Assembly: GCF_005405065.1 (NCBI RefSeq)
Contig: NZ_BJDI01000011.1
Span: forward strand, 62,001-126,000
Direction: 5' to 3'
DNA length: 64,000 bases
Source of the DNA: Lactiplantibacillus nangangensis
GTDB lineage: Bacteria; Bacillota; Bacilli; Lactobacillales; Lactobacillaceae
A model generated the notes under the pieces. The model was not told where the DNA came from and did no database searches. It saw nothing but the letters and a program-made list of their open reading frames with translations. Shown here piece after piece: positions 1-64,000 of this stretch (position 1 is the stretch's first letter; each line of letters starts with the position of its first letter). A program made the position numbers and the translations under genes.

Positions 1-143
1 TTATATTTCAAACCGTTTTGTGATAAATAGTCTGAGAACTCGCCAATGCCGTCGTCAAGGTCTAAAACAAGCTCATCTTGTGTGTTTTTGAGTTGGTTAA
101 TTTTATTAAGTGCGTTGTTATCAAAAGTTAATTTCATCATCAT
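1..143 (-). CDS. HesB/IscA-like Fe-S biosynthesis domain protein (3' part outside window)
   Basis: The first 47 codons are visible on the minus strand, starting at one of three tandem ATG codons (143, 140 or 137); the gene runs off the left edge. The visible protein begins KLTFDNNAL and continues into DELVLDLDDGIGEFSDY, which resembles the short lactobacillar 'iron-sulfur cluster biosynthesis family' proteins (core domain PF01521). Such proteins are thought to handle Fe-S clusters, but the conserved cysteines cannot be seen here. An AAGGA ribosome site lies inside the end of the upstream tetR gene, and the two genes abut, so they are probably co-transcribed. Confidence 0.6.
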   Translation of the reverse strand, partial: MMMKLTFDNNALNKINQLKNTQDELVLDLDDGIGEFSDYLSQNGLKY

Positions 144-716
144 TCAGTCCTTTTTGAGTGATTTAATTGTAGTGGCAACAATTGCGTGAATGTTAGCAGA
201 TTCCTTGGGATTACGAATGACTTGCTGGATACCGTTATGCAAGAGTAATAACTCCGATGCAAGTGTTTCGATTGGTAAATCTGCTCTTAACTCATGCTTC
301 ATACTAGTTAAAACAAGCATAAAATTAGCTGCTAGTTCGTCAAATTGCTTGTTAGCGATTTGCGTTAGGCGGGGATCGATTTGGTCGAGTTTAGCTAAAG
401 AATTTACGACTAAACAGCCTTGAGGGTAGTTAGCTGGTTTTGTATCAAAAATTAACAAGTCACGTAGCTTTTGTTCGGGTGTCTTATTGCTCTGAATAAT
501 TTGAGTTGATAATTGACTGAATGTTGAAACATAACGATTCAGTGCTTGATAGAATAGCTCATTTTTATTGCCAAAGGCGTTATACAAACTTTGCGTCTTA
601 ATGCCAGTGGCGATAGTTAATTCACGGAAACCAGTTGCCTCGAAACCGTTTTTCCAAAAATAGATCATTATTTTTTCTAAAATGACATCACTGTTAAAAC
701 TAAGTTTTCTTGCCAT
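144..716 (-). CDS. TetR/AcrR family transcriptional regulator
   Basis: A 190-residue repressor-type protein. The N-terminal helix-turn-helix is at about residues 25-60 (ATGFRELTIATGIKTQSLYNAFGNKNELFY), followed by a helical ligand-binding domain. The start at 716 (MARKLS) is chosen because GGAGAA sits just upstream; a longer frame back to 788 would run through the promoter. The gene has a consensus promoter and a 12-bp palindrome between promoter and ribosome site, so autoregulation is likely. The downstream HesB-like gene abuts it. The ligand is unknown. Confidence 0.85.
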   Translation of the reverse strand: MARKLSFNSDVILEKIMIYFWKNGFEATGFRELTIATGIKTQSLYNAFGNKNELFYQALNRYVSTFSQLSTQIIQSNKTPEQKLRDLLIFDTKPANYPQGCLVVNSLAKLDQIDPRLTQIANKQFDELAANFMLVLTSMKHELRADLPIETLASELLLLHNGIQQVIRNPKESANIHAIVATTIKSLKKD

Positions 717-737
717 TGATGAGTTTTCTCCTTTTTT

Positions 738-788
738 GAACGGCCGTTCAACAATTTGAAGTATAGTGCCATCTGTTTTGATTGTCAA
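738..788 (-). promoter_or_regulatory. tetR promoter with palindromic operator
   Basis: On the minus strand, -35 TTGACA (783-788) and -10 TATACT (760-765) are separated by 17 bp. The perfect 12-bp palindrome GAACGGCCGTTC lies at 738-749, at or just after the expected transcription start, which suits TetR autorepression. Confidence 0.75.
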
Positions 789-822
789 TAATTAAAATGT
801 GTCAGTTTGCTTATTTGGACTC

Positions 823-857
823 AAAAAGGCCCGCCGACAGTTGTCAACGGGCCTTTT
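823..857 (-). terminator. Intrinsic terminator of the HAD gene
   Basis: AAGGCCCG and CGGGCCTT arms flank a short loop, with a T run on the minus strand just after the HAD stop codon. Confidence 0.8.
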
Positions 858-863
858 AGTGGC

Positions 864-1487
864 TTAAAAGAGTGTCAAAATATCTAAAGGTTGTTTAAAA
901 CGATAAGCGGTTTGTTGATGATTAGCGTTCGGGTCCATGCCCCAAACGGCTAAGCCAAAATCAACCTTGGCTGCGGCGGCGGTTTGTTCATCGCTGAGAG
1001 AATCCCCAACGAATAGGGCATCGCTAGGTTGAACGCCAACCCGAGCTAACGCCGTCAACAATGGTAACGGATCTGGCTTTCGTTTTGGCGTGTCGTCGGC
1101 ACTGATCGTAACAGCCAACCGGTCCATAAAGTCATACTGAGCCATGCCGCTTTCCATTTCGTTGCGACGTTGTGAGGTCACGATACCTAGTTTTACGTCG
1201 GTCGGTAGCTGTTGCAAGAGGGGTGCGATTCCAGGATACAAGGTAATATCTTGATAATGGTCGGCCATCACAGCTTCATAGCGAGCTTGGAAGTGGTCAA
1301 AGTCATCCGCGGCAATGCCGAGGTGGGCCATCGCTTGTTCAGCGGCCATTGGGAAAGTCGCTTGCGCATCCGCGGCACTAAATGGTTTGTCGTATTCGCT
1401 TAAAACTTGGGCCATGACCTTGGCATAGGCGGGCTGGCTATTGGTGAGCGTTCCATCGATATCGAACATGATGGCTTGATAAGTCAT
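864..1487 (-). CDS. HAD-superfamily hydrolase (phosphoglycolate-phosphatase-like)
   Basis: A 207-residue cytoplasmic phosphatase of HAD subfamily IA. Motif I is FDIDGTLTNS (residues 8-17; Asp nucleophile and general acid), motif II the TSQ near residue 104, motif III a Lys in PKRKPDP, and motif IV VGDSLSDE. A helical cap domain lies between motifs I and II. The substrate cannot be deduced; relatives hydrolyse phosphoglycolate, pyrophosphate or sugar phosphates. AGGAT lies upstream of the ATG. It is a single gene with its own terminator. Confidence 0.85.
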   Translation of the reverse strand: MTYQAIMFDIDGTLTNSQPAYAKVMAQVLSEYDKPFSAADAQATFPMAAEQAMAHLGIAADDFDHFQARYEAVMADHYQDITLYPGIAPLLQQLPTDVKLGIVTSQRRNEMESGMAQYDFMDRLAVTISADDTPKRKPDPLPLLTALARVGVQPSDALFVGDSLSDEQTAAAAKVDFGLAVWGMDPNANHQQTAYRFKQPLDILTLF

Positions 1488-1537
1488 TGAAGATCATCCT
1501 TTCAACCTGATTTACTCTCAGTATATCAAATTAACCG

Positions 1538-1566
1538 TTGACAGTGATTATTTGGATTGTTATAGT
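1538..1566 (+). promoter_or_regulatory. Promoter of the aminotransferase leader transcript
   Basis: -35 TTGACA (1538-1543) and -10 TATAGT (1561-1566) have a 17-bp spacer. Transcription would start near 1573, about 330 nt ahead of the aminotransferase ATG, so the transcript carries a long leader. Confidence 0.75.
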
Positions 1567-1572
1567 TAGATT

Positions 1573-1837
1573 AATAATTGATGAGGAGCTAATGATATGT
1601 CATTACCATTGAACCAACCAAAAAGATCAACTAGCTTTTACTTTTGGTATTTTCGCTAGTGTTTGTGCCCGCTGCTTAGGTGCAAACACGAATCCGATGT
1701 TTGCATCGATGCGGCTTGCCAAGAGCTTTTTGCGATTCAATGGCGCCCATGGATGTTTGAAAATTCCAAGGGTGGCTAAAATAAGTTTTTTCGCGCAACA
1801 CACCCTTTGAATTTTCGACGGGTGTGTTTTTGTTTTC
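1573..1837 (+). promoter_or_regulatory. Attenuator leader with terminator/antiterminator
   Basis: The aromatic codons lie in the loop of an ACTAGC (1630-1635)/GCTAGT (1655-1660) hairpin. Next, GCAAACA near 1682-1688 can pair either with TGTTTG upstream or TGTTTGC downstream (around 1699). A terminator is formed by ACACACCC (1798-1805) and GGGTGTGT (1820-1827) plus a T run. Bases 1759-1774 (ending AAGGGTG) are complementary at 15 of 16 positions to 1801-1816, which would block the terminator. AAGGGTGGC also resembles the start of a T-box, but no convincing Stem I or full T-box core is visible, so leader-peptide attenuation is preferred. Confidence 0.65.
1597..1659 (+). CDS. Aromatic-rich leader peptide (20 codons)
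   Basis: A short frame begins at ATG 1597, eight bases after a good GAGGAG ribosome site (1583-1588), and ends at TAG 1657-1659. Its end reads Ser-Phe-Tyr-Phe-Trp-Tyr-Phe-Arg, so six consecutive codons (1636-1653) specify aromatic amino acids. It lies at the start of the leader of an aromatic-type aminotransferase gene, ahead of competing hairpins and a terminator. This is the classic layout of a ribosome-mediated attenuator. The peptide itself probably has no other function. Confidence 0.7.
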   Translation: MSLPLNQPKRSTSFYFWYFR

Positions 1838-1903
1838 TCAGAAACACCTCATAAATCAGCCATCAGACCCCGAGCCAATCAAAAATTCTGGGAGGAAACC
1901 CTT

Positions 1904-3103
1904 ATGTCTATTGATTCTGAAACTTTAGTGCAACACATGAATAACCAACTTAGTGCCATCCAACCGTCCGATATTTTAGCTTTTAACGCTGAAATTGCCA
2001 ATATTCCCGGAATTGTTCGTTTAACACTTGGCGAACCCGATTTCAATACACCTGAACACGTCAAAGACGCGGCGATTAAAAGTATTCAAAATAACGAAAG
2101 CCACTACGCCCCATCAAATGGGACCATGGCGCTCCGAACGGCCGCGGCGCATTTCTTAGCGACGAAATACAACGTTCATTATGATCCAGCTAGTGAAGTG
2201 ATCGTTACCGCTGGCGCAACTGGTGGGATTTACACTGCCTTGAGCTCGATTTTGAATCCCGGCGATGAAGTCTTGATTCCAACGCCAATTTTCCCATTGT
2301 ACATTGCGATTGCGAAGTTAAATGGCGCCATTCCAGTCTTTATGGATACGTCTAAAAATGACTTTGTCTTGTCGCCAGAACAATTGAAACAGACTTTAGC
2401 CGACCATCCAAAAGCTAAGGCGGTCGTTTTGAACTTCCCATCCAATCCAACAGGGGTCACTTACCGGCGGGATGATTTGAAGGCGTTGGCGGATGTCCTC
2501 GCAGACAAACCGATCTTTGTGTTATCTGATGAAATTTACAGCGAATTGACCTATGGTGACGCCCACGTGTCAATTGCGGAATACTTACCAGAACAAACGA
2601 TTTTATTAAATGGGGTCTCAAAGTCCCACGCGATGACTGGCTGGAGAATTGGGATCATGTGTGCGCCTAAAGCCATCACTGCACAACTTGGTAAAATCCA
2701 TCAATTCACTGTGACGACGACCACAGCCAACGCTCAAGCCGCGGCTGCCGAAGCGTTAAGCAATGGGATGGACGATGCCCAAGTCATGAAGAAAGAATAC
2801 ATGGCTCGGCGTGACTACTTATACAAAGCTTTGAATGACTTAGGCTTCAAGTCAGCCAAGCCAGAAGGGGCCTTCTACTTATTCAGCAAGATTCCAGCGG
2901 GCTTGCCACAAGATAGTATGGCATTCTGTCGCGAGTTAGCCCATGAGGCTCGGGTTGCCTTGATTCCAGGGAGTTCATTTGGCCCTGGTGGCGAAGGTTA
3001 CGTGCGGATCAGTTACGCGGCGTCAATGGCCAACTTGGAAACCGCTGTTAAACGAATCGGTGACTACGTTGCCAGCAAAGCCACTCAAACGGAGGCTAAC
3101 TAG
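1904..3103 (+). CDS. Class I/II PLP aminotransferase (aromatic-type)
   Basis: A 399-residue cytoplasmic fold-type I aminotransferase. The PLP lysine is Lys240 in SKSHAMTGWRIG; Asn181 (NFPSNPTG) and Asp209 (LSDEIY) are the usual cofactor contacts, and the C-terminal Arg lies in GYVRISYA. The family includes AraT/PatA enzymes that move amino groups from aromatic or branched amino acids to 2-oxoglutarate. The aromatic leader peptide upstream argues for Phe/Tyr/Trp as substrates. GGAGG precedes the ATG. It is followed with no gap by a D-2-hydroxyacid dehydrogenase, which suggests conversion of aromatic amino acids to aryl-lactates. Substrate choice is inferred. Confidence 0.85.
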   Translation: MSIDSETLVQHMNNQLSAIQPSDILAFNAEIANIPGIVRLTLGEPDFNTPEHVKDAAIKSIQNNESHYAPSNGTMALRTAAAHFLATKYNVHYDPASEVIVTAGATGGIYTALSSILNPGDEVLIPTPIFPLYIAIAKLNGAIPVFMDTSKNDFVLSPEQLKQTLADHPKAKAVVLNFPSNPTGVTYRRDDLKALADVLADKPIFVLSDEIYSELTYGDAHVSIAEYLPEQTILLNGVSKSHAMTGWRIGIMCAPKAITAQLGKIHQFTVTTTTANAQAAAAEALSNGMDDAQVMKKEYMARRDYLYKALNDLGFKSAKPEGAFYLFSKIPAGLPQDSMAFCRELAHEARVALIPGSSFGPGGEGYVRISYAASMANLETAVKRIGDYVASKATQTEAN

Positions 3104-4096
3104 ATGAAAATTTTAATGTACAGTGTGCGCGATGACGAAGAAAGTGCCATTCAAGCATGGGCCGATAAAAATCAGGTTCAAGTTGACACCAATGCGTTGG
3201 AATTTCATCCTGAAACCGCTGATTTAACAAAAGGTTACGATGGGGTCGTGATTCAGCAACGCAGTGCGATCGGTGATGATCCCACCGTTTATCAAAAATT
3301 GGCAGACTACGGTTTGAAGCAGATTACTAGTCGGACTGCGGGGGTCGATACCATTGATATTCCAGCGGCCAAAGCTGCCGGGTTGACGGTCACCAACGTG
3401 CCTGCCTACTCACCTAACTCTGTTGCGGAAATGGCTGTGACGCAGACGATGCGTTTGATTCGTAATTTGGAATTATTCGACAGTCGAATCATTCAACAAA
3501 ACTTCCAGTGGGCGGGGTTACAAGCACGTGAAATTCGTTCCTTAACGGTCGGCGTGATTGGTGCCGGTCGGATTGGTGGCACTGTGGCGAGATTGTTCCA
3601 TGGTCTAGGGGCCAAAGTGATCGCCTACGATGTGGTCCATCATGAAGAATTAACGGATGTTTTGACCTACGTTGACACGAAAGAAGCCTTGTTGGCCCAA
3701 GCTGACGTGGTGACGTTACATGTCGATTTGAATGAAACCTCTAAAGCATTGATCGATGCCGCGGCGTTCAAACAAATGAAGTCGGATGCTTTTATCATTA
3801 ATGCGTCTCGTGGCCCGGTCATTGTGACGGCGGACTTAGTGGCCGCATTGAAGGCAGGCGAAATTGCGGGGGCGGCCTTGGATACGGTCGAAGGTGAAGC
3901 CGCGTTGTTCAACCAAGATCATCAGGGCGAAGTACTGGCTGATAGCTTGATTGCGCAATTGCTACAAATGCCAAACGTCATTTTAACGCCACACGTTGGT
4001 TTCTACACCAACTTGGCGGTTAAAAACATGGTCGATATTAGTTTAGATGATGTGTTAACCATTCTGAACGGTGGGCAAACGGATCATGCCTTTTAA
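3104..4096 (+). CDS. D-2-hydroxyacid dehydrogenase (NAD-dependent)
   Basis: 330 residues, of the D-lactate dehydrogenase/D-hydroxyisocaproate dehydrogenase family. The nucleotide-binding motif is VIGAGRIGGTVARLFHGLG (about residues 150-168). The catalytic Arg lies in NASRGPVI, the Glu in the following EGE region, and the His in LTPHVGFYTN. It reduces 2-oxoacids to D-2-hydroxyacids with NADH. Its ATG directly follows the aminotransferase TAG, so the two are translated from one mRNA. The likely role is reduction of the aryl-pyruvates made by the aminotransferase, for example phenylpyruvate to phenyllactate, regenerating NAD. The exact substrate is inferred from context. Confidence 0.85.
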   Translation: MKILMYSVRDDEESAIQAWADKNQVQVDTNALEFHPETADLTKGYDGVVIQQRSAIGDDPTVYQKLADYGLKQITSRTAGVDTIDIPAAKAAGLTVTNVPAYSPNSVAEMAVTQTMRLIRNLELFDSRIIQQNFQWAGLQAREIRSLTVGVIGAGRIGGTVARLFHGLGAKVIAYDVVHHEELTDVLTYVDTKEALLAQADVVTLHVDLNETSKALIDAAAFKQMKSDAFIINASRGPVIVTADLVAALKAGEIAGAALDTVEGEAALFNQDHQGEVLADSLIAQLLQMPNVILTPHVGFYTNLAVKNMVDISLDDVLTILNGGQTDHAF

Positions 4097-4112
4097 CTGA
4101 AAAATAGGACTT

Positions 4113-4156
4113 AAAAAGCGACTAGGAAATTACAAAAATTTCTTAGTCGCTTTTTT
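4113..4156 (+). terminator. Terminator of the aminotransferase operon
   Basis: A long stem of AAAAAGCGACTAGGAAAT with its near-perfect complement, a 6-nt loop and a T run. Confidence 0.85.
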
Positions 4157-4551
4157 GAGCCTGTCAGATTTTTCTAGTTTACAACTCGTCCGTTGTGATT
4201 GGTGGCTTTTTAAAATGGCTGTAAACCAGGTCTTACAAAATTTAAAAGGGCATTAATAAATTTTTTTGTTAGAAAAAATCCGAATATTATTAAGCAAAAG
4301 TGACAACTTTGTTCAATAATCACGAATAATTCACATTAGTTTCGGTCAAATTAGCCTAAAACGGCCATGAGAATTACCACTATTTTGGTGAATACGGCCA
4401 ATATTAAGTCTTTTTTTGACAGATTTACTAATTATGTATTAAACTATTTAAATAGCATTAACGAAGAATAAGGATTTCTTAACAAAAGGATTAATGCGAT
4501 TAAATAAAACTGTCAGCGATTGAACTGACAAAAGAAAGCGATGGTGACGCT
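4157..4551 (+). promoter_or_regulatory. AT-rich upstream region of the amino acid ABC operon
   Basis: A 395-bp gene-free, AT-rich stretch. A candidate promoter has TTGACA at 4416-4421 and TAAACT at 4440-4445 (18-bp spacer) and is overlapped by the perfect palindrome CTATTTAAATAG (4444-4455), a possible operator. A TGTCAG/CTGACA hairpin lies near 4511-4531, shortly before the ATG. No recognised riboswitch is seen. Confidence 0.45.
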
Positions 4552-5292
4552 ATGTCAATGATCGAATTTCATAACGTGGAAAAGTATTACGGAGAATTCC
4601 ACGCCCTTAAAAATATTAACTTAACGATTAATGAAGGCGAAAAAGTGGTTTTGATTGGGCCGTCTGGTTCTGGAAAGAGTACTTTGATTCGGACCGTCAA
4701 TGGGTTGGAACGTGTTCAATCTGGTCAATTGTTAGTAACCGGGTTCGATTTAGCTGATAAAAAAACTGATATGAATAAAATTCGTAAAAATGTTGGCATG
4801 GTGTTCCAACACTTTAACCTCTATGCGAATAAAACAGTTTTAGAAAATATCATGATTGCGCCACGGTTGGTGCTGAAGCGCCCAGAAGCTGAAAATAAAA
4901 AGTTAGCCATGGATTTATTAGACAGTGTTGGGTTAGCTGACAAGGCCGGTAACTTACCGAGTCAACTTTCAGGGGGGCAATCCCAACGAATCGCGATTGC
5001 GCGTTCATTGGCGATGAAGCCAAAATGTTTGTTATTTGACGAACCAACCTCGGCACTAGATCCAGAAATGATTGATGATGTGTTGAACGTGATGAAGACT
5101 GTCGCTGAAGATTCTAGTATGACAATGCTCGTAGTGACGCATGAAATGGGCTTTGCCCGTGAAGTTGCTGACCGAGTTATCTTTATGGCGGATGGCGAAA
5201 TTTTGGAAGATGATCGTAAAGAAAAATTCTTTGATGGTGAACCAACTAATGAACGTGCGCGTCAATTCTTAAGCAAAATTTTGACACACTAG
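4552..5292 (+). CDS. Polar amino acid ABC transporter, ATP-binding protein
   Basis: A 246-residue GlnQ-type ATPase. Walker A is GPSGSGKST (about 37-45), the Q-loop is in GMVFQHFNLY, the signature is LSGGQSQR (usually LSGGQQQR), Walker B is CLLFDEP, and the switch His lies in VVTHEMGFA. It powers uptake of polar amino acids, probably glutamine, glutamate or related, with the lipoprotein and two permeases that follow. It is the first gene of a four-gene operon. GGTGACGCT lies ahead of the ATG. Confidence 0.9.
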   Translation: MSMIEFHNVEKYYGEFHALKNINLTINEGEKVVLIGPSGSGKSTLIRTVNGLERVQSGQLLVTGFDLADKKTDMNKIRKNVGMVFQHFNLYANKTVLENIMIAPRLVLKRPEAENKKLAMDLLDSVGLADKAGNLPSQLSGGQSQRIAIARSLAMKPKCLLFDEPTSALDPEMIDDVLNVMKTVAEDSSMTMLVVTHEMGFAREVADRVIFMADGEILEDDRKEKFFDGEPTNERARQFLSKILTH

Positions 5293-5312
5293 TCAGCCGA
5301 GGAGGGTCATCT

Positions 5313-6149
5313 ATGAAAAAGGTTACACGATATCTCGGGGTTATCGGCATGTTAGGCCTGTTGACGGTGTTTTTGACTGCTTGTGGCTCACGAAAATCAT
5401 TATCGCAACAAGATGTTTTAACCAATGATCGTGCCAGCAACACGATTACTTGGGGCGTCAAAGCCGACACGAAGCTATTCGGGCTGATGGATGTTAAAGA
5501 TAATACCATCAAGGGCTTTGACGCGGATATTGCCACGGCCATTACGAAAAAGATTTTAGGCAAAAATGGGAAAGCTAAGTTTGTCCAAGTCACGAGTCAA
5601 ACACGGATTCCGTTATTGAAAAATGGGAACATCGATGCGATTATCGCCACGATGACCATTACCCCTGAACGTGAAAAGCAAGTTGATTTCTCCAGCTCGT
5701 ATTTTGATGCTGGGCAATCTCTGTTAGTTAAAAAGGGAAGTTCAATTAAATCTGTCAAAGATTTAAATCAAGCTGGGACTAAAGTCATCGGGGTAACGGG
5801 TGCTAACTCAGTTGCGAACATTAAAAAGTTCGCCCCGAAAGCCAAAGTCTTAGAGCTGTCCGATTATGCGCAAGCCATGACGGCGTTGAAGTCTGGACAA
5901 GGGGTCGCTTTAACGACCGATAATGGGATCTTATATGGGATGGCGTCACAAAATCCCGGCTATGAAGTTGTTGGTGGGACTTTTACCAAGGAACCTTATG
6001 GGATCGCCATCAACAAGGGCCAAGACCCATTCAAAAAAGAAGTTAATCAAGCATTAAAAGAAATTGAAGCTGATGGCACGTACAACCGCATTTTGAAGAA
6101 GTGGTTCGGAAATGTCGCTGGTTTTGACTATAAGGAGGCGTCGCGCTAA
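5313..6149 (+). CDS. Amino acid ABC transporter substrate-binding lipoprotein
   Basis: 278 residues. A lipoprotein signal peptide ends at LTAC (Cys24), so the protein is anchored to the outer face of the membrane. The rest is the bacterial extracellular solute-binding family 3 fold: ITWGVKADTKLFGLMD, GFDADIATAI and RIPLLKNGNIDAIIATMTITPER are typical of glutamine/glutamate/aspartate receptors. GAGGAGG precedes the ATG. Its stop overlaps the start of the next permease by one base, which couples them. Confidence 0.9.
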   Translation: MKKVTRYLGVIGMLGLLTVFLTACGSRKSLSQQDVLTNDRASNTITWGVKADTKLFGLMDVKDNTIKGFDADIATAITKKILGKNGKAKFVQVTSQTRIPLLKNGNIDAIIATMTITPEREKQVDFSSSYFDAGQSLLVKKGSSIKSVKDLNQAGTKVIGVTGANSVANIKKFAPKAKVLELSDYAQAMTALKSGQGVALTTDNGILYGMASQNPGYEVVGGTFTKEPYGIAINKGQDPFKKEVNQALKEIEADGTYNRILKKWFGNVAGFDYKEASR

Positions 6150-6787
6150 TGTGGTATATTCTAACGCACTATTGGTCAGAGTTGATTCAGGGGCTCGGCT
6201 ATACCTTACTGTCGAGTGTCATTGCACTGTTCTTCAGTACGATCATTGGCACGATGTTTGCCATCTTTGAAGTCTTGCCAAATCGGGCAATGCGAATTAT
6301 TGGGCGAATCTATATCGAATTGTTCCGAAATATTCCATTGCTAGTCATCGCGATGTTTTTCTACGTCATTATTCCGATGTATGTGGCGAAAATTGACGGT
6401 TTCACGGCCGGGACGATTGGATTGACGATCTATACGTCGTCTTTCATCGCGGAAACGGTTCGCGCTGGGATTCAATCGGTGGATAAAGGCCAAATGGAAG
6501 GGGCTCGCTCTAATGGGCTGACCTATTGGCAAGCGATGCGCTATATTGTGTTACCGCAAGCCTTTAAGATCGTCATTCCACCATTGGGCAACCAGTTTAT
6601 CAATTTGGTTAAAAATTCCTCAGTATTGGCGTTCGTCGCGGGCTTTGATTTGATGTATCAAGGTAATTCAATTGCGTCATTGTCCTTAGATACGATCAAT
6701 AGTTATATGGTCGTTGGGGTCTTCTATTTGATCATCACCTTGCCGTTGAGCTATTACATGCGGCATTTAGAAAAACGGTTAGCGTAA
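6149..6787 (+). CDS. Amino acid ABC transporter permease (GlnP type, first)
   Basis: A 212-residue membrane subunit of the HisMQ family. About five membrane segments; the cytoplasmic EAA loop that contacts the ATPase is MEGARSNGLTYWQAMRYIVLPQA. It starts within the stop codon of the binding protein. It probably pairs with the next gene product as a heterodimeric channel. Confidence 0.9.
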   Translation: MWYILTHYWSELIQGLGYTLLSSVIALFFSTIIGTMFAIFEVLPNRAMRIIGRIYIELFRNIPLLVIAMFFYVIIPMYVAKIDGFTAGTIGLTIYTSSFIAETVRAGIQSVDKGQMEGARSNGLTYWQAMRYIVLPQAFKIVIPPLGNQFINLVKNSSVLAFVAGFDLMYQGNSIASLSLDTINSYMVVGVFYLIITLPLSYYMRHLEKRLA

Positions 6788-6802
6788 AGGAGGCAGCCAA
6801 AT

Positions 6803-7456
6803 ATGCAAAACTTTATTGATGCTTATTCTTGGGTGAATATTCGATTCTTACTCGATGGCCTCTGGGTGACCGTGGAAGTCTCATTGATCTCAATTATTGC
6901 CAGTTTCATTATCGGCTCGATTTTGGGCGTACTACGCTACGTTAAGATTAAGTACTTATCCGCCATTGTCGGGTTTGTCGTGGATATTGTTCGTAACTTA
7001 CCGTTGATTCTGATTATCTTCTTCACTTACTTCGGCCTGCCACACCTTGGTTTTAAACCAGGAATCTTGTTTGCGGCCATGTTAGCGATGACGATTTTTG
7101 AATCTGCCATGCTTGCTGAAATCGTCCGTTCGGGTATTTTGGCCGTCGATTACGGTCAAATGGAAGGCGCACGGGCCAACGGGATGACTTACGTTCAAGC
7201 CTTGTGGCATATCGTCTTTCCGCAAGCAATTAAGAAGACGATTCCAACGATTGTGAGCCAATTTATCTCGCTAATCAAGGATACGTCACTGGCAACGATT
7301 ATTGTCTTGCCAGAGTTATTGAATCACGCGCAAATTATTTACGGCCAAAATTCAGCGTTCATCATTCCAATGTTCCTGATGGTCGCATTTATGTACTTCG
7401 TGATTTGTTACGCCTTATCCGTGTTATCACGGATTTTGGATAAGAAGTTAGCTTAA
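6803..7456 (+). CDS. Amino acid ABC transporter permease (GlnP type, second)
   Basis: A 217-residue paralogue of the preceding permease, with about five membrane segments and an EAA loop MEGARANGMTYVQALWHIVFPQA. AAAGGAGG precedes its ATG. It is the last gene of the operon and is followed by a strong terminator. Confidence 0.9.
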   Translation: MQNFIDAYSWVNIRFLLDGLWVTVEVSLISIIASFIIGSILGVLRYVKIKYLSAIVGFVVDIVRNLPLILIIFFTYFGLPHLGFKPGILFAAMLAMTIFESAMLAEIVRSGILAVDYGQMEGARANGMTYVQALWHIVFPQAIKKTIPTIVSQFISLIKDTSLATIIVLPELLNHAQIIYGQNSAFIIPMFLMVAFMYFVICYALSVLSRILDKKLA

Positions 7457-7470
7457 TCGAAGATAGTTCT

Positions 7471-7518
7471 AAAAAAAGTTACTCCAGATTGTCTTTCAAT
7501 CAGGGGTAACTTTTTTTG
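7471..7518 (+). terminator. Bidirectional terminator
   Basis: AAAAAAAGTTACTCC pairs with GGGGTAACTTTTTTT; the inner ATTG/CAAT also pairs. It lies between convergent operons and can serve both strands. Confidence 0.85.
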
Positions 7519-7523
7519 TTGTC

Positions 7524-8255
7524 TTATAAAGTGAGTAGTTCCGCTTGTTGTTCAGGTTGCTTGGCTAATTCTTGTGCAGTCAGGTCTGCTTGAATTTGGT
7601 GGTCAGCGTTGAAAATGACAAATCGCGGTTCGACGGCTTGCACTTGTTTGAAATTATGACTAGCCATAATAATCGTTTTCCCTGCGGCTTGTAAAGTTTT
7701 CAGTAAGGTTAGCATTTGTTGTTGTGCTGCGATGGTTAGCCCATTTAGCGGTTCATCCAAAAGTAATACTTTTGGATTTAACGCGAGGACGCTGGCTAGG
7801 GCAACGCGCTTTTTTTCACCGCCAGATAATTGGTATGGCACGCGATCACGGAGGTCCGTACTATGCGTCAAGGCTAAACAATCTTCGACCCGCTGCGTAA
7901 TTTCTGCTTCAGATAAGCCGAGTTGGCGGGGTCCAAAGGCAACTTCATCCACTACCGAAGTGTTGAAAAGCTGGACGTCCGTATTTTGAAAGACTAGGCC
8001 GATCTGTTGGTGTAGTCTTTGACGGTCTTGAGGATCTGCCAAGTAATCAGTGGTGATGACCTGACCATCAAATGCGTAAGTCCCGTGAGTCGCCGGTTCA
8101 AGGCCACTCAAAATCCGTAAAAGTGTTGATTTTCCGGAACCATTCGGCCCCATCAGGCAAATAAATTCACCTGCATTGAGTTGTAAGTTGAGCTGGTCTA
8201 AGCCACAAGTATTTGGATAGTCATAACTCAGATCAGTGAGTTCAATTAATGCCAT
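7524..8255 (-). CDS. larO: Nickel ECF-type transporter ATP-binding protein LarO
   Basis: A 243-residue CbiO-family ATPase: Walker A GPNGSGKST (about 36-44), Q-loop in GLVFQNTDVQLF, signature LSGGEKKR, Walker B VLLLDEP, switch His in MASHNFKQ. It energises the CbiMNQO-type transporter made with larMN and larQ, which by analogy with the characterised L. plantarum locus imports nickel for lactate racemase maturation. Its start overlaps the end of larQ by 14 bp. It is the last gene of larR-larMN-larQ-larO. Confidence 0.9.
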   Translation of the reverse strand: MALIELTDLSYDYPNTCGLDQLNLQLNAGEFICLMGPNGSGKSTLLRILSGLEPATHGTYAFDGQVITTDYLADPQDRQRLHQQIGLVFQNTDVQLFNTSVVDEVAFGPRQLGLSEAEITQRVEDCLALTHSTDLRDRVPYQLSGGEKKRVALASVLALNPKVLLLDEPLNGLTIAAQQQMLTLLKTLQAAGKTIIMASHNFKQVQAVEPRFVIFNADHQIQADLTAQELAKQPEQQAELLTL

Positions 8256-9072
8256 AAATTCCTCCGAAGATAAAGACGACCACTAGGACTAAATAGGGGG
8301 TCAGGGTCAAATAGTCGTGCCAACGATTTGTCGTGGTCGGCTGGTTGACATATTGGCCGTTGAACCCACGGGCTTCCATTGCGGCGTAGAGTTCCAATGC
8401 ATAGGCATGACTTTTCAAAAACAGATTACCAAAGAGCGTCCCAATCAATTGGTAGGGATGCTTTGCCGGGGCAACGAGTCGCATGTCTAACGCCATCATT
8501 GTTTGTAGTAAATAGTGGCCTAACATCCGCAGATAGGTAATCGCAACAGCCAAAGTCATGATGAATAAATTCGGACAGTGTAAGGCTTTTAAGCCTGACA
8601 AGAGGTCTTGAAAGGTCGTTGTTAAACGGTAGTATTGCGTGCTAGCTAAAATCAAGCCGGTCTTGCAAACGAATAGTAAGACGGTTGCGGGTCCGACTAA
8701 CCAATAACTTGGCAAAACGACGACTAAGGCGATGCCAGTACTCAGTAACCAGCTCCGAGTGAAACGCCGTAACTGTGATGGTGCCAAGACAAGTAAATGG
8801 CCAGCTAACAATAAGCCGAGTACCCACAGCCAAATGGTGTTGTTCGTCAGCGCAATCAATAACACTAAGATTCCTAAGCGAATCAGGCTAATTGAGGGAC
8901 TAAGCTGCCAGCGGGTTGGGTTAACAGCTGGTGCTGGTTGCGCCAAGCGGGCTAATAAATGAGTCAGATGTTGTTGGTTATGGGCCAAAAAGTTATGTCG
9001 TTGCGGCTGACTGGTGAGTTGATTGGGTTGTTGAAGCCAGTCTGGCAAGTTATTTGGTTGTTTGACTGTCAT
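8242..9072 (-). CDS. larQ: Nickel transporter transmembrane protein LarQ (CbiQ family)
   Basis: 276 residues with several membrane segments. The C-terminal part holds the coupling region that contacts the ATPase (AMEARGFNGQY, the conserved EARGF-type motif of CbiQ/EcfT proteins). The N-terminal 50 residues are Gln-rich and probably cytoplasmic. It overlaps larMN by 23 bp and larO by 14 bp, so translation is coupled. Confidence 0.9.
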   Translation of the reverse strand: MTVKQPNNLPDWLQQPNQLTSQPQRHNFLAHNQQHLTHLLARLAQPAPAVNPTRWQLSPSISLIRLGILVLLIALTNNTIWLWVLGLLLAGHLLVLAPSQLRRFTRSWLLSTGIALVVVLPSYWLVGPATVLLFVCKTGLILASTQYYRLTTTFQDLLSGLKALHCPNLFIMTLAVAITYLRMLGHYLLQTMMALDMRLVAPAKHPYQLIGTLFGNLFLKSHAYALELYAAMEARGFNGQYVNQPTTTNRWHDYLTLTPYLVLVVVFIFGGIYGIN

Positions 9073-10033
9073 GTTGTAGCCCCCGCATCAATAGCAAGAA
9101 AATTAGCACGGCCGTAACTGCCGAGAGAATGTAGCCGACGCTAATTGGTAAGTTACCAATTGTATAGTCTTGGAATAAGGCTTTGAAATGCAGCCCTTGA
9201 ACCATGCCTTGTGGGGCTTGTTGGCTAATATGTTCTGCGACTAAACGTTGTTTTAGCTCAGCGGGGCTCCATTCCCCCCAGGCGGTATTGCTGGCGAGTA
9301 AGCCGAGTGGTGACAGAATTGCCAAACCACCTAAAAGATAAAGCCAAGGTCGCCGTGATTGTGGCGCGGCTGCTTGATAGAGATTTGTGGGGGCCACTTT
9401 ATGCACAAATTGATAGACGAGAACAGTAAAAATGGCTTCCACCCAGCCCGCGACAAGTAAATGAGCGGCAAGCATTGCTGGCACGGTCACATTTAAGCCA
9501 TAGGGACAATATAATGGGGCGCCACTAGCCGTGTGCGCCAGTAGTGGTTGTAACCCGAGCTCGATTCCGGCAACTAAGGCGGCCACGTTGATGCCTAAAT
9601 AGGCACCGACAAATAGGCCAATTTTAGGATGATGTAATTTTTCACCCAAGCGATAACAAGCGTAGCCGACCATTGGCATGATTACAGCCATGTTGAAAGC
9701 ATTAGCCCCAAAGGCCAGGATACCGCCGTCACCGAATAGTAGCGCTTGTAGTAAGAGTGTAACAGTTAGCGCGAGCACCGCCGCCCACGGGCCAATCAGG
9801 ACCGCTAGCAGTGTGCCACCAACGGCATGGGCAGTCGTGCCGCCAGGAATTGGTAAGTTAAACATCATAATTAAGAAAGCTAACGATGCTGCAATACCAA
9901 GCATCGGAAGGGTTTCACGTTTTTGTTTGATTTGGGCCTTCACTTTGATGACGGCCACAGTCCACACTGGGGCCACTGCTAACACTAAAGTGCCACAAGT
10001 GGCGGGACTTAAATAGTTATCCGGAATATGCAC
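9050..10033 (-). CDS. larMN: Nickel transporter substrate-specific protein LarMN
   Basis: 327 residues. It begins MHIPDNYLSP: in CbiM/NikM proteins the N-terminal Met-His amine and side chains bind the metal. The first 215 residues are the polytopic CbiM domain. The C-terminal segment, with an extracytoplasmic stretch (PLGLLASNTAWGEW, similar to the PDGLE-type motif) and a final membrane helix, corresponds to CbiN/NikN, so M and N are fused as in L. plantarum. It overlaps larQ. Confidence 0.9.
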   Translation of the reverse strand: MHIPDNYLSPATCGTLVLAVAPVWTVAVIKVKAQIKQKRETLPMLGIAASLAFLIMMFNLPIPGGTTAHAVGGTLLAVLIGPWAAVLALTVTLLLQALLFGDGGILAFGANAFNMAVIMPMVGYACYRLGEKLHHPKIGLFVGAYLGINVAALVAGIELGLQPLLAHTASGAPLYCPYGLNVTVPAMLAAHLLVAGWVEAIFTVLVYQFVHKVAPTNLYQAAAPQSRRPWLYLLGGLAILSPLGLLASNTAWGEWSPAELKQRLVAEHISQQAPQGMVQGLHFKALFQDYTIGNLPISVGYILSAVTAVLIFLLLMRGLQHDSQTTK

Positions 10034-10048
10034 GGACGAGCACCTCTT

Positions 10049-10714
10049 CTAATTTGCGATTTGATCTAAGAGGTAACTGAGGTCTTGAATAATAAATTTA
10101 TGATTTTTTACTTGGATGACACCATCGGCTCGCAATTCGGATAACATGCGATTCACGCTGCTTCTGGAACTAATGCCACAAAAGCCAGCGATATCATCAT
10201 TGGTGACGACGAAATCAATTAACAGGCCATCTTTCGTTTTTCGGCCGAATAGGTCAACCAGGCTATAAATGAACGCGCAAATGGCGCCCTTTTTCCCGTT
10301 CATGACCATTCGTTGTAGTCGAGAAATATTTTCCGATAACTTTTTTCGGTAATAGTTTTTGACATAATTTTGCAATTCGTCGGTGCTGTTCACATATTTC
10401 CAAAAATCCACGCGGTTAATCTGATAAAAAGTGGCATAGTCAGACTCGATCCGCACGTTAAACGGTTGATCCGTCGAACGGGAAACTTCATCACGTAGCA
10501 AGGAAATCACATCTGGCTTTGCAATATAAGATAAATTGAACTCGCGACCGTCTTGCAAAATAATACTATTTTTAATAACGCCGTCTTTTAAAACATAAGT
10601 ATAATGTTCGGCTAAACCGTGATAGGTCAAGTAAGTATGGCGTTTTTTCCGAATCGTTGGAACATGGTGTACTTCCAAATAACTCAATAAATATTCAATA
10701 TCAGTTAAAACCAT
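10049..10714 (-). CDS. larR: Crp/Fnr-family lactate-responsive regulator LarR
   Basis: 221 residues: an N-terminal cyclic-nucleotide-binding-like beta domain (about 15-130) and a C-terminal winged helix with ISSRSSVNRMLSELRADG as recognition region (about 178-196). In L. plantarum, LarR activates larA-E in response to L-lactate, with D-lactate opposing it (established knowledge). It is divergent from larA and heads the nickel transport operon, so one regulator controls enzyme and metal supply. The ribosome site is weak. Confidence 0.9.
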   Translation of the reverse strand: MVLTDIEYLLSYLEVHHVPTIRKKRHTYLTYHGLAEHYTYVLKDGVIKNSIILQDGREFNLSYIAKPDVISLLRDEVSRSTDQPFNVRIESDYATFYQINRVDFWKYVNSTDELQNYVKNYYRKKLSENISRLQRMVMNGKKGAICAFIYSLVDLFGRKTKDGLLIDFVVTNDDIAGFCGISSRSSVNRMLSELRADGVIQVKNHKFIIQDLSYLLDQIAN

Positions 10715-10957
10715 CTTAGAGTCAGTTCTTTCATTAGTAGGTTTGGCTGGTAATGACGAGTTGTCGCATTGTCAGTCACGGGCCGAACTACTTTAGCAAA
10801 TCATAGGATTACTTTGTAATTATAGCTACCGCATTTAAAGTATACATTTGTTAACCCTTTTTGAAAACTTTAAATGTAACAGACACAAAATAAAAGGACG
10901 TGTATAACAATTGACATGCGCAAAAATTTTATTTTTTGAAAGAGGATGCCCAGAAAC
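10715..10957. promoter_or_regulatory. larR-larA divergent regulatory region
   Basis: 243 bp. CATTTAAAGT (10832-10841) and its exact complement ACTTTAAATG (10867-10876) form a 10-bp inverted repeat between the two genes. A TATAAT -10 for larR lies on the minus strand at 10819-10824 with a weak -35, as expected for activator-dependent promoters. Characterised LarR binds a palindromic Lar box in this interval; these repeats are the best candidates seen, but the exact box was not identified. Confidence 0.55.
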
Positions 10958-12232
10958 ATGGTTAAAATTAATTTACCATATGACAAAAAGACCATCACGG
11001 TTGAAATACCGGATGAAAACTTTGCTGGTAAGCTGGTTTCAGAAGCTGCAACATATCATAACAACTTATCCGAAGCAGAAACGGTGGAAAAATCACTCGA
11101 TAATCCCATCGGTTCCGATTCACTAGAAACCCTTGCAAAAGGAAAAAAGAATATCGTCATTATTAGTTCTGATCATACGCGTCCCGTGCCTTCACACATT
11201 ATGACGCCAATCTTGTTACGGCGCTTACGTTCCGTTGCGCCAGACGCTCGCATTCGGATTTTAGTTGCGACTGGTTTTCATCGCCCATCGACCCATGAAG
11301 AATTAGTTAACAAATATGGTGAAGAAATCGTTGCCAATGAAGAAATCGTTATGCATGTGTCTACGGATGATGACTCCATGGTTAAAATTGGCCAATTACC
11401 TTCCGGTGGGGACTGTATCATTAACAAAGTCGCCGCTGAAGCTGATTTGTTAATTTCTGAAGGCTTCATTGAATCCCATTTCTTCGCTGGTTTTTCCGGC
11501 GGTCGGAAATCTGTTTTACCAGGGGTCGCGTCATACAAGACTATTATGGCCAACCACTCTGGTGAATTTATCAACTCACCAAAGGCGCGGACTGGGAACT
11601 TAATGCATAATCCAATTCATAAAGATATGGTTTACGCTGCTCGGACCGCTAAATTAGCCTTTATTTTGAACGTTGTCTTAGACGAAGATAAAAAGATTAT
11701 TGGTTCATTTGCTGGTGACATGGAAGCCGCTCATAAAGTGGGTTGTGACTTTGTCAAAGAATTATCTAGTGTCCCTGGGATTGACTGTGATATTGCCATC
11801 TCAACAAATGGTGGCTATCCACTTGATCAAAACATCTACCAAGCCGTTAAAGGGATGACCGCCGCAGAAGCGACCAACAAAGAAGGCGGCACGATCGTCA
11901 TGGTTGCCGGTGCGCGTGATGGTCACGGTGGTGAAGGGTTCTATCATAACTTAGCAGATGTCGATGATCCTAAGGAATTCTTAGACCAAGCGATTAATAC
12001 ACCACGCTTGAAGACGATTCCTGATCAATGGACGGCACAAATTTTTGCCCGGATCTTGGTTCATCATCACGTCATCTTTGTTTCAGATTTAGTTGACCCA
12101 GCCTTGATTACTGGCATGCATATGGAATTAGCCACTTCAATTGAAGAAGCGATGGCAAAAGCCTATGCCCGTGAAGGTCAAGATGCCAAAGTCACTGTGG
12201 TCCCTGATGGGCTAGGAGTTATCGTTAAATAA
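10958..12232 (+). CDS. larA: Lactate racemase LarA
   Basis: 424 residues from the ATG at 10958. This start gives exactly the residue numbers of the characterised enzyme, while an earlier ATG (10946) overlaps the AGAGG ribosome site. LarA interconverts L- and D-lactate using a covalently bound nickel-pincer nucleotide. The expected residues are all present: Lys184 (cofactor attachment, in SGGRKS), His200 (nickel ligand), catalytic His108 (GFH) and His174 (IESH), Asp72 and Arg75 (SDHTR). It is the first gene of the larA-E operon. Confidence 0.97.
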
Positions 12233-12972
12233 TGAAAACAACACTGGAAATTTTACAAGCGGTCGCCGCTGGTCAAATCAGTCCAGCACTGGCGACGAAA
12301 CAATTAGCGGGGACTCAAGTCGCTGATCTCGGCTTTGCAAATGTCGACTTGGATCGTCAACGCCGCAATGGTTTTCCGGAAGTTGTTTATGGCGCAGGTA
12401 AAACTGCGGCTCAGATTACTGGGATCATTCAAGCCATGACGTCGCAAACGGCACCGATTTTAACCACTAGGCTGACTGCTGAAAAATTTGCAGTGATCAA
12501 ACCTGAATTACCTCAAGCAGTCTATTATGAGACGGCGCAGTGTATGACAGTCGGGGCGTTACCAACGCCTAAAACGGATGATTACATTGCCATCGTTACG
12601 GCGGGAACGTCGGATATGCCGATTGCTGAAGAAGCCGCGATTACGGCTGAAACTTTTGGTAATCATGTTGAACGCGTCTATGATGTGGGGGTTGCCGGCA
12701 TTCAGCGGTTATTTGCCAAGCTGGATGTCATTCGGCAAGCTAAAGTCGTCATTGTGATTGCTGGTATGGAAGGGGCGTTAGCGAGTGTCGTTGGTGGCCT
12801 GATCGATAAGCCATTGATTGCAGTTCCCACGAGTATCGGCTATGGGACAAACTTTCAAGGCATGACTGCTTTGCTGACGATGCTCAATAGCTGTGCGTCA
12901 GGGATTACCGTTGTGAATATTGATAATGGTTTTGGCGCCGCGTATTCCGCCAGCATGATCAATCAATTGTAG
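12232..12972 (+). CDS. larB: Cofactor biosynthesis carboxylase LarB
   Basis: 246 residues, related to PurE (AIR carboxylase) in its C-terminal half: [16 protein letters not shown] and [15 protein letters not shown] are typical. LarB carboxylates nicotinic acid adenine dinucleotide and hydrolyses it to the biscarboxylated pyridinium mononucleotide, the first step of nickel-pincer cofactor synthesis. Its ATG overlaps the larA stop by one base (TAATG). Confidence 0.95.
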
Positions 12973-12986
12973 AGGAGAATTCAGAA

Positions 12987-13784
12987 ATGCGAACACTTTA
13001 TTTAGATGCTTTTTCTGGGATCAGTGGGGATATGTTCTTGGGGGCCATGTTAGATTTGGGCCTCGACTTTGACGCACTGGAACAGGAATTAGCTAAATTG
13101 CACGTTAAAGGTTATCACTTAACTCACCAACGTTTAGCCAAAAGTAGTATTTATGGGACGAGTTTTGATGTTGAAGTCGCTGGTGGCAAAGACCACGGCT
13201 TCGTTGAAACCCATCACCATGCTGGTCATACGGTGGCGGAAGGTCATCATCATCATGATGCGCGGCACTTAAACGATATCTTGGCTTTGATCGATGCCAG
13301 TGATTTGTCGGCAACGGTGATTGAACATGCGAAAGCCATTTTTACGGAAATTGCGCAAGCAGAAGCGACTGTTCATGATATGCCACTTGCCGAGGTCCAT
13401 TTTCACGAAGTTGGGGCTTTAGATTCAATCGTCGATATCGTCGGTTGCTGTGTCGCCTTGGAGTTGATGAAGATCGATCACATTATTGCCTCGCCATTAA
13501 CTGATGGGAGTGGCTTTATCAACGTTGCGCACGGTCAAATGCCAGTGCCCGTTCCTGCCGTCATGCAAATGCGGGTCGGGAGTCAAATCCCAATCAATCA
13601 ACGGTTAGACATTCACACCGAATTGATTACGCCAACTGGGATGGGACTAGTAAAGACGTTAGTTTCTGAATTTGGACCACTCCCAGCGGATGAGACGCCA
13701 ACTAAGATCGGTTATGGTTTTGGTCAACGTGATACTGGCGGCTTCAATGCGTTACGTGCAGTCCTTTTTGAAAAAAAAAACTAA
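12987..13784 (+). CDS. larC1: Nickel insertase LarC, N-terminal part (LarC1)
   Basis: 265 residues, the zero-frame product of larC. It begins with the family motif DAFSGISGDMFLGAMLDLG and carries a His-rich stretch (about residues 70-94, with HHHH), fitting a nickel-binding role. LarC inserts nickel into the pincer nucleotide in a CTP-dependent reaction. The frame ends at TAA directly after an A-rich slippery sequence; the rest of the conserved protein continues in the -1 frame. GAGGAG precedes the ATG. Confidence 0.95.
   Translation: MRTLYLDAFSGISGDMFLGAMLDLGLDFDALEQELAKLHVKGYHLTHQRLAKSSIYGTSFDVEVAGGKDHGFVETHHHAGHTVAEGHHHHDARHLNDILALIDASDLSATVIEHAKAIFTEIAQAEATVHDMPLAEVHFHEVGALDSIVDIVGCCVALELMKIDHIIASPLTDGSGFINVAHGQMPVPVPAVMQMRVGSQIPINQRLDIHTELITPTGMGLVKTLVSEFGPLPADETPTKIGYGFGQRDTGGFNALRAVLFEKKN
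13770..13784 (+). other. Programmed -1 ribosomal frameshift site in larC
   Basis: Ten A residues (13771-13780) are followed by C and the zero-frame stop TAA (13782-13784). In the zero frame the end reads A AAA AAC TAA (heptamer 13775-13781), a standard -1 slippery heptamer directly before a stop. A -1 slip yields about 422 residues (265 plus 157). Frameshifting at larC1/larC2 is established in L. plantarum. Any stimulatory structure downstream was not worked out. Confidence 0.85.
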
Positions 13785-14254
13785 GTCAGCAAGTTGTCAC
13801 GCAAACTAAAGATGCGGTCGTGCTGATTGAGGCTAATCTGGACGATCAAACGGGCGAAGGCCTCGGTTATGTCATGGAACAATTGCTGACAGCTGGTGCG
13901 TTCGACGTTTACTTCACGCCGATTCAGATGAAAAAGAATCGGCCCGCCACTAAATTGTCCGTGTTAGCTGACCCCCAGGCGCGGGAGTCGTTAACCAAGT
14001 TGATTTTAGCTGAAACGAGCACGGTGGGAATCCGGTATCAGACTTGGCAACGGACGATTATGCGGCGGCACTTTATCGAGGTACCAACGGCTTATGGCCC
14101 GGTCCATCTGAAAGTGGCTAGTTACGACGATATTGAAAAGAAGACGCCAGAATATGTAGATTGTGCCCGTTTGGCGCAAGCCAGTGGCGTCCCATTGATG
14201 GCGGTCTATCAAGCCGCTTTAGCTGCGGCTGACCAAGTAGACAAGGAGGACTGA
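13781..14254 (+). CDS. larC2: Nickel insertase LarC, C-terminal part (LarC2, -1 frame)
   Basis: 157 codons in the -1 frame after the slippery site, continuing LSQQVV then into VLIEANLDDQTGEGLGYVMEQLL, the conserved C-terminal domain with CTP and metal sites. A separate start at GTG 13820 is possible but has no clear ribosome site. The functional product is expected to be the frameshift fusion. It ends four bases before larD. Confidence 0.9.
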   Translation, partial: LSQQVVTQTKDAVVLIEANLDDQTGEGLGYVMEQLLTAGAFDVYFTPIQMKKNRPATKLSVLADPQARESLTKLILAETSTVGIRYQTWQRTIMRRHFIEVPTAYGPVHLKVASYDDIEKKTPEYVDCARLAQASGVPLMAVYQAALAAADQVDKED

Positions 14255-14257
14255 GCA

Positions 14258-14974
14258 GTGTTACATCAACTAGTTGCAGAGTTTATGGGCACGGCCTTGA
14301 TGATTATTTTTGGGGTCGGGGTTCATTGTAGTACGGTGTTAAAAGGCACGAAGTATCGTGGCTCTGGTCATATTTTTGCCATTACAACTTGGGGTTTTGG
14401 GATTACGATTGCCTTATTTATTTTCGGCAATGTCTCAATTAACCCGGCGATGGTTTTGGCCCAGTGTTTATTAGGCAATTTGCCTTGGGTAGACTTTATT
14501 CCTTATTCAGTTGCGGAAGTGTTAGGCGGGGTGGCTGGGTCAGTCATCGTTTGGATTATGTATGCGGACCATTTCAAGGCTTCAGCCGACGAAATCTCAC
14601 CAATTACGATCCGTAATTTATTTAGTACCTCACCAGCAATTCGCAATTTACCACGGAACTTCTTTGTCGAATGTTTCGATACATTTATTTTCATCGCCGG
14701 TATTTTGGCGATTTCAACGGTCAAGACGCCCGGGGTCGTGCCAATTGGGGTTGGCTTACTCGTTTGGGCTATCGGGATGGGGCTCGGTGGACCAACTGGA
14801 TTCGCGATGAACTTGGCGCGAGATATGGGGCCAAGAATCGCTCACGCCATCTTACCAATTGCTAACAAAGCGGATAGCGATTGGCAATACGGCATTTTAG
14901 TTCCAGGCATAGCGCCGTTTTTGGGAGCGGCCTTAGCAGCCTGGTTTATGCATGGATTTTTTGGAATCAACTAA
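14258..14974 (+). CDS. larD: Lactate channel LarD (aquaglyceroporin family)
   Basis: A 238-residue major intrinsic protein with six membrane helices. The first half-helix motif is the usual Asn-Pro-Ala (NVSINPAMVLAQ, about residue 67). The second is Asn-Leu-Ala instead (GFAMNLARDMGPR, about residue 184), a substitution at a normally invariant Pro. In L. plantarum, LarD/GlpF1 passes D- and L-lactic acid, which lets the racemase act on external lactate. GAGGA lies before the start; it is translated from the lar mRNA. Confidence 0.93.
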   Translation: MLHQLVAEFMGTALMIIFGVGVHCSTVLKGTKYRGSGHIFAITTWGFGITIALFIFGNVSINPAMVLAQCLLGNLPWVDFIPYSVAEVLGGVAGSVIVWIMYADHFKASADEISPITIRNLFSTSPAIRNLPRNFFVECFDTFIFIAGILAISTVKTPGVVPIGVGLLVWAIGMGLGGPTGFAMNLARDMGPRIAHAILPIANKADSDWQYGILVPGIAPFLGAALAAWFMHGFFGIN

Positions 14975-14999
14975 ATTTAAATAGAAGAGGGTCATTAAC

Positions 15000-15827
15000 A
15001 TGACAGGATTAGCAACGAAAAAAGCAGCATTAGTCGCTTCATTAAAAGAATTGAAAAAGGTCACCGTCGCATTTTCAGGTGGGATCGATAGTACTTTAGT
15101 TCTGAAAATGGCTTTAGAAACTTTAGGTCAATCAAATGTGACTGCCGTTGTCGCAAACTCTGAATTATTTACCAATGAAGAATTTGAAAAGGCAGTTAGT
15201 TTGGCCGAAGAATTAGGTGCAACTGTTAAAACCACTACTTTGGATTACTTAAGTGAAACTCATATTGAACACAACACGCCAGACAGCTGGTACTATGCTA
15301 AAAAGATGTTCTATACCCGTTTGACTGAAATGGCCCAAGCTAATGGCAGCGTCGTTTTAGATGGTTTAATCAAAAATGACGAAAACGACTATCGTCCAGG
15401 GATGAAAGCTCGGACTGAAGTTGGCGCACGGAGTTTATTAGAAGAAGCCGACTTTTACAAAGTTGACGTTCGGGCCTTATCACAAGAATTAGGCTTAACG
15501 AACTGGAACAAGGTTGCGTCATGTTCAGTTGCGTCACGCTTCCCTTATGGCACGACTTTGACTCATGAAAATGTTGCCCAAGTCATGGCTGCTGAAAGCT
15601 ACTTACGTGGTCTTGGCTTCCCAACTGTTCGGGTTCGTTACCATGATGATATTGCACGGATCGAATTACCTGAAGCCCGGATCGGTGATTTCTTGGTTTT
15701 CAACGATCGTGTTAACCGTCAATTACAAACCCTTGGCTTCCGTTACGTTACCTTAGACTTAGGTGGTTTCCGGAGTGGCCGGATGAACGACACTTTGACG
15801 AAGCAACAAATCGAAGCTTTCGCTTAA
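15000..15827 (+). CDS. larE: Cofactor sulfur transferase LarE
   Basis: 275 residues. The N-terminal PP-loop SGGIDST (26-32) binds ATP. Cys175 in KVASCSVASRFPYG matches the sacrificial Cys176 of the L. plantarum enzyme; one residue is missing upstream. LarE AMPylates the pyridinium dicarboxylate and donates cysteine sulfur in two rounds, leaving dehydroalanine, to make the dithio pincer. Last gene of the operon, followed by two strong hairpins. AGAGGG precedes the ATG. Confidence 0.95.
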   Translation: MTGLATKKAALVASLKELKKVTVAFSGGIDSTLVLKMALETLGQSNVTAVVANSELFTNEEFEKAVSLAEELGATVKTTTLDYLSETHIEHNTPDSWYYAKKMFYTRLTEMAQANGSVVLDGLIKNDENDYRPGMKARTEVGARSLLEEADFYKVDVRALSQELGLTNWNKVASCSVASRFPYGTTLTHENVAQVMAAESYLRGLGFPTVRVRYHDDIARIELPEARIGDFLVFNDRVNRQLQTLGFRYVTLDLGGFRSGRMNDTLTKQQIEAFA

Positions 15828-15837
15828 AGAAAATCTA

Positions 15838-15925
15838 CGACTTAGTCACTGGTTGACCAGTGACTAAGTCGATTAGAGGACTGCTCTAACTTACTTTATT
15901 GTGAGTTAGGTCAGTCCTTTTTTGT
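15838..15925 (+). terminator. Double hairpin end of the lar operon
   Basis: The first element is a perfect 15-bp inverted repeat (CGACTTAGTCACTGG, 15838-15852, with 15857-15871; 4-nt loop) lacking a T run. The second (AGGACTG, 15877-15883, with CAGTCCT, 15912-15918, plus an inner TAACT/AGTTA pair) is followed by T7 and is the true intrinsic terminator. Confidence 0.85.
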
Positions 15926-16020
15926 TGCCCCCCGGTTGGTGTTGTTAGGCTTTTATTCAATTGTTTTAGACAAGATTGACAGGAATTGCGGCTAAAGTTC
16001 GTCTATAAATAAGCAATAAT

Positions 16021-16079
16021 GAAATTTCACCATAAAAATAGCCTGAAATAGTGAAATTTCCGAACTATTCCGGTATAGT
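16021..16079 (+). promoter_or_regulatory. Promoter and operator-like repeats of the FNT gene
   Basis: GAAATTTCAC (16021-16030) and GTGAAATTTC (16051-16060) form a perfect 10-bp inverted repeat. Each arm contains the 8-bp palindrome GAAATTTC, 32 bp apart (about three helical turns). A TATAGT -10 lies at 16074-16079 and the right arm covers the -35 position, so a dimeric regulator could act here. Confidence 0.6.
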
Positions 16080-16112
16080 TAAGCCATCAAGTGAATATGG
16101 GGGGCAAAGTAT

Positions 16113-16880
16113 GTGGATAATCCAGAAGTGATTTTGCAGACGAGTATTGATAAGGGTGTCGCGAAGGTGGCGAAACCTTGGCTTGCCAAGTGGTTATTGG
16201 GGTTTGTCGGTGGGGCGATGATTGCTTTAGGCTTTTTGGCAGATGTTCGGGTCTCGGCAGCCATTCCGGCTAGCAACGGCAGTACGTTGATTGGGGCCAG
16301 TGTTTTTCCGATTGGCTTGATCGTGATTTTGCTGGCGGGTGGCGAGCTTGTGACCGGAAATATGATGGCGGTCAGTACCGCGGCTTTCGCTAAACGGCTC
16401 AGATGGTCGGCTTTCTGGCAAAACTTGGCGGTCATCACGGTTGCCAATGTGATTGGTGCGATGGCAGTCGCCTTCTTCTTTGGTCATTTTGTCGGACTAA
16501 CGGCGAGTGGCGCGTTCAAAACAGCGGTCATCACGATGGCTCAAAGTAAAATTCAAGCATCATTTTGGCAGAGTCTGGTTTCAGGCATTGGTTGTAACTG
16601 GTTTGTCGGGTTAGCGGTTTGGCTCTCGTTTGGTGCCAAGGATGCGGCTGGTAAAGTGTTGGGTATTTGGTTTCCAATTATGATTTTTGTCGCAACTGGG
16701 TTTCAGCATAGCATTGCGAATGCCTTCTTGATTCCTGCTGCTATTTTTGAAGGTGGGGCAACTTGGGGACAATTCGCCATGAATCTGATTCCAGTTTATC
16801 TGGGCAATATTATTGGTGGCGCCGTCTTCGTTGGTGGCTTGTATTACTACAGTTATTTTAAAAGTCTAAAATCAGCGTAA
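16113..16880 (+). CDS. Formate/nitrite transporter (FNT) family channel
   Basis: 255 residues, six membrane helices, FocA/NirC family. It starts at GTG 16113, eight bases after a G6 ribosome site. Family regions include LLAGGELVTGNMM (loop between helices 2 and 3) and SGIGCNWFVGLAVWLSF. FNT channels move formate, nitrite, hydrosulfide or lactate with protons. Its place directly after the lar operon suggests lactate, but that is inference. Single gene with its own promoter and terminator. Confidence 0.85.
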   Translation: MDNPEVILQTSIDKGVAKVAKPWLAKWLLGFVGGAMIALGFLADVRVSAAIPASNGSTLIGASVFPIGLIVILLAGGELVTGNMMAVSTAAFAKRLRWSAFWQNLAVITVANVIGAMAVAFFFGHFVGLTASGAFKTAVITMAQSKIQASFWQSLVSGIGCNWFVGLAVWLSFGAKDAAGKVLGIWFPIMIFVATGFQHSIANAFLIPAAIFEGGATWGQFAMNLIPVYLGNIIGGAVFVGGLYYYSYFKSLKSA

Positions 16881-16882
16881 TG

Positions 16883-16914
16883 AAAAAGGACTTCCGAAAA
16901 TGGAAGTCCTTTTT
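16883..16914 (+). terminator. Bidirectional terminator
   Basis: AAAAAGGACTTCC / GGAAGTCCTTTTT with a short loop, between the FNT gene and the convergent permease gene. Confidence 0.85.
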
Positions 16915-16934
16915 ATGTGAGTCTAAGATGGCAA

Positions 16935-18260
16935 TTAGTTGTTAACGCGTAATTTATAGTAGTAGACAGGAATTCCCAAAGCCACGATGACTAGTGATAA
17001 GAGCACACCAGGAAGATCAGAACCAATTTCACTGATAATCACAAAGAGCGCACCTAGAATTGCCACCAGTGGCGTAATCGGAAAGCCTGGCGTCGAGAAG
17101 GGCCGTTTATCACCACCGGGACGCTTCCGTAACAGAAAGACGCCGATGAACGTGGCGACGTAGAAGCAATAGACGGTGAAAATGCAAAGGTCTGAGAGCC
17201 GGTCAGGATTGAAGAAGATAATCATGATGCTGGCGTAGACGAGAATAAACAGCGTGGCGACGATTGGCTCATGTGACTTGGGATTGAGGTAGCTGAGTTG
17301 CTTGGAAAATGGCAGTTGTTTGCGTTCCGCCATCGCATAAATGATTCGGGGGAAAGTCATAATTTTCCCATTTAAGCAGCCAACCATCGAGACGATAATT
17401 CCAATATTGAGTAGGCGACCGCCAATCGTGCCAAAGGCCGCTTGTGCAAAGTAAATTGTCGTTTGCTGGCCGAGTTTATGGATCGTATCAGCCGGAATAA
17501 AGTGAAGAATGCCATAAGTCACTAACGTGTAGGCGACTAAAACGAGTGAAATGCCGAGCACGATAGCTTTTGGAAGCAATTTTTGTGGATTCTTGATTTC
17601 GCCACCTAAATTGGCTACGAGAATCCAGCCGTCATAAGCGAATAGGGTCGCTAAAACAGCCACACCGAAGCTACCAGTAGATTGTTGAACACTATGTAAC
17701 GTTTGACCGAACGCATCTTGATTGCCAAAAAAAAGGCCGAAGATGATGATGGCAGCAATCGGTAAGAGTTTGCCTAAAGTCGTGGCAATTTGGAACGCGG
17801 CGCCCCAGCGATTCTCAATCATGTTGAGTAAGCCGATGAGGACGATGACCCCAATCGAGAGGGGCGCTTGCCAACCATTGTCTAAGTGGAAGAAGCCAAC
17901 CAGCAGAATGCCTAAGTAGGCGGCGATTGAGGCGATGATTGCTGGACCGTAAACGGCAATTTGCATCCAGCCGGATAGGAAGCCCCAAATCTTACCATAG
18001 ATATTTTCCATGTAAACATAGAGGCCGCCGGTATGCGGCATTTGAGCACCGACCTCGGCAATCGTTAGGCCGGCCGTTAAGGTGATCAAACCGCCTAGCA
18101 ACCAAGCTAGTAAAGCATTCGTGGTTGAGCCGGCGCTATCTAAAACGGATGACTGTTTGAAAAAAATTCCGGAGCCAATCACGGTTCCGACAACTAATGA
18201 TAATGCGGACCAAAAGCCCAACGATCGGTTAAGCTTGGTCTCAGATTTAGCAGCTGGCAT
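16935..18260 (-). CDS. APC-family amino acid permease (SteT/LAT-like)
   Basis: 441 residues, about 12 membrane helices. The helix-1 motif VVGTVIGSGIFFKQ is the substrate-binding glycine stretch of the L-amino-acid transporter branch (SteT Ser/Thr exchanger, YfnA-type). The start at 18260 (MPAAKSET) has GAGGA at a suitable distance; an upstream TTG frame has no ribosome site. The substrate is not deducible. Single gene. Confidence 0.85.
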   Translation of the reverse strand: MPAAKSETKLNRSLGFWSALSLVVGTVIGSGIFFKQSSVLDSAGSTTNALLAWLLGGLITLTAGLTIAEVGAQMPHTGGLYVYMENIYGKIWGFLSGWMQIAVYGPAIIASIAAYLGILLVGFFHLDNGWQAPLSIGVIVLIGLLNMIENRWGAAFQIATTLGKLLPIAAIIIFGLFFGNQDAFGQTLHSVQQSTGSFGVAVLATLFAYDGWILVANLGGEIKNPQKLLPKAIVLGISLVLVAYTLVTYGILHFIPADTIHKLGQQTTIYFAQAAFGTIGGRLLNIGIIVSMVGCLNGKIMTFPRIIYAMAERKQLPFSKQLSYLNPKSHEPIVATLFILVYASIMIIFFNPDRLSDLCIFTVYCFYVATFIGVFLLRKRPGGDKRPFSTPGFPITPLVAILGALFVIISEIGSDLPGVLLSLVIVALGIPVYYYKLRVNN

Positions 18261-18557
18261 ATTTTGGAAATCCTCACTTTCGCTGAACAGCGTAGTTAAA
18301 TTGACTGGTTTCAGCATACCAAAATATAGGGCTAATCGCAATTAAGAAAGCGCCTAAAATGGGTCACTTGACACTTAAATACGAACAAAATTAAATTGGT
18401 TATGTTTTAAAGTTCGATAAATGAGTCTCTGACGTCTATTAATCGGTTTAACGTTCGTTACATATAAATATATTTATATGTCGGCAAACGCCCGGATTTT
18501 TTGGTTGCGGTGACTAAGTCGGGTATAATGCTAAAGGATGAGAGTGAGGAAAGAGAA
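18261..18557 (+). promoter_or_regulatory. Intergenic region with a 22-bp perfect palindrome and promoter
   Basis: 297 bp between divergent genes. A perfect palindrome covers 18460-18481 (ACATATAAATA followed by its exact complement). The TATAAT -10 at 18524-18529 has a weak TTGGTT -35 at 17 bp. The palindrome centre lies about 65 bp before the expected transcription start, the place of an activator site; it could also serve the divergent permease. The binding protein is unknown. Confidence 0.6.
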
Positions 18558-19439
18558 ATGGTTATTGCAATTGTGATAATCCTGACGCTAAGTAGTGTGG
18601 GGTTATTTGGGTTGTTGGTCAACGGTGCTAAGCGTGCCCATTACCGCCCAACCGCCAGAAATTTTGGTTTAGGATTAATCATCGGTGGGGTGACGGATTT
18701 TCTGGATACATTAGGTATCGGGAGTTTTGTCACGTCGACAGCGATTTTTCAGGCCAGTCATTATTTGAAGGATGAGCGTCAGTTACCAGGGACGCTCAAT
18801 ACGATGCATGCGATTCCGACGGCTTTTGAGGCGCTATTTTTTGTGACGGCCGTGTCGGTTGACCCTTGGACGTTGATTAGTTTAGTCGTGGCCGCGGCAG
18901 TTGGTGCCGTGATTGGCAGTGAGGTCATGGTCAAACTCAACCAGCGGCGCATTCAACTCATTATGGCAGGCGCCTTAGTGGTCACGGCACTATTGATGAC
19001 GGCCAAGCTCGTTGGCTGGATCAGTCTATTAGGGGTCGCCAATCAGGCGACGAGTTTGCGTGGTTGGCCGTTAGTAATCGGTATCGTCGGGAACTTCATT
19101 CTCGGATTACTGATGGCGGCTGGCGTCGGCTTGTATGCGCCGTGCATGGTCATGGTCTACTTTTTAGGCTTGACCCCAATTGCGGCGTTTCCAATTATGA
19201 TGTTGTCCTGTGCCTTATTGATGCCGAGTTCAGCGGTCAATTTTATTCGGCGTGGTCGCGTGGCGTATCGTGGCATTTTTGGCATTATTTTGGGTGGTAT
19301 TCTAGGGGTCGTGATCGCGGCGACCTTGGTGAAATCTTTATCGATGACGGCCCTCAGTTGGCTAATCGTATTAGTCAGTTTATGGACAGCGCAGTCGTTA
19401 TGGCGCGCGGCAACTCGCCAGCACAAACAGTTTAATTAA
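18558..19439 (+). CDS. TauE/SafE (TSUP) family sulfite/anion exporter
   Basis: A 293-residue membrane protein with about eight helices and two related halves, including GVTDFLDTLGIGSF near the N-terminus and GVGLYAPCMVMVYFLGL in the second half, typical of the family. TSUP proteins move sulfite, sulfonates or similar anions. The start at 18558 has GAGGAAAG upstream; an earlier GTG start would lie over the promoter. The substrate is unknown. Confidence 0.8.
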   Translation: MVIAIVIILTLSSVGLFGLLVNGAKRAHYRPTARNFGLGLIIGGVTDFLDTLGIGSFVTSTAIFQASHYLKDERQLPGTLNTMHAIPTAFEALFFVTAVSVDPWTLISLVVAAAVGAVIGSEVMVKLNQRRIQLIMAGALVVTALLMTAKLVGWISLLGVANQATSLRGWPLVIGIVGNFILGLLMAAGVGLYAPCMVMVYFLGLTPIAAFPIMMLSCALLMPSSAVNFIRRGRVAYRGIFGIILGGILGVVIAATLVKSLSMTALSWLIVLVSLWTAQSLWRAATRQHKQFN

Positions 19440-19453
19440 AATTTAGTGCAAAC

Positions 19454-19486
19454 AAAAAACCGTTGACTCGTCGTCAGCGGCTTTTT
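19454..19486. terminator. Bidirectional terminator
   Basis: AAAAAACCGTTGA / TCAGCGGCTTTTT with one G-T pair, able to serve the TSUP gene and the convergent iron-type ABC operon. The 175 bp that follow (19487-19660) show nothing else clear. Confidence 0.75.
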
Positions 19487-19660
19487 AAGGTTATCTCATT
19501 TTGGGATTCTTCAACAGGCTCCACAACTTAAAATAACCAGGACCCACAAACAGGTTCATCACGCCTGATTGCAACCTAAGTTTAAACGAACAGGGGTCAC
19601 AATTGCAAGTGGTCACGACCATTTATGGTGCCATCAAGGCATGAATTTGGCTATTTAGCA

Positions 19661-21307
19661 TTAAGTCAGCTTTTTATCCAGCAGACTATTTGAAATTGAT
19701 AGGACAATAAATGTAATCAGCACGGTAATGACAGCCAGTGCCATGCCTTGTGACGCATCACCTTGTTCAAACGCTTGATAGATGAACGAAGAAATGGTTG
19801 TCATCCCAGATGGTAATAAGAGAAGGGCTACGACTAATTCGCGACTGGTTGCAATGAATGACATCGCAAAGCTATTGACAAGCGCCGGCATCAAGACCGG
19901 GATGATAATTTTAAAGATAATACGGCTCGGACTCGCTTCAAAAATGCGAGCACTATTGAGAAAATTATCATTGAATTCTTGCAGGGCCGTCGTCATATAT
20001 TGGACGGTCGTGGGTAAAAATAAAATGATATCCGCAATAATTAGGACTGAAATCGTGCCATAAAGTTTAGTGAATGCTAATAATTGTGAGAAAAAAATCA
20101 TCAAGCTTAGGGCTAACACGACGTTGGGAATGGCCAGTGGTAAAGACCCCAACAAGTGAAACACTTTTCGAAGGCTTTTCGGTAAACGTTTTGTCGTGCT
20201 GGCGACACCGATTAACGACCCAATCACCAGATTAGCGATACTGATAACAATTGCCAAGCCAAACGTATTGATCAAGGCTTTGAAAGCTGGACTGTCGAAG
20301 CGCAAAAGATTCAAATAGTGTTCCAAAGTCCAGTTTCCCGTAGCAAGGCCGGCACTACGCTGCTTCAATAGGGATTGAAAGATAATTGAAACGTAGGGAA
20401 TCCCAATCGCAACTAGCAATAAGCACCCAACGGCTAAACTTGCGCCTAACGTAACGCCCCAGCGCTGATTAATCACCGGACGCTGATTATGGGTCATTTG
20501 AATCTTAGGTTGTTTGAGCAACAGTTGTTGTGCGACCCAGGCGAATAGCGCGAGGCTTAATAAAATTGTCCCGGCTAATACGCCCCCTTTGAAATCTAAC
20601 GGCCATTGACTTAAGTCTTTTTGAATCGTCGTTGTTAAGACCTCAAAGTGAATCGCTCGGCCAAAGGTTGCCGGCGTCCCAAATTCAGCTAAAGTTTTCG
20701 TGAACACTAAGACCCACATGGCTAAATAGGGGACGAGCAAGATTGGCAAGGTCACCCGCGTCAATGTTCGTAAACGCGAGACCCCGTGGACAATCGCCGC
20801 TTGAGTCCAGCGCTGATTAAACTGTGCCAAGGCGTTCCGCAATAACAAGTAGGCGAACGGATAGAGGTGCAAGCTCATAATTAAAATGATCCCGAATGGT
20901 GAAAACAAACCATTGAAATTCAGGGTGCTGTGCGGGAAAATTTGTGCCAAGAGGCCATGGGGTTGAAAAAAGTAGATCCAACCCATGGCATTGATATAAG
21001 GCGGTGTCATAAATGGCACGAGCAACAGCCAATGTAACCAAGTAGATTGAGCTAGTTTGGTGCGGGTCATGATAAACGCGAGTGGGGTTGCAATCAGGGT
21101 CGTCCCAATGATTGTGCCCAAGCCGAGCATCAAACTGTGGCCGAGACTTGTCATAATCGTAGGCGTCGTTAGTCGGCGTATAAGCTCAACTGGCTGACTC
21201 CCTAATAAGGTCTGCCCAATCAAAGCAACTAAGGGTCCCGCAATAATCAAAGCTAATAAGAGAGCTAGAATTGTCGCTGATCCAATCCATGAACGACGGT
21301 TAGTCAT
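19661..21307 (-). CDS. Iron(III)/phosphonate-type ABC transporter permease (duplicated)
   Basis: 548 residues with two tandem permease domains of about 260 residues (roughly 12 membrane helices), as in FbpB/ThiP/PhnU-type proteins. EAA-like loops are AAIVHGVSRLRTLTRVTLPILL and SARIFEASPSRIIFKIIIPVLM. It forms the whole channel of the importer with the next two genes. Its start overlaps the end of the binding-protein gene by 8 bp. Substrate could be ferric iron, 2-aminoethylphosphonate or thiamine. Confidence 0.85.
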   Translation of the reverse strand: MTNRRSWIGSATILALLLALIIAGPLVALIGQTLLGSQPVELIRRLTTPTIMTSLGHSLMLGLGTIIGTTLIATPLAFIMTRTKLAQSTWLHWLLLVPFMTPPYINAMGWIYFFQPHGLLAQIFPHSTLNFNGLFSPFGIILIMSLHLYPFAYLLLRNALAQFNQRWTQAAIVHGVSRLRTLTRVTLPILLVPYLAMWVLVFTKTLAEFGTPATFGRAIHFEVLTTTIQKDLSQWPLDFKGGVLAGTILLSLALFAWVAQQLLLKQPKIQMTHNQRPVINQRWGVTLGASLAVGCLLLVAIGIPYVSIIFQSLLKQRSAGLATGNWTLEHYLNLLRFDSPAFKALINTFGLAIVISIANLVIGSLIGVASTTKRLPKSLRKVFHLLGSLPLAIPNVVLALSLMIFFSQLLAFTKLYGTISVLIIADIILFLPTTVQYMTTALQEFNDNFLNSARIFEASPSRIIFKIIIPVLMPALVNSFAMSFIATSRELVVALLLLPSGMTTISSFIYQAFEQGDASQGMALAVITVLITFIVLSISNSLLDKKLT

Positions 21308-22316
21308 GACTTAGGACCTGGTTGAATCTTTTAACGTTGGCTTCCAAAGCTTTGTTGGCATCATTCCAGTTCACCGAATAACTTTTAATTGGGGCGTTAT
21401 TCAATGGATTAGTCAGTTTATCGGCGGTGCCCGGAATCAAGTAGCTCTTTTTAAGTTGTTTTTGAACGGTGTCTGAAAGCAAGTAATCAATGAACTGTTT
21501 AGCAGCGGCCGCATGTTTCGTTGATTTTAAAATCATGGCCGGGCGTGGATTCACTAACGTCCCACTCTTAGGATAGGCGAAGCCAATTTTTTCGCCTTTT
21601 TTAATGGCGGCAATACTCATGTAGTCCACCCCACCGACAACGGCTTTCTTTTGCCCAGTGACCACGGCGTCAAGGACTTCTTTATTGGCACCCCCGATTT
21701 CAGCGCCATTTTGTTTCAATTGCTTGAGGAAGGCTTGACCATGTTGCATTTGGTAAACATTGATAAAGTCTAAACTAGAACCAGAAGTTTTCGGGTCCGG
21801 GATCGTGAGACTGTTTTTGTAGGTCGCAGTTGTTAAATCTGACCAATCAGTTGGGGCAGTTTTAACTTCTTTGGTATTGTAAGTAATTCCGACGGCGGAG
21901 GCACTGTAGTTGAAAAGTTGGTGCTTGCTGTCTTTAAATTGCGCGTTCAACTTATCGACATTTTTGGCATCATAAGTGAGCAACTTTTTGTGTGTTTGTA
22001 AATCCACCCCGGCAGCCATTGAAGCGAGGACTAAGACATCGGCTTGTGGATTACTTTCTTCGGCCTTCAGCTTACTCAAAATCTTACCAGTGGTCCCATC
22101 AAAGGTTTTAACTTTAATGCCAGAGCTTTTTTCAAACCCTTTGACGATCTTGTCTGAAAGGGGCTTGGGACCAGCTGCGTAGACGGTTAACGTCTTGGCG
22201 TCGCTTGGATTGGAAGCGGTAGTTTGGCCACCATGGTGATTGGCCAGATAGACACCGGAACCTAAGGCTAAGACGGCAAGTGCAGCGATTGAGAGCACAA
22301 TTTTTTTGTTTGTCAT
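21300..22316 (-). CDS. ABC transporter extracellular substrate-binding protein
   Basis: 338 residues. The N-terminal signal helix (KKIVLSIAALAVLALGSGVYLA) has no lipobox cysteine, so it is secreted or membrane-anchored rather than a lipoprotein, unusual for a Gram-positive binding protein. The mature part (LTVYAAGPKPLSDKIVKGFEKSSGIKV and QADVLVLASMAAG) is the periplasmic-binding type 2 fold of ferric iron and aminoethylphosphonate receptors. Second gene of the operon. Confidence 0.85.
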   Translation of the reverse strand: MTNKKIVLSIAALAVLALGSGVYLANHHGGQTTASNPSDAKTLTVYAAGPKPLSDKIVKGFEKSSGIKVKTFDGTTGKILSKLKAEESNPQADVLVLASMAAGVDLQTHKKLLTYDAKNVDKLNAQFKDSKHQLFNYSASAVGITYNTKEVKTAPTDWSDLTTATYKNSLTIPDPKTSGSSLDFINVYQMQHGQAFLKQLKQNGAEIGGANKEVLDAVVTGQKKAVVGGVDYMSIAAIKKGEKIGFAYPKSGTLVNPRPAMILKSTKHAAAAKQFIDYLLSDTVQKQLKKSYLIPGTADKLTNPLNNAPIKSYSVNWNDANKALEANVKRFNQVLSHD

Positions 22317-22330
22317 ATTTTAAATAACTC

Positions 22331-23284
22331 CTAATTAGTTAGAATGGCTTGAGGGTCGACAAAAATCTTGGTTGCTTGTGGTTGATAGCCACGGTCAGTG
22401 TTGACGTGCCATTGTTGGTTTGGCAGCTGGACGACGGTATCAAAATGATTCCCGGCAAAAGTCGAACTGATGATTCGCCCATCGAAAGTGCGCCAATTAG
22501 GCTGTGGTGTCAGACTGACATGTTCTGGCCGGACGCCAGCTTGGTCGTCCAGATAGTTTAAAGGACCAATGAAATTCGCGGCAAACAAATTGACGGGGCG
22601 CTGATAGAGTTCAGTTGCCGTGCCGGTTTGCACGATTTTGCCATCCTTAATGAGAACCAGGTGATCTGAAATACGGAGTGCTTCATTGCGATCATGGGTC
22701 ACAAAAATGGCAGTTAGATGGTTACGGTGAATTAACTCGCTGATTTCCAGTTGCAAGGATTCACGGAGTTGTGGATCCAAGGCGCTCAAGGCTTCGTCAA
22801 AGAGAATTAGTTTGGGTTGCACAGCGAGTGCGCGGGCTAATGAGACCCGTTGTTGTTGCCCACCAGACAGCTCACCCGGGTAGCGACTGCTAAAATCAAT
22901 TAACCCGACTTGAGCCAAGGCCCATTGCACGCGTTCGGCAACAGCAGTTTTACTCAGCTTAGTCTCAAGTGCAAAGGCGACGTTTTTGAAGACGGTCATA
23001 TGTGGCCAGAGCGCGAAGTCTTGGAAGACCATGGCTAAATCGCGCTTGGCCGGGGCAAAATTGAGTTGTTGCGCGGCATCAAAAACCACGGTCTCGTCAA
23101 ATTTGATTTGACCAGCAGTTGGGACTTGTAGGCCAGCAATCATATTGAGTAAGGTGGATTTACCCGAACCGGATGGTCCAATCAAGGTCGTAATCTGTTG
23201 ATCGGGGAGGGTCAAATCCAGTTGGTCAATGACGGTCGTTTGTTCATAACTTTTCCGAATGTTACTTAATTGTATTTGAACCAC
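22331..23284 (-). CDS. ABC transporter ATP-binding protein (FbpC/PotA type)
   Basis: 317 residues: Walker A GPSGSGKST (about 36-44), Q-loop MVFQDFALWPHM, signature LSGGQQQR, Walker B LILFDEALSALD, switch His in FVTHDRNEA. A C-terminal TOBE-like domain includes VRPEHVSLTP. First gene of the operon; the upstream gap to hflX (23285-23430) holds its promoter region and the hflX terminator. Confidence 0.88.
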   Translation of the reverse strand: MVQIQLSNIRKSYEQTTVIDQLDLTLPDQQITTLIGPSGSGKSTLLNMIAGLQVPTAGQIKFDETVVFDAAQQLNFAPAKRDLAMVFQDFALWPHMTVFKNVAFALETKLSKTAVAERVQWALAQVGLIDFSSRYPGELSGGQQQRVSLARALAVQPKLILFDEALSALDPQLRESLQLEISELIHRNHLTAIFVTHDRNEALRISDHLVLIKDGKIVQTGTATELYQRPVNLFAANFIGPLNYLDDQAGVRPEHVSLTPQPNWRTFDGRIISSTFAGNHFDTVVQLPNQQWHVNTDRGYQPQATKIFVDPQAILTN

Positions 23285-23388
23285 AAGGAAGCTCCTTTGT
23301 TATTAATCTGGCGCAATTATAACGAGATTTAGCTATCAGAAAGTATATTTCTGGTAAATGTTGGGTAAAGATTATGTATTTACGCAAA

Positions 23389-23420
23389 AAAGTCCCCAAT
23401 TCGTTGGAATTGAGGACTTT
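23389..23420 (-). terminator. Terminator of hflX
   Basis: AAAGTCC-CAATTC / GAATTG-AGGACTTT with a 4-nt loop; the A run gives a T tail on the minus strand. Confidence 0.8.
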
Positions 23421-23430
23421 GATCGTTTAA

Positions 23431-24717
23431 TTAAGCTGGAGTCACTTCATAGTGGGCATACCGTTGGGCATCCACTGCATTCAGTTCCACTTTAAGTTGG
23501 GTCCCGTCTGCTAAATAATCGGTCTTTAAAATATTCGCATGGTCGTTCAAGTAGGCCACAACGTCGCCATCACTGAACGGAATCAGTAAGGTGGTCGTCA
23601 CGAAATCCTTGAAGACTTTTTTCTTAATAATTTTCGTTAAAAGCTGTAGGGAAGCTTCATCTTTAGCGGCATAGATCAGTTGATCATCTTGCACGTTTGG
23701 ATAGTTCGCTTCGGTCCGGTCCGCCTTGTTATAAGCATAAATCATTGGAATATCGGTGACACCAATGGCTTTCAAGGTTGTTTCCGTCGTTGCCATCATT
23801 TCTTTATAATGTGGGTCCGAGTAGTCGATGACTTGGATCAACAAGTCTGCACGCGCAGCTTCTGACAAAGTTGAGCGGAAGGCGTTGATCAAGTTATGTG
23901 GCAAGTTGCTGACAAATCCAACCGTATCGCTCAATAACAATTGTTTGTTATCAGGGAAGGTGAGTTGACGAATACTTGTGTCCAAAGTGGCGAATAGCAT
24001 GTCTTTTTCGAAGACTTGCTTATCTTCACCCTTGCCGAATAAGCGAACTAAACCGTTCATCGTCGTTGATTTACCAGCGTTGGTGTAACCAACTAAAGCG
24101 ACATTCGGTAAGCCAGCTTTATCCCGTTGGGCGCGACGAACTTCGTCATCCTTGTTCAATTCTTTCAGTTCATGTTTGGCGTGACTGATACGATCTTGAA
24201 TCGTCCGACGATTCAATTCGATCTGGGTTTCACCAGAACCACGGTTGGTGTAACCCCCGCCACCACCAGCAGCGGCCCCGGCTTGTTGATCTAGTCGGTT
24301 AGCCATGCTGGTCCGTAAGCGTGGTAATTGGTATTGTAATTGGGCAATCTTAACTTGTAATTTGGCTTCTTTACTGCGAGCACGGTTACCGAAGATTTCA
24401 AGAATCAACCCAGTCCGGTCGATAATTTGTAAGCCCGTTTCAGTTTCCAAGTTTCGCACTTGGCTCGGGGTTAGATCAGCGTTAATGACCATAATGTTGA
24501 GGTCATTGGCTTCACCCATTTCTTTAATTTCAACGACTTTCCCCTTACCAAAGTAAGTGGCGGGGTTCGGTTTTTCTAAGCCTTGATCAATTCGTAAAGC
24601 TGCGTACATGTTGTTGGCTGCCACTAAGGCTTCGAGTTCTGACATCGAATAATCATAGTTGGACACCGTTTTAGACATGCCGGCAATAATCACATTTTGA
24701 ACGTTATTTTCGGGCAT
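23431..24717 (-). CDS. hflX: Ribosome-splitting GTPase HflX
   Basis: 428 residues. The N-terminal HflX domain includes the glycine-rich segment GGGGGYTNRGSGETQIELNRR. The GTPase domain has G1 GYTNAGKST, G3 DTVGF and G4 NKAD. HflX binds the E site of 70S ribosomes and splits them, mainly under stress. GGAGTG precedes the ATG. Single gene, divergent from the next Nudix gene. Confidence 0.95.
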   Translation of the reverse strand: MPENNVQNVIIAGMSKTVSNYDYSMSELEALVAANNMYAALRIDQGLEKPNPATYFGKGKVVEIKEMGEANDLNIMVINADLTPSQVRNLETETGLQIIDRTGLILEIFGNRARSKEAKLQVKIAQLQYQLPRLRTSMANRLDQQAGAAAGGGGGYTNRGSGETQIELNRRTIQDRISHAKHELKELNKDDEVRRAQRDKAGLPNVALVGYTNAGKSTTMNGLVRLFGKGEDKQVFEKDMLFATLDTSIRQLTFPDNKQLLLSDTVGFVSNLPHNLINAFRSTLSEAARADLLIQVIDYSDPHYKEMMATTETTLKAIGVTDIPMIYAYNKADRTEANYPNVQDDQLIYAAKDEASLQLLTKIIKKKVFKDFVTTTLLIPFSDGDVVAYLNDHANILKTDYLADGTQLKVELNAVDAQRYAHYEVTPA

Positions 24718-24805
24718 TTAATCACTCCTGACGTGTTATAGTTGGTTTAAGTATAACATGACTAATCGGATTATTAATGGTTAGAGGATTAGGAAGGTGA
24801 TAACG

Positions 24806-25243
24806 ATGGGCTACGTGTTAGATTTGCGCAAAAAGGTCGGCCACCGGCCCTTGGTCGTGGCGGGTGCGGCGGTGATTGCGCAGAATTCGGCCGGCGAGAT
24901 CTTGTTGGTACATCGAACGGATAATCAGCAATGGGGCTTGCCGGCGGGTTCCACCGAACCGGGCGAGAGTGTTCGTCAAACGGCCCAGCGCGAGTGTCAA
25001 GAAGAGACCGGCTTGACGGTCGACACGTTGGTATTAGTTGATGTGTTTAGTGGGCCGCGGATGCACTATGTTTATCCGAATGGCGATGTGATCGATAGTG
25101 TCACGACGTTGTATCGTGGTCAAATCAGTGGCGGCGAACAGCATCCCCAAGCAGCTGAAACGAGTGCGGTAGCCTTCTTTGATCCGCACGCATTACCCAC
25201 ATCGCTGACGCCACTGACCAAGTGGATGTTGTGTGGTGAGTGA
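24806..25243 (+). CDS. Nudix hydrolase
   Basis: 145 residues. The Nudix box GSTEPGESVRQTAQRECQEETGL (about 52-74) is complete, with the catalytic REXXEE core. It hydrolyses a nucleoside diphosphate linked to some other group; the substrate is unknown. The ATG at 24806 is chosen because AGGAAGGTG ends six bases before it; an earlier GTG lies inside that site. Confidence 0.85.
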   Translation: MGYVLDLRKKVGHRPLVVAGAAVIAQNSAGEILLVHRTDNQQWGLPAGSTEPGESVRQTAQRECQEETGLTVDTLVLVDVFSGPRMHYVYPNGDVIDSVTTLYRGQISGGEQHPQAAETSAVAFFDPHALPTSLTPLTKWMLCGE

Positions 25244-25245
25244 GC

Positions 25246-25365
25246 TTGACCAAGTAACAGTGATTTGCTATATTAGACTGAATTAATTAAACAGAACTGT
25301 CACCGGACAGCGTGTCGTTAACTTCCTTAGGTCATTGCGGAGGTTAGCGGGACGCTGTCTTTTTT
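25246..25365 (+). promoter_or_regulatory. Promoter and structured terminator leader upstream of the SMR exporter
   Basis: -35 TTGACC (25246-25251) and -10 TATATT (25269-25274), 17-bp spacer. The leader contains a small hairpin CTGTC-ACCG-GACAG (25297-25310). Its GACAG half can instead pair, as GACAGCGT (25306-25313), with ACGCTGTC (25352-25359) in a long terminator stem that also pairs 11 inner bases and ends in T6. Mutually exclusive hairpins ahead of a guanidinium-type exporter suggest a riboswitch. I cannot fit it to guanidine-I, -II or -III consensus. Confidence 0.6.
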
Positions 25366-25385
25366 AGTTTGAGGAGGAATTAGTT

Positions 25386-25700
25386 ATGACGTGGTTTTAT
25401 TTAGTCGTTGCTGGAATATTTGAGGTTGTTTGGGCAACGATGATGAAATTGAGTAATGGGTTTAGTCACTTAGGTTACGCCACGGCGACCGTGATTGGCA
25501 TGATTCTGAGCTTCGGGTTCTTAGCCTTGGCAACCAAACATTTACCGTTGAGTATTGCCTATCCGATTTGGACGGGGATTGGCGCAGTTGGCGCAATTCT
25601 CGTCGGCGTCTTGCTGTTCAAAGACCAGATTGCGCCAGTTACGTGGCTGTTTATTGCCATGTTGATTATTGGTATTATTGGGATTAAAGTCACGAGTTAA
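25386..25700 (+). CDS. SMR exporter, Gdx (guanidinium) type
   Basis: 104 residues, four membrane helices, with the membrane-embedded Glu in GIFEVVWATMMKLSNGF (about Glu13). This signature, with the Trp and Lys-Leu-Ser that follow, is that of Gdx/SugE guanidinium/proton antiporters rather than the broad EmrE drug exporters. It works as a dual-topology dimer. GAGGAGG precedes the ATG and the leader upstream is likely regulatory. Confidence 0.85.
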   Translation: MTWFYLVVAGIFEVVWATMMKLSNGFSHLGYATATVIGMILSFGFLALATKHLPLSIAYPIWTGIGAVGAILVGVLLFKDQIAPVTWLFIAMLIIGIIGIKVTS

Positions 25701-25776
25701 TGGCGGCTTAACCGATTGACTTTGGCTGGAACAATTGTATGCTATGAACACGTCAGACGAAATAAGGAAATGTTAA

Positions 25777-26031
25777 ATGAGTCATTTAGAAAGTGAGATT
25801 GGGACTGTTAAGCTGGTCCAAAATGGTCAGTCTTTGGCTTTTAAACTGTCAAAGAAAGATTGTGATTTAATGAAAATTGATTCGATGACTGAATTTGAGA
25901 AGGTTATCTCACCGGATGGTAATGAAATCACTTTTCGTAAAGTTGCGCCAGGAGAACGTAATATCTTGGCGGTTGCCAATCAAGTTTATGATCAACACGC
26001 AGATTTGATGAAACGGTTGGAAAAACTGTAA
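25777..26031 (+). CDS. AbrB/MazE-like small protein (possible orphan antitoxin)
   Basis: 84 residues. GTVKLVQNGQSLAFKLSKKDCDLM resembles the swapped-hairpin AbrB/MazE/PemI DNA-binding fold at the N-terminus, followed by a charged helical tail. PemI-type proteins neutralise PemK/MazF toxins, but no toxin lies next to it: the neighbours are an SMR exporter and convergent phosphatases. It may be an orphan antitoxin or a plain regulator. The family call is by eye. Confidence 0.6.
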   Translation: MSHLESEIGTVKLVQNGQSLAFKLSKKDCDLMKIDSMTEFEKVISPDGNEITFRKVAPGERNILAVANQVYDQHADLMKRLEKL

Positions 26032-26050
26032 TTTTTAACTCGTAGTGAAT

Positions 26051-26084
26051 AAAGGGACACGCAATTTTTTGCGTGCCCCTTTAT
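26051..26084. terminator. Bidirectional terminator
   Basis: AAAGGG-CACGCA / TGCGTG-CCCCTTT with one bulge, between convergent genes. Confidence 0.85.
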
Positions 26085-26092
26085 TATGGTTG

Positions 26093-26749
26093 TTATTCAG
26101 TTAAATCTTCAGCGTATTTGACGACTTTAACTTGGTCACCATCGATGTCTAAGCGCGTCACGCTACCATTCTTCGGGCCGCGTGAGATATCAATGTCGGG
26201 CCCAAAATGCGAGACAATGCTGCGAATCGTTGTGCCGTGACTGACTACGAGGACCTTTTCATGGTTGTCGTGATGGGCCTTTAAATAGTCAAAGCCGCGA
26301 TTAACGCGTTCCCAATAAGTGGCGTTGTCTTCCGCTTCATGGAACGGATCGATTTCGCGCATTAAATCTTTGGTTTCTTCGATCGACATATAACTGAGCA
26401 ACTCGTGTAAGCTAGTCACGCCATAATCTTTGCCGACTAAGGACCAAGTTCGACTTGAGTCGTCACCTTCGTAGTAACCGTAAAAAGTTTCACGAAAACT
26501 AGGTAAAGTAGTCAGCGTTACGTTCGCTTTACCAGCCGCCGCTTTAATGAGTTTAGCGGTATCCATCGCGCGTTTGGAGTCGCTGGAATAGTAATGCGCA
26601 AAGTTAACGTCGGCTAAAGCCTGGCCAACTTGTTGTGCGGTGGCCTTGCCTTGGTCGGTCAACGGTGAATCTGACCAACCTTGCATCCGATTGAATAAAT
26701 TGAAATAAGTCTGGCCATGCCGGACAAAATAAATTGAAAATTGAGACAT
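26093..26749 (-). CDS. Histidine phosphatase / phosphoglycerate-mutase-like protein (second copy)
   Basis: 218 residues, branch 1 histidine phosphatase. The catalytic motif is FVRHGQTYFN (phosphorylated His in RHG, near residue 11) and the second His is in VLVVSHGTTIRS. Members dephosphorylate small phosphorylated metabolites or act as mutases. It lies 15 bp after its close paralogue and shares its operon. AAGGAG precedes the ATG. Confidence 0.85.
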   Translation of the reverse strand: MSQFSIYFVRHGQTYFNLFNRMQGWSDSPLTDQGKATAQQVGQALADVNFAHYYSSDSKRAMDTAKLIKAAAGKANVTLTTLPSFRETFYGYYEGDDSSRTWSLVGKDYGVTSLHELLSYMSIEETKDLMREIDPFHEAEDNATYWERVNRGFDYLKAHHDNHEKVLVVSHGTTIRSIVSHFGPDIDISRGPKNGSVTRLDIDGDQVKVVKYAEDLTE

Positions 26750-26764
26750 GTTAAGCTCCTTAAA

Positions 26765-27421
26765 TTAGGCGATATGGTCTTTTTTGCCGAAGTAGTCCAC
26801 GCGAATGTCATCATCTGAGATGGTGAACTTGGTGACACTGCCATTTTGTGGTCGCGCTGGCGAGTTCAATGCCATGTATTCTGCGGCGATACTAAAAATC
26901 GTATTGCCATGGCTAACTAACAGGACCTTGTCGCCGTCGTGTGACTTGGCGCGAAGTTCCGCGAGGCCACCGTTGACCCGTTCCCAGAATTCAGCGTTAT
27001 TTTCAGCTTGATGAAATGGGTCGGCTTCCTTGGCAAAATCCTTGGCTTTATGAATCCCGTATTTGGCGATAATGTCAGATAGGGACGGCGCTTGATGTGG
27101 TGCGCCAATCATATACCAAGTTTGCGAGGTGTCGTCGCCTTCAAAATAACCATAGAAGGCTTCCCGGAAAGCTGGCATCGGCGTGACGTCCAGCTCACCG
27201 TTGCCACTAGCAGGAAGAATCAATTTGGCGGTGTCCATTGCCCGGGTCATGTCACTCGCGTAGGCGGCGTCAAAATGAATCCCAGCCAGCATCTTACCAG
27301 CGTTGCGTGCATCTTGTTTGCCGACTTCGGTCAGCGGTGAATCGCACCAGCCTTGCATCCGGCGGTACTTATTAAAGTAAGTTTGTCCATGACGAATCAT
27401 GTAAACTGAAAATGTAGACAT
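26765..27421 (-). CDS. Histidine phosphatase / phosphoglycerate-mutase-like protein (first copy)
   Basis: 218 residues, same length and layout as the next gene downstream: MIRHGQTYFNKYRRMQGW at the N-terminus, and VLLVSHGNTIFS for the second active-site His. The two are clear tandem paralogues with divergent C-terminal halves, so different substrates are possible. AAGGAG precedes the ATG. Confidence 0.85.
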   Translation of the reverse strand: MSTFSVYMIRHGQTYFNKYRRMQGWCDSPLTEVGKQDARNAGKMLAGIHFDAAYASDMTRAMDTAKLILPASGNGELDVTPMPAFREAFYGYFEGDDTSQTWYMIGAPHQAPSLSDIIAKYGIHKAKDFAKEADPFHQAENNAEFWERVNGGLAELRAKSHDGDKVLLVSHGNTIFSIAAEYMALNSPARPQNGSVTKFTISDDDIRVDYFGKKDHIA

Positions 27422-27462
27422 TAGTTACTCCTTAAATTGAATGATAGGTCTATCTTAGCATA

Positions 27463-29319
27463 CTAGTTGGCGGTCGCTAAGGCTTGTCGAATCCGTGGCG
27501 CGTCTTGCTTGCTCCCAGTGAAGATCAACCGGTCACCATATTGAATCAAGGTATTCCCATTTGGCACAATAACTTTGCGGTTGCGGATGACTTCGCTGAT
27601 CGTAATATCTTTGGCAAATTGGAGATTCTTGATCTGCACATTGGTGTACAAGTGGTTGACAACGCGGACTTCGTAAATACTGTTCTCGGTATCTTGTAAC
27701 ATCAGCAAGGTTGATGGTGATTCGATCAAGGAGCGTAACAATGTGATATTCGCTTCTGGCGTGTTGTAGACTTCAATACCGAGGTCGCGGAGTTCATCCT
27801 CATGTTCGTTCAAGACGTTTCGGTCTTCAAAACGAACAATGATCCGTTTGACTCCATAATCTTTCGCTGCTTTGGCTAATGTGTAGTTACGTTCGGCGTC
27901 GATATGACCAAGAACTAGAATGTCTGCGTCAAAGACGCCTTGTGCTTCCAACTGTTCTGCGGAAAAATTTTCCAGCAGTTGAACGGGGATTTGCGCATGG
28001 TAAGTTTCATAGTTTTGCGGATGATTAGTGTACATTTTGACATCATACCAGCCCTTGCGTAACTGTTGCGCCACGGGGACGGTGCTTAAATTAGCGCCAA
28101 TAAAGTGGACCGCAGTTTTAACGAGGTCTTCTTTTTCAGCGGAATAGAACTTGTTGAAAATTAGTGGTGACACGATGCAAGTCAGTAAGGCGGCCAATAA
28201 GAAGGCCCCGGACTGGTCGCTGGTAATGGTTTTCATTGATTTGGCGACGCGTAAAACGGCTAAGACCATCGTCATAGTTGTGGCGGTCAAGGCGGTTCCG
28301 GCAATTGCGTTGGCTTGTTTGAAGCGTAACTTCAAAACCCAGTAACCACCAAGTTTGGCGACCATGTAAGCTAAGAAGAATAACGGAATCAAGAGGAGTG
28401 TTTTGCCACTCGTTAAGATGGTTCGCAGATTCAGGTCGACCCCGGTTGAAATGAAGAAAATCGGGATAAAGAAGCCGTAACCAATCGAGTCGAGGCGTTC
28501 GCGGGTGCTTTCGCTCGGCTGTAACAATTTCAACACGATCCCAGCGACAAAGGCTCCGAGAATGTTTTCTGCACCGACTGTTTCTGCGACGGTGACCATC
28601 GTTACGATTAGGAAAAAGGCGAGGCGGATGTCTAGTTGCGTCGTCGATTTATTAATATTTTGATAGAAGTTAAAGAACGGTTTGAACCGAAGCAACAGCA
28701 AGGCCGCGACTGCCAAGATCAGTAATAATAGCCATAAGCTTTGCGAATTGCTGCCAAAAATTGAGGCGTAGAGCGTTAAGCCCATCATTGGAATCAGTTC
28801 ACCGAAGACTGAGATCAGTAAGACTGTTTGTCCAAAGGCTTTGCTTAGCAGTTCCTTTTCTTTTAACGCGGCAATCACGATACCTAGTGAAATCGTGCCA
28901 AATAAAATCGTGGCGAGCCAAAAGTCGCTGAACAGGCCGCTGACTTTGAACGCCGCCGCCAGCAGTAGGGATAGGATGATGACGGTGCTGTACGCGTAGA
29001 CTGATAAGCGCACTGGCGAGTATTTAGGTAAGTTGCCGGCTTGCTTTTGTTCAAGCGGTGTCAGGGCCGTGCGCCGTTTCTTAAATAAACTGAAGTCGAT
29101 TTCGAGTCCGCTCAAAAATAGGAGCACGATGACCCCAATCGTCGACAGTTGGGAGATCGATGTTGTCATCTTGACGATGTTAAGCAAGCTAGGTCCGAGC
29201 ACGATACCGACGATGATTTCCATGACGGCCGTGGGGAGACTGTTGATCTTGAATTTCGCCATCACTAACGGAATTAGTAGGGCGGCAAATAAAATAATGA
29301 CTAATGAGACTTGATCCAT
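27463..29319 (-). CDS. CPA2 monovalent cation/proton antiporter with RCK domains
   Basis: 618 residues. Residues 1-390 are a 12-helix Na+/H+ exchanger-type domain. About 400-520 is a TrkA-N-like (RCK) domain and about 535-618 a TrkA-C domain (VRVVNHLYTNVQIKNLQF, NGNTLIQYGDRLIFTGS). Such KefB-like proteins exchange K+ or Na+ for protons under cytoplasmic control. The TrkA-N glycine motif is degenerate, so nucleotide binding may be lost. It follows the GrpB-Nudix gene by 18 bp. Confidence 0.85.
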   Translation of the reverse strand: MDQVSLVIILFAALLIPLVMAKFKINSLPTAVMEIIVGIVLGPSLLNIVKMTTSISQLSTIGVIVLLFLSGLEIDFSLFKKRRTALTPLEQKQAGNLPKYSPVRLSVYAYSTVIILSLLLAAAFKVSGLFSDFWLATILFGTISLGIVIAALKEKELLSKAFGQTVLLISVFGELIPMMGLTLYASIFGSNSQSLWLLLLILAVAALLLLRFKPFFNFYQNINKSTTQLDIRLAFFLIVTMVTVAETVGAENILGAFVAGIVLKLLQPSESTRERLDSIGYGFFIPIFFISTGVDLNLRTILTSGKTLLLIPLFFLAYMVAKLGGYWVLKLRFKQANAIAGTALTATTMTMVLAVLRVAKSMKTITSDQSGAFLLAALLTCIVSPLIFNKFYSAEKEDLVKTAVHFIGANLSTVPVAQQLRKGWYDVKMYTNHPQNYETYHAQIPVQLLENFSAEQLEAQGVFDADILVLGHIDAERNYTLAKAAKDYGVKRIIVRFEDRNVLNEHEDELRDLGIEVYNTPEANITLLRSLIESPSTLLMLQDTENSIYEVRVVNHLYTNVQIKNLQFAKDITISEVIRNRKVIVPNGNTLIQYGDRLIFTGSKQDAPRIRQALATAN

Positions 29320-29337
29320 AATAAATCCCTTTCTTAG

Positions 29338-30288
29338 TTAATAGACATTGAGTTGGTCGTCATCAAAGCCCCAGAACGCTTCATTGAGGTCAGGGTTAGT
29401 GAAGACATTTAAGATTGGTTCGATGCCTGGCGCTAGTTTGTCTGGTGTCAGGGCACTTAGCGGCTGCCAACTGATGGCGCCTTCGTATGATCCAGCGAGC
29501 AAGTCGCCACTGTAGTCGCACGTCGTGTAAAGGGTGCCGAGTGACACATCACCGGCGTCATTTTCGACCCAAGTAACGGTGCCAACTAGTTTTAAGTTGG
29601 TGACAGTCAGGCCAGTTTCTTCGCGGACTTCGCGTTGCATGGCATGGATTTGCGACTCGCCGGGGTCAACGTGACCACCAGGAAAGGTGAGTCCCGTCCA
29701 TTTGGCGTCAATCTTGTTTTCAACGATGACTTCGTGGGTTTCAGGATTCATGATCAGACACATGTTGACGAGTTCGGCCCGGACAGTCCGGTCATGCGTT
29801 TCATGCGCATCTTTAGTGGCGAGCCAATCACTAACCTTGCCGTTCAGACTAGTGACAAAGTCGGTCTTGGCGGCATAGTAATCGTCACTAGTCAGTGCGG
29901 TTTGACGCACCGCCGTGTATTTGCGGCTGTCGGTGCGATGTGCATTAATGTAGTCCCGGAAATTGATGACCGTTTGATAGGCGTCAGCGTCCGTGAAAAG
30001 CAGTAAGTTAACCGCTTGATTGTGCCAGTTGAGTTGGTAAGTTGCGGGCTGGTTTGTGATTGTGGTCAAGTCGAATGCCGACTTCAGCGTCGCGACTGCC
30101 TGGTCATCATTTGAGACCAAGAGGGCAATATCGATAATTGGTCGGGCGGGCACTTTCGGCATCGCCGTACTCCCAACATGACCGGCTTCAATTAGGTCGG
30201 TGGTTAAATGTTGCTTGAGTTCAGTTTGCAGGTCGGTCGCCAGCGATTGCCAAGCTGGTTGGTAACTGACGAGCGTTTTGGTTGTCAT
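29338..30288 (-). CDS. GrpB (UPF0157) - Nudix fusion protein
   Basis: 316 residues. Residues 1-165 match the GrpB/UPF0157 nucleotidyltransferase-like family (HVGSTAMPKVPARPIIDIALLV). Residues 180-316 form a Nudix hydrolase with the box GGHVDPGESQIHAMQREVREETGL. The fusion suggests transfer and cleavage of a nucleotide group on one substrate, but the function is unknown. Start 30288 is chosen for GGAGGTG upstream. Confidence 0.85.
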   Translation of the reverse strand: MTTKTLVSYQPAWQSLATDLQTELKQHLTTDLIEAGHVGSTAMPKVPARPIIDIALLVSNDDQAVATLKSAFDLTTITNQPATYQLNWHNQAVNLLLFTDADAYQTVINFRDYINAHRTDSRKYTAVRQTALTSDDYYAAKTDFVTSLNGKVSDWLATKDAHETHDRTVRAELVNMCLIMNPETHEVIVENKIDAKWTGLTFPGGHVDPGESQIHAMQREVREETGLTVTNLKLVGTVTWVENDAGDVSLGTLYTTCDYSGDLLAGSYEGAISWQPLSALTPDKLAPGIEPILNVFTNPDLNEAFWGFDDDQLNVY

Positions 30289-30504
30289 TGTGAATGGACA
30301 CCTCCGTGAGTTTGCTTCTATGAAAGGATACACTTTTTACCTATTCAATGAAAGAATTTGCTCAGCGAGATTCGGCTATAAAATGACCGTAAATACGTGA
30401 CTCGTTACCCGAAAAAACGCAACTTGTATATAGTATTTTGATATTAGTGTAATATGAGGTCTGCTAGATTTATATGATAGAAAGGTGTTATAGGAGGTAA
30501 TCAA

Positions 30505-30690
30505 ATGAGCAGTAAAGCAAGTCTAAAAAAACAAGCAATCATGGCTAAAGAAATCATGATAAGGTATGACAATAACATTGGCGTGCTACGAGAAAAGGGA
30601 ACTGCTGGGGAGCTCAAAGCTGTGATGACTTATATCGCAAATGAATCAAATTATAAACAACGAGTAACCGCCGGACTAGAGAAAGAATAG
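30505..30690 (+). CDS. Small hypothetical protein (61 residues)
   Basis: A 61-residue Lys/Glu-rich protein without membrane segments or recognised motifs (MSSKASLKKQ, VMTYIANESNYKQRV). TAGGAGG at a good distance before the ATG and a strong terminator after the stop support a real gene. A promoter-like TTGTAT / TGTAAT pair lies around 30424-30455. Confidence 0.55.
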   Translation: MSSKASLKKQAIMAKEIMIRYDNNIGVLREKGTAGELKAVMTYIANESNYKQRVTAGLEKE

Positions 30691-30722
30691 TTACTTGCTA
30701 AGCAAAATTGGGTGTGTTTTAG

Positions 30723-30755
30723 AAACAGTTGGAAGATTGTGACCAACTGTTTTTT
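30723..30755 (+). terminator. Terminator
   Basis: AAACAGTTGG / CCAACTGTTTTTT with a 10-nt loop. Confidence 0.85.
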
Positions 30756-30827
30756 GCTATTTAAACTAAGATTTAGCGCAAAAAAATAACTGCCAACTGA
30801 CAGTTATCAAAATCATCAAATTTAAGT

Positions 30828-31463
30828 TTAAGCGACCGGGTGACGACGCAGTGTTTTGAACAACGTAATCGTGGCAGCCGGAATTAACGCGCAGGCGAGA
30901 ATTCCTAAGAAGAATAGTGACAGGTGATCCTGCACGAAGCTGATGGAACCAAAGAAGTAGCCGAGTGAGCAACCGACCGCGACCCAGATGCCAACGCCTA
31001 ATAAATTCCATAAGGCGAAAGATTTCTGTGCCATTTTAGACGCACCGGCACTTAATGGTACGAAAGTCCGAATCAACGGCACAAAGCGACCAAACATGAC
31101 GGCCTTACTCCCATACTTGGCGAAGAAACGTTGCGCTTTGACTTGCTTATCCTGTGGTAAATGACGTTGCAACCAAGGCAAGTTGATCAAGTAGCGGCCA
31201 ATTTCAAAGTTAACGGTATCGCCAATCACGGCAGCGGCAAAGAAGACGGGCACGAGTACTTGAATACTCAAGCTCGTGTGGGTCGCGGCCATCGTGCTGG
31301 CGAGAAAGATCAGCGATTCACCGGGTAAAAATGGGAAGACGACCATGCCGGTTTCCAGGAAGATGACGGCAAATAGGGTAATGTAGCTCCAATTACCGAG
31401 TGTCATTAACAGTGGCACGATGAAGTCTTCCAAATGGGTCAGAATTTCAATTAAATTGGCCAA
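30828..31463 (-). CDS. DedA-family membrane protein
   Basis: About 211 residues, of the DedA/VTT family of lipid-linked transport proteins: FLPGESLIFLASTMAA, GRFVPLIRTFVPLSAGASKM and NLLGVGIWVAVGCSLGYFFG are conserved. Members recycle undecaprenyl phosphate or other lipids across the membrane. The start at TTG 31463 is preferred because GGAGGTG lies seven bases upstream; an in-frame ATG at 31493 has no ribosome site. Confidence 0.85.
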   Translation of the reverse strand: MANLIEILTHLEDFIVPLLMTLGNWSYITLFAVIFLETGMVVFPFLPGESLIFLASTMAATHTSLSIQVLVPVFFAAAVIGDTVNFEIGRYLINLPWLQRHLPQDKQVKAQRFFAKYGSKAVMFGRFVPLIRTFVPLSAGASKMAQKSFALWNLLGVGIWVAVGCSLGYFFGSISFVQDHLSLFFLGILACALIPAATITLFKTLRRHPVA

Positions 31464-31693
31464 CGGCGCCACCTCCAGTAAAGTTAGTTTCATTTTAGTC
31501 GGATTATCGTTAAATTACTAGTGTAAGCGGTAACATTTTCATCGATTTAAACGAATCATAACTTTGATAATGAAACGGTCATACTTCCTTAACTAAAATG
31601 ACGAATTTGCCTCATTTTAACAGGTTATTGATTGAGTCAAGCCTGGGATAGTGATAAGATTGTTTATCGAGTTTTAGGAATGGAGGACGCTTG

Positions 31694-34000
31694 ATGGCTA
31701 AGTCGATTAAAGCTTCAGAACAACAACATCTTGATTATGTGGTTGATAAGATTCGGATCGAGGAAACGAAACAGAGTGAAACGATTGAACGGTCCGAAAA
31801 TGATCAAGCCGATATTAAGCAAAACTTTTATAATGACGTCAATATTAAGACCGACAGTTATGAAGGCATGATGGAAACTGGTTTGTCCGTCCGACAACAG
31901 CAACAAATGTTGGACGAACGGCAGAATAGTTGGCAACACGCGACCAAACAATTGTCGACTTTGAAAAAGTTGGAAAAGAATGCTTATTTTGCGCGCCTTG
32001 ATTTTCATGAGGCGGGCGAACCGGCGACCGAAACCATTTATATTGGGCTGAGCTCATTTTCTGACAGTCCGGATCACTTCTTGATCTATGACTGGCGGGC
32101 GCCAATCTCAAGCATCTATTATGATGGTGGGTTGGGGCACGTCACTTATCAGACGCCGGATGGCTTACAGTCGGTGGATGTCCAATTAAAACGACAACTG
32201 ATGATCGAAGACGGGACCATTGTCACGGTCTACGATACGGATGAAGCCGTGGGCGATTCGATGTTACTCGAAGTATTGGACGAAAAGTCTGACGTGAAGA
32301 TGAAGAGCATCGTCACGACCATCCAGAAGGAACAAAATACGATTATCCGCGATACCAGTTCGGACCTCTTATTCGTTCAAGGGGCTGCGGGATCGGGGAA
32401 AACGTCGTCGGTACTGCAACGAGTGGCGTATCTCTTATACCGTTATCGGGGTAATTTAAACGCGGGGCAAGTGATCCTATTCTCGCCGAACCAATTGTTC
32501 AACGACTATATTAACCAAGTGCTTCCTGAATTGGGCGAGCAAAATATGGTGCAGATGACGTACTTCCAATACGCGTCATATCGCCTGCCACACATGCAAG
32601 TCGAGACGTTACAACAACGTTTTGAAACGGAAAACACGCCGACGATGGCGAAAATTACCAAACTGGAAGGTAGCTTAGCCTTTTTCAATGCGGTCACGAC
32701 ATATGGTCGGCATTTGGAATCCGCTGACATGCGTTTCCGCAACATCATGCTGAACAAGGAAGTCTTGATTCCGCGTGACAAGATCAAAGAAATCTACTAT
32801 TCATTTAACGAAAACTATCACCTTGGCAACCGCTTGTCGGCGACTAAGGAAGAATTGATTAAAATTTTGAACCGCAAAGTTGCGGCCGAAATGCGGACGA
32901 AGTGGGTCGAAGAAGCCGTTCAAGACTTATCTAAAGAAGAATTGAACGACATGTACGGCAACCAACCGCGTGAATTTAAGAACGGCGATGAAGAATTCCG
33001 GTTCTTAGCACGGAAGATTGTCATGCAACGCTTAGGAACCGCCCGAACACAAATCGTGCGGAACCGTTTCTTGAGCATCAACATGCAGTACGCCCACTTC
33101 TTGCATGAAGTTCCCGCAATCCTTGATCTCGACAAGTACGGGATTTCGAAGGACGATTGGGAACAGGCCGTGGAAGCCAAGCTGGCCGCCATCAAAGAAC
33201 GCCACATTTCGTTGACAACCGTGTCAGCCTACATGTACTTGCATGATTTGATGACCGGTAAAAAGGGCCAACGTGACATTCGTTTCGTCTTCTTAGATGA
33301 AATTCAAGATTACAACGCGTTCCAATTGGCTTTCTTGAAATTTAGCTTCCCAAATGCCCGGTTTACGATGCTCGGGGATTTGAACCAAGCAATCTTCACT
33401 AAAGAAAACAGTCATACGTTGATTGGTGAACTGGAAACGTTGTTCGATCCAGAAAAGACGCGGGTCGTTCAATTAACCAAGTCGTATCGGTCGACGCAAC
33501 AGATTACCGATTTTACTAAAGAAATCCTCGTCAATGGTGAAGCCGTTACGGCGTTTGATCGCCAAGGCGACTTGCCAAATATGGCGGTCACGGATAACTT
33601 TGAGCAAGCGGTGGACCAAGTGGTTAAGCAGTTAGCCACCAATAATTCGGATCATGATACGACGGCGATTATTGGCAAGACTTTAGCTGAAAGTGAGCAA
33701 TTGACGGAAGCCTTGCAAGCTCGGGGCATTCACGTCACCTTGATTCGGACTGAAAATCAACGGTTAGCACCGGGGCTAATCGTCGTGCCATCGTTCTTAG
33801 CGAAAGGGTTGGAATTCGATGCGGTCATCGTGTGGAACGCCAACGCTGATAACTATCAACGTGAAGACGAGCGGCAATTACTCTATACGATCTGCTCACG
33901 AGCGATGCATGAATTGACCGTGATTGCGATTGGTCAACTGTCACCATTGTTGACACGCGTTAAGCCAGAACTGTATACGATTAATGAAACAACTGTTTAA
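31694..34000 (+). CDS. helD: RNA polymerase recycling ATPase HelD
   Basis: 768 residues, UvrD/Rep-like superfamily 1. A charged N-terminal coiled coil (about 1-70) is the arm that enters the polymerase channel. Walker A is GAAGSGKTSS (about 234-243), Walker B FLDEIQDYN, and later helicase motifs include QLTKSYRSTQQI and LLYTICSRAM. HelD pries stalled RNA polymerase off DNA. GGAGG precedes ATG 31694. Single gene with promoter TTGAGT / TAAGAT and a terminator after it. Confidence 0.92.
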   Translation: MAKSIKASEQQHLDYVVDKIRIEETKQSETIERSENDQADIKQNFYNDVNIKTDSYEGMMETGLSVRQQQQMLDERQNSWQHATKQLSTLKKLEKNAYFARLDFHEAGEPATETIYIGLSSFSDSPDHFLIYDWRAPISSIYYDGGLGHVTYQTPDGLQSVDVQLKRQLMIEDGTIVTVYDTDEAVGDSMLLEVLDEKSDVKMKSIVTTIQKEQNTIIRDTSSDLLFVQGAAGSGKTSSVLQRVAYLLYRYRGNLNAGQVILFSPNQLFNDYINQVLPELGEQNMVQMTYFQYASYRLPHMQVETLQQRFETENTPTMAKITKLEGSLAFFNAVTTYGRHLESADMRFRNIMLNKEVLIPRDKIKEIYYSFNENYHLGNRLSATKEELIKILNRKVAAEMRTKWVEEAVQDLSKEELNDMYGNQPREFKNGDEEFRFLARKIVMQRLGTARTQIVRNRFLSINMQYAHFLHEVPAILDLDKYGISKDDWEQAVEAKLAAIKERHISLTTVSAYMYLHDLMTGKKGQRDIRFVFLDEIQDYNAFQLAFLKFSFPNARFTMLGDLNQAIFTKENSHTLIGELETLFDPEKTRVVQLTKSYRSTQQITDFTKEILVNGEAVTAFDRQGDLPNMAVTDNFEQAVDQVVKQLATNNSDHDTTAIIGKTLAESEQLTEALQARGIHVTLIRTENQRLAPGLIVVPSFLAKGLEFDAVIVWNANADNYQREDERQLLYTICSRAMHELTVIAIGQLSPLLTRVKPELYTINETTV

Positions 34001-34023
34001 GCTAATACTTTAAAAAGTTAATT

Positions 34024-34064
34024 AGCACGACAACTGTTTATTCAGCTGTTGTGCTGATTTTTTT
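34024..34064 (+). terminator. Terminator of helD
   Basis: AGCACGACAACTG / CAGCTGTTGTGCT stem followed by T7. Confidence 0.85.
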
Positions 34065-34165
34065 ATACTTGGAATTCCCGGTATTACTAAACGAGCTGTG
34101 GCATAATTACGACTGCTTTTATGCTATAATTAGCCCATTAATTTAATGATGGTGGCAGACAAATT

Positions 34166-35089
34166 ATGGAAGAGCAACTGAATTATTATCGCTTCTCACG
34201 GGAGCAATGGAAACGATTCTATCGCGGTGGTCACGTGCCATTGACCGCCAATAATCTACACGAAATTAAAGCGTTCAATGATCAGATCAGCATCGATGAT
34301 GTCCGCGAGATTTATTTACCGGTCGCGCATTTACTTCAGGCGAAGTTTGAACACTACTTATCCTGGCGGGAGACGGAAGCCGTCTTTCTGCAACGGAATA
34401 ATAAGCAGTCGCCCTTTATTATCGGCGTCTCAGGGAGTGTGGCCGTTGGAAAAACAACGACGGCGCGCCTATTAGAAATTTTATTTAAATATTTATATCC
34501 GGACCGGCGCACGCAATTAATTACGACGGATGGGTTCTTATATTCCAATGCGGAACTCAAGCAACGTCAGTTAATGGAACGCAAGGGGTTTCCGGAAAGC
34601 TATGATATGCCGCGGTTGATTCAATTCTTGAATGACGTGAAGAGTGGCAAGCCGATTGCGAAGGCACCGGTGTATTCGCATCAGACTTACGATATCGTTC
34701 CGAATCGCTATGACGTCATCACCCATCCCGATATTTTGATTATCGAAGGGATTAATGTGTTGCAGTTGCCGACCAATCAACATATTTATATTAGTGATTT
34801 CACCGACTTCTCGGTGTATGTCGATGCGGATGCCAACTTGATTGAAACCTGGTACCTTGATCGTTTTGAAGCGTTGATGAAGACCGCGTTCCAAGACCCG
34901 CAAAACTACTTTTACCCGTGGGCCATCGGTGATCATGACGATGCGATTACGATGGCGAAGCGCGTGTGGGAAGATGTCGATTTGAAAAACTTGAATGATT
35001 ATATCTTGCCAACGCGGAATCGTGCGGATTTGATTTTGCACAAGGTGGCGCATCATGTGATTGACGCCGTCTATTTCCGCAAGTATTAA
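34166..35089 (+). CDS. coaA: Pantothenate kinase (type I)
   Basis: 307 residues. The P-loop GVSGSVAVGKTTTARLLE (about 89-106) and TTDGFLYSNAEL are conserved in bacterial type I CoaA. It phosphorylates pantothenate, the first and rate-controlling step of coenzyme A synthesis. The extended -10 TGCTATAAT upstream is a likely promoter. Confidence 0.95.
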   Translation: MEEQLNYYRFSREQWKRFYRGGHVPLTANNLHEIKAFNDQISIDDVREIYLPVAHLLQAKFEHYLSWRETEAVFLQRNNKQSPFIIGVSGSVAVGKTTTARLLEILFKYLYPDRRTQLITTDGFLYSNAELKQRQLMERKGFPESYDMPRLIQFLNDVKSGKPIAKAPVYSHQTYDIVPNRYDVITHPDILIIEGINVLQLPTNQHIYISDFTDFSVYVDADANLIETWYLDRFEALMKTAFQDPQNYFYPWAIGDHDDAITMAKRVWEDVDLKNLNDYILPTRNRADLILHKVAHHVIDAVYFRKY

Positions 35090-35183
35090 ACCGCTAAGAA
35101 ATTTCTCATAGTTATTGACCGTTCCTTGAGAAATCAGTATGATAGAGCTATTGAGCTACAATTAATCCAAAGGAGTGAACAAC

Positions 35184-36740
35184 TTGGCAAAAACGGACAC
35201 CGCGTCATTCGACTCAATTCTTGTGTTGGATTTTGGGAGTCAATATAACCAATTGATTACCCGGCGCATTCGTGATTTCGGCGTTTATTCGGAATTACTA
35301 CCAAATAAGATCACCGCTGATGAAATCAAAGCCCGCCACCCAAAGGGAATTATTTTCTCTGGTGGGCCGAATAGTGTTTACGATGATGGCGCCTTTCGGG
35401 TTGATCCTGAAATTTTCAAGCTAGGGATTCCTATCTTGGGGATTTGTTATGGGATGCAGCTGATGACTTACTCACTCGATGGTGGGAAAGTTGAATCCGC
35501 TGATAACCGCGAATATGGGAAAGCAAACATCACTGTCACTAGTGATAACGCCACTTTATTCAAAGACACGCCTAAAGAACAATCAGTTTGGATGAGCCAT
35601 GGTGACTTGGTGACCCAAGCTCCCGCTGGTTTTGAAGTGGTCGCAACTTCGAAGAACTGCCCCATCGCCGCCATTCAAAATGTTGACCGCAAGCTGTATG
35701 GGATTCAATTCCACGCTGAAGTGCGGAACACTGATTATGGTAACGAGATCTTACGGCATTTTGCGTTCGATGTTTGCCAAGCTGAAGCCAACTGGTCAAT
35801 GGATGATTTCATTGACATGCAAATTGAAAAAATTCGCGCTGAAGTTGGGGACAAAAAAGTCTTGCTCGGCCTTTCTGGCGGGGTAGACTCTAGCGTTGTC
35901 GGTGTCTTGTTGCACAAGGCGATTGGCACGCAGTTGACGAGTATTTTCGTTGATCATGGTCTGTTACGTAAAGGCGAAGCTGACCAAGTCATGGCTAGTT
36001 TGGAAGGTAAATTCGGCCTGAACATCATTAAAGTTGATGCGAAAGACCGGTTTATGAGCAAATTAGCTGGTGTCAGCGACCCCGAAACCAAACGGAAGAT
36101 CATTGGTAACGAATTTATCCAAGTCTTCGATGAAGAAGCCACTAAGTTAAATGGGATGGAATTCTTAGCGCAAGGGACGTTGTACACCGACGTCATCGAA
36201 AGTGGGACTTCCACAGCGCAAACGATTAAATCTCATCATAACGTTGGTGGGTTGCCAAAGGACATGCAATTTAAGTTGATCGAACCATTACGGACTTTAT
36301 TTAAAGACGAAGCTCGTGAATTAGGTGAAAAGCTTGGCATGCCTTCAGCGCTCGTTTGGCGTCAACCATTCCCAGGTCCCGGTTTAGGGATTCGGGTCAT
36401 TGGTGAAATCACTGAAGATAAGTTGGAAATCGTCCGCGATAGTGATTACATCTTACGCGATGAAATCAAAAAAGCTGGCTTGGACCGCGAGATCTGGCAA
36501 TACTTTACCGTATTACCAGGGATCAAGTCAGTCGGTGTCATGGGTGATGGTCGGACCTACGACTACACTGTTGGTATTCGGGCCGTAACGTCAATTGACG
36601 GCATGACCGCCGATTTTGCGCGGATTCCTTGGGACGTCTTACAGAAGATCTCGGTACGGATCGTCAATGAAGTCGATCACGTTAACCGGATCGTGTACGA
36701 TGTTACGAGTAAGCCACCTTCGACTATTGAGTGGGAATAA
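35184..36740 (+). CDS. guaA: GMP synthase (glutamine-hydrolysing)
   Basis: 518 residues from TTG 35184 ([10 protein letters not shown]), with GGAG eight bases before; a GTG at 35175 lies in the ribosome site. The class I amidotransferase domain (about 15-200) has the nucleophile in GICYGMQL; the synthase PP-loop is LSGGVDSS. It converts XMP to GMP. The promoter is TTGACC / TATGAT with 17 bp. The last codons (36727-36740, including the stop) are the left attachment site of an integrated element; the gene itself is intact. Confidence 0.96.
36727..36740 (+). repeat. attL core repeat (end of guaA)
   Basis: TTGAGTGGGAATAA, identical to 44399-44412; includes the guaA stop codon. Confidence 0.85.
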
Positions 36741-36825
36741 TGAAGTAAGTGAAGTTGAAGCCAGAACGTTGATTTAACGGCGTTTCGGTTGTCATAAAAC
36801 GGGCTAAATAGTGGGTCATAACAAA

Positions 36826-36848
36826 GGTGCCCCACCAAAATCACCACC
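36826..36848 (+). repeat. Left arm-type repeat
   Basis: GGTGCCCCACCAA, three variable bases, then CACCACC. The same arrangement, same orientation, lies at 44315-44337 (20 of 23 identical). Likely integrase arm-binding site. Confidence 0.65.
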
Positions 36849-36852
36849 AAAG

Positions 36853-36887
36853 ATAGCCGCTGTTGCTTAGGTAACGGCGGCTATTTT
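36853..36887 (+). terminator. Terminator-like hairpin near attL
   Basis: ATAGCCGCTGTT / AACGGCGGCTAT with TTTT; could replace the guaA terminator displaced by the insertion. Confidence 0.6.
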
Positions 36888-36925
36888 GCTACTGTGACCC
36901 ACCAAGATATTTCAGAACGAAGCGA

Positions 36926-36950
36926 ATAAAAAGAGGCTTTTCAGCCTCTT
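36926..36950 (-). terminator. Terminator of the leftmost element gene
   Basis: AAGAGGCT / AGCCTCTT, loop TTTC, T tail on the minus strand. Confidence 0.8.
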
Positions 36951-36959
36951 CGGTGGTTA

Positions 36960-37418
36960 TTATTCTAAAGTTGCAGATACAGCAGGAATACCAACTATGT
37001 TACCAACAGCTTCACATTTAACGGTAATGGTATCACCGGCCTTAATTTTACGTGTTTCTTTGGTTACGGGTAAGAGAACGTCAAAACCGCCCGGAGCAGC
37101 AAGACCGACACCCATCTGGCTTTCATCGCCAACTTCGGTAACCTTAAACTCAAGGGTTTTGCCTTCAATCTCTTTGGTGGTAGCATTGGCGATGAAGTCT
37201 TTACCTTCTGCCTTAGAGGTAACAGTATAGTCAGCAGAACCAACACCCGATATAACCCCAAAAAGAGTTGCAGCAGTTGGAAGTGCAATTCCGACTACTA
37301 AAAGGATGACACTTAGCTTCTTTGGCCGTTTGCGCAGAGCAGCAAAGATAAGCATGATTAGTGCAACAATGGCAAGAATGATACCGCCAATAATGGTAAA
37401 GCCAATTACAGTTTCCAT
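36960..37418 (-). CDS. Small membrane protein of the element
   Basis: 152 residues: two N-terminal membrane helices (about 3-25 and 36-60) with a KRPKK loop between, then an extracytoplasmic beta-rich domain (about 65-152) with KTLEFKVTEVGDESQMGVGL. Start 37418 has GGAGG upstream; an earlier ATG lies in that site. Function unknown; the layout resembles small envelope proteins carried as mobile-element cargo. Confidence 0.7.
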   Translation of the reverse strand: METVIGFTIIGGIILAIVALIMLIFAALRKRPKKLSVILLVVGIALPTAATLFGVISGVGSADYTVTSKAEGKDFIANATTKEIEGKTLEFKVTEVGDESQMGVGLAAPGGFDVLLPVTKETRKIKAGDTITVKCEAVGNIVGIPAVSATLE

Positions 37419-37494
37419 TGATGTGTCCTCCATGAATCTCCTGATTAATTTGATTATACTGCATCAAAACGTGTGCGTCTATACCGTGGCATCA

Positions 37495-38031
37495 CTATTC
37501 TTTGTCGAATGCGAAGTTAACTGCATCAGAGATGGTCTTTTTGTAGGCGGTCTGAAAGTCGCTTCCAGTATCATCGTGTTCAAGGGACATGAATATAGAG
37601 TTGTCATCGTTATCAAATTGGTCCTGCCAGACGTAGGACGTTCCGTTATAGGTTAGACGATTCCAGCCTCCTGTGGAAGTCCCTTCAGGTTTGATGTTTG
37701 TCTCATAGGTCATTTCAATAATCTTGTGTGTATTTGTGAATAGAAATGCAGCTTTACGAGTGTCTGGGTTAATCAAGAATGCCGCATTGTGGAATAGAGA
37801 TTCTTCATCTGATTCATAGTTGAACAGATATGCGTGTTTGTATGTCTGTTCAACTTTGTTAAGCATCTGTTGTTTAGCGGACACTTTTTTGACCGCCTGT
37901 TTAGAAACCTGGGAAGATGAACTTTTCGTAGTGCTCGTACCGGTATCGTTTTTTTCAGAACAAGCCACGAGAGTGATGCTTAAGCCAGCTAAAAGAATCA
38001 GCGAAGCTGAGAAGATTCGTTTTGGTGTCAT
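37495..38031 (-). CDS. Lipoprotein of the element
   Basis: 178 residues with a lipoprotein signal peptide ending LVAC (about Cys24), a Ser/Thr/Lys-rich linker, and a folded domain with a Trp-containing WNRLTYNGTSYVWQDQF segment. GAGGAAAA precedes ATG 38031. No function recognised; its position beside another surface gene suggests an envelope role such as exclusion or immunity. Confidence 0.75.
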   Translation of the reverse strand: MTPKRIFSASLILLAGLSITLVACSEKNDTGTSTTKSSSSQVSKQAVKKVSAKQQMLNKVEQTYKHAYLFNYESDEESLFHNAAFLINPDTRKAAFLFTNTHKIIEMTYETNIKPEGTSTGGWNRLTYNGTSYVWQDQFDNDDNSIFMSLEHDDTGSDFQTAYKKTISDAVNFAFDKE

Positions 38032-38505
38032 AGTTTTCCTCGCCTTTAGTTGTGATGTCATTATTCGTTAAGTATATGATAGCCTATAAAAAAGGGAAAT
38101 CCTACTTACAGAACAAAATCACTAAAATGATTGTGGCATTACCACACATGTTCAACTGATGCAGAGTAAAAATGCCCGACGAATATTTGAAAATGCGGCG
38201 AGACGGCTAGTGACCACATTAGACAGTAGAGTAAGGACGGCGAAAATGAACGCCAAGCATCATAACGGCATGAAGTCTAATTACTAGTTTTCATGATTAA
38301 AATAACTCTTTGCATATGTGACCGTATTTGGCAGACCACATGGAAGAAATAGAGCAAAAGTTTGGAGATATGTGAAATACCGCTCTGATAAAACGATATC
38401 TTATCCACCACTTATGATTTCTACGATAGTAAAATATGCGCTAATAATAAAATTGACGTTATAACAAAGCGACTGTCCATCGGGCAGTCGCTTTTAATAT
38501 ATACA
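38032..38505. other. Gene-poor interval in the element
   Basis: About 470 bp, AT-rich, with no convincing frame. It holds a small TGTGG/CCACA hairpin near 38131 and the terminator at 38466-38496. A candidate place for the transfer origin or a small RNA, but no nick-site motif is recognised. Confidence 0.3.
38466..38496 (-). terminator. Terminator of the HTH gene
   Basis: AAAGCGACTG / CAGTCGCTTT with a 9-nt loop; A/T runs on both sides. Confidence 0.8.
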
Positions 38506-39345
38506 TTAGCCGTTTTTTTGAGGGAATAATGACATTTCATATCTGTGTACTTTTTGCATGGCTCCGATTGCCGTATCAAGCTCGGTGGAAACTCTAGCGT
38601 ATTCGTTACGCATCCGGTTATCATCTTGATACCAAGCACGACTTTCTGCTTCGAATGCTTCATAGGCATTTATAGTCAAGTAATAGGCTAGCATACCAGT
38701 ATCAGTTGGGGTAGGTTTGAGCGGCGTAAGAATGTCCGTGAAGATTGTTTGCATGAGCTTAGGAAACCTGACGTAAAACTTTCGGAATTCCTTTCCGAAA
38801 AACTCCTCCTCAAATCGACGAACTAAAATTTCTTGAAAAGATTCAGCATTTAAAAACTGTATGCGCTGAGAAAGTTCGTCAAGTGCTTCAATTTTAACAG
38901 TATTAATTGTTCTCGATTTTTTACGTTCAACCTTAACTGGATAGATGTCATAACTAAGTCCTGCACGCATTTGAGCAAAGTGAACATTTGCAGTTAGGAC
39001 CTGAAAAAGTAGTTCGTGTAGATTAATCATAGTTAAGTCGGTACCTTTGTATGAATAAATCTCATTAATTGCTTTTTTCAGTAGCACATTCCACTTGATT
39101 TGTCCCCAAAGCATTTCATCAAGATTGTTGAATTTCAGGTTCTCTCGGATATCTTGCGCATTGAAGTCACTCATCAAGTTCGGATATTTAGTAGTCCGTT
39201 TATTGTTGATGATATTACTGACTAACGATTCGTCGGATAGAATGTCCGAACGATTTAGGTTAAGTTCTTCCTTTCGTTTCTTAATAGTTGAACTAATTGT
39301 GGTAAACACATATTTTGTGGTTTTTTTAAACGCCGTTTCAAACAT
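38506..39345 (-). CDS. HTH-containing regulator of the element
   Basis: 279 residues. The N-terminal 20-70 region (STIKKRKEELNLNRSDILSD, LVSNIINNKRTTKYPNLM) looks like an XRE-type helix-turn-helix; the long helical C-terminal part matches nothing I know. It is transcribed away from the transfer genes, so it could be the element's repressor, with the palindrome AAGTATATACTT (39426-39437) in the intergenic region as possible operator. Confidence 0.6.
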   Translation of the reverse strand: MFETAFKKTTKYVFTTISSTIKKRKEELNLNRSDILSDESLVSNIINNKRTTKYPNLMSDFNAQDIRENLKFNNLDEMLWGQIKWNVLLKKAINEIYSYKGTDLTMINLHELLFQVLTANVHFAQMRAGLSYDIYPVKVERKKSRTINTVKIEALDELSQRIQFLNAESFQEILVRRFEEEFFGKEFRKFYVRFPKLMQTIFTDILTPLKPTPTDTGMLAYYLTINAYEAFEAESRAWYQDDNRMRNEYARVSTELDTAIGAMQKVHRYEMSLFPQKNG

Positions 39346-39467
39346 TATGAGGACTCCTCTCCCTTAAAGCGTGGGACAAAATTGTTATATTAACGAAAAA
39401 AGGTCATATTTCAATCCCACGTTGCAAGTATATACTTAAAATATCGAAAGCGCAAGGAGGTGACAAC
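39346..39467 (+). promoter_or_regulatory. Divergent promoter region of the element
   Basis: The 12-bp perfect palindrome AAGTATATACTT (39426-39437) contains the likely -10 TATACT (39431-39436), with TTTCAA 16 bp upstream as -35. A repressor bound here would block the mobilization genes. Confidence 0.5.
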
Positions 39468-39761
39468 ATGACGAATCATGAGCACATGAACGTTAGCTAC
39501 AGTCATTCACTAGTATCAGGTTCCCTGCTAGACGAGCACCATGTAAATGACTCAGAAATTGAAGAAGCAATGGACGAATTGAATGGCCTTATATTAGCAA
39601 ATCACTTTGACCCTTTTGGCAATGAACCAACCATATTTCTGAAATTAGGTGATATAAGCCTCGAGGTGAAGGCTACTAAGGATTGTCAGGCATGTATGCG
39701 TGACCTAATGGCAGTACTTGCTCGCCGTAATTGGAATCGAAAGTATGGTTATGGCTGTTGA
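39468..39761 (+). CDS. Small hypothetical protein of the element
   Basis: 97 residues, acidic, with a CQAC motif near the C-terminus (KDCQACMRDLM). AAGGAGG precedes the ATG. First gene of the plus-strand module; function unknown. Confidence 0.65.
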   Translation: MTNHEHMNVSYSHSLVSGSLLDEHHVNDSEIEEAMDELNGLILANHFDPFGNEPTIFLKLGDISLEVKATKDCQACMRDLMAVLARRNWNRKYGYGC

Positions 39762-39854
39762 CCGTAACTAATACGTCTTGACCAAGGCCACGATGTCAAT
39801 AAACTCTGGGTACAAAAATAAAGACGGCTGCGTATCGCAGCGGAGGTAACTATC

Positions 39855-40238
39855 ATGGCTCTACAAAATTCCTGGTTCTTTTCGCAGACCAGTTTCAACG
39901 ATGCGAAATTCAAGTCGGTAACTAACAACCAGTTCCGCTTGGTCTCTCAGCACCCATATGCTAGCAAGAAGAATCCTCAAGATATCGGTGTAGCATTAAC
40001 GCTTCAAGTGGTCAAAGATACCGCCGATTATGGTGTTGACAAAAAGACTGGCATGAAGCGGGATAACAACGTTCTGAATACCTTTGATGTGACAATCTTG
40101 AACGGAGTACAGCGTTTAGATGCTCAAAAGGGCGATGTCATTCGGCTCGGTGACATGATTGTTGAAAAGACTTTCATCATTGGGTTCAACCTGATTCTCC
40201 GTTATAAGGATGTGCAGGTGATTAAGCGTGACAAGTAA
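39855..40238 (+). CDS. Conserved mobile-element protein (Tn916 orf23-region type)
   Basis: 127 residues, no membrane helix or enzyme motif; beta-rich (DIGVALTLQVVKDT, NTFDVTILNG). Proteins of this size precede the FtsK-like gene in Tn916-type modules. CGGAGG precedes the ATG. It overlaps the next gene by 11 bp. Confidence 0.65.
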   Translation: MALQNSWFFSQTSFNDAKFKSVTNNQFRLVSQHPYASKKNPQDIGVALTLQVVKDTADYGVDKKTGMKRDNNVLNTFDVTILNGVQRLDAQKGDVIRLGDMIVEKTFIIGFNLILRYKDVQVIKRDK

Positions 40239-41571
40239 GGTTAAAACTTCACGGTACCTTCGTGGACAGGCCTTGGTTGTCATTGAATCCCTATTACTGT
40301 TACTGGTAGTAGGGATTTTCCTTACCACGCGGTACCTTCAAATGATGATTCCTGATGTAATTCTAATTGTATGTATCTTCGCGATTACAGTTGTTGGTAC
40401 GTGCTCGGTCACATTTTGGTCGATGCGTAACCATATTAGTAAAGGTTGGAGATTTGCACTACGCCATTACAAGTTGTGTTTGTCGGTTCGCCGTGCTTTG
40501 CTTGATGCCGCTTATTATGTACCGCGGCAGTTCTTCGGAACTGCCGTGGCCCAGTTGCCTAAAATTAAGCTCACTTTCACAGATAATTATCAGCGTGGAA
40601 TGCTGTTGGTCGAGAATCGTGTGAAGTATGCCCAACGTTTGGACACTGCCCAGTTATCCAGTGCATTAAGGCGATATGTGGTTGAACGCTCGTATCTTAG
40701 TGATGATGAGAATTACTACTGTTTTGAATTGTTTGATAGTCGTCTTGAACGACGATTAGAGTTCCGTTCTCTTGATGAATTGCTAAGTTACAATGCACAA
40801 GTTGGTGATTTGGAGTTGTTCATTGATAAGTTCACTGTGATTCCGTTACACCACACGCTAATTGTTGGGCAGACGGGTTCTGGTAAGACATACGGTGTGT
40901 ATTCTTTCCTGTTGCAGATGCTTATCAAGCCGGTGCAATATCAACTATATCTAGCCGATCCGAAAGGCTCCAGCCTTTCGATTCTCGGCGACATGATTGC
41001 GCCTGACTGTACCGCTGAAGATGTTGATGATATTGTAGCCCTCCTGCGTGAGTTCAATGATGTGATGGACAAGCGCAAGGCTGATTTGAAGGCTAAGCTG
41101 GCCACTAAGCTTGAGGCGTCATATTCGGACTTTGGATTTAACCCGTATGTTTTTATCTTTGATGAATACGCGTCATTCCAAAGTGTTGTGCAGGCTATGG
41201 ATAAGAAGCACCGCGATGAGGTCAATAAGCTGATTTCGCAAATTGTGCTTCAAGGGCGCCAGTTGGGCTTCTTCCTGTTTATTGTCATGCAGAAGAGTGA
41301 TAGTACGTCATTACCAACGATGATTCGCGATAACTTGCCACTGAAGATTGTTTTGGGTAATGCTGAACAGCAAACCTACGTCACTGCGTTTGGCACGGGC
41401 GTAGAAATTCCTAGCCGTGACTTTCGCAAGGGTGAAGGTGTGTACACATTCCCTGGAATTGCCAACACGCCTAAGTTGTGTGCGTTTAGTTACCTGAATT
41501 TTGACATTAACGCCGCTTTTCGTGCCAAGCGGGGGTTATGTAATAACCCCCGCTCCAGTAAAGGAGCCTAA
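40228..41571 (+). CDS. FtsK/SpoIIIE-type DNA translocase (TcpA-like coupling protein)
   Basis: 447 residues. Two N-terminal membrane helices (about 14-34 and 43-65), then an ATPase domain with Walker A VGQTGSGKTYG (about 212-222) and Walker B YVFIFDEYA. It matches the Tn916 Orf21 class that couples the processed element DNA to a conjugation channel. GTG start overlapping the previous gene. Confidence 0.85.
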   Translation: MTSKVKTSRYLRGQALVVIESLLLLLVVGIFLTTRYLQMMIPDVILIVCIFAITVVGTCSVTFWSMRNHISKGWRFALRHYKLCLSVRRALLDAAYYVPRQFFGTAVAQLPKIKLTFTDNYQRGMLLVENRVKYAQRLDTAQLSSALRRYVVERSYLSDDENYYCFELFDSRLERRLEFRSLDELLSYNAQVGDLELFIDKFTVIPLHHTLIVGQTGSGKTYGVYSFLLQMLIKPVQYQLYLADPKGSSLSILGDMIAPDCTAEDVDDIVALLREFNDVMDKRKADLKAKLATKLEASYSDFGFNPYVFIFDEYASFQSVVQAMDKKHRDEVNKLISQIVLQGRQLGFFLFIVMQKSDSTSLPTMIRDNLPLKIVLGNAEQQTYVTAFGTGVEIPSRDFRKGEGVYTFPGIANTPKLCAFSYLNFDINAAFRAKRGLCNNPRSSKGA

Positions 41572-41573
41572 AA

Positions 41574-42791
41574 ATGGAGCCTACACTTTTACTCGGAATT
41601 GATGAGTTCACGATGGTGCTAACTGTTGAAAAGTCAAAGATTGATGATATTGGCAGTTGGCCGCTAATTGCCTTGGACACCATCAAGAAGTTTGTTGAGA
41701 TGACCGACATTAAAGTGATATTCGGCAAACAAGCTCAATTGATTGGCAAAGTTCCGCAAGGTTACACGATAGGTTACCAGTTTGGCGACAATCCGTTTTA
41801 CTTTGCCATTGCGTACCACCCCGACAATGTTCAGATGGGGATTGTGATTAAGTTTTCGGCCTATTCATGGTCGTACTACTGTCATGAATGGACGCTGGTA
41901 CATCATTCACCGATGAACATCAAACAGTTCGCTTCACTGACTGTATCTGATGAATTTCATTCTCGGCTTAGTCGAATTGACTTTACCGCTGACTTTCAGA
42001 ACGTAGATTTTACAGTTGATGACCTGTACCGTCACCTGACTGATGGTACATGGATTGTTCAAAACGCTGATGGCAAAAAGAACCCTTCTGGCTTGTCTGC
42101 GCATGAGGTCAACAAGATTGTCGAAACTTTCTATGTTGGTTCTAAAAAGGGCAATACACGGCTGTTCTTGCGAGTCTATGACAAGCGACGTGAACAGATA
42201 GAGCAACCTAGCTTTCGTTACGAAGAGGCGTTGTCGGTCGAAAGTTGGGTACGGTTAGAAGCAGTGTTCAAAGGTATATATGCCCACCAAATTACTGATA
42301 GCCTCCGTAATGAACTGGACGATGATGAGCCGTCATTGAAGGCATTTATTGCTAGCAAGCTACTTGAGAAATATCGGTTTGTTGATGCAGAGACGGAAGA
42401 ATACGCCGATTTAACGAAAATGCTTATACGTGTTGTTGAAGATAATGAATTTAGCCGGTTACGCTTAGAAAGCCCACGAGACAGCGAGTTGATTCAATCA
42501 ATCCAATATTTGATGTTCAATTCTGGCTTGTTTACCGCCATGTACAAATGCGATGCCTTGTGGGGACACAATTCTGGCATTGAGCTGCTGTTAAGAATGG
42601 CGGCTGTGTACCTGCGTGGACGTCATCCGCCTGATGATGCAATTAGGTGGGTGGCCATTCACCGTAAAGAGATGGAAAAACGCACGCTGGCAGAATTATT
42701 TGATGAAATTGATGCAAACCAAGAAGCTATGAAAAAAGAGACCATCACCACGCCTCCGACAGCAAATGGTGACAGTCCCGCTCCTGTGTAG
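41574..42791 (+). CDS. Replication initiation factor / MobT-type relaxase (Rep_trans)
   Basis: 405 residues, resembling Tn916 Orf20 and Rep_trans proteins: DEFTMVL near the N-terminus, SRIDFTADFQN, LFLRVYDKRREQ and SWVRLEAVFKG. These nick at the element's origin to start rolling-circle replication and mobilization. Starts two bases after the FtsK-like gene. Confidence 0.85.
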   Translation: MEPTLLLGIDEFTMVLTVEKSKIDDIGSWPLIALDTIKKFVEMTDIKVIFGKQAQLIGKVPQGYTIGYQFGDNPFYFAIAYHPDNVQMGIVIKFSAYSWSYYCHEWTLVHHSPMNIKQFASLTVSDEFHSRLSRIDFTADFQNVDFTVDDLYRHLTDGTWIVQNADGKKNPSGLSAHEVNKIVETFYVGSKKGNTRLFLRVYDKRREQIEQPSFRYEEALSVESWVRLEAVFKGIYAHQITDSLRNELDDDEPSLKAFIASKLLEKYRFVDAETEEYADLTKMLIRVVEDNEFSRLRLESPRDSELIQSIQYLMFNSGLFTAMYKCDALWGHNSGIELLLRMAAVYLRGRHPPDDAIRWVAIHRKEMEKRTLAELFDEIDANQEAMKKETITTPPTANGDSPAPV

Positions 42792-42847
42792 ATAATTAGT
42801 CTACCCGCATAGTATCTCATGCTTCTTGTACGATTGAAAGAAATGAG

Positions 42848-43054
42848 ATGGTAATTGTGACCTCCACAATTTGTAAGCAAGACTTGATGGCGATTGGCTA
42901 CAAAGAGCACACCGCGCGAAGTTTGATTTGCCAAGCCAAGGCCATTATGGTACAAAATGGGTATCCGTTTTATAACAACCGGCGTTTGGGACGTGTCCCA
43001 ACAGAAGTTGTTGAGTCAATCATTGGCACGAAGCTTCAATTGAAAGCAGAGTGA
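42848..43054 (+). CDS. DUF3173 small protein (excisionase-like position)
   Basis: 68 residues. IGYKEHTARSLICQAKAIMVQNGYPFYNNRRLGRVP is the DUF3173 signature. Such proteins lie just before integrases of Tn916-like and related elements and probably act as DNA-binding directionality factors (inference). Its stop abuts the integrase start. Confidence 0.8.
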   Translation: MVIVTSTICKQDLMAIGYKEHTARSLICQAKAIMVQNGYPFYNNRRLGRVPTEVVESIIGTKLQLKAE

Positions 43055-43057
43055 TTG

Positions 43058-44359
43058 ATGATGACAAATAAAATGCAACAAACAACGAAGTACACCGGCG
43101 TTTTCAAGGACTTGAAGAGCGGTATGTACTTCTATCAGACAGAACTTGGAATTGACCGGATTACCGGTCGGCGTGTTAGAAAGAAGGCGCGTAAAGACTT
43201 GACCGGCCGCCCGTTTAAGACAGCGACAGCGGCAAATAAAGAATTGACACGAGTTAAGCGAGAGTATTACCAAGCTAACAGTTACGCCAACTATCAAATG
43301 ACGTATCGTGAGTTTATGCAGAACATCTATATTCCTGCGTACAAAACGGAAGTCGAAGAAAGTACGTTTTCTGTTCGTAAAGGCGCTTTCAATCAGTTTT
43401 GCGCTCGTTTCGGGTCTAAGAAGTTGCGGGATATCAATATCGAGGATGTTCAGAATTACCGAACATACTTACTGACTGATGCAGATGAAGGTGGTGCTGG
43501 ATTCTCACAGTCATACGCGAGTTTGGTGTTTGGTATGTTTCGTAAGACCTTGGACAGGGCGGTTACGCTGCAGTATCTAGAGTTCAATGTGTCAAAGCGG
43601 ATTAAGGCGATTCCGAAGAGTAAGGCCATTGTGCCATACTGGACGGCTACCGAGTTCAAGAAGGTCATTAAGCAGATTTACATTGGCGACTTTCTGGAAC
43701 ATCTGTATTTCGTAATGCTGTGGGTCTACTTCATGACTGGTGTTCGAGTTAATGAGGGCATGGCCTTATGGTGGAGCGATATTGACTTGGACGAGAAACG
43801 TATGCGGGTGCACCACATGCTGTATCTGAAGTCACGGACGGATTGGACACGTAACGACTACACTAAGACTGCGGACGGCAAACGGACAATCGCTTTGGAC
43901 GATACCACGGTGGATATACTCCGCAAGTGGCGGCAACGGCAAAAAACGGTAGGGCTAGGCAAAGACGATGACTTTGTATTTACCTATGATGGCTTGCCAA
44001 TGATTAAGTCAACTCTGGGACGAGTTATTCAGCGTTATGCTAATGCCGCTGGTGTGAAGCCTATCCAAGGTAAAGGATTGCGTCATAGCCATGCATCGTA
44101 CTTGATTAATGAGTTCAATGTGTCGGTTCTGGTACTGTCGAAACGGCTCGGGCATAGCAGTCCGGACATAACTTTGAGAAACTACTCACATATGTGGGTC
44201 GGCGCCGATACTGCTATTGTTGAGCAGATGGAAGGCAATATCAAAGTGGAGACTGCGGCAGTAAGTTCGGTCAAGTTTAACGGCAATCAATCAATCAAGA
44301 AATTGAGTGAAATTGGTGCCCCACCAAGCACACCACCGGAACAGTGTAAAGGTGCTTAA
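43058..44359 (+). CDS. int: Tyrosine site-specific integrase
   Basis: 433 residues. An N-terminal arm-binding domain (about 10-60), a SAM-like core-binding domain (about 80-180) and a catalytic domain. Catalytic residues by motif: Arg in TGVRVNEG (about 230), Arg in GKGLRHSHAS (about 342), His in RLGHSS (about 366) and Tyr in LRNYSHM (about 376). The HxxR histidine is replaced by Lys, common in this branch. It recombines at the end of guaA. A right arm-type repeat lies inside its last codons. Confidence 0.92.
   Translation: MMTNKMQQTTKYTGVFKDLKSGMYFYQTELGIDRITGRRVRKKARKDLTGRPFKTATAANKELTRVKREYYQANSYANYQMTYREFMQNIYIPAYKTEVEESTFSVRKGAFNQFCARFGSKKLRDINIEDVQNYRTYLLTDADEGGAGFSQSYASLVFGMFRKTLDRAVTLQYLEFNVSKRIKAIPKSKAIVPYWTATEFKKVIKQIYIGDFLEHLYFVMLWVYFMTGVRVNEGMALWWSDIDLDEKRMRVHHMLYLKSRTDWTRNDYTKTADGKRTIALDDTTVDILRKWRQRQKTVGLGKDDDFVFTYDGLPMIKSTLGRVIQRYANAAGVKPIQGKGLRHSHASYLINEFNVSVLVLSKRLGHSSPDITLRNYSHMWVGADTAIVEQMEGNIKVETAAVSSVKFNGNQSIKKLSEIGAPPSTPPEQCKGA
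44315..44337 (+). repeat. Right arm-type repeat
   Basis: Partner of 36826-36848 (20 of 23 bases identical), lying inside the end of the integrase gene. Confidence 0.65.
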
Positions 44360-44398
44360 AACGTTGATATGTAGGTATTCTCACGTGAGTGCTAGCGC

Positions 44399-44412
44399 TT
44401 GAGTGGGAATAA
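44399..44412 (+). repeat. attR core repeat
   Basis: TTGAGTGGGAATAA, identical to attL. TATTCTCACGTGA just upstream is an imperfect inverted copy, as expected for paired integrase core sites. Confidence 0.85.
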
Positions 44413-44648
44413 AGCGACTAATTAATTTTAGTGCTGGAAGACCACTAACTTGTCATTAAGAAATTAATTCTCGCTAGTTATTCAATAACTAGCTTCAGGC
44501 GTGGTCTTCAGTTATGAAGATCACGTTTTATTTTGTAGAAAATACGGTAATGCAGGTTATCGATTGGATTCAACCAATTTTTGAAAAGATGAAACTTGAC
44601 TTAGATATTTCTCTAAGTGATAGTGTAAAGTTGAAAGGAATGATATTG
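44413..44648 (+). promoter_or_regulatory. Structured leader ahead of the acetyltransferase
   Basis: No gene. A 9-bp inverted repeat GAAGACCAC (44437-44445) / GTGGTCTTC (44501-44509) encloses an inner 9-bp hairpin GCTAGTTAT/ATAACTAGC (44473-44493). It may be a leader element or the original guaA downstream structure moved away by the insertion. Confidence 0.4.
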
Positions 44649-45212
44649 ATGACATCTGAATTAGATAAACTAAAAGCCGGCGACTGGTATTGCTTTGCCG
44701 ATGAGAAAGTAGCCGCCCGTAAAGCGCGCGCAGCCAAGCTTTGTCAGGAGTTTAACGCCATTCCAGCAACCGAACCCGAGCGGCAAACAAAAAAAATGCA
44801 AGAAATCCTAGGAAGTTACGGGGAACATTTATCGGTTCAAGCGAATTTTAATTGTGATTATGGCAAAAATATTCATGTTGGCCATGATTTTCTAAGTAAT
44901 TATAATTTGACTATTCTCGATATGGCACCTGTCCAGATTGGCAATAATGTCATGATTGGCCCAAATTGCGGAATTTATACAGTCAACCATCCCATGATAC
45001 CAAGTGGTCGGCGAAAATATTTAGCACGAGCTAAGCCGGTTGTCATAGGCAATGACGTTTGGTTTGGTGGTTCAGTCACAGTATTGCCAGGGGTCACGAT
45101 TGGTAATAATGTGGTAATAGCTGCTGGCGCGGTGGTTACCAAAGATGTCTCTGATAATACTCTGGTTGCCGGTGTTCCAGCTAAACCAATCCGGAAACTT
45201 TCCCAAGATTAA
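44649..45212 (+). CDS. Sugar O-acetyltransferase (Maa/LacA family)
   Basis: 187 residues, left-handed beta-helix hexapeptide fold. The N-terminal Mac domain is ELDKLKAGDWYCFADEKVAARKARA; GPNCGIYTVNHPM carries the catalytic His. Members acetylate maltose, glucose or galactosides from acetyl-CoA. Start 44649 has AAAGGA upstream. It is chromosomal, just outside the element. Confidence 0.88.
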   Translation: MTSELDKLKAGDWYCFADEKVAARKARAAKLCQEFNAIPATEPERQTKKMQEILGSYGEHLSVQANFNCDYGKNIHVGHDFLSNYNLTILDMAPVQIGNNVMIGPNCGIYTVNHPMIPSGRRKYLARAKPVVIGNDVWFGGSVTVLPGVTIGNNVVIAAGAVVTKDVSDNTLVAGVPAKPIRKLSQD

Positions 45213-45324
45213 ACCAATTGATCAGCCATACTATAGTACCAACTGTAATGGTTAATTTGGCGGAATCAAAAAAGGGGTTCGCTACCGGTATGCCTGCATG
45301 CCAGCTAATAGAGAAGGAAAACAA

Positions 45325-46314
45325 ATGCGAATTTTAAATGTAATTGACCATATCTTGGATAAGGACTCAGGCAATGTCGTTTTGTCGCAAAAAGAGATTG
45401 CTAAGGATAATCTGGAAATTACCAAGTATGTTGAAAAGGTCATTGATAAGTTTGAAAAAAGTGAATACGTGGAGTTGGAACTATCCCGGATTCCGATGCT
45501 CGAACAATTCTGGAATAATCGTGATGATTTTCAGAAACTGACGGAAAAGTTTGCGTTGGATTACTTTGACAGTATCAAGGTAAATGAAAAAATTCCGGGT
45601 GGCGATTTGTTATTTTTTAACGTTGAACTAGATGACTTAAGCCAAGTAATCGGGATTGCTAAGTTAGACTACACGCAACGCTATATTCATAATGTGGAGT
45701 ATGACGAGGATGTTCTGGTTAACAATATCGTTCAAAATAACAGTATTTTGCCGTCTCCCAGTCAAGGCGTTAAAAACATGATCTTGATTGATGCGGATAA
45801 AGTCCAACTCCGTGAGCAATCATACACTGGTGCTAGTGGTAAGTGGCTGATGTCTAAGGACTTTCTTAAAGTTGCGGCGGTACCTGTCAAAGTTTCGAAT
45901 AACGTTAAACAAATTAAGAAATCGATTCAAAAAATTTCTGAAAAGTATGATGATGACGATGACTTCGCCGTTACGTCTAAGACACAACAGGCGATTCATG
46001 ATAGTCTGGAAACGGATGGCGTCATTGATAATGACTATATTGCCGATATGGTCTTTGATAAGAAGGAAGAAGCTAAGGCAGAATTTAAAGATGAATTAGC
46101 CAAAAAGGCCATTGAACCAGTTGTTAGCGTTCCAAATGCCAACTATTTTGAAAAGAAGTACGAGCGCCAAAAAATCAAACTGGATAATGGTATTGAAATT
46201 AATGTTCCGATTAGCTTGTTGAAAAATCGGGATGCGATTGAATTTGAGACAAATCCGGACGGAAGTACTTCGGTCGTGATTAAAAATATTGGTAGTTTGA
46301 AGAGCAACTTTTAG
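45325..46314 (+). CDS. Nucleoid-associated protein (NdpA/YejK-like)
   Basis: 329 residues resembling the 37-kDa nucleoid-associated family (PF04245): N-terminal MRILNVIDHILDKDSG, then LFFNVELDDLSQVIGIAKLDYTQRYIHNV. It is probably a DNA-binding protein. An acidic stretch (DDDDDF, about residue 212) separates it from a C-terminal domain. AAGGA precedes ATG 45325. It heads a cluster of defence-like genes, unusual for this family in a lactobacillus. Confidence 0.75.
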   Translation: MRILNVIDHILDKDSGNVVLSQKEIAKDNLEITKYVEKVIDKFEKSEYVELELSRIPMLEQFWNNRDDFQKLTEKFALDYFDSIKVNEKIPGGDLLFFNVELDDLSQVIGIAKLDYTQRYIHNVEYDEDVLVNNIVQNNSILPSPSQGVKNMILIDADKVQLREQSYTGASGKWLMSKDFLKVAAVPVKVSNNVKQIKKSIQKISEKYDDDDDFAVTSKTQQAIHDSLETDGVIDNDYIADMVFDKKEEAKAEFKDELAKKAIEPVVSVPNANYFEKKYERQKIKLDNGIEINVPISLLKNRDAIEFETNPDGSTSVVIKNIGSLKSNF

Positions 46315-46380
46315 GTGCGAGAAATTTTAGAATTTTAGAATGTGAAAAAACTACAACTTCCGATAAATGAGGTACTGGAA

Positions 46381-47349
46381 ATGACTAGTGAGTTATGGGT
46401 GAAAAAGTGGTTAGAGTATTGTGAATTGAAAAAAATTATGCCATGGGAGTTTGACTTCAAACAATGCTATGTTGAAAAATGTATTGGTAAAGAAAGTAGT
46501 TTACGACTAGAACTCGCGTATAAAGCATATTTACTTTCAGAAATAAACGTAAAATTTAACGTTACAAAGAAGAGCGGCCATAACGCTGATTGTGATAAAG
46601 AGGCAGACAATATATACGATGTATTAGGTTGGTATTCATACCGCAATGGAGGAGTTGCTGAGAATCGTGGTGATGCAATGAATTCTTTTAAAATAACATT
46701 TACTCAACTGCTTTCCGTGAGTGGCCCATTTAAAGAAAAAAATAAGGAAACGTGGATAAATAATTTTAATGAGATTCCTAAGCTCGATATGGCGTTGAAG
46801 GAGTGGGTAAAAAAAGATAAAGTAAATAATGTAGATAAGTTTTATTTTAATAAAGAAAATCAATTACGCCTTAATGGTAGGTTAACCAGCATTAACTTGT
46901 TAAATGAAATAAACAAGTTTGCACAATTAACCCATTCAATTGGTAATTTTATCGTTATGCCGATGTGGATTAATCAGGGCAGAGCAATGGATAATAACAT
47001 AAAGGATTATTGGGATTTGACTATGTTAAACCTTCAGTACTTTTTAAAAAAATTTGGAGATGAGGATACTTGGGTGAAATACGTTGATAGTTATTGTTTG
47101 TTACCGTTTGTTGATGAACAATATAATGTTTGTGAATTATGGGATAACCATTTTAACCATTCCGCTTATCCCAAAAGTATAGAGGAATTTGAGCAGTTCT
47201 ATCATAATGTCAATCTTCTTGTAGAAGAACGAGGAAAATGTATTACTAAAAAACTTTGTGACAATTTGAAATTAACAAATTTATCTTTTTATGATTCTTT
47301 ACAAGATAACATGTCAACCAGACGAAACTTTCATGATATTGTGAAATGA
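46381..47349 (+). CDS. Uncharacterised protein in the defence-like cluster
   Basis: 322 residues, more AT-rich than its neighbours. Recognisable stretches are GWYSYRNGGVAENRGDAMNSF and FAQLTHSIGNFIVMPMWINQGRA, seen in a family of unknown function (possibly DUF6994). No membrane helix. Start 46381 is preferred because GAGGT lies seven bases upstream; a GTG at 46342 has no ribosome site. Confidence 0.65.
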   Translation: MTSELWVKKWLEYCELKKIMPWEFDFKQCYVEKCIGKESSLRLELAYKAYLLSEINVKFNVTKKSGHNADCDKEADNIYDVLGWYSYRNGGVAENRGDAMNSFKITFTQLLSVSGPFKEKNKETWINNFNEIPKLDMALKEWVKKDKVNNVDKFYFNKENQLRLNGRLTSINLLNEINKFAQLTHSIGNFIVMPMWINQGRAMDNNIKDYWDLTMLNLQYFLKKFGDEDTWVKYVDSYCLLPFVDEQYNVCELWDNHFNHSAYPKSIEEFEQFYHNVNLLVEERGKCITKKLCDNLKLTNLSFYDSLQDNMSTRRNFHDIVK

Positions 47350-47574
47350 TTTTTTAGATTGTGCTTGGAATTTATTGCAATCGCAAAAAAGAGTTGATAA
47401 ATTTCATTTTCAAGTGAACTGGCGGCTTGATCTCACAATTTTTGAAAATAAAGATGGATTTTCGAAGTGTTGATGTTGCATTAACAGGTGTTAAGTAATA
47501 AACACAATAAAGTTATACTTCAAGTCTTAATTGGCCATAATAGTTGTATGAATATGAAGAGGGGGCATTACAAC
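47350..47574 (+). promoter_or_regulatory. Upstream region of the helicase gene
   Basis: 225 bp, AT-rich. No clear hairpin terminator. It may hold the promoter of the helicase-mazG pair; nothing decisive was seen. Confidence 0.25.
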
Positions 47575-49395
47575 TTGGACAAAAATAAATCGGTTGAACC
47601 ACAAGTCGACGTACAACCAATTGTAGATGTGGTTCCTTACAACATAAATTATGAACATGCACTTGAACAAAATAATTCGAATAATGAACTTATCTTTGAG
47701 TATCCAACAGTTTATGTGATTGCAGACAAGCAGTCAAAGAAACGAAAGGATTCCGTACCAGACTTTACAGTCTACGTAGGTGAAACCAGTAACATTGGTC
47801 AACGTACGCGACAACATCTTGAAGGCGACACTAAGATTAGGGAAGACTGGAAAAAGTTAAGGGATAGTCCAAATGCTGAAATGATGGTAGTTGGTGATCA
47901 ATATTTTAATAAGTCGCTGACACTTGATATTGAGAATCGTCTGATGATGTACTTACTAAGTGTTGATCATATTAGACATTTGAATAATCGGCGAACAAAC
48001 CCACAACGCAAATATTTTATGTCTGGTCAATTTGATAAAATATTTGCTGGTGTCTGGGACGCTTTGAGACAGAAGAAACCAGAACTTTTCCCGATTAAAA
48101 AGGATATCGAAAATTCTGCAATCTATAAGGCATCACCTTTTCATTCACTTAATGAAAAGCAGCTTGACGGGAAACAACAAATACTTAATCGTGTTGCCCA
48201 CGTTCTTGGAAATGCTAAAAAGGTCGACAATAAAGATGCTGCAGTTATTTTTATTGCTGGTCAAGCTGGTACTGGAAAAACAGTGCTGCTAAGTAATGTT
48301 TTTAATGATTTAGTTAACAGCAAAATGACTGGTGAGAATGCAGTTAACTTGTTGGTTAATCACGATCAGCAGCTAATCGTTTATAAACAAATTGCTCATA
48401 AGTTGGGCTTGGATAAAGATAATGAAGACGTTGTGTGCAAACCCACCCACTTTATTAATGAACACCAGAAGCCAGGCGCAAAAAAAGCAGATGTGATCTT
48501 GGTAGATGAAGCTCATTTATTGTGGACTCAAGGGAAACAGTCTTATCGTGGTGATAACCAGTTAAAAGACTTATTGAAGTTGGCTAAGGTGGTTATCATC
48601 GTGTTCGATAAATATCAGATTCTGACAACTAAAGAGTATTTGGACGATGCGGCGATTGCTGAGTTAGAAGCCAAGGCTTCACGGACAGGTAATACCATTA
48701 CCTTGAAAGACCAGGAACGGATGGCTGCTAATCCCGAGACAATCGAGTGGTTACATAATTTTGCAATCAATCAAAAGATTGGGGTAATGCCATCTGATAG
48801 CCGTTATGAGTTAAAAGTCGGACGTACACCGAAAGCCGTTTATCAAAAAATCAAAGCACTAGATCAAAATAGAGGTAATGCACCAGCTAGTCTGGCTCGA
48901 ATGCTCGCAACGTTTGATTGGCCATATGTAGAAGCTAAGCGACCTACTGAAGGTGGTCTGTGGAACGTACAAGTTGGTGATTGGCAGATGCCATGGAATT
49001 TACAATTAAAGGTTTCACGCAAGCAGAAAAAGAAGAATGATAGTTTAGCTTGGGCAGAACGACCACAAACAATTGGTGAAGTTGGGTCAACGTTTACGAT
49101 TCAAGGATTTGACTTGAATTATGCCGGATTGATCATTGGGCCATCGGTGACATATCGTGATGGTAAAATCGTATTTAATCCAGAGGCAAGTAGTAATAAA
49201 CAAGCTAAAAATAAGCGAACTTGGCATGGCAAGAAAATTGATGTGACTCGTGAGTTGTTGAGAAATGAACTTAATGTTTTGCTGACTCGTGGGGTTCATG
49301 GTTTATACATTTATGCGGTTGATGACCAACTACAGCAGGCACTGCTCACTGCAGCGGGTTCTACTCACATACTGGAGGAAAATGATGGATTATAA
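47575..49395 (+). CDS. GIY-YIG nuclease - DUF2075 helicase fusion
   Basis: 606 residues from TTG 47575, chosen for AGGGGG upstream. Residues 44-125 form a GIY-YIG-type nuclease domain (PTVYVIAD, then FTVYVGETSNIGQRTRQHL, catalytic Glu in IENRLMMYLL). Residues about 190-606 form a DUF2075 superfamily 1 ATPase: Walker A AGQAGTGKT (229-236), Walker B VDEAH (310-314), and a final LLTRGVHGLYIY motif VI. Nuclease plus helicase in one chain, in a cluster with MazG, suggests phage or plasmid restriction. It overlaps the next gene by 14 bp. Confidence 0.82.
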   Translation: MDKNKSVEPQVDVQPIVDVVPYNINYEHALEQNNSNNELIFEYPTVYVIADKQSKKRKDSVPDFTVYVGETSNIGQRTRQHLEGDTKIREDWKKLRDSPNAEMMVVGDQYFNKSLTLDIENRLMMYLLSVDHIRHLNNRRTNPQRKYFMSGQFDKIFAGVWDALRQKKPELFPIKKDIENSAIYKASPFHSLNEKQLDGKQQILNRVAHVLGNAKKVDNKDAAVIFIAGQAGTGKTVLLSNVFNDLVNSKMTGENAVNLLVNHDQQLIVYKQIAHKLGLDKDNEDVVCKPTHFINEHQKPGAKKADVILVDEAHLLWTQGKQSYRGDNQLKDLLKLAKVVIIVFDKYQILTTKEYLDDAAIAELEAKASRTGNTITLKDQERMAANPETIEWLHNFAINQKIGVMPSDSRYELKVGRTPKAVYQKIKALDQNRGNAPASLARMLATFDWPYVEAKRPTEGGLWNVQVGDWQMPWNLQLKVSRKQKKKNDSLAWAERPQTIGEVGSTFTIQGFDLNYAGLIIGPSVTYRDGKIVFNPEASSNKQAKNKRTWHGKKIDVTRELLRNELNVLLTRGVHGLYIYAVDDQLQQALLTAAGSTHILEENDGL

Positions 49396-49693
49396 AGATG
49401 TGGAACAGGGCTTGATTGATTTCCGTGATAAAAAAGGTTGGGAAAAATATCATAATTTAAAAGATCTAGCAATTTCATTGAATTTAGAGGCTAGTGAAGT
49501 ACTTGAGATATTTCAATGGGAGCCTAGCAATCATGAGCTAACCGCTGGTGAACGTGATCATTTGGAAGAAGAGTTAGCAGATACCTTAATTTATACGTTT
49601 TATATGTGTAATAGGTTGGGTATAAATCCATTGGATATTGTTGCTAAAAAGATGAAATTCAACCAGAAACGGCATTGGGATAAAACTGAATAA
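49382..49693 (+). CDS. MazG-like nucleotide pyrophosphohydrolase
   Basis: 103 residues, all-alpha NTP pyrophosphatase. Metal-binding acidic residues lie in LEASEVLEIFQW and LEEELADTLIYTFYMC. It hydrolyses NTPs or dNTPs to NMPs. GGAGGAAA precedes the ATG, which lies inside the end of the helicase gene, so the two are coupled. It could deplete nucleotides or clear a signal when the helicase is triggered. Confidence 0.85.
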   Translation: MMDYKDVEQGLIDFRDKKGWEKYHNLKDLAISLNLEASEVLEIFQWEPSNHELTAGERDHLEEELADTLIYTFYMCNRLGINPLDIVAKKMKFNQKRHWDKTE

Positions 49694-49767
49694 GTAGTAG
49701 TCGATTTAAGCCTGTATTCTCTTTAAGATTGAGCAATTATGTGGGCGTAGAAAGTCTAGGGGGAAAA

Positions 49768-50355
49768 ATGAGAATTTGGACGATTCAGTCACAAGAGGTA
49801 TATGATCAGTTGAGACTAGACGGTGTTGTTCACGCAGATTTTTGTCTTTCACCATATGGTAAGTGGGAAGAGTTTGGACGTTCCTATGGGTGGATGATTG
49901 AACAAATGAAAAGCCACATTGGTTTACCACCAACTGGGGTAACGTACCCGTATTGGGCTTGGCACACATTGGGGTGGAAACATAAACGTCCTGATTTACG
50001 TCGGATAGAGTTTCGTAATTGTTCTGATCCAACAGTTTGCATTGAGCTTGAGTTACCTGAGTCACAAGTGTTGCTTAGTGATGATGAAAAATGGCATTAC
50101 GTTTTAAATGATTGGTATCTTGGAGATGCAACTAGCACAGCCGAATTTGAGGCCGAGGACAAGTGGTTGGAGTCGTTATCTGAGAAAGAGTTACGCACGC
50201 AGAAGCTTAAATCATGGAATAAGGTGTTCAATGTGGATCCGGTACATGATGAATGGCAGGGACAGGGCAGAGACGTACAGGCGACGTTTTGGGAGTTACG
50301 GCTGTCAGATGTTATTGCAGTGCGTCATTTTCAGTGGTCTTCGTTGAAAAAATAA
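49768..50355 (+). CDS. DUF3841 protein
   Basis: 195 residues beginning MRIWTIQSQEVYDQLRLDGVVHAD, the DUF3841 pattern. Tryptophan-rich, no membrane helix or catalytic motif recognised. AGGGGG lies just before ATG 49768. Last gene of the cluster; function unknown. Confidence 0.7.
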   Translation: MRIWTIQSQEVYDQLRLDGVVHADFCLSPYGKWEEFGRSYGWMIEQMKSHIGLPPTGVTYPYWAWHTLGWKHKRPDLRRIEFRNCSDPTVCIELELPESQVLLSDDEKWHYVLNDWYLGDATSTAEFEAEDKWLESLSEKELRTQKLKSWNKVFNVDPVHDEWQGQGRDVQATFWELRLSDVIAVRHFQWSSLKK

Positions 50356-50560
50356 TAGTTATCAGAAGTTGTCACACTAGACTTAGTGACAAGCACAAAA
50401 ACAGATTATAGATAATAAAGTTTTACACAATGCACAATTCCATATTGACATTACCATCAAAAATGAGTACCTTATAATACAAGAAGATGAAGGTCATATT
50501 GGCCTTTATTTTTTAAATCAATAAAAGTAGAAAGTACTTTTATTACAATTTGGGGGATTT
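50356..50560 (+). promoter_or_regulatory. Upstream region of the MFS-nadC pair
   Basis: Contains a TTGTCAC/GTGACAA inverted repeat around 50370-50392, a TATAAT -10 (50474-50479), a small AAGGTC/GGCCTT hairpin with T run near 50489-50515, and a perfect 10-bp inverted repeat AATAAAAGTA/TACTTTTATT (50520-50544) just before the ribosome site. This looks like operator plus attenuator control; the regulator (perhaps of the NiaR kind) is not identified. Confidence 0.45.
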
Positions 50561-51763
50561 TTGATGCAATTATTGAAGAAGTACCGGTTGTTAGCAATCA
50601 TTGGGACAGCTTGGTTATTTGACGCGATGGATGTCGCAATGTTGTCTTTTATCATGCCGCTGATTAAAACAGAATGGCATTTAGCACCGGCACAACTGGG
50701 ATTAGTTGGTGCCACGACTTCGATGGGGATGGTCGTGGGAGCAATGATCTGTGGGGCAATGGCGGACCGGATTGGCCGTAAACATGTGTTGATCTTGACG
50801 TTAGCGTTATTTTCAATTGGTAATTTATTATTAACGATTACGCCAAACATCACCGCATTTATTGTGGTTCGTTTTATCACTGGGATTGGTCTTGGGGGCG
50901 AACTTCCAGTGGCGGCGACCTTAGTTGCGGATAGTTACCAAGGGACGCAACGGTCAAAAATGTTAGTGTTGGCAGATAGTTTTTGGGCAATTGGCTGGAT
51001 CGTAGCGTCATTGTTAGCTTTCTGGGTCATGCCATTCATTGGCTGGCGTATGACGGTCTTAATTACGGTGGCAACGATTCTATACACGCTGTTATTACGG
51101 CGTCATTTACCTGACACACCGATTGAACCACAAACGCGACCATCGTATAAAGTTTTATGGCGGACACCAGTATTTCGGCAAAAGACGTTGTTATTGGGAA
51201 GTCTTTGGTTTATCGTCATGTTGACTTATTACGGGATGTTTTTATGGTTGCCAAGTCTCTTAGTGATGCGCGGTTTCTCAATCGTGCATAGCTTTAGCTA
51301 CACCTTGTTGATGAGCTTAGCGCAATTACCTGGTTATTATTTAGCTGCCTACTTGATGGGTAAAATCAGTCGTAAATCAGTCTTAACGATTTATTTGAGC
51401 GGAACGATTGTGAGTGCGTTGGCATTTAGTTTAGCTAGCAGCAACTTTGCAGTCCTAATGAGTGGCGCTTGGTTGTCATTCTTTGACTTAGGTGCTTGGG
51501 GAACGTTAATTGCCTTGACACCAAGTCAATTCCCACAAGCCATCCGTGGTACAGGGATGGGTGCTGCGCAGTCGATTGGCCGAATTGGTGCCATGATTGG
51601 CCCATACGTGGTCGGACTCTTATTACAAATGAAGACACCTTTAACTGGAATCTTTGGGATTTTTGTTGTCCTACTATTATTAGGAATCGCAATCTTAACC
51701 TTTGGAATTCAAGATGTCGATGCACAGCGTAAAGAGGGTGTTAGTGGTGAAGCTCACTCCTAG
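50561..51763 (+). CDS. MFS transporter, probable pyridine-carboxylate uptake
   Basis: 400 residues, 12 membrane helices. Motif A is GAMADRIGRKHVL after helix 2. It belongs to the sugar/aromatic acid-type MFS branch that includes niacin transporters. It overlaps nadC by 17 bp, so uptake of quinolinate, nicotinate or a similar pyridine acid is the best guess. GGGGGA precedes the ATG. Confidence 0.8.
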   Translation: MMQLLKKYRLLAIIGTAWLFDAMDVAMLSFIMPLIKTEWHLAPAQLGLVGATTSMGMVVGAMICGAMADRIGRKHVLILTLALFSIGNLLLTITPNITAFIVVRFITGIGLGGELPVAATLVADSYQGTQRSKMLVLADSFWAIGWIVASLLAFWVMPFIGWRMTVLITVATILYTLLLRRHLPDTPIEPQTRPSYKVLWRTPVFRQKTLLLGSLWFIVMLTYYGMFLWLPSLLVMRGFSIVHSFSYTLLMSLAQLPGYYLAAYLMGKISRKSVLTIYLSGTIVSALAFSLASSNFAVLMSGAWLSFFDLGAWGTLIALTPSQFPQAIRGTGMGAAQSIGRIGAMIGPYVVGLLLQMKTPLTGIFGIFVVLLLLGIAILTFGIQDVDAQRKEGVSGEAHS

Positions 51764-52583
51764 ACAAATTGAATCGGCAATCAAAAATTTCTTGGCTGAA
51801 GATATCGGCCGTGGTGATTTGAGCACGTTGACGTTGCCTAATCAGCGTGTCACTGGCGATATTGTGGCACGACAAGCCGGGGTGATTGCTGGACAAGTGA
51901 TTCCATCAGTTGTGTTGCGAGCGTTAAGCGAAGATAGTCAGTACGAACAACTGGTTGCTGATGGTGCGCAAGTTGAAGCTGGAACAATTATTGGTCGGAT
52001 CACGGCACCAATTGCTGAGTTATTGGCGGGTGAACGGGTGCTGCTTAATTTGATGCAACGTATGAGTGGGATTGCGACCACGACGCATGTTGCGATTGAG
52101 ACTTTGAGCGATGCTAGTATTGCCATTTTAGATACGCGCAAAACATTGCCTGGCTTACGTCAATTTGATAAAGCGGCCGTTGTCATTGGTGGTGGTCAGA
52201 ATCACCGATTTGGTTTAGATGATGCGGTGATGATTAAAGATAATCATTGGGCATTGATCAACGACTTAGCAACCACTGTTCGTCAATTGCGTGATTTGAT
52301 TGGCCCTACTAAAATTATTGAGGTCGAAGTTGAGACCGAGAAACAGTTACAGGCCGCAGTAGCTAGTCACGTGGATATGATTATGATTGATAATCAAACG
52401 CCGGCGACGGTTAAAGCATGGCGTCAATTGATTCCAGCACCAATTAAAGTGGAAGTCTCGGGTGGCATTACGCCGGTGACATTAGCACAATATGCACATA
52501 CTGGTGTTGATTACATCTCGCTGGGCTATTTAACCCATAGTGTAACTGCCTTAGATTTGGCGATAGAAATTGAAGCAGAATAA
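51747..52583 (+). CDS. nadC: Nicotinate-nucleotide pyrophosphorylase (NadC)
   Basis: 278 residues from GTG 51747, chosen for GAGGGTG upstream. DTRKTLPGLR and GGGQNHRFGLDDAVMIKDNH are the quinolinate phosphoribosyltransferase signatures. It turns quinolinate and PRPP into nicotinate mononucleotide for NAD. No nadA or nadB is present here, so its quinolinate may be imported by the coupled MFS protein. Confidence 0.92.
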   Translation: MKLTPRQIESAIKNFLAEDIGRGDLSTLTLPNQRVTGDIVARQAGVIAGQVIPSVVLRALSEDSQYEQLVADGAQVEAGTIIGRITAPIAELLAGERVLLNLMQRMSGIATTTHVAIETLSDASIAILDTRKTLPGLRQFDKAAVVIGGGQNHRFGLDDAVMIKDNHWALINDLATTVRQLRDLIGPTKIIEVEVETEKQLQAAVASHVDMIMIDNQTPATVKAWRQLIPAPIKVEVSGGITPVTLAQYAHTGVDYISLGYLTHSVTALDLAIEIEAE

Positions 52584-52608
52584 CAAATTGAGATTACAAA
52601 AGATACAG

Positions 52609-52640
52609 AAAGCCACGCCCATAAAACAGGCGTGGCTTTT
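52609..52640. terminator. Bidirectional terminator
   Basis: AAAGCCACGCC / GGCGTGGCTTTT with a 9-nt loop, between convergent genes. Confidence 0.88.
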
Positions 52641-52646
52641 CATATC

Positions 52647-52931
52647 TTAGGCCGAAGCATTCAGCTGATCAGCTTGAGCTAGCATGTGATAGGTTGCCTC
52701 AAATACGGGGCAAACATCATTCGGAATCGCATAATTGTGAGTTGTCCGGCGTAGTTCATCAAAGTTGGCGTCTAGCCGATGATTGGCTTTGGCATCTGCC
52801 CGCAATTTAACGTATTGATCACGTACGGCGAAAACTTCAGGATGATTTTGACCATGTGCGTTGGTGATGGCGTGTGTATAAAAATCTAATTTGTCGTAAT
52901 GAGTGTCTAAATAGGCTTTAACTGTTGTCAT
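52647..52931 (-). CDS. Short Ric/ScdA-like hemerythrin-type protein
   Basis: 94 residues. FYTHAITNAHGQNHPEVFAVRDQYVKLRADAKAN resembles the first half of the iron-sulfur repair di-iron proteins (YtfE/Ric/ScdA), and NYAIPNDVCPVFEATYHMLAQAD resembles the start of their second half. It is less than half the usual length and lacks the later His/Glu ligands, so a di-iron site would need a dimer or a partner. GAGGTG precedes ATG 52931. Confidence 0.55.
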   Translation of the reverse strand: MTTVKAYLDTHYDKLDFYTHAITNAHGQNHPEVFAVRDQYVKLRADAKANHRLDANFDELRRTTHNYAIPNDVCPVFEATYHMLAQADQLNASA

Positions 52932-53375
52932 GTGGCCCACCTCTTCTTATTTGATGACTTAAGTATAAAGGGGAGTGCCACTTAATAACTTGATGGCGGT
53001 CAAGATACGTTGTGATGACGTAAATATTGAGATGAACGGTTACAACTATTATTAATACTGTGGTTTTTATGAAGTTTAGGGAAACAATTCAATGTCTAAG
53101 TTAGAAAGTTACGATGGAAAATACGATTATGTCTCAGCATTAATTGGTTGTGGCTCTCAAACATTCTGCAGTAAGAGACTATATGAGATAGTATTGAAGG
53201 TTAACTGCATTAGCCGAATGGTACATTCTTCAACAATAGGGCGCATTTCAAAGTGATTTTGTCTGATAGCTACATTTGAAGTGCAATTTATTTCAACTAC
53301 TTTCCTGCTAGATCTTCCAATTTGAAAAAAGATCAATTATACTCATGATAACCAAAAGGAAAGTAGGTTAAGTCA
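52932..53375 (+). other. Gene-poor interval
   Basis: 444 bp. It contains a possible gene remnant (53092-53256) and an inverted repeat CTACTTTCCT/AGGAAAGTAG near 53298-53368 that encloses a likely promoter and the ribosome site of the next gene. Nothing else recognised. Confidence 0.4.
53092..53256 (+). pseudogene. Possible remnant of a small LSM-like protein gene
   Basis: A 54-codon frame starts MSKLESYDGKYDYV, like the start of small proteins that begin 'LESYDGKYVRV', then loses any resemblance. The ribosome site is weak. It may be a decayed gene or chance. Confidence 0.25.
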
Positions 53376-53903
53376 GTGGGAAAAGTGATTCGGCACCAAA
53401 AAGGTTTTATACATAGTGAGCCCGCAACAAATTTGAAGCAAACAGAAATTAAGACGCCTGTGCACCGAGAAAATGCATGGTTATCATCGAAATTTGTAAG
53501 TGATAAGGTCTATTCAAATCAAGACATTACACGGGTATTTCTGACGTCTCCACAGGGTGGAATGAGGCGTTCAAAGCGTACCAATTCACTAGTTTTAATT
53601 GCAAAAGTTAGTACTAATGCTGGTGATAATCCATATGAAGACCGTTGGCAAAGCGATGGCTATTTTCATTATACTGGAATGGGGCGTATTGGTGATCAGA
53701 GCCTAGAATATATGCAGAATCGAACTCTGGCAGAATCAGAAACTAATCACGTTAACATCTATTTATTTGAGTCTAGTCATGCTAATGAATATCGTTATTG
53801 CGGCGAAGTAAGACTGGCGGCAGCGCCATATGCTATCCAGGAAACCGATGCAACTGGTAAATTGCGTCGAGTTTATAAATTTCCATTGGCTATCAAGCAG
53901 TAA
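53376..53903 (+). CDS. Stand-alone McrA-type modified-DNA-binding domain protein
   Basis: 175 residues starting at GTG. VYSNQDITRVFLTSPQGGMRRSKRTNSLVLIAK, DRWQSDGYFHYTGMGRIGDQSL, then LFESS and YRYCGEVRL follow the pattern of the sulfur-binding/modified-base head domain of McrA-type restriction enzymes and of DUF3427-type helicase tails. In those proteins the domain reads phosphorothioate or methylated DNA and is joined to an HNH nuclease. No HNH or other nuclease motif follows here. It could be a truncated enzyme or a decoy/sensor. Surrounding DNA is AT-rich and gene-poor, as in insertions. Confidence 0.65.
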   Translation: MGKVIRHQKGFIHSEPATNLKQTEIKTPVHRENAWLSSKFVSDKVYSNQDITRVFLTSPQGGMRRSKRTNSLVLIAKVSTNAGDNPYEDRWQSDGYFHYTGMGRIGDQSLEYMQNRTLAESETNHVNIYLFESSHANEYRYCGEVRLAAAPYAIQETDATGKLRRVYKFPLAIKQ

Positions 53904-53977
53904 TAATTGTACGGTTGGCTTTGAGAAACGAAGCAAATTATGATTCTGAGTCACAGGTGCCACTAATAATCATGTAT

Positions 53978-54022
53978 AAAAAAGGAGTAATTCAGTAGGC
54001 AAAACTGAATTACTCCTTTTTT
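53978..54022. terminator. Bidirectional terminator
   Basis: AAAGGAGTAATTCAG / CTGAATTACTCCTTT with T6, between convergent genes. Confidence 0.88.
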
Positions 54023-54383
54023 ATAAATCGTCTCGATGCAACAACGTAATCTCTTCGCCTTGCTCACGTCGCAAATCGATATTTTCTTCACCCCAGACAC
54101 ATAGATCATGGAGGATACCAGACAAACTATGTCCATACTCTGTTAACCGATAGTCAACGCGAGGTGGCACTTCTTGGTAAACGTGGCGGTCAACAATGTT
54201 GGCAGCTTCCAGCTCGCGCAACTGTTGAACTAACATTTTTTGTGAAATTTGTGGAATGGCACGTTCCAGTTCACTGGTCCGCATGGGCTTCAAGCGTAAA
54301 TGGCATAGAATAATTGATTTCCATTTGCCACCAATGACTTCCATTGTCGCTTCAACACCGATTTGATAAGTTTTTTCAGGCAT
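54021..54383 (-). CDS. HxlR-family transcriptional regulator
   Basis: 120 residues, winged helix: VEATMEVIGGKWKSIILCHL, ISQKMLVQQLRELEAANIVDRHVYQEVPPRVDYRLTEYG. The family often senses quinones or aldehydes through an N-terminal Cys; here only a Cys in IILCHL is seen, not in the usual place. Divergent from an efflux gene, which it probably controls; the gap has repeats such as GATAC/GTATC around 54399-54422. Confidence 0.9.
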   Translation of the reverse strand: MPEKTYQIGVEATMEVIGGKWKSIILCHLRLKPMRTSELERAIPQISQKMLVQQLRELEAANIVDRHVYQEVPPRVDYRLTEYGHSLSGILHDLCVWGEENIDLRREQGEEITLLHRDDL

Positions 54384-54511
54384 AAAAATGGCCTCCTTAT
54401 TGATACTTACTTTTTGGTTGGTATCCCACTTTAAAGTCGGTACTTGTTCTTAAGTTACTTGCTAGTATAATCATTATTTATCACGTTAGCAAGTACAGGA
54501 GGAATTTTAAA

Positions 54512-55717
54512 ATGAGTAAAAAAGTTAATCCAACATGGACCTTACTAGCACTCGCCATCAGCGCGTTTGCGATTGGTTCGACGGAATTTATCAGCGTTGG
54601 CTTGATGCCGATGTTAGTCAGCAGTTTCCACATCAATTTAGCTCAAGCGGGGTTGACGGTTTCGGTCTATGCGCTTGGCATCATGGTTGGCGCGCCGGTC
54701 ATGACGTTGTTGACTGGCCGTTTGAATCGACATCGGCTGATGATGTTGATCATGGGACTATTTATTGTGGGTAATTTATTAGCCGCGTTAGCGCCAACGT
54801 TCAAAGTCTTATTACTTGGGCGCATCGTTGCGGCCTTAGCGCACGGGATTTTCATGACGGTCGCATCGGTCATTGCGGCGGATGTGGTTGCACCAGAAAA
54901 GCGGGCATCCGCGATTGCGGTGATGTTCACCGGGTTAACGGTCGCAACGGTGACTGGGGTACCGTTGGGCACGATGATCGGTCAGCTCGGTGGCTGGCGT
55001 TGGTCGTTTATCTTTATTAGTGGCATCGGCGTTTTAGGCTTGTTGGCCGATTATTGGTTGATCCCACGTAACTTACCATTACCTGTCAAAGCAACCGCGC
55101 GTGGTATTCTGCGGGTGCTTACAAATCCACAATTATTGTTGGCATTGTTAGTCACGGCTTTAGGTTACGGTGGGACTTTTGTGGCCTACACGTATTTGTC
55201 ACCATTATTGGAACAATCGATGGGGTGGTCAGCTAGTGCCGTCGTTGTCATTTTAGTCGTTTACGGCTTGATGGTGGCCTTAGGAAATACTTTGGGCGGC
55301 CGTTGGGCAAATAAGCGACCACTAGTGGCACTATTTAAAATGTTTGTCGGGTTATTAATCACGTTGTTAGTGTTAGCGTTCACGGCGCACAGTCATTGGC
55401 TTGGACTATTCACCGTTTTGGCGATGGGAATCTTTGCATTCATGAATGTACCGGGGTTACAACTCTACATTGTTCAGTTAGCCGAAGTGCATACGCCACA
55501 AGATATCACCATGGCATCGGCGTTGAATATTTCAGCGTTTAACGTTGGAATTGCGTTGGGGTCTGGTATCGGTGGTCAAGTGACGACGCAATTTGGACTA
55601 GCCTGGACACCGGTATTTGGAGCCTTGATGGTTGCCGTCAGCTTGGTATTGTTGGCTGGATTGATCTGGTTGGCACGACCGGTTGATGAGGAAACACCTG
55701 AGGATTGCGAAGATTAG
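54512..55717 (+). CDS. MFS efflux transporter (DHA1 type)
   Basis: 401 residues, 12 membrane helices, AraJ/PbuE-like drug:H+ antiporter-1 branch (FAIGSTEFISVGLMPML at the N-terminus; TGRLNRHRLM motif A; GVPLGTMIGQLGGWRWSF motif C-like). Probably exports a toxic compound sensed by the divergent HxlR protein. AGGAGGAAT precedes the ATG and TATAAT lies near 54463. Confidence 0.88.
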   Translation: MSKKVNPTWTLLALAISAFAIGSTEFISVGLMPMLVSSFHINLAQAGLTVSVYALGIMVGAPVMTLLTGRLNRHRLMMLIMGLFIVGNLLAALAPTFKVLLLGRIVAALAHGIFMTVASVIAADVVAPEKRASAIAVMFTGLTVATVTGVPLGTMIGQLGGWRWSFIFISGIGVLGLLADYWLIPRNLPLPVKATARGILRVLTNPQLLLALLVTALGYGGTFVAYTYLSPLLEQSMGWSASAVVVILVVYGLMVALGNTLGGRWANKRPLVALFKMFVGLLITLLVLAFTAHSHWLGLFTVLAMGIFAFMNVPGLQLYIVQLAEVHTPQDITMASALNISAFNVGIALGSGIGGQVTTQFGLAWTPVFGALMVAVSLVLLAGLIWLARPVDEETPEDCED

Positions 55718-55796
55718 GCTTCAGAGCATTTTTGTATAGTTGATTTTTTGAAACATATAATTGTATCTTAACGGAAAACTATGATAAAATTTACAC

Positions 55797-56211
55797 ACTT
55801 AACACGAGAGTTGAGCAGTACAACTCACGTACTTTGTACACAGTGTTGAACGGGCTAGTAACACATCTTTGTCAAGATGTCAACCTCCCAGTGAAGAATT
55901 TCTTTAACAGCGATTTCAATCGCCTGCGAGAACATGCCTGCGCTAATGTAGGCAATGATGATTATTGCCGGAATCACGAGTCTTCTGAAGATGAATGTCC
56001 ACGCATAATAATTGTTAATCTTATTGTAACTTTACGTAGAGCTATATAACTCTACCGGTCAGCGATGCTTGTCTTGCTAGGACATTCACTGAATAACCGG
56101 AGCGCCAACTGCATATGGTAGCATTTAGACGTCACTTTGTGATTTTATGATTCTGACCGTCAAAACAAGTGAACGATTTCCGGGGGTCTGCGGGTAACCG
56201 CAGGCCTTTTT
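55797..56211 (+). ncRNA. Structured ncRNA upstream of the reverse transcriptase
   Basis: A region of about 415 nt without a convincing protein. Promoter-like TTGTAT (55761-55766) and TAAAAT (55784-55789) stand 18 bp apart. Hairpins: GAGTTG/CAACTC (55808-55826), ACATCTT/AAGATGT (55863-55880), GGCAAT/ATTGCC (55951-55969), GTAGAG/CTCTAC (56036-56055), a CCGGT/ACCGG closed domain (56055-56100), and a terminator 56185-56211. Defence RTs such as DRT2 and DRT9 have an upstream ncRNA as template; this fits that layout. A 71-codon frame (55834-56049) crosses it without a good ribosome site. Ends are estimates. Confidence 0.6.
56185..56211 (+). terminator. Terminator of the putative ncRNA
   Basis: GGTCTGCGG / CCGCAGGCC (one G-T pair), loop GTAA, then T5, only 20 bp before the RT start codon. 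Confidence 0.8.
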
Positions 56212-56231
56212 AGCAGATGGAGGTGTTTTTG

Positions 56232-57752
56232 ATGATTGGAAAAGATAGAGCTGAAGATGTAGAACGTCTGTTCAAAGCATCAAGCAAGGTATTAAATAAG
56301 AAATATCGACATTTTGATACAATTCCAAGTGAGCAAAATGCTCGTAACTTTATTAGCGACACGGTTCTAGATCCAAAAAAGGTAAAGCGTTATAGGTTTT
56401 TCCCATTTATTGTGTATTCTCAAGAACGAGTGCGTTATCATCGGACGAAGGGAAGTTTACGTGCTCATGCTGGACACAAAGTACGTCCCATTTCTTTGGT
56501 AGCTCATCATGATGCTTTGATATATGTTAAATATGCTGAAAAACTAAATTCATGCTATGAAAATTACTTAAACGTTAATAATATCTCTAAGGTTCCGACA
56601 GCATATCGCAAAACCTTACATCATTCTAATATAGAAGCTGCAAAAGAAGTTTTTGATTTTGTAGTTGATACACATGGATGTTGGATAATTAAGGGAGATT
56701 TTAAGGGCTTTTTTGATAATTTGAGACATCGAATTTTAAAAAATAATTTGTGCAAAGTACTTTCTAAGAATCAACTTGATCCGGATTGGCGTTCTGTATT
56801 TGAATCTATCACTAGGTATAGATGGGTCGATAGTTTCAATTTAACAAATGCCTTAAAAAGGGTAAGGATAAATCGTGGGAAAACCGCTTCATATATCAAT
56901 AATAGAAGCGAGTTTCCAAAACTTATTTCTAAAGGAAAATTGAAGGTGAAAGGACCAAATCAAATTGGTATTCCACAAGGAACGCCAATAAGTGCAGTAC
57001 TGGCCAATACATATATGATTGATTTCGATAAAGAATTGAGCCAGATAGTTACTTATTTGAATGGATTGTATCGTCGGTATTCTGATGATTTTGTGATAGT
57101 AATTCCAAAATCCCGATTATCAGAAGATAAACTGAATGATTTTATTCATGAAGTAATGGTATTGAGTCAACAATTGACATCATTAAAAATAGAGCAACAT
57201 AAAACGAAGGCATTTAATTTTGCCGATAATAAAATAACATTACACAGACTATCTGGTGTACAGGATTCAAAAATGGTATGGTTTGATTATTTGGGGTTTG
57301 TATTCAACGGTGCGACTGTACGTATGAGGGAACGTGGTGTTTACAAATTTCATTATAAAAGTAAAAGAGCTATTAATCTTTTTTTACGAATTGAAAGTGA
57401 TAGAGAGCGGATCAAGAATAATACGGTGCCTTCAGCAATGGAGAAGCAAAAATTAGTTTGGATTTCGGGTAGACATGTGTTTCAGCCGCTGAGTTCCATC
57501 CCTAGTAAAAGCAAGTATGAAAGACGAATTGTTCAAACGAGAAAAAACATTTCGTATAATTTGAGTACCGCAAAATTGGCAACTAAAATGTATGTTACTG
57601 GTAAGAGGTATGGGGAAAGGTATTCTATGGTAGGTTATGCTAAAAGAGCACAGGCTTTATTGTCTGAAAATGACAATAGATACCAAGTTGAGGTGTTGGA
57701 TCAAGTTCGACAGCAGATAAGATTAAACCAAATTAGAATTAAAGAAATTTGA
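56232..57752 (+). CDS. Reverse transcriptase of defence (DRT/Abi-like) type
   Basis: 506 residues from ATG 56232 (GGAGGTG upstream; an ATG at 56217 lies in that site). RT motifs in order: RPISLVAHHDALIY (motif 2 region), IIKGDFKGFFDNL (motif A, Asp156), GIPQGTPISAVLANTYMIDFD (motif B), YRRYSDDFVIVI (motif C, Asp285-Asp286), LKIEQHKTKAF (D) and WFDYLGFVF (E). There is no maturase or HNH domain, so it is not a group II intron. The 200-residue basic helical C-terminus suits RNA binding. Codon use is AT-rich versus neighbours, indicating transfer. The structured RNA upstream is the likely template. Confidence 0.85.
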   Translation: MIGKDRAEDVERLFKASSKVLNKKYRHFDTIPSEQNARNFISDTVLDPKKVKRYRFFPFIVYSQERVRYHRTKGSLRAHAGHKVRPISLVAHHDALIYVKYAEKLNSCYENYLNVNNISKVPTAYRKTLHHSNIEAAKEVFDFVVDTHGCWIIKGDFKGFFDNLRHRILKNNLCKVLSKNQLDPDWRSVFESITRYRWVDSFNLTNALKRVRINRGKTASYINNRSEFPKLISKGKLKVKGPNQIGIPQGTPISAVLANTYMIDFDKELSQIVTYLNGLYRRYSDDFVIVIPKSRLSEDKLNDFIHEVMVLSQQLTSLKIEQHKTKAFNFADNKITLHRLSGVQDSKMVWFDYLGFVFNGATVRMRERGVYKFHYKSKRAINLFLRIESDRERIKNNTVPSAMEKQKLVWISGRHVFQPLSSIPSKSKYERRIVQTRKNISYNLSTAKLATKMYVTGKRYGERYSMVGYAKRAQALLSENDNRYQVEVLDQVRQQIRLNQIRIKEI

Positions 57753-57872
57753 GAAAATAATTCTAATAGTTAGTAGGAATGCAATGGTTCCTAATAGAAA
57801 ATGGAAGCAATTTCACGAAATTAACAAAAGTGTCGTATAATGAAACTATTCTAATAATTTAGGGGGAAACTC

Positions 57873-60407
57873 ATGAGTGAATCAACGCGTCTTTTTCATA
57901 AATTCCAACCAAAGCACTACAATATCTATCTCGATATTAATCGTGCGCAAAAATTAATTACCGGTCAAACGACCATTACCGGTGAAGCTAAAGAAAAAAC
58001 AATTAGTATCAATCAAAAGGGGTTAGTCGTTTCCGCTGTCAAAGCTGACGGCCAAGCGGTAACCTTCAAGAATAATCCGGCCCAAGAAGCCATCGATATT
58101 GAGCTTGCTCAAACTGGTGACGTCACTGTCGTCATCGATTACACGGCACCTTTGACCGATTCGATGATGGGCATCTATCCTTCATATTACGAAATTAATG
58201 GCGAAAAGAAGCAAATTATCGGGACCCAGTTTGAAACAACGGCTGCCCGGCAAGCCTTCCCATGTATTGATGAACCAGCGGCCAAAGCAACCTTTGACCT
58301 AGCCATCAAGTATGACGAACATGCTGGCGAAACGACAATCAGTAACATGCCAGAAGTTAAGGTTGAAGATGGTGTCCATTACTTTGACACGACCGTTAAA
58401 ATGTCGACTTACTTGATTGCCTTCGCATTTGGTGAATTGCAAAGCAAGCTCACCACGACGAAGAGTGGCGTGAAAGTCGGTGTCTTTGGGACGAAAGCCC
58501 ATCAAGCAAATGAACTTGATTTTGCCTTAGATATTGCCAAACGGTCGATTGAATTCTATGAAGACTTCTATCAAAAGCCATATCCACTCCCACATTCATG
58601 GCAGTTGGCGCTACCAGACTTCTCCGCTGGTGCGATGGAAAACTGGGGCTTAGTCACTTATCGGGAAGCTTACCTCTTACTCGATCCTGACAACACGGCC
58701 TTAGATATGAAGCAACGGGTCGCAACCGTGATTGCGCATGAACTCGCGCATCAATGGTTCGGTGACTTAGTAACCATGAAGTGGTGGGACGATCTCTGGT
58801 TAAATGAAAGCTTCGCCAACATGATGGAATACGTGGCGGTTGACGCCATTGAACCTGATTGGCATATTTGGGAAACTTTCCAAACCTCTGAAGCGCCCGC
58901 TGCCTTGCAACGGGATGCAACGGATGGCGTACAATCAGTTCACGTCCAAGTTGAAAATCCTGCTGAAATCGACTCCTTATTCGATGGCGCGATTGTTTAC
59001 GCCAAAGGGGCACGGATGCTCGTGATGGTTCGGGCGTTGATTGGCGACGAGGCGCTACGTAAAGGGTTGAAACAATACTTTGAAGCCCATCAATATGGCA
59101 ATGCCACTGGGGCCGACCTCTGGAAAGCCTTGGGCGACGCATCCGGCATCGACCTGGCCGCTATCATGACATCATGGCTCGAACAACCTGGCTATCCAGT
59201 TGTTACGGCCGCAGTCGTTGACGGTCAATTGACGATTGCGCAACAACAATTCTTCATTGGCGATGGCCACGATGAGAATCGCAGTTGGTCAATTCCATTG
59301 AACAGTAACTACGATGCTGCACCACAAATTTTGGATGCTGAACGGGTCACTTTAGGCGACTACGCTGAATTGCGGCAGGCGGCGGGCGAACCATTCCGCT
59401 TGAACGTTGGCAACAACTCACACTTTATTGTCAAGTATGACCAAACTTTACTCGATGATATTTTGGCTGACGCTGAAAACTTAGACGCCATTTCACAACT
59501 CCAAACGTTGCAAGATTTACGTTTGCTTGCTGAAGGCCGTCAAATTTCATACGCGTCAGTCGTGCCATTATTAGCACGCTTCGCCAACAGTCAATCGACA
59601 GTCGTTAACGTGGCATTGTACCGGGCAGCCGGTGACTTGAAACGCTTCGTAGCCCCTGAATCTGAAGCTAAGCGTCAATTGAAAGCCTTATATGACCAAT
59701 TGAGTCAGGCTGAAGTGAAACGCTTAGGCTGGACGGCAAACGTTGATGAATCAATTGATGACCAATTATCACGTCCAGTTATCTTAAATGCGGCCTTATA
59801 TGCTGAAAATGCGGGCACTATCTTAGCTGCTCACGAATTATTCGAAGGGCAGGCCGGTCATTTAGACGCCTTGTCTGCGGATGTGCGGATCTTAATCTTG
59901 CGCAACGAAGTGCAACACTTCGGCAACGATGCCTTGTTCGATAAGCTATTAACCGCTTACCGTCAATCCTCAGATGCCAGCTACAAAGCGGACATTTGCG
60001 CTGCTTTGACGAGCACGACTGATGCGAAGTTGATTGCACGCTTAATTGAAGCCTTCGAAGATGCGGACACCGTTAAGCCACAAGACTTGCGGGCTTGGTA
60101 TCGTGGCGTTTTGAGCAACGATGCTGGTGAACAAGCGGCTTGGGATTGGATTCGTAACGATTGGGCTTGGCTTGAAAAGACGGTTGGTGGTGACATGGAA
60201 TTCACCACTTATATCACCGTGACTGCCGGCGTTTTCCGGACAGTTGAACGTTTAGCAGAATTCAAAGCATTCTTTGAACCAAAATTGAACACCCCAGGGT
60301 TAACTCGTGAAATCACGATGGATACCAAAGTGATTGAGAGTCGCGTTAGCTTGATTGAAGCGGAACAAGCAGCGGTGAATGCCGCTGTGGCGAAAGCCGT
60401 TAAATAA
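57873..60407 (+). CDS. pepN: Aminopeptidase N (M1 family)
   Basis: 844 residues. GAMENWG (substrate binding) and HELAHQWFGDLVTMKWWDDLWLNESFA (zinc site HExxH...E) are complete; a C-terminal ERAP1-like helical domain follows. PepN removes N-terminal residues from peptides in the cytoplasm, a main peptidase in lactobacilli. AGGGGGAAA precedes the ATG. Confidence 0.97.
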   Translation: MSESTRLFHKFQPKHYNIYLDINRAQKLITGQTTITGEAKEKTISINQKGLVVSAVKADGQAVTFKNNPAQEAIDIELAQTGDVTVVIDYTAPLTDSMMGIYPSYYEINGEKKQIIGTQFETTAARQAFPCIDEPAAKATFDLAIKYDEHAGETTISNMPEVKVEDGVHYFDTTVKMSTYLIAFAFGELQSKLTTTKSGVKVGVFGTKAHQANELDFALDIAKRSIEFYEDFYQKPYPLPHSWQLALPDFSAGAMENWGLVTYREAYLLLDPDNTALDMKQRVATVIAHELAHQWFGDLVTMKWWDDLWLNESFANMMEYVAVDAIEPDWHIWETFQTSEAPAALQRDATDGVQSVHVQVENPAEIDSLFDGAIVYAKGARMLVMVRALIGDEALRKGLKQYFEAHQYGNATGADLWKALGDASGIDLAAIMTSWLEQPGYPVVTAAVVDGQLTIAQQQFFIGDGHDENRSWSIPLNSNYDAAPQILDAERVTLGDYAELRQAAGEPFRLNVGNNSHFIVKYDQTLLDDILADAENLDAISQLQTLQDLRLLAEGRQISYASVVPLLARFANSQSTVVNVALYRAAGDLKRFVAPESEAKRQLKALYDQLSQAEVKRLGWTANVDESIDDQLSRPVILNAALYAENAGTILAAHELFEGQAGHLDALSADVRILILRNEVQHFGNDALFDKLLTAYRQSSDASYKADICAALTSTTDAKLIARLIEAFEDADTVKPQDLRAWYRGVLSNDAGEQAAWDWIRNDWAWLEKTVGGDMEFTTYITVTAGVFRTVERLAEFKAFFEPKLNTPGLTREITMDTKVIESRVSLIEAEQAAVNAAVAKAVK

Positions 60408-60417
60408 GTTAAAATTT

Positions 60418-60454
60418 AAAAGTTGTCAGCCTTAGTTGGTTGGCAACTTTTTTT
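60418..60454 (+). terminator. Terminator of pepN
   Basis: AAGTTGTCAGCC / GGTTGGCAACTT (G-T pairs) then a T run. Confidence 0.8.
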
Positions 60455-60519
60455 GCTGATAAAAGGAGTTAAGCGTAAACTGTAGGGTAATTAAACGTGT
60501 TCAAAAAGGGGTGAATTTA

Positions 60520-61023
60520 ATGACTGAATTGAGTTTTGATGTTTCAAATAAAACGAGTATTAATCTAGGTGAACCGACTGCACCACATGAAATGACGGCA
60601 ATTTTAAATTTAGGCTGCGTCGATACGCAGGAGTGGTGGTTGCCAAATGCTGACGACCTATTTGCAGCCGTTGATGCCGGCAAACTAAGCTTGCATCTCA
60701 AATTTTGGAATAAGATCAAAGAACCGCTACGCAATGGGAATACTGCGAATGGTTATATTGACTATCAACATCCGCAAGCCGCTTTGGCCTACATTAAAGC
60801 GGTCTTCCAAGCACAAGCAGATTTACGCGAATTGCCGAATGATGCTGTCCCAGCCTATTTGGCGAAGACTTATGCGGTCAAGCCATATGCAGACGCTGAC
60901 AAAGTCGCTGCGTCGGTGGCTAAGGAAGTTTCCGCGAATTGTGTAACCAGTATTCCAACGTTGATTTTGGATGATAAACGTTATTTTGATGATCAATTAG
61001 TGTCGTTAAAGACGTTGATTTAG
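60520..61023 (+). CDS. DsbA-family thioredoxin-like protein without CxxC
   Basis: 167 residues, no signal peptide. It looks like a compact DsbA/FrnE-type thioredoxin fold, with cis-Pro region SIPTLILDDKRYF near the C-terminus. The active-site position reads LGCVDTQEWW, so only one Cys of CxxC remains (CxxT); classic disulfide exchange is unlikely, glutathione-type or binding roles possible. Start 60520 has AGGGGTG upstream. Confidence 0.7.
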   Translation: MTELSFDVSNKTSINLGEPTAPHEMTAILNLGCVDTQEWWLPNADDLFAAVDAGKLSLHLKFWNKIKEPLRNGNTANGYIDYQHPQAALAYIKAVFQAQADLRELPNDAVPAYLAKTYAVKPYADADKVAASVAKEVSANCVTSIPTLILDDKRYFDDQLVSLKTLI

Positions 61024-61028
61024 CAGTG

Positions 61029-61056
61029 TAGGCTACCTGATAAGGGTAGCTTTTTT
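61029..61056 (+). terminator. Terminator
   Basis: GGCTACC / GGGTAGC with a 6-nt loop and T6. Confidence 0.8.
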
Positions 61057-61168
61057 CGTCTAAGCTAAGTATAAATTTATTTGTAACACCCTTTGAGTGC
61101 AACTTTCAGCTCATTTTCATATACTTAATGCAAAATATGAAAGCGCCAACAAGATTGGCATGGTGGTG

Positions 61169-61567
61169 ATGAAAATGGCTTGGGAAATGGTGACAATTAT
61201 CGGCTATATTTGTTTATCAATATTGAGCATCCGTTCATTTATTTCTTTTTTTGCGGTAGCGATGTGGTTGATACAGCAACTAGCGCTGTTATTGTTTGAC
61301 GAACGGCAAGTCGATCACTGGTGGGCAAAACTTCCAATCGGTATGCGCCTGCAACAACAACATTTAGAATTGCGGGTGGCCAACTTAATTAACGGGATTG
61401 CTGGGTACCTTATCCTGACTGCTAGCACTCATTACTATTGGACACCAGAACTAGTTTCGGCTGGCAAGGTTAGTATTTGGGCGTGGGGGTTAATCGGCAT
61501 CGCGTTGGTTATTAATGGTTACCAACGTCGTTATTTGCGGTATTATCGTCAGCATCCACTGTCTTAA
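61169..61567 (+). CDS. Small membrane protein
   Basis: About 132 residues with three to four membrane helices (VTIIGYICLSILSI, SFFAVAMWLIQQLALLL, LINGIAGYLILTAS, WAWGLIGIALVI). Start uncertain among ATG codons at 61160, 61169 and 61175; GGTGGTG upstream favours 61169 or 61175. No function recognised. Confidence 0.6.
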   Translation: MKMAWEMVTIIGYICLSILSIRSFISFFAVAMWLIQQLALLLFDERQVDHWWAKLPIGMRLQQQHLELRVANLINGIAGYLILTASTHYYWTPELVSAGKVSIWAWGLIGIALVINGYQRRYLRYYRQHPLS

Positions 61568-61648
61568 GTGTCCCCAATGAATTTTAAAATTGTCCGAACT
61601 TTCCTAAATTAAAGCGCTATCATAGACTTGATGTTGGGGGTGCGGTGT

Positions 61649-62095
61649 ATGATAATTTCAAATCCGGCTCGGGTGATCCTGGGCCTTAATTTAGCTACAT
61701 TAGGATTGTTAATCGGGGTCTTGATTGGGATGAGCTTGATTAACCGTCGCCATCATTTAACAAGTCGCTTAGACTATTTTTTTCGGCGGTTGCCGTCTTA
61801 TGTCAAGTGGGCACAAGCGGTTTAACGCTGTCCGTCAGAAATTTTGCGGTTACAAAGGCAATATCAACAGCGACTGACAGCTGGATTTTGGCAACTCGTG
61901 CTGCTGCTGGGTGTGAATTTTGAGGTGGCGGTTATTTTGGGCGTGCCACAAAATGAGTGGTTTTGGTGGACGGTACTGGGCTTAAGCATTGGCATACAAA
62001 CGAACTGGGATCAGTTGATTAAAGCCAGGCTCGCGCAGCAGATTGATGCTAATTTGACGACGTATTTAATCACGATGGCAGCTCAATTTAGTTGA
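61649..62095 (+). pseudogene. Small membrane protein gene split by an in-frame stop
   Basis: ATG 61649, with GGGGGTG upstream, opens a 58-codon frame with one membrane helix (VILGLNLATLGLLIGVLIGM) that ends at TAA 61823-61825. The same frame then stays open to 62095, with further helices (WQLVLLLGVNFEVAVILGV and WWTVLGLSIGIQ), but its only start, TTG 61844, has no ribosome site. This looks like a 148-residue protein interrupted by one nonsense codon. Two separate small proteins remain possible. Confidence 0.5.
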
Positions 62096-62142
62096 GTTTG
62101 GGGTGACGGGTTAAATAGTTGTACCAAATTGGGGTACATGTT

Positions 62143-62177
62143 ATCTTTTAAAGAGTAATTATTACTATTTAAAAGAT
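62143..62177 (+). promoter_or_regulatory. Leader hairpin of the small basic protein gene
   Basis: ATCTTTTAAA (62143-62152) and its exact complement (62168-62177) form a 10-bp stem with further pairing inside, three bases before GAGGTG. TTGTAC / TATCTT with a 17-bp gap is a likely promoter just upstream (-10 overlaps the hairpin), so it may be an operator instead. Confidence 0.45.
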
Positions 62178-62192
62178 GATGAGGTGTTTAAA

Positions 62193-62309
62193 ATGGAAAA
62201 ACAAGATTTGGCTAGTGCCAGACGGCGGATGCGTAGTACGAACATTAAATCCCGCAAACGTGCGTTGAAAGTACTCCATGACGCGCAACGACGGGTCTCA
62301 AAAAATTAA
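62193..62309 (+). CDS. Tiny basic protein, putative metal-homeostasis family
   Basis: 38 residues, strongly basic (starts MEKQDLASARRRMRS, then NIKSRKRALKV). It matches my memory of the 38-40 residue proteins annotated as putative metal homeostasis proteins in Lactobacillales. GAGGTG seven bases before ATG 62193 and a terminator after it support expression. Mechanism unknown. Confidence 0.65.
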   Translation: MEKQDLASARRRMRSTNIKSRKRALKVLHDAQRRVSKN

Positions 62310-62321
62310 ATAGGGCGCATT

Positions 62322-62360
62322 AAAAAAAGTTGGGTAGCTGAGTAGCTAACCAACTTTTTT
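62322..62360. terminator. Bidirectional terminator
   Basis: AAAAAAGTTGG-TAGCT / TAGCTA-CCAACTTTTTT between convergent genes. Confidence 0.85.
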
Positions 62361-62371
62361 AGAACTGACTA

Positions 62372-64000
62372 TTAGCTGTGCCGGCGCCGGCGTTTGATGA
62401 TTCCCCAACCGGTGGCTAACGTGATAACAGTTAGGCCTAAGCCAATTGCCGTCATGGTTTCGGTTTGTCGTTCGTCGGTTTGTGGTAACTGGCCGGTGTG
62501 TAAAACAGCTAAGCTGCGCGCTCGGAGTGCCTCTAATTTGGTTGCCCGGATAACAGCATTGGTCTTGTGGGCTTGGACGATTGCGGTGTCAATCTGGCGT
62601 AAGACTTGTTTAACAGCGACTGTCCGTTGTGGTGCTGGCAAAGCGAGTGCGGTATCGAGTCTCCTTTCAAGTTGGGTGACGATTTTGGAGCTATTTGTCG
62701 CTACTTTGAAGTAAGGCTTGGACGTAATCGGTGTTTCAGTTCCATTAGTTGGTGTTTCTGTCTCAGTGATTGGGGCGTCGAGTTCATCGATGATTACTGG
62801 ATCTTCCAGATTAGGCTCGTTTACATTGGTTTCATTTTCAGGTTCTGGATCAGTAGGGTCAGGTTCTGGCATTTCAGGTTCCGGTGTTTCAGGTTCTGGC
62901 GTTTCAGGTTCCGGTGTTTCAGGTTCTGGCGTTTCAGGTTCCGGTGTTTCAGGTTCTGGTGTTTCAGGCTCTGGCGTTTCAGGCTCTGGCGTTTCAGGAT
63001 CTGGTTCTTCAGGCTCTGGCGTTTCAGGTTCCGGTGTCTCAGGCTCTGGTGTTTCGGGTTCCGGTGTTTCGGGTTCCGGTGTTTCAGGTTCCGGTGTTTC
63101 AGGTTCTGGTGTTTCAGGTTCCGGTGTTTCGGGTTCTGGGTCTTCAGGATCTGGGTCTTCAGGATCTGGGTCTTCAGGTTCTGGTTCCTCAGGTTCAGGA
63201 TCTTCTGGATCTGGATCTTCCGGATCTGGGTCTTCAGGTTCAGGATCTTCAGGTTCAGGATCTTCAGGTTCAGGATCTACTGGTACGTCAATATCTTCTT
63301 CTTCTTCCTCAACTGGATCAGGTTTATCCTCATCTTCGGGGCCAGTGTTGTCTTGTAAATCCCAACGGTGGGTCTCACCATGAACCTCGACACGTTTTGC
63401 GATTAAATTGCCATCCATATTTTGGTTTGCAATTAAGGTAGCACTTGGCGCTAAGACACTTCCTTGGAAGCGAGAATTCACGTTAATTGTGCCAGTAAAT
63501 GTCTGCTGATTATTATGGAAGTTCCATAATAAGTGATTGTCGCCGTAAGCATCGGCGTCCTTGTTTGCACGGACCGAACCATCAGGATAGGTTACTTTCA
63601 TTTCACTTCTGCTGAGATAGTTGCTTTGTCCGTCAGTATTAACATTGAAGATAATCGTATTTCCAGTTGCTTCTGGAGAAACACCCTTGATAATCAATGG
63701 GCGATCTTTGTTCAACACGTCTGCGGCTAAATTGATAATGATTTGACCGGCCGCATCGGGCGTCATTTGTCTGACATCAATGGTTCGATTATTTTCATCC
63801 TTGAAGTCAGCATTGACATAGCTAGCGTTCGGCGTCCTTTGACTCAGTGATGTGTTGATCCCAGCCAACTTGGCAAATTCAGCAGGGAAGTCAATGTAAG
63901 TCTCACCAGGTTGGTCCTGGTAAACTTCGCTGGCTAACAAATGATCGATATAAGTGTCAGCAACGATTGGTCGCTTAGGATCACTGATATCAATGGTAAT
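62372..64000 (-). CDS. LPQTDE-anchored surface protein, choice-of-anchor A type (5' part outside window)
   Basis: At least 542 residues are visible; the frame is open to the window edge, so the N-terminus and signal peptide are missing. Order: an adhesin-like domain with FRGSVLAPSATLIANQNMDGNLIAKRVEVHGETHRW (choice-of-anchor A pattern), an acidic linker, about 150 residues of Pro-Glu repeats (PEPET and PEDP units) spanning the wall, a helical domain of about 80 residues, then LPQTDE, a membrane helix and RRRRHS. LPQTxE is the sortase motif typical of L. plantarum. Probably an adhesion protein. Confidence 0.88.
   Translation of the reverse strand: MTIDISDPKRPIVADTYIDHLLASEVYQDQPGETYIDFPAEFAKLAGINTSLSQRTPNASYVNADFKDENNRTIDVRQMTPDAAGQIIINLAADVLNKDRPLIIKGVSPEATGNTIIFNVNTDGQSNYLSRSEMKVTYPDGSVRANKDADAYGDNHLLWNFHNNQQTFTGTINVNSRFQGSVLAPSATLIANQNMDGNLIAKRVEVHGETHRWDLQDNTGPEDEDKPDPVEEEEEDIDVPVDPEPEDPEPEDPEPEDPDPEDPDPEDPEPEEPEPEDPDPEDPDPEDPEPETPEPETPEPETPEPETPEPETPEPETPEPETPEPETPEPEEPDPETPEPETPEPETPEPETPEPETPEPETPEPETPEPETPEPEMPEPDPTDPEPENETNVNEPNLEDPVIIDELDAPITETETPTNGTETPITSKPYFKVATNSSKIVTQLERRLDTALALPAPQRTVAVKQVLRQIDTAIVQAHKTNAVIRATKLEALRARSLAVLHTGQLPQTDERQTETMTAIGLGLTVITLATGWGIIKRRRRHS
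62860..63280 (-). repeat. Pro-Glu-rich coding repeats
   Basis: 15-bp units encode Pro-Glu-Pro-Glu-Thr, with a PEDPEP/PDPEDP variant block nearer the N-terminus. Synonymous C/T alternation between units gives a longer 30-bp rhythm. Such tracts vary in length between strains. Confidence 0.85.

Follow-up and report, generated by a model that had tools for sequence, protein, structure and literature searches.

A divergent DRT2-type reverse transcriptase locus with a predicted antisense neo gene in Lactiplantibacillus nangangensis

The reverse transcriptase gene and its genomic slot

The DNA analyzed here is a stretch of 64,000 nucleotides (the window) from Lactiplantibacillus nangangensis (assembly GCF_005405065.1, contig NZ_BJDI01000011.1, positions 62,001–126,000, forward strand), and all coordinates follow window numbering. 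With an MFS gene on one side and an aminopeptidase gene, which we take to be pepN, on the other, it carries a reverse transcriptase (RT) gene preceded by a structured RNA, with a predicted neo gene antisense to that RNA (Table 1). The RT open reading frame (56217–57752, +) comprises 511 codons counted from its first ATG, and the ATG at 56232 is the likelier start because a Shine–Dalgarno sequence GGAGG, read from the sequence, lies at 56219–56223.

Table 1. Features of the RT/RNA locus in window coordinates
Feature	Position	Strand	Basis
-10-like block of putative RNA promoter	55783–55790	+	AT-rich block aligned in six relatives
5' domain: outer stem 55799–55805/55843–55849, enclosing handle hairpin 55808–55813/55821–55826	55799–55849	+	paired in 6/6
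5' jump site GTAAC, end of template	55858–55862	+	shared with 56026–56030
Template, 168 nt, one predicted 56-codon Neo repeat, antisense, stop-free across the junction	55858–56025	-	sequence and shuffles
First half (TAC) of split -10 TACAAT	55858–55860	-	sequence
Predicted Neo start TTG, in neo frame, 8 nt past GGGAGG	55873–55875	-	sequence
-35 TTGACA of predicted junction promoter	55878–55883	-	17 nt from -10 TACAAT after joining of repeats
Predicted Neo Shine–Dalgarno GGGAGG	55884–55889	-	open unit with Shine–Dalgarno in 0/2000 shuffles
Second half (AAT) of split -10 TACAAT	56023–56025	-	sequence
3' jump site GTAAC, predicted restart of copying	56026–56030	+	shared with 55858–55862
Hairpin P1 (56036–56041/56050–56055), first element of scaffold	56036–56055	+	paired in 6/6
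Pseudoknotted scaffold: PKa 56056–56062/56153–56159, PKb 56132–56137/56167–56172	56056–56172	+	paired in 6/6
Intrinsic terminator between RNA and RT	56185–56211	+	hairpin and T run in sequence; present in fold
DRT2 reverse transcriptase	56232–57752 (ORF opens at 56217)	+	family profiles, sequence and fold matches

The initial annotation had described a defence-type RT with a YSDD motif, devoid of maturase and nuclease domains and working with a structured upstream RNA, and had wavered between a new class and a remote Gram-positive version of a known system. The catalytic motif is indeed present as YRRYSDDF, with RYSDDF invariant across nine aligned sequences, and Pfam returns RVT_1 alone (matches up to E 1). 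The best PADLOC family is Drt2 (E 1.4e-115, 385 bits, and 259 bits with a second Drt2 model), followed by UG39 (90 bits), with Drt9 at 59 bits; among NCBIfam models, too, Drt2 comes first, scoring 312 bits where the cut-off is 390. Of proteins with a solved structure, KpDRT2 (9c0i) is nearest in sequence (E 2.1e-49), and 9c0i is likewise the best fold match of an AlphaFold model built from nine sequences (mean pLDDT 79.6), with E 3.6e-30, TM 0.69 by query and 0.81 by target, and 26% identity, DRT9 following at E 3.6e-13. A quick tree of 68 RTs places the window RT in a group of five (SH-aLRT 100) nested within 21 Lactobacillaceae rows (SH-aLRT 93), KpDRT2 being found with Photobacterium and Psychrobacter Drt2 in a separate group of four (SH-aLRT 99). 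Judged by these profile, sequence, fold and tree assignments, the RT is a divergent DRT2 and no new class, which favors the known system of the two options and supports the annotated defence role with an upstream RNA. Assignment as a group II intron RT was rejected on the score of the maturase model TIGR04416 (only 78 of 300 bits, below cut-off) and the lack of intron RNA by Rfam, as a retron on a score of 56 of 235 bits and the lack of retron RNA by Rfam, and as DRT9 on its profile score and weaker fold match.

The locus occupies a variable slot (55717–57826). In two of three relatives compared (L128 and L130) the slot, with edges at window 55716 (55711 in L130) and 57827, is occupied by lipoprotein-like ORFs, and the DRT2 locus is therefore regarded as accessory DNA; in the third relative, L129, no MFS flank turned up within the stretch compared. 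The RT is single-copy in its own genome. Across the genus 4 of 21 genomes, its own counted, have a match, two of the others being convincing (38% and 36% identity) and one weak, and across the family some match occurs in 49 of 397 genomes, many of them weak, spanning the catalytic core only and probably representing other RTs. Searches of viral contigs and of phage records returned one distant relative and three matches, respectively; the Clostridioides phage record CP103976.1 (53349–54641) contains a distant DRT2-like RT with 29% identity at 95% query coverage. Elsewhere in the window, a long ORF at 62372–63940 (−) resembles a surface-protein gene and has numerous PEPE/PDPE repeats.

The upstream RNA and a predicted neo unit

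The RNA (55797–56216) folds at −117.9 kcal/mol with a z score of −2.62, equally stable folds being found for 1 of 100 shuffles. Five helices (outer stem, handle, P1, PKa and PKb) keep complete pairing, despite letter changes, in all six sequences compared (the window, L031, L098, L032, L103 and L033), and the structured RNA of the initial annotation is thus both upheld and found conserved in homologues. PKa, for instance, occurs as CGGTCAG/CTGACCG, GATCTAA/TTAGGTC, GAACAAG/CTTGTTC and GGATAG/CTATCC, and the strand order A5', B5', A3', B3' of PKa and PKb makes the arrangement a pseudoknot. Permutation counts (of 720) of 1 for P1, 6 for PKa and 2 each for PKb, outer stem and handle point to covariation, but do not amount to an unbiased test because the helices were chosen by eye via a position rule and then checked for pairing. 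MAFFT alignments of the RNA were of insufficient quality for a covariance model, and Rfam gave no match within the window. A DNA search with the RNA across 395 genomes of the order matched only its own genome and one relative, and a plasmid DNA search gave a single match, inside the RT gene, leading to L098. A 71-aa ORF at 55834–56049 (+) was set aside as a chance frame within the RNA.

At its edges the RNA fits the initial annotation in part. It may have a promoter of its own, as proposed, the AT-rich block upstream being suggestive, but the promoter scan listed no plus-strand site around 55760–55796. The proposed terminator, a hairpin with a T run situated 20 bp ahead of the ATG at 56232, is evident in sequence and fold but absent from the sites listed by the terminator scan. 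The RNA is longer, as had been remarked, but this oddity is explained mainly by a larger 5' domain and a longer template, of 168 nt versus the 111–129 nt given for close relatives of KpDRT2 in PMC12039810.

For KpDRT2 itself, PMC12039810 and PMC11100668 describe a template of 120 nt, bounded by an ACA motif on each side, that is copied into tandem cDNA, the junctions of which create TTGACA-17-TATAAT and an antisense frame that never stops. What the initial annotation missed, and what we consider the key feature of the locus, is an antisense, permuted unit of this kind. When the 168-nt unit is reverse-complemented and set head to tail, TTGACA-17-TACAAT (one mismatch) appears over the junction together with a single open frame of 56 codons, on which grounds the unit is a predicted neo gene. 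The GTAAC pair is the sole pair at the window locus that conforms to the one-mismatch rule; in 2000 dinucleotide shuffles of the locus, 43 gave any pair, 4 an open unit and none an open unit with Shine–Dalgarno and start in frame. The template is not flanked by ACA at both ends: GTAACACA stands at the 5' site and GTAACTTT, which contains no ACA, at the 3' site, the common motif being GTAAC. Since ACA flanks have been published for the Kp-related clade only, we did not take them as defining DRT2.

neo-like units in relatives

The search motif was derived from seven loci inspected by eye (L001, L031, L032, L035, L037, L010 and L039), all of which have open units in multiples of 3 (123–180 nt) with jump sites that match within a locus and vary among loci. 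Jump sites recorded at the window locus and its relatives include GTAAC, TATAAC, ATAC, TGTAA and ATAA. The resulting fixed rule, for which a two-mismatch listing of all loci preceded the choice of the one-mismatch limit, was applied to 63 loci, mostly to 610 nt upstream of each. It returned a pair in 25 loci, a best pair that is open in 12 and a Shine–Dalgarno in 9, against 319 pairs, 12 open and none with Shine–Dalgarno in 2520 shuffles. The 56 loci outside the motif-setting group contributed 20 pairs, 7 open and 5 with Shine–Dalgarno; for the 21 long-RT loci there were 10 pairs, 8 open, versus 147 pairs, 7 open, in 1260 shuffles; and the reverse strand of 64 loci, taken as control, gave 19 pairs, 2 open and none with Shine–Dalgarno. 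A looser rule requiring a Shine–Dalgarno recovered units in 19 of the 50 remaining loci as compared to 3 of 1000 shuffles, including units in Trichococcus, Clostridia and Lachnoanaerobaculum, with the exact consensus promoter in 7 of the 19. L103, a copy on a 22.8-kb, apparently circular contig of Lactobacillus sp. Sy-1 that was scanned after the rule had been fixed, fits (153 nt, open, Shine–Dalgarno). As positive control, Photobacterium Drt2 (L101) yielded a 111-nt open unit with exact promoter once the allowed offset was widened; no open unit was among the pairs listed for Psychrobacter Drt2 (L102).

Taken together, neo-like units are found in 33 of 64 DRT2 loci (14, plus 19 by the looser rule), all 33 from Bacillota as judged by record title or kinship, a count in which loci are not independent because close kin remain in the set (L060/L066; L048/L054/L056; others). 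The 33 include L032 and L037, for which two mismatches are needed, and L031 and L055, which are without in-frame AGGAG, GGAGG or GAGGT. The 31 loci without a counted unit include L101, L102 and L079, the last being among the 12 open units of the fixed rule, without Shine–Dalgarno and with the look of chance. L038 was scored at 120 nt, its sister L049 suggesting 141 nt, which is also open. Seven loci were left out as cut off or partial (L034, L065, L083, L088, L090, L092 and L093) and three as near copies (L036 and L051 of L035, L099 of L019).

Two cases among the relatives deserve separate description. In L033, a close relative on the Lactobacillus sp. Sy-1 chromosome, the RT and, at about 2640–2985, the handle, P1 and pseudoknot are kept and the template is missing: 55 nt separate the outer stem from P1 as against 186 in the window, and no open unit is among the pairs listed. 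A further copy in this strain (L103/L034) is complete. L048, L054, L056 (Clostridia), L060, L066 (Trichococcus), L063, L069 and L091 have neo-like units whose junctions give TTGACA-17-TATAAT (one mismatch in L060), with jump sites GTT, GATTG, ATTG, TATTA or TATT and a different offset relative to the jump site (−11 to −15), and possibly form a second Bacillota subtype.

Most of the predicted Neo repeats contain a hydrophobic segment. A TM-like stretch (19 residues with a mean Kyte–Doolittle value of at least 1.6) occurs in 29 of 33 (12 of 14 and 17 of 19), and the hydrophobicity of the 14 units exceeds that of shuffled open units with a combined p of 2e-7, single loci often lying within the shuffled range (65/200 for L032, 56/200 for L047 and 36/200 for L035). 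The only Kp-type unit in this test, L101, scored 1.26 (n = 1). A hydrophobic bias of Kp Neo has already been published (PMC12039810), and PMC11100668 models Kp Neo as an alpha solenoid. With a very hydrophobic stretch in each repeat, the Neo predicted here would probably be a multi-pass membrane or aggregating protein, membrane action being our own inference. In four close pairs the differences are spread 19/13/26 over the three codon positions (p 0.11, not significant), which does not establish selection on the Neo protein. The predicted start in the window is TTG and not ATG. Rescue of stop-less mRNAs in Gram-positive hosts may differ from that in E. coli; the genome holds a tmRNA gene, which bears on the fate of such an mRNA.

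Proposed mechanism and comparison with known systems

We consider it very likely that the locus is a divergent Bacillota DRT2 phage defence in which tandem cDNA gives rise to the predicted Neo. In this model the RNA (from about 55797 to before 56185) would consist of a handle at its 5' end, a template, and a 3' scaffold with the pseudoknot, to which the RT would be bound. The enzyme would copy the template from 56025 to 55858, and the nascent end, having copied the 5' GTAAC, would re-anneal at the 3' GTAAC (56026), allowing repeated rounds of copying. Every junction of the tandem cDNA, predicted to read ...GATGTGTTAC|AATAAG..., would complete the promoter TTGACA-17-TACAAT, from which the double-stranded repeat would be transcribed antisense to the RNA and, from the Shine–Dalgarno and TTG start, translated into an endless chain of 56-aa repeats that would arrest the infected cell. 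RT family, RNA conservation, junction promoter, stop-free frame, Shine–Dalgarno and start, and the layout in relatives form the sequence basis of this model; cDNA synthesis, phage trigger, second strand and toxicity are carried over from the published Klebsiella system. Against it we count the NCBIfam score, L033, the loci without unit, the codon-position result and the TTG start.

Alternatively, tandem cDNA may be made with the DNA or RNA itself as the effector, as sponge or polymerase trap, and Neo translation may be incidental. The fast drift of the Neo sequence and the codon-position test agree with this reading, and sponge effects are discussed by Wilkinson et al. (PMC12039810); however, open frames, unit lengths divisible by 3 and Shine–Dalgarno sequences in frame are far commoner at these loci than in shuffles, and stop codons abolish defence in Klebsiella (PMC12039810), so that we hold it improbable. 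We give even less credence to a DRT2 in decay, with an RNA that still folds but no Neo made any longer: the accessory nature of the locus and the template loss in L033 would suit such decay, but in the window the RT ORF with YSDD, the helices, the jump sites, the promoter halves and the frame are all intact. Least probable of all, and slightly so even next to decay, is a new RT class with another use of its RNA (retron-like msDNA, a DRT9-like homopolymer or regulation only), which could account for the sub-cut-off NCBIfam score and for an RNA layout and terminator unlike those of Kp, but is at odds with the gap between Drt2 and Drt9 scores, the best fold match to 9c0i and the presence of the neo layout.

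Returning to the DRT2/Neo model, units in about half of the DRT2 loci scanned, all from Bacillota, make it probable that Bacillota DRT2 systems work in this way too, with different jump motifs. This suggests that the gene-building defence of the Klebsiella type also exists, altered, in Gram-positive bacteria. As a broader and tentative conjecture, DRT2 may hide across Bacillota a separate kind of Neo, with units of 120–192 nt, locus-specific microhomologies of 3–7 nt instead of ACA, and endless transmembrane helices that would damage the membrane and so stop the infected Gram-positive cell, the fast-changing repeat keeping only frame, hydrophobicity, junction promoter and Shine–Dalgarno. No Gram-positive neo appeared among the papers listed by literature searches on DRT2 and Neo; some of these loci may already be included in the final Science version of Tang et al. 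or its supplement. The preprint that described neo, PMC11100668, comments that Neo is harder to annotate in more divergent DRT2 clades and raises other mechanisms as a possibility. For food bacteria and Gram-positive laboratory hosts, the model predicts junction sequence, repeat length and frame exactly, in a form that is cheap to check.

Among known systems, group II intron RTs and retrons have the RVT_1 domain in common with the window RT and differ in the profile scores given above and in their RNAs, for which Rfam gave no match. DRT9 and DRT10 are likewise defence RTs with an upstream RNA and make repetitive DNA (PMC12632851), but family and fold matches to them are much weaker, and the long coding template here contrasts with their poly-U or short template. 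KpDRT2 (9c0i) is closest: it shares RT family and fold, an upstream RNA with a hairpin at the 5' end, a template and a pseudoknot in the 3' part, an antisense stop-free unit, a TTGACA-17-TATAAT-like junction promoter and a hydrophobic repeat. Compared to KpDRT2, the window RT is longer (about 506–511 versus 425 aa) and so is its template (168 versus 120 nt), the jump sites are GTAAC/GTAAC rather than ACA/ACA, the jump splits the −10 box, the start codon lies 150 nt into the repeat as opposed to 13 nt past the −10, a terminator precedes the RT, and the predicted repeat contains a TM-like stretch.
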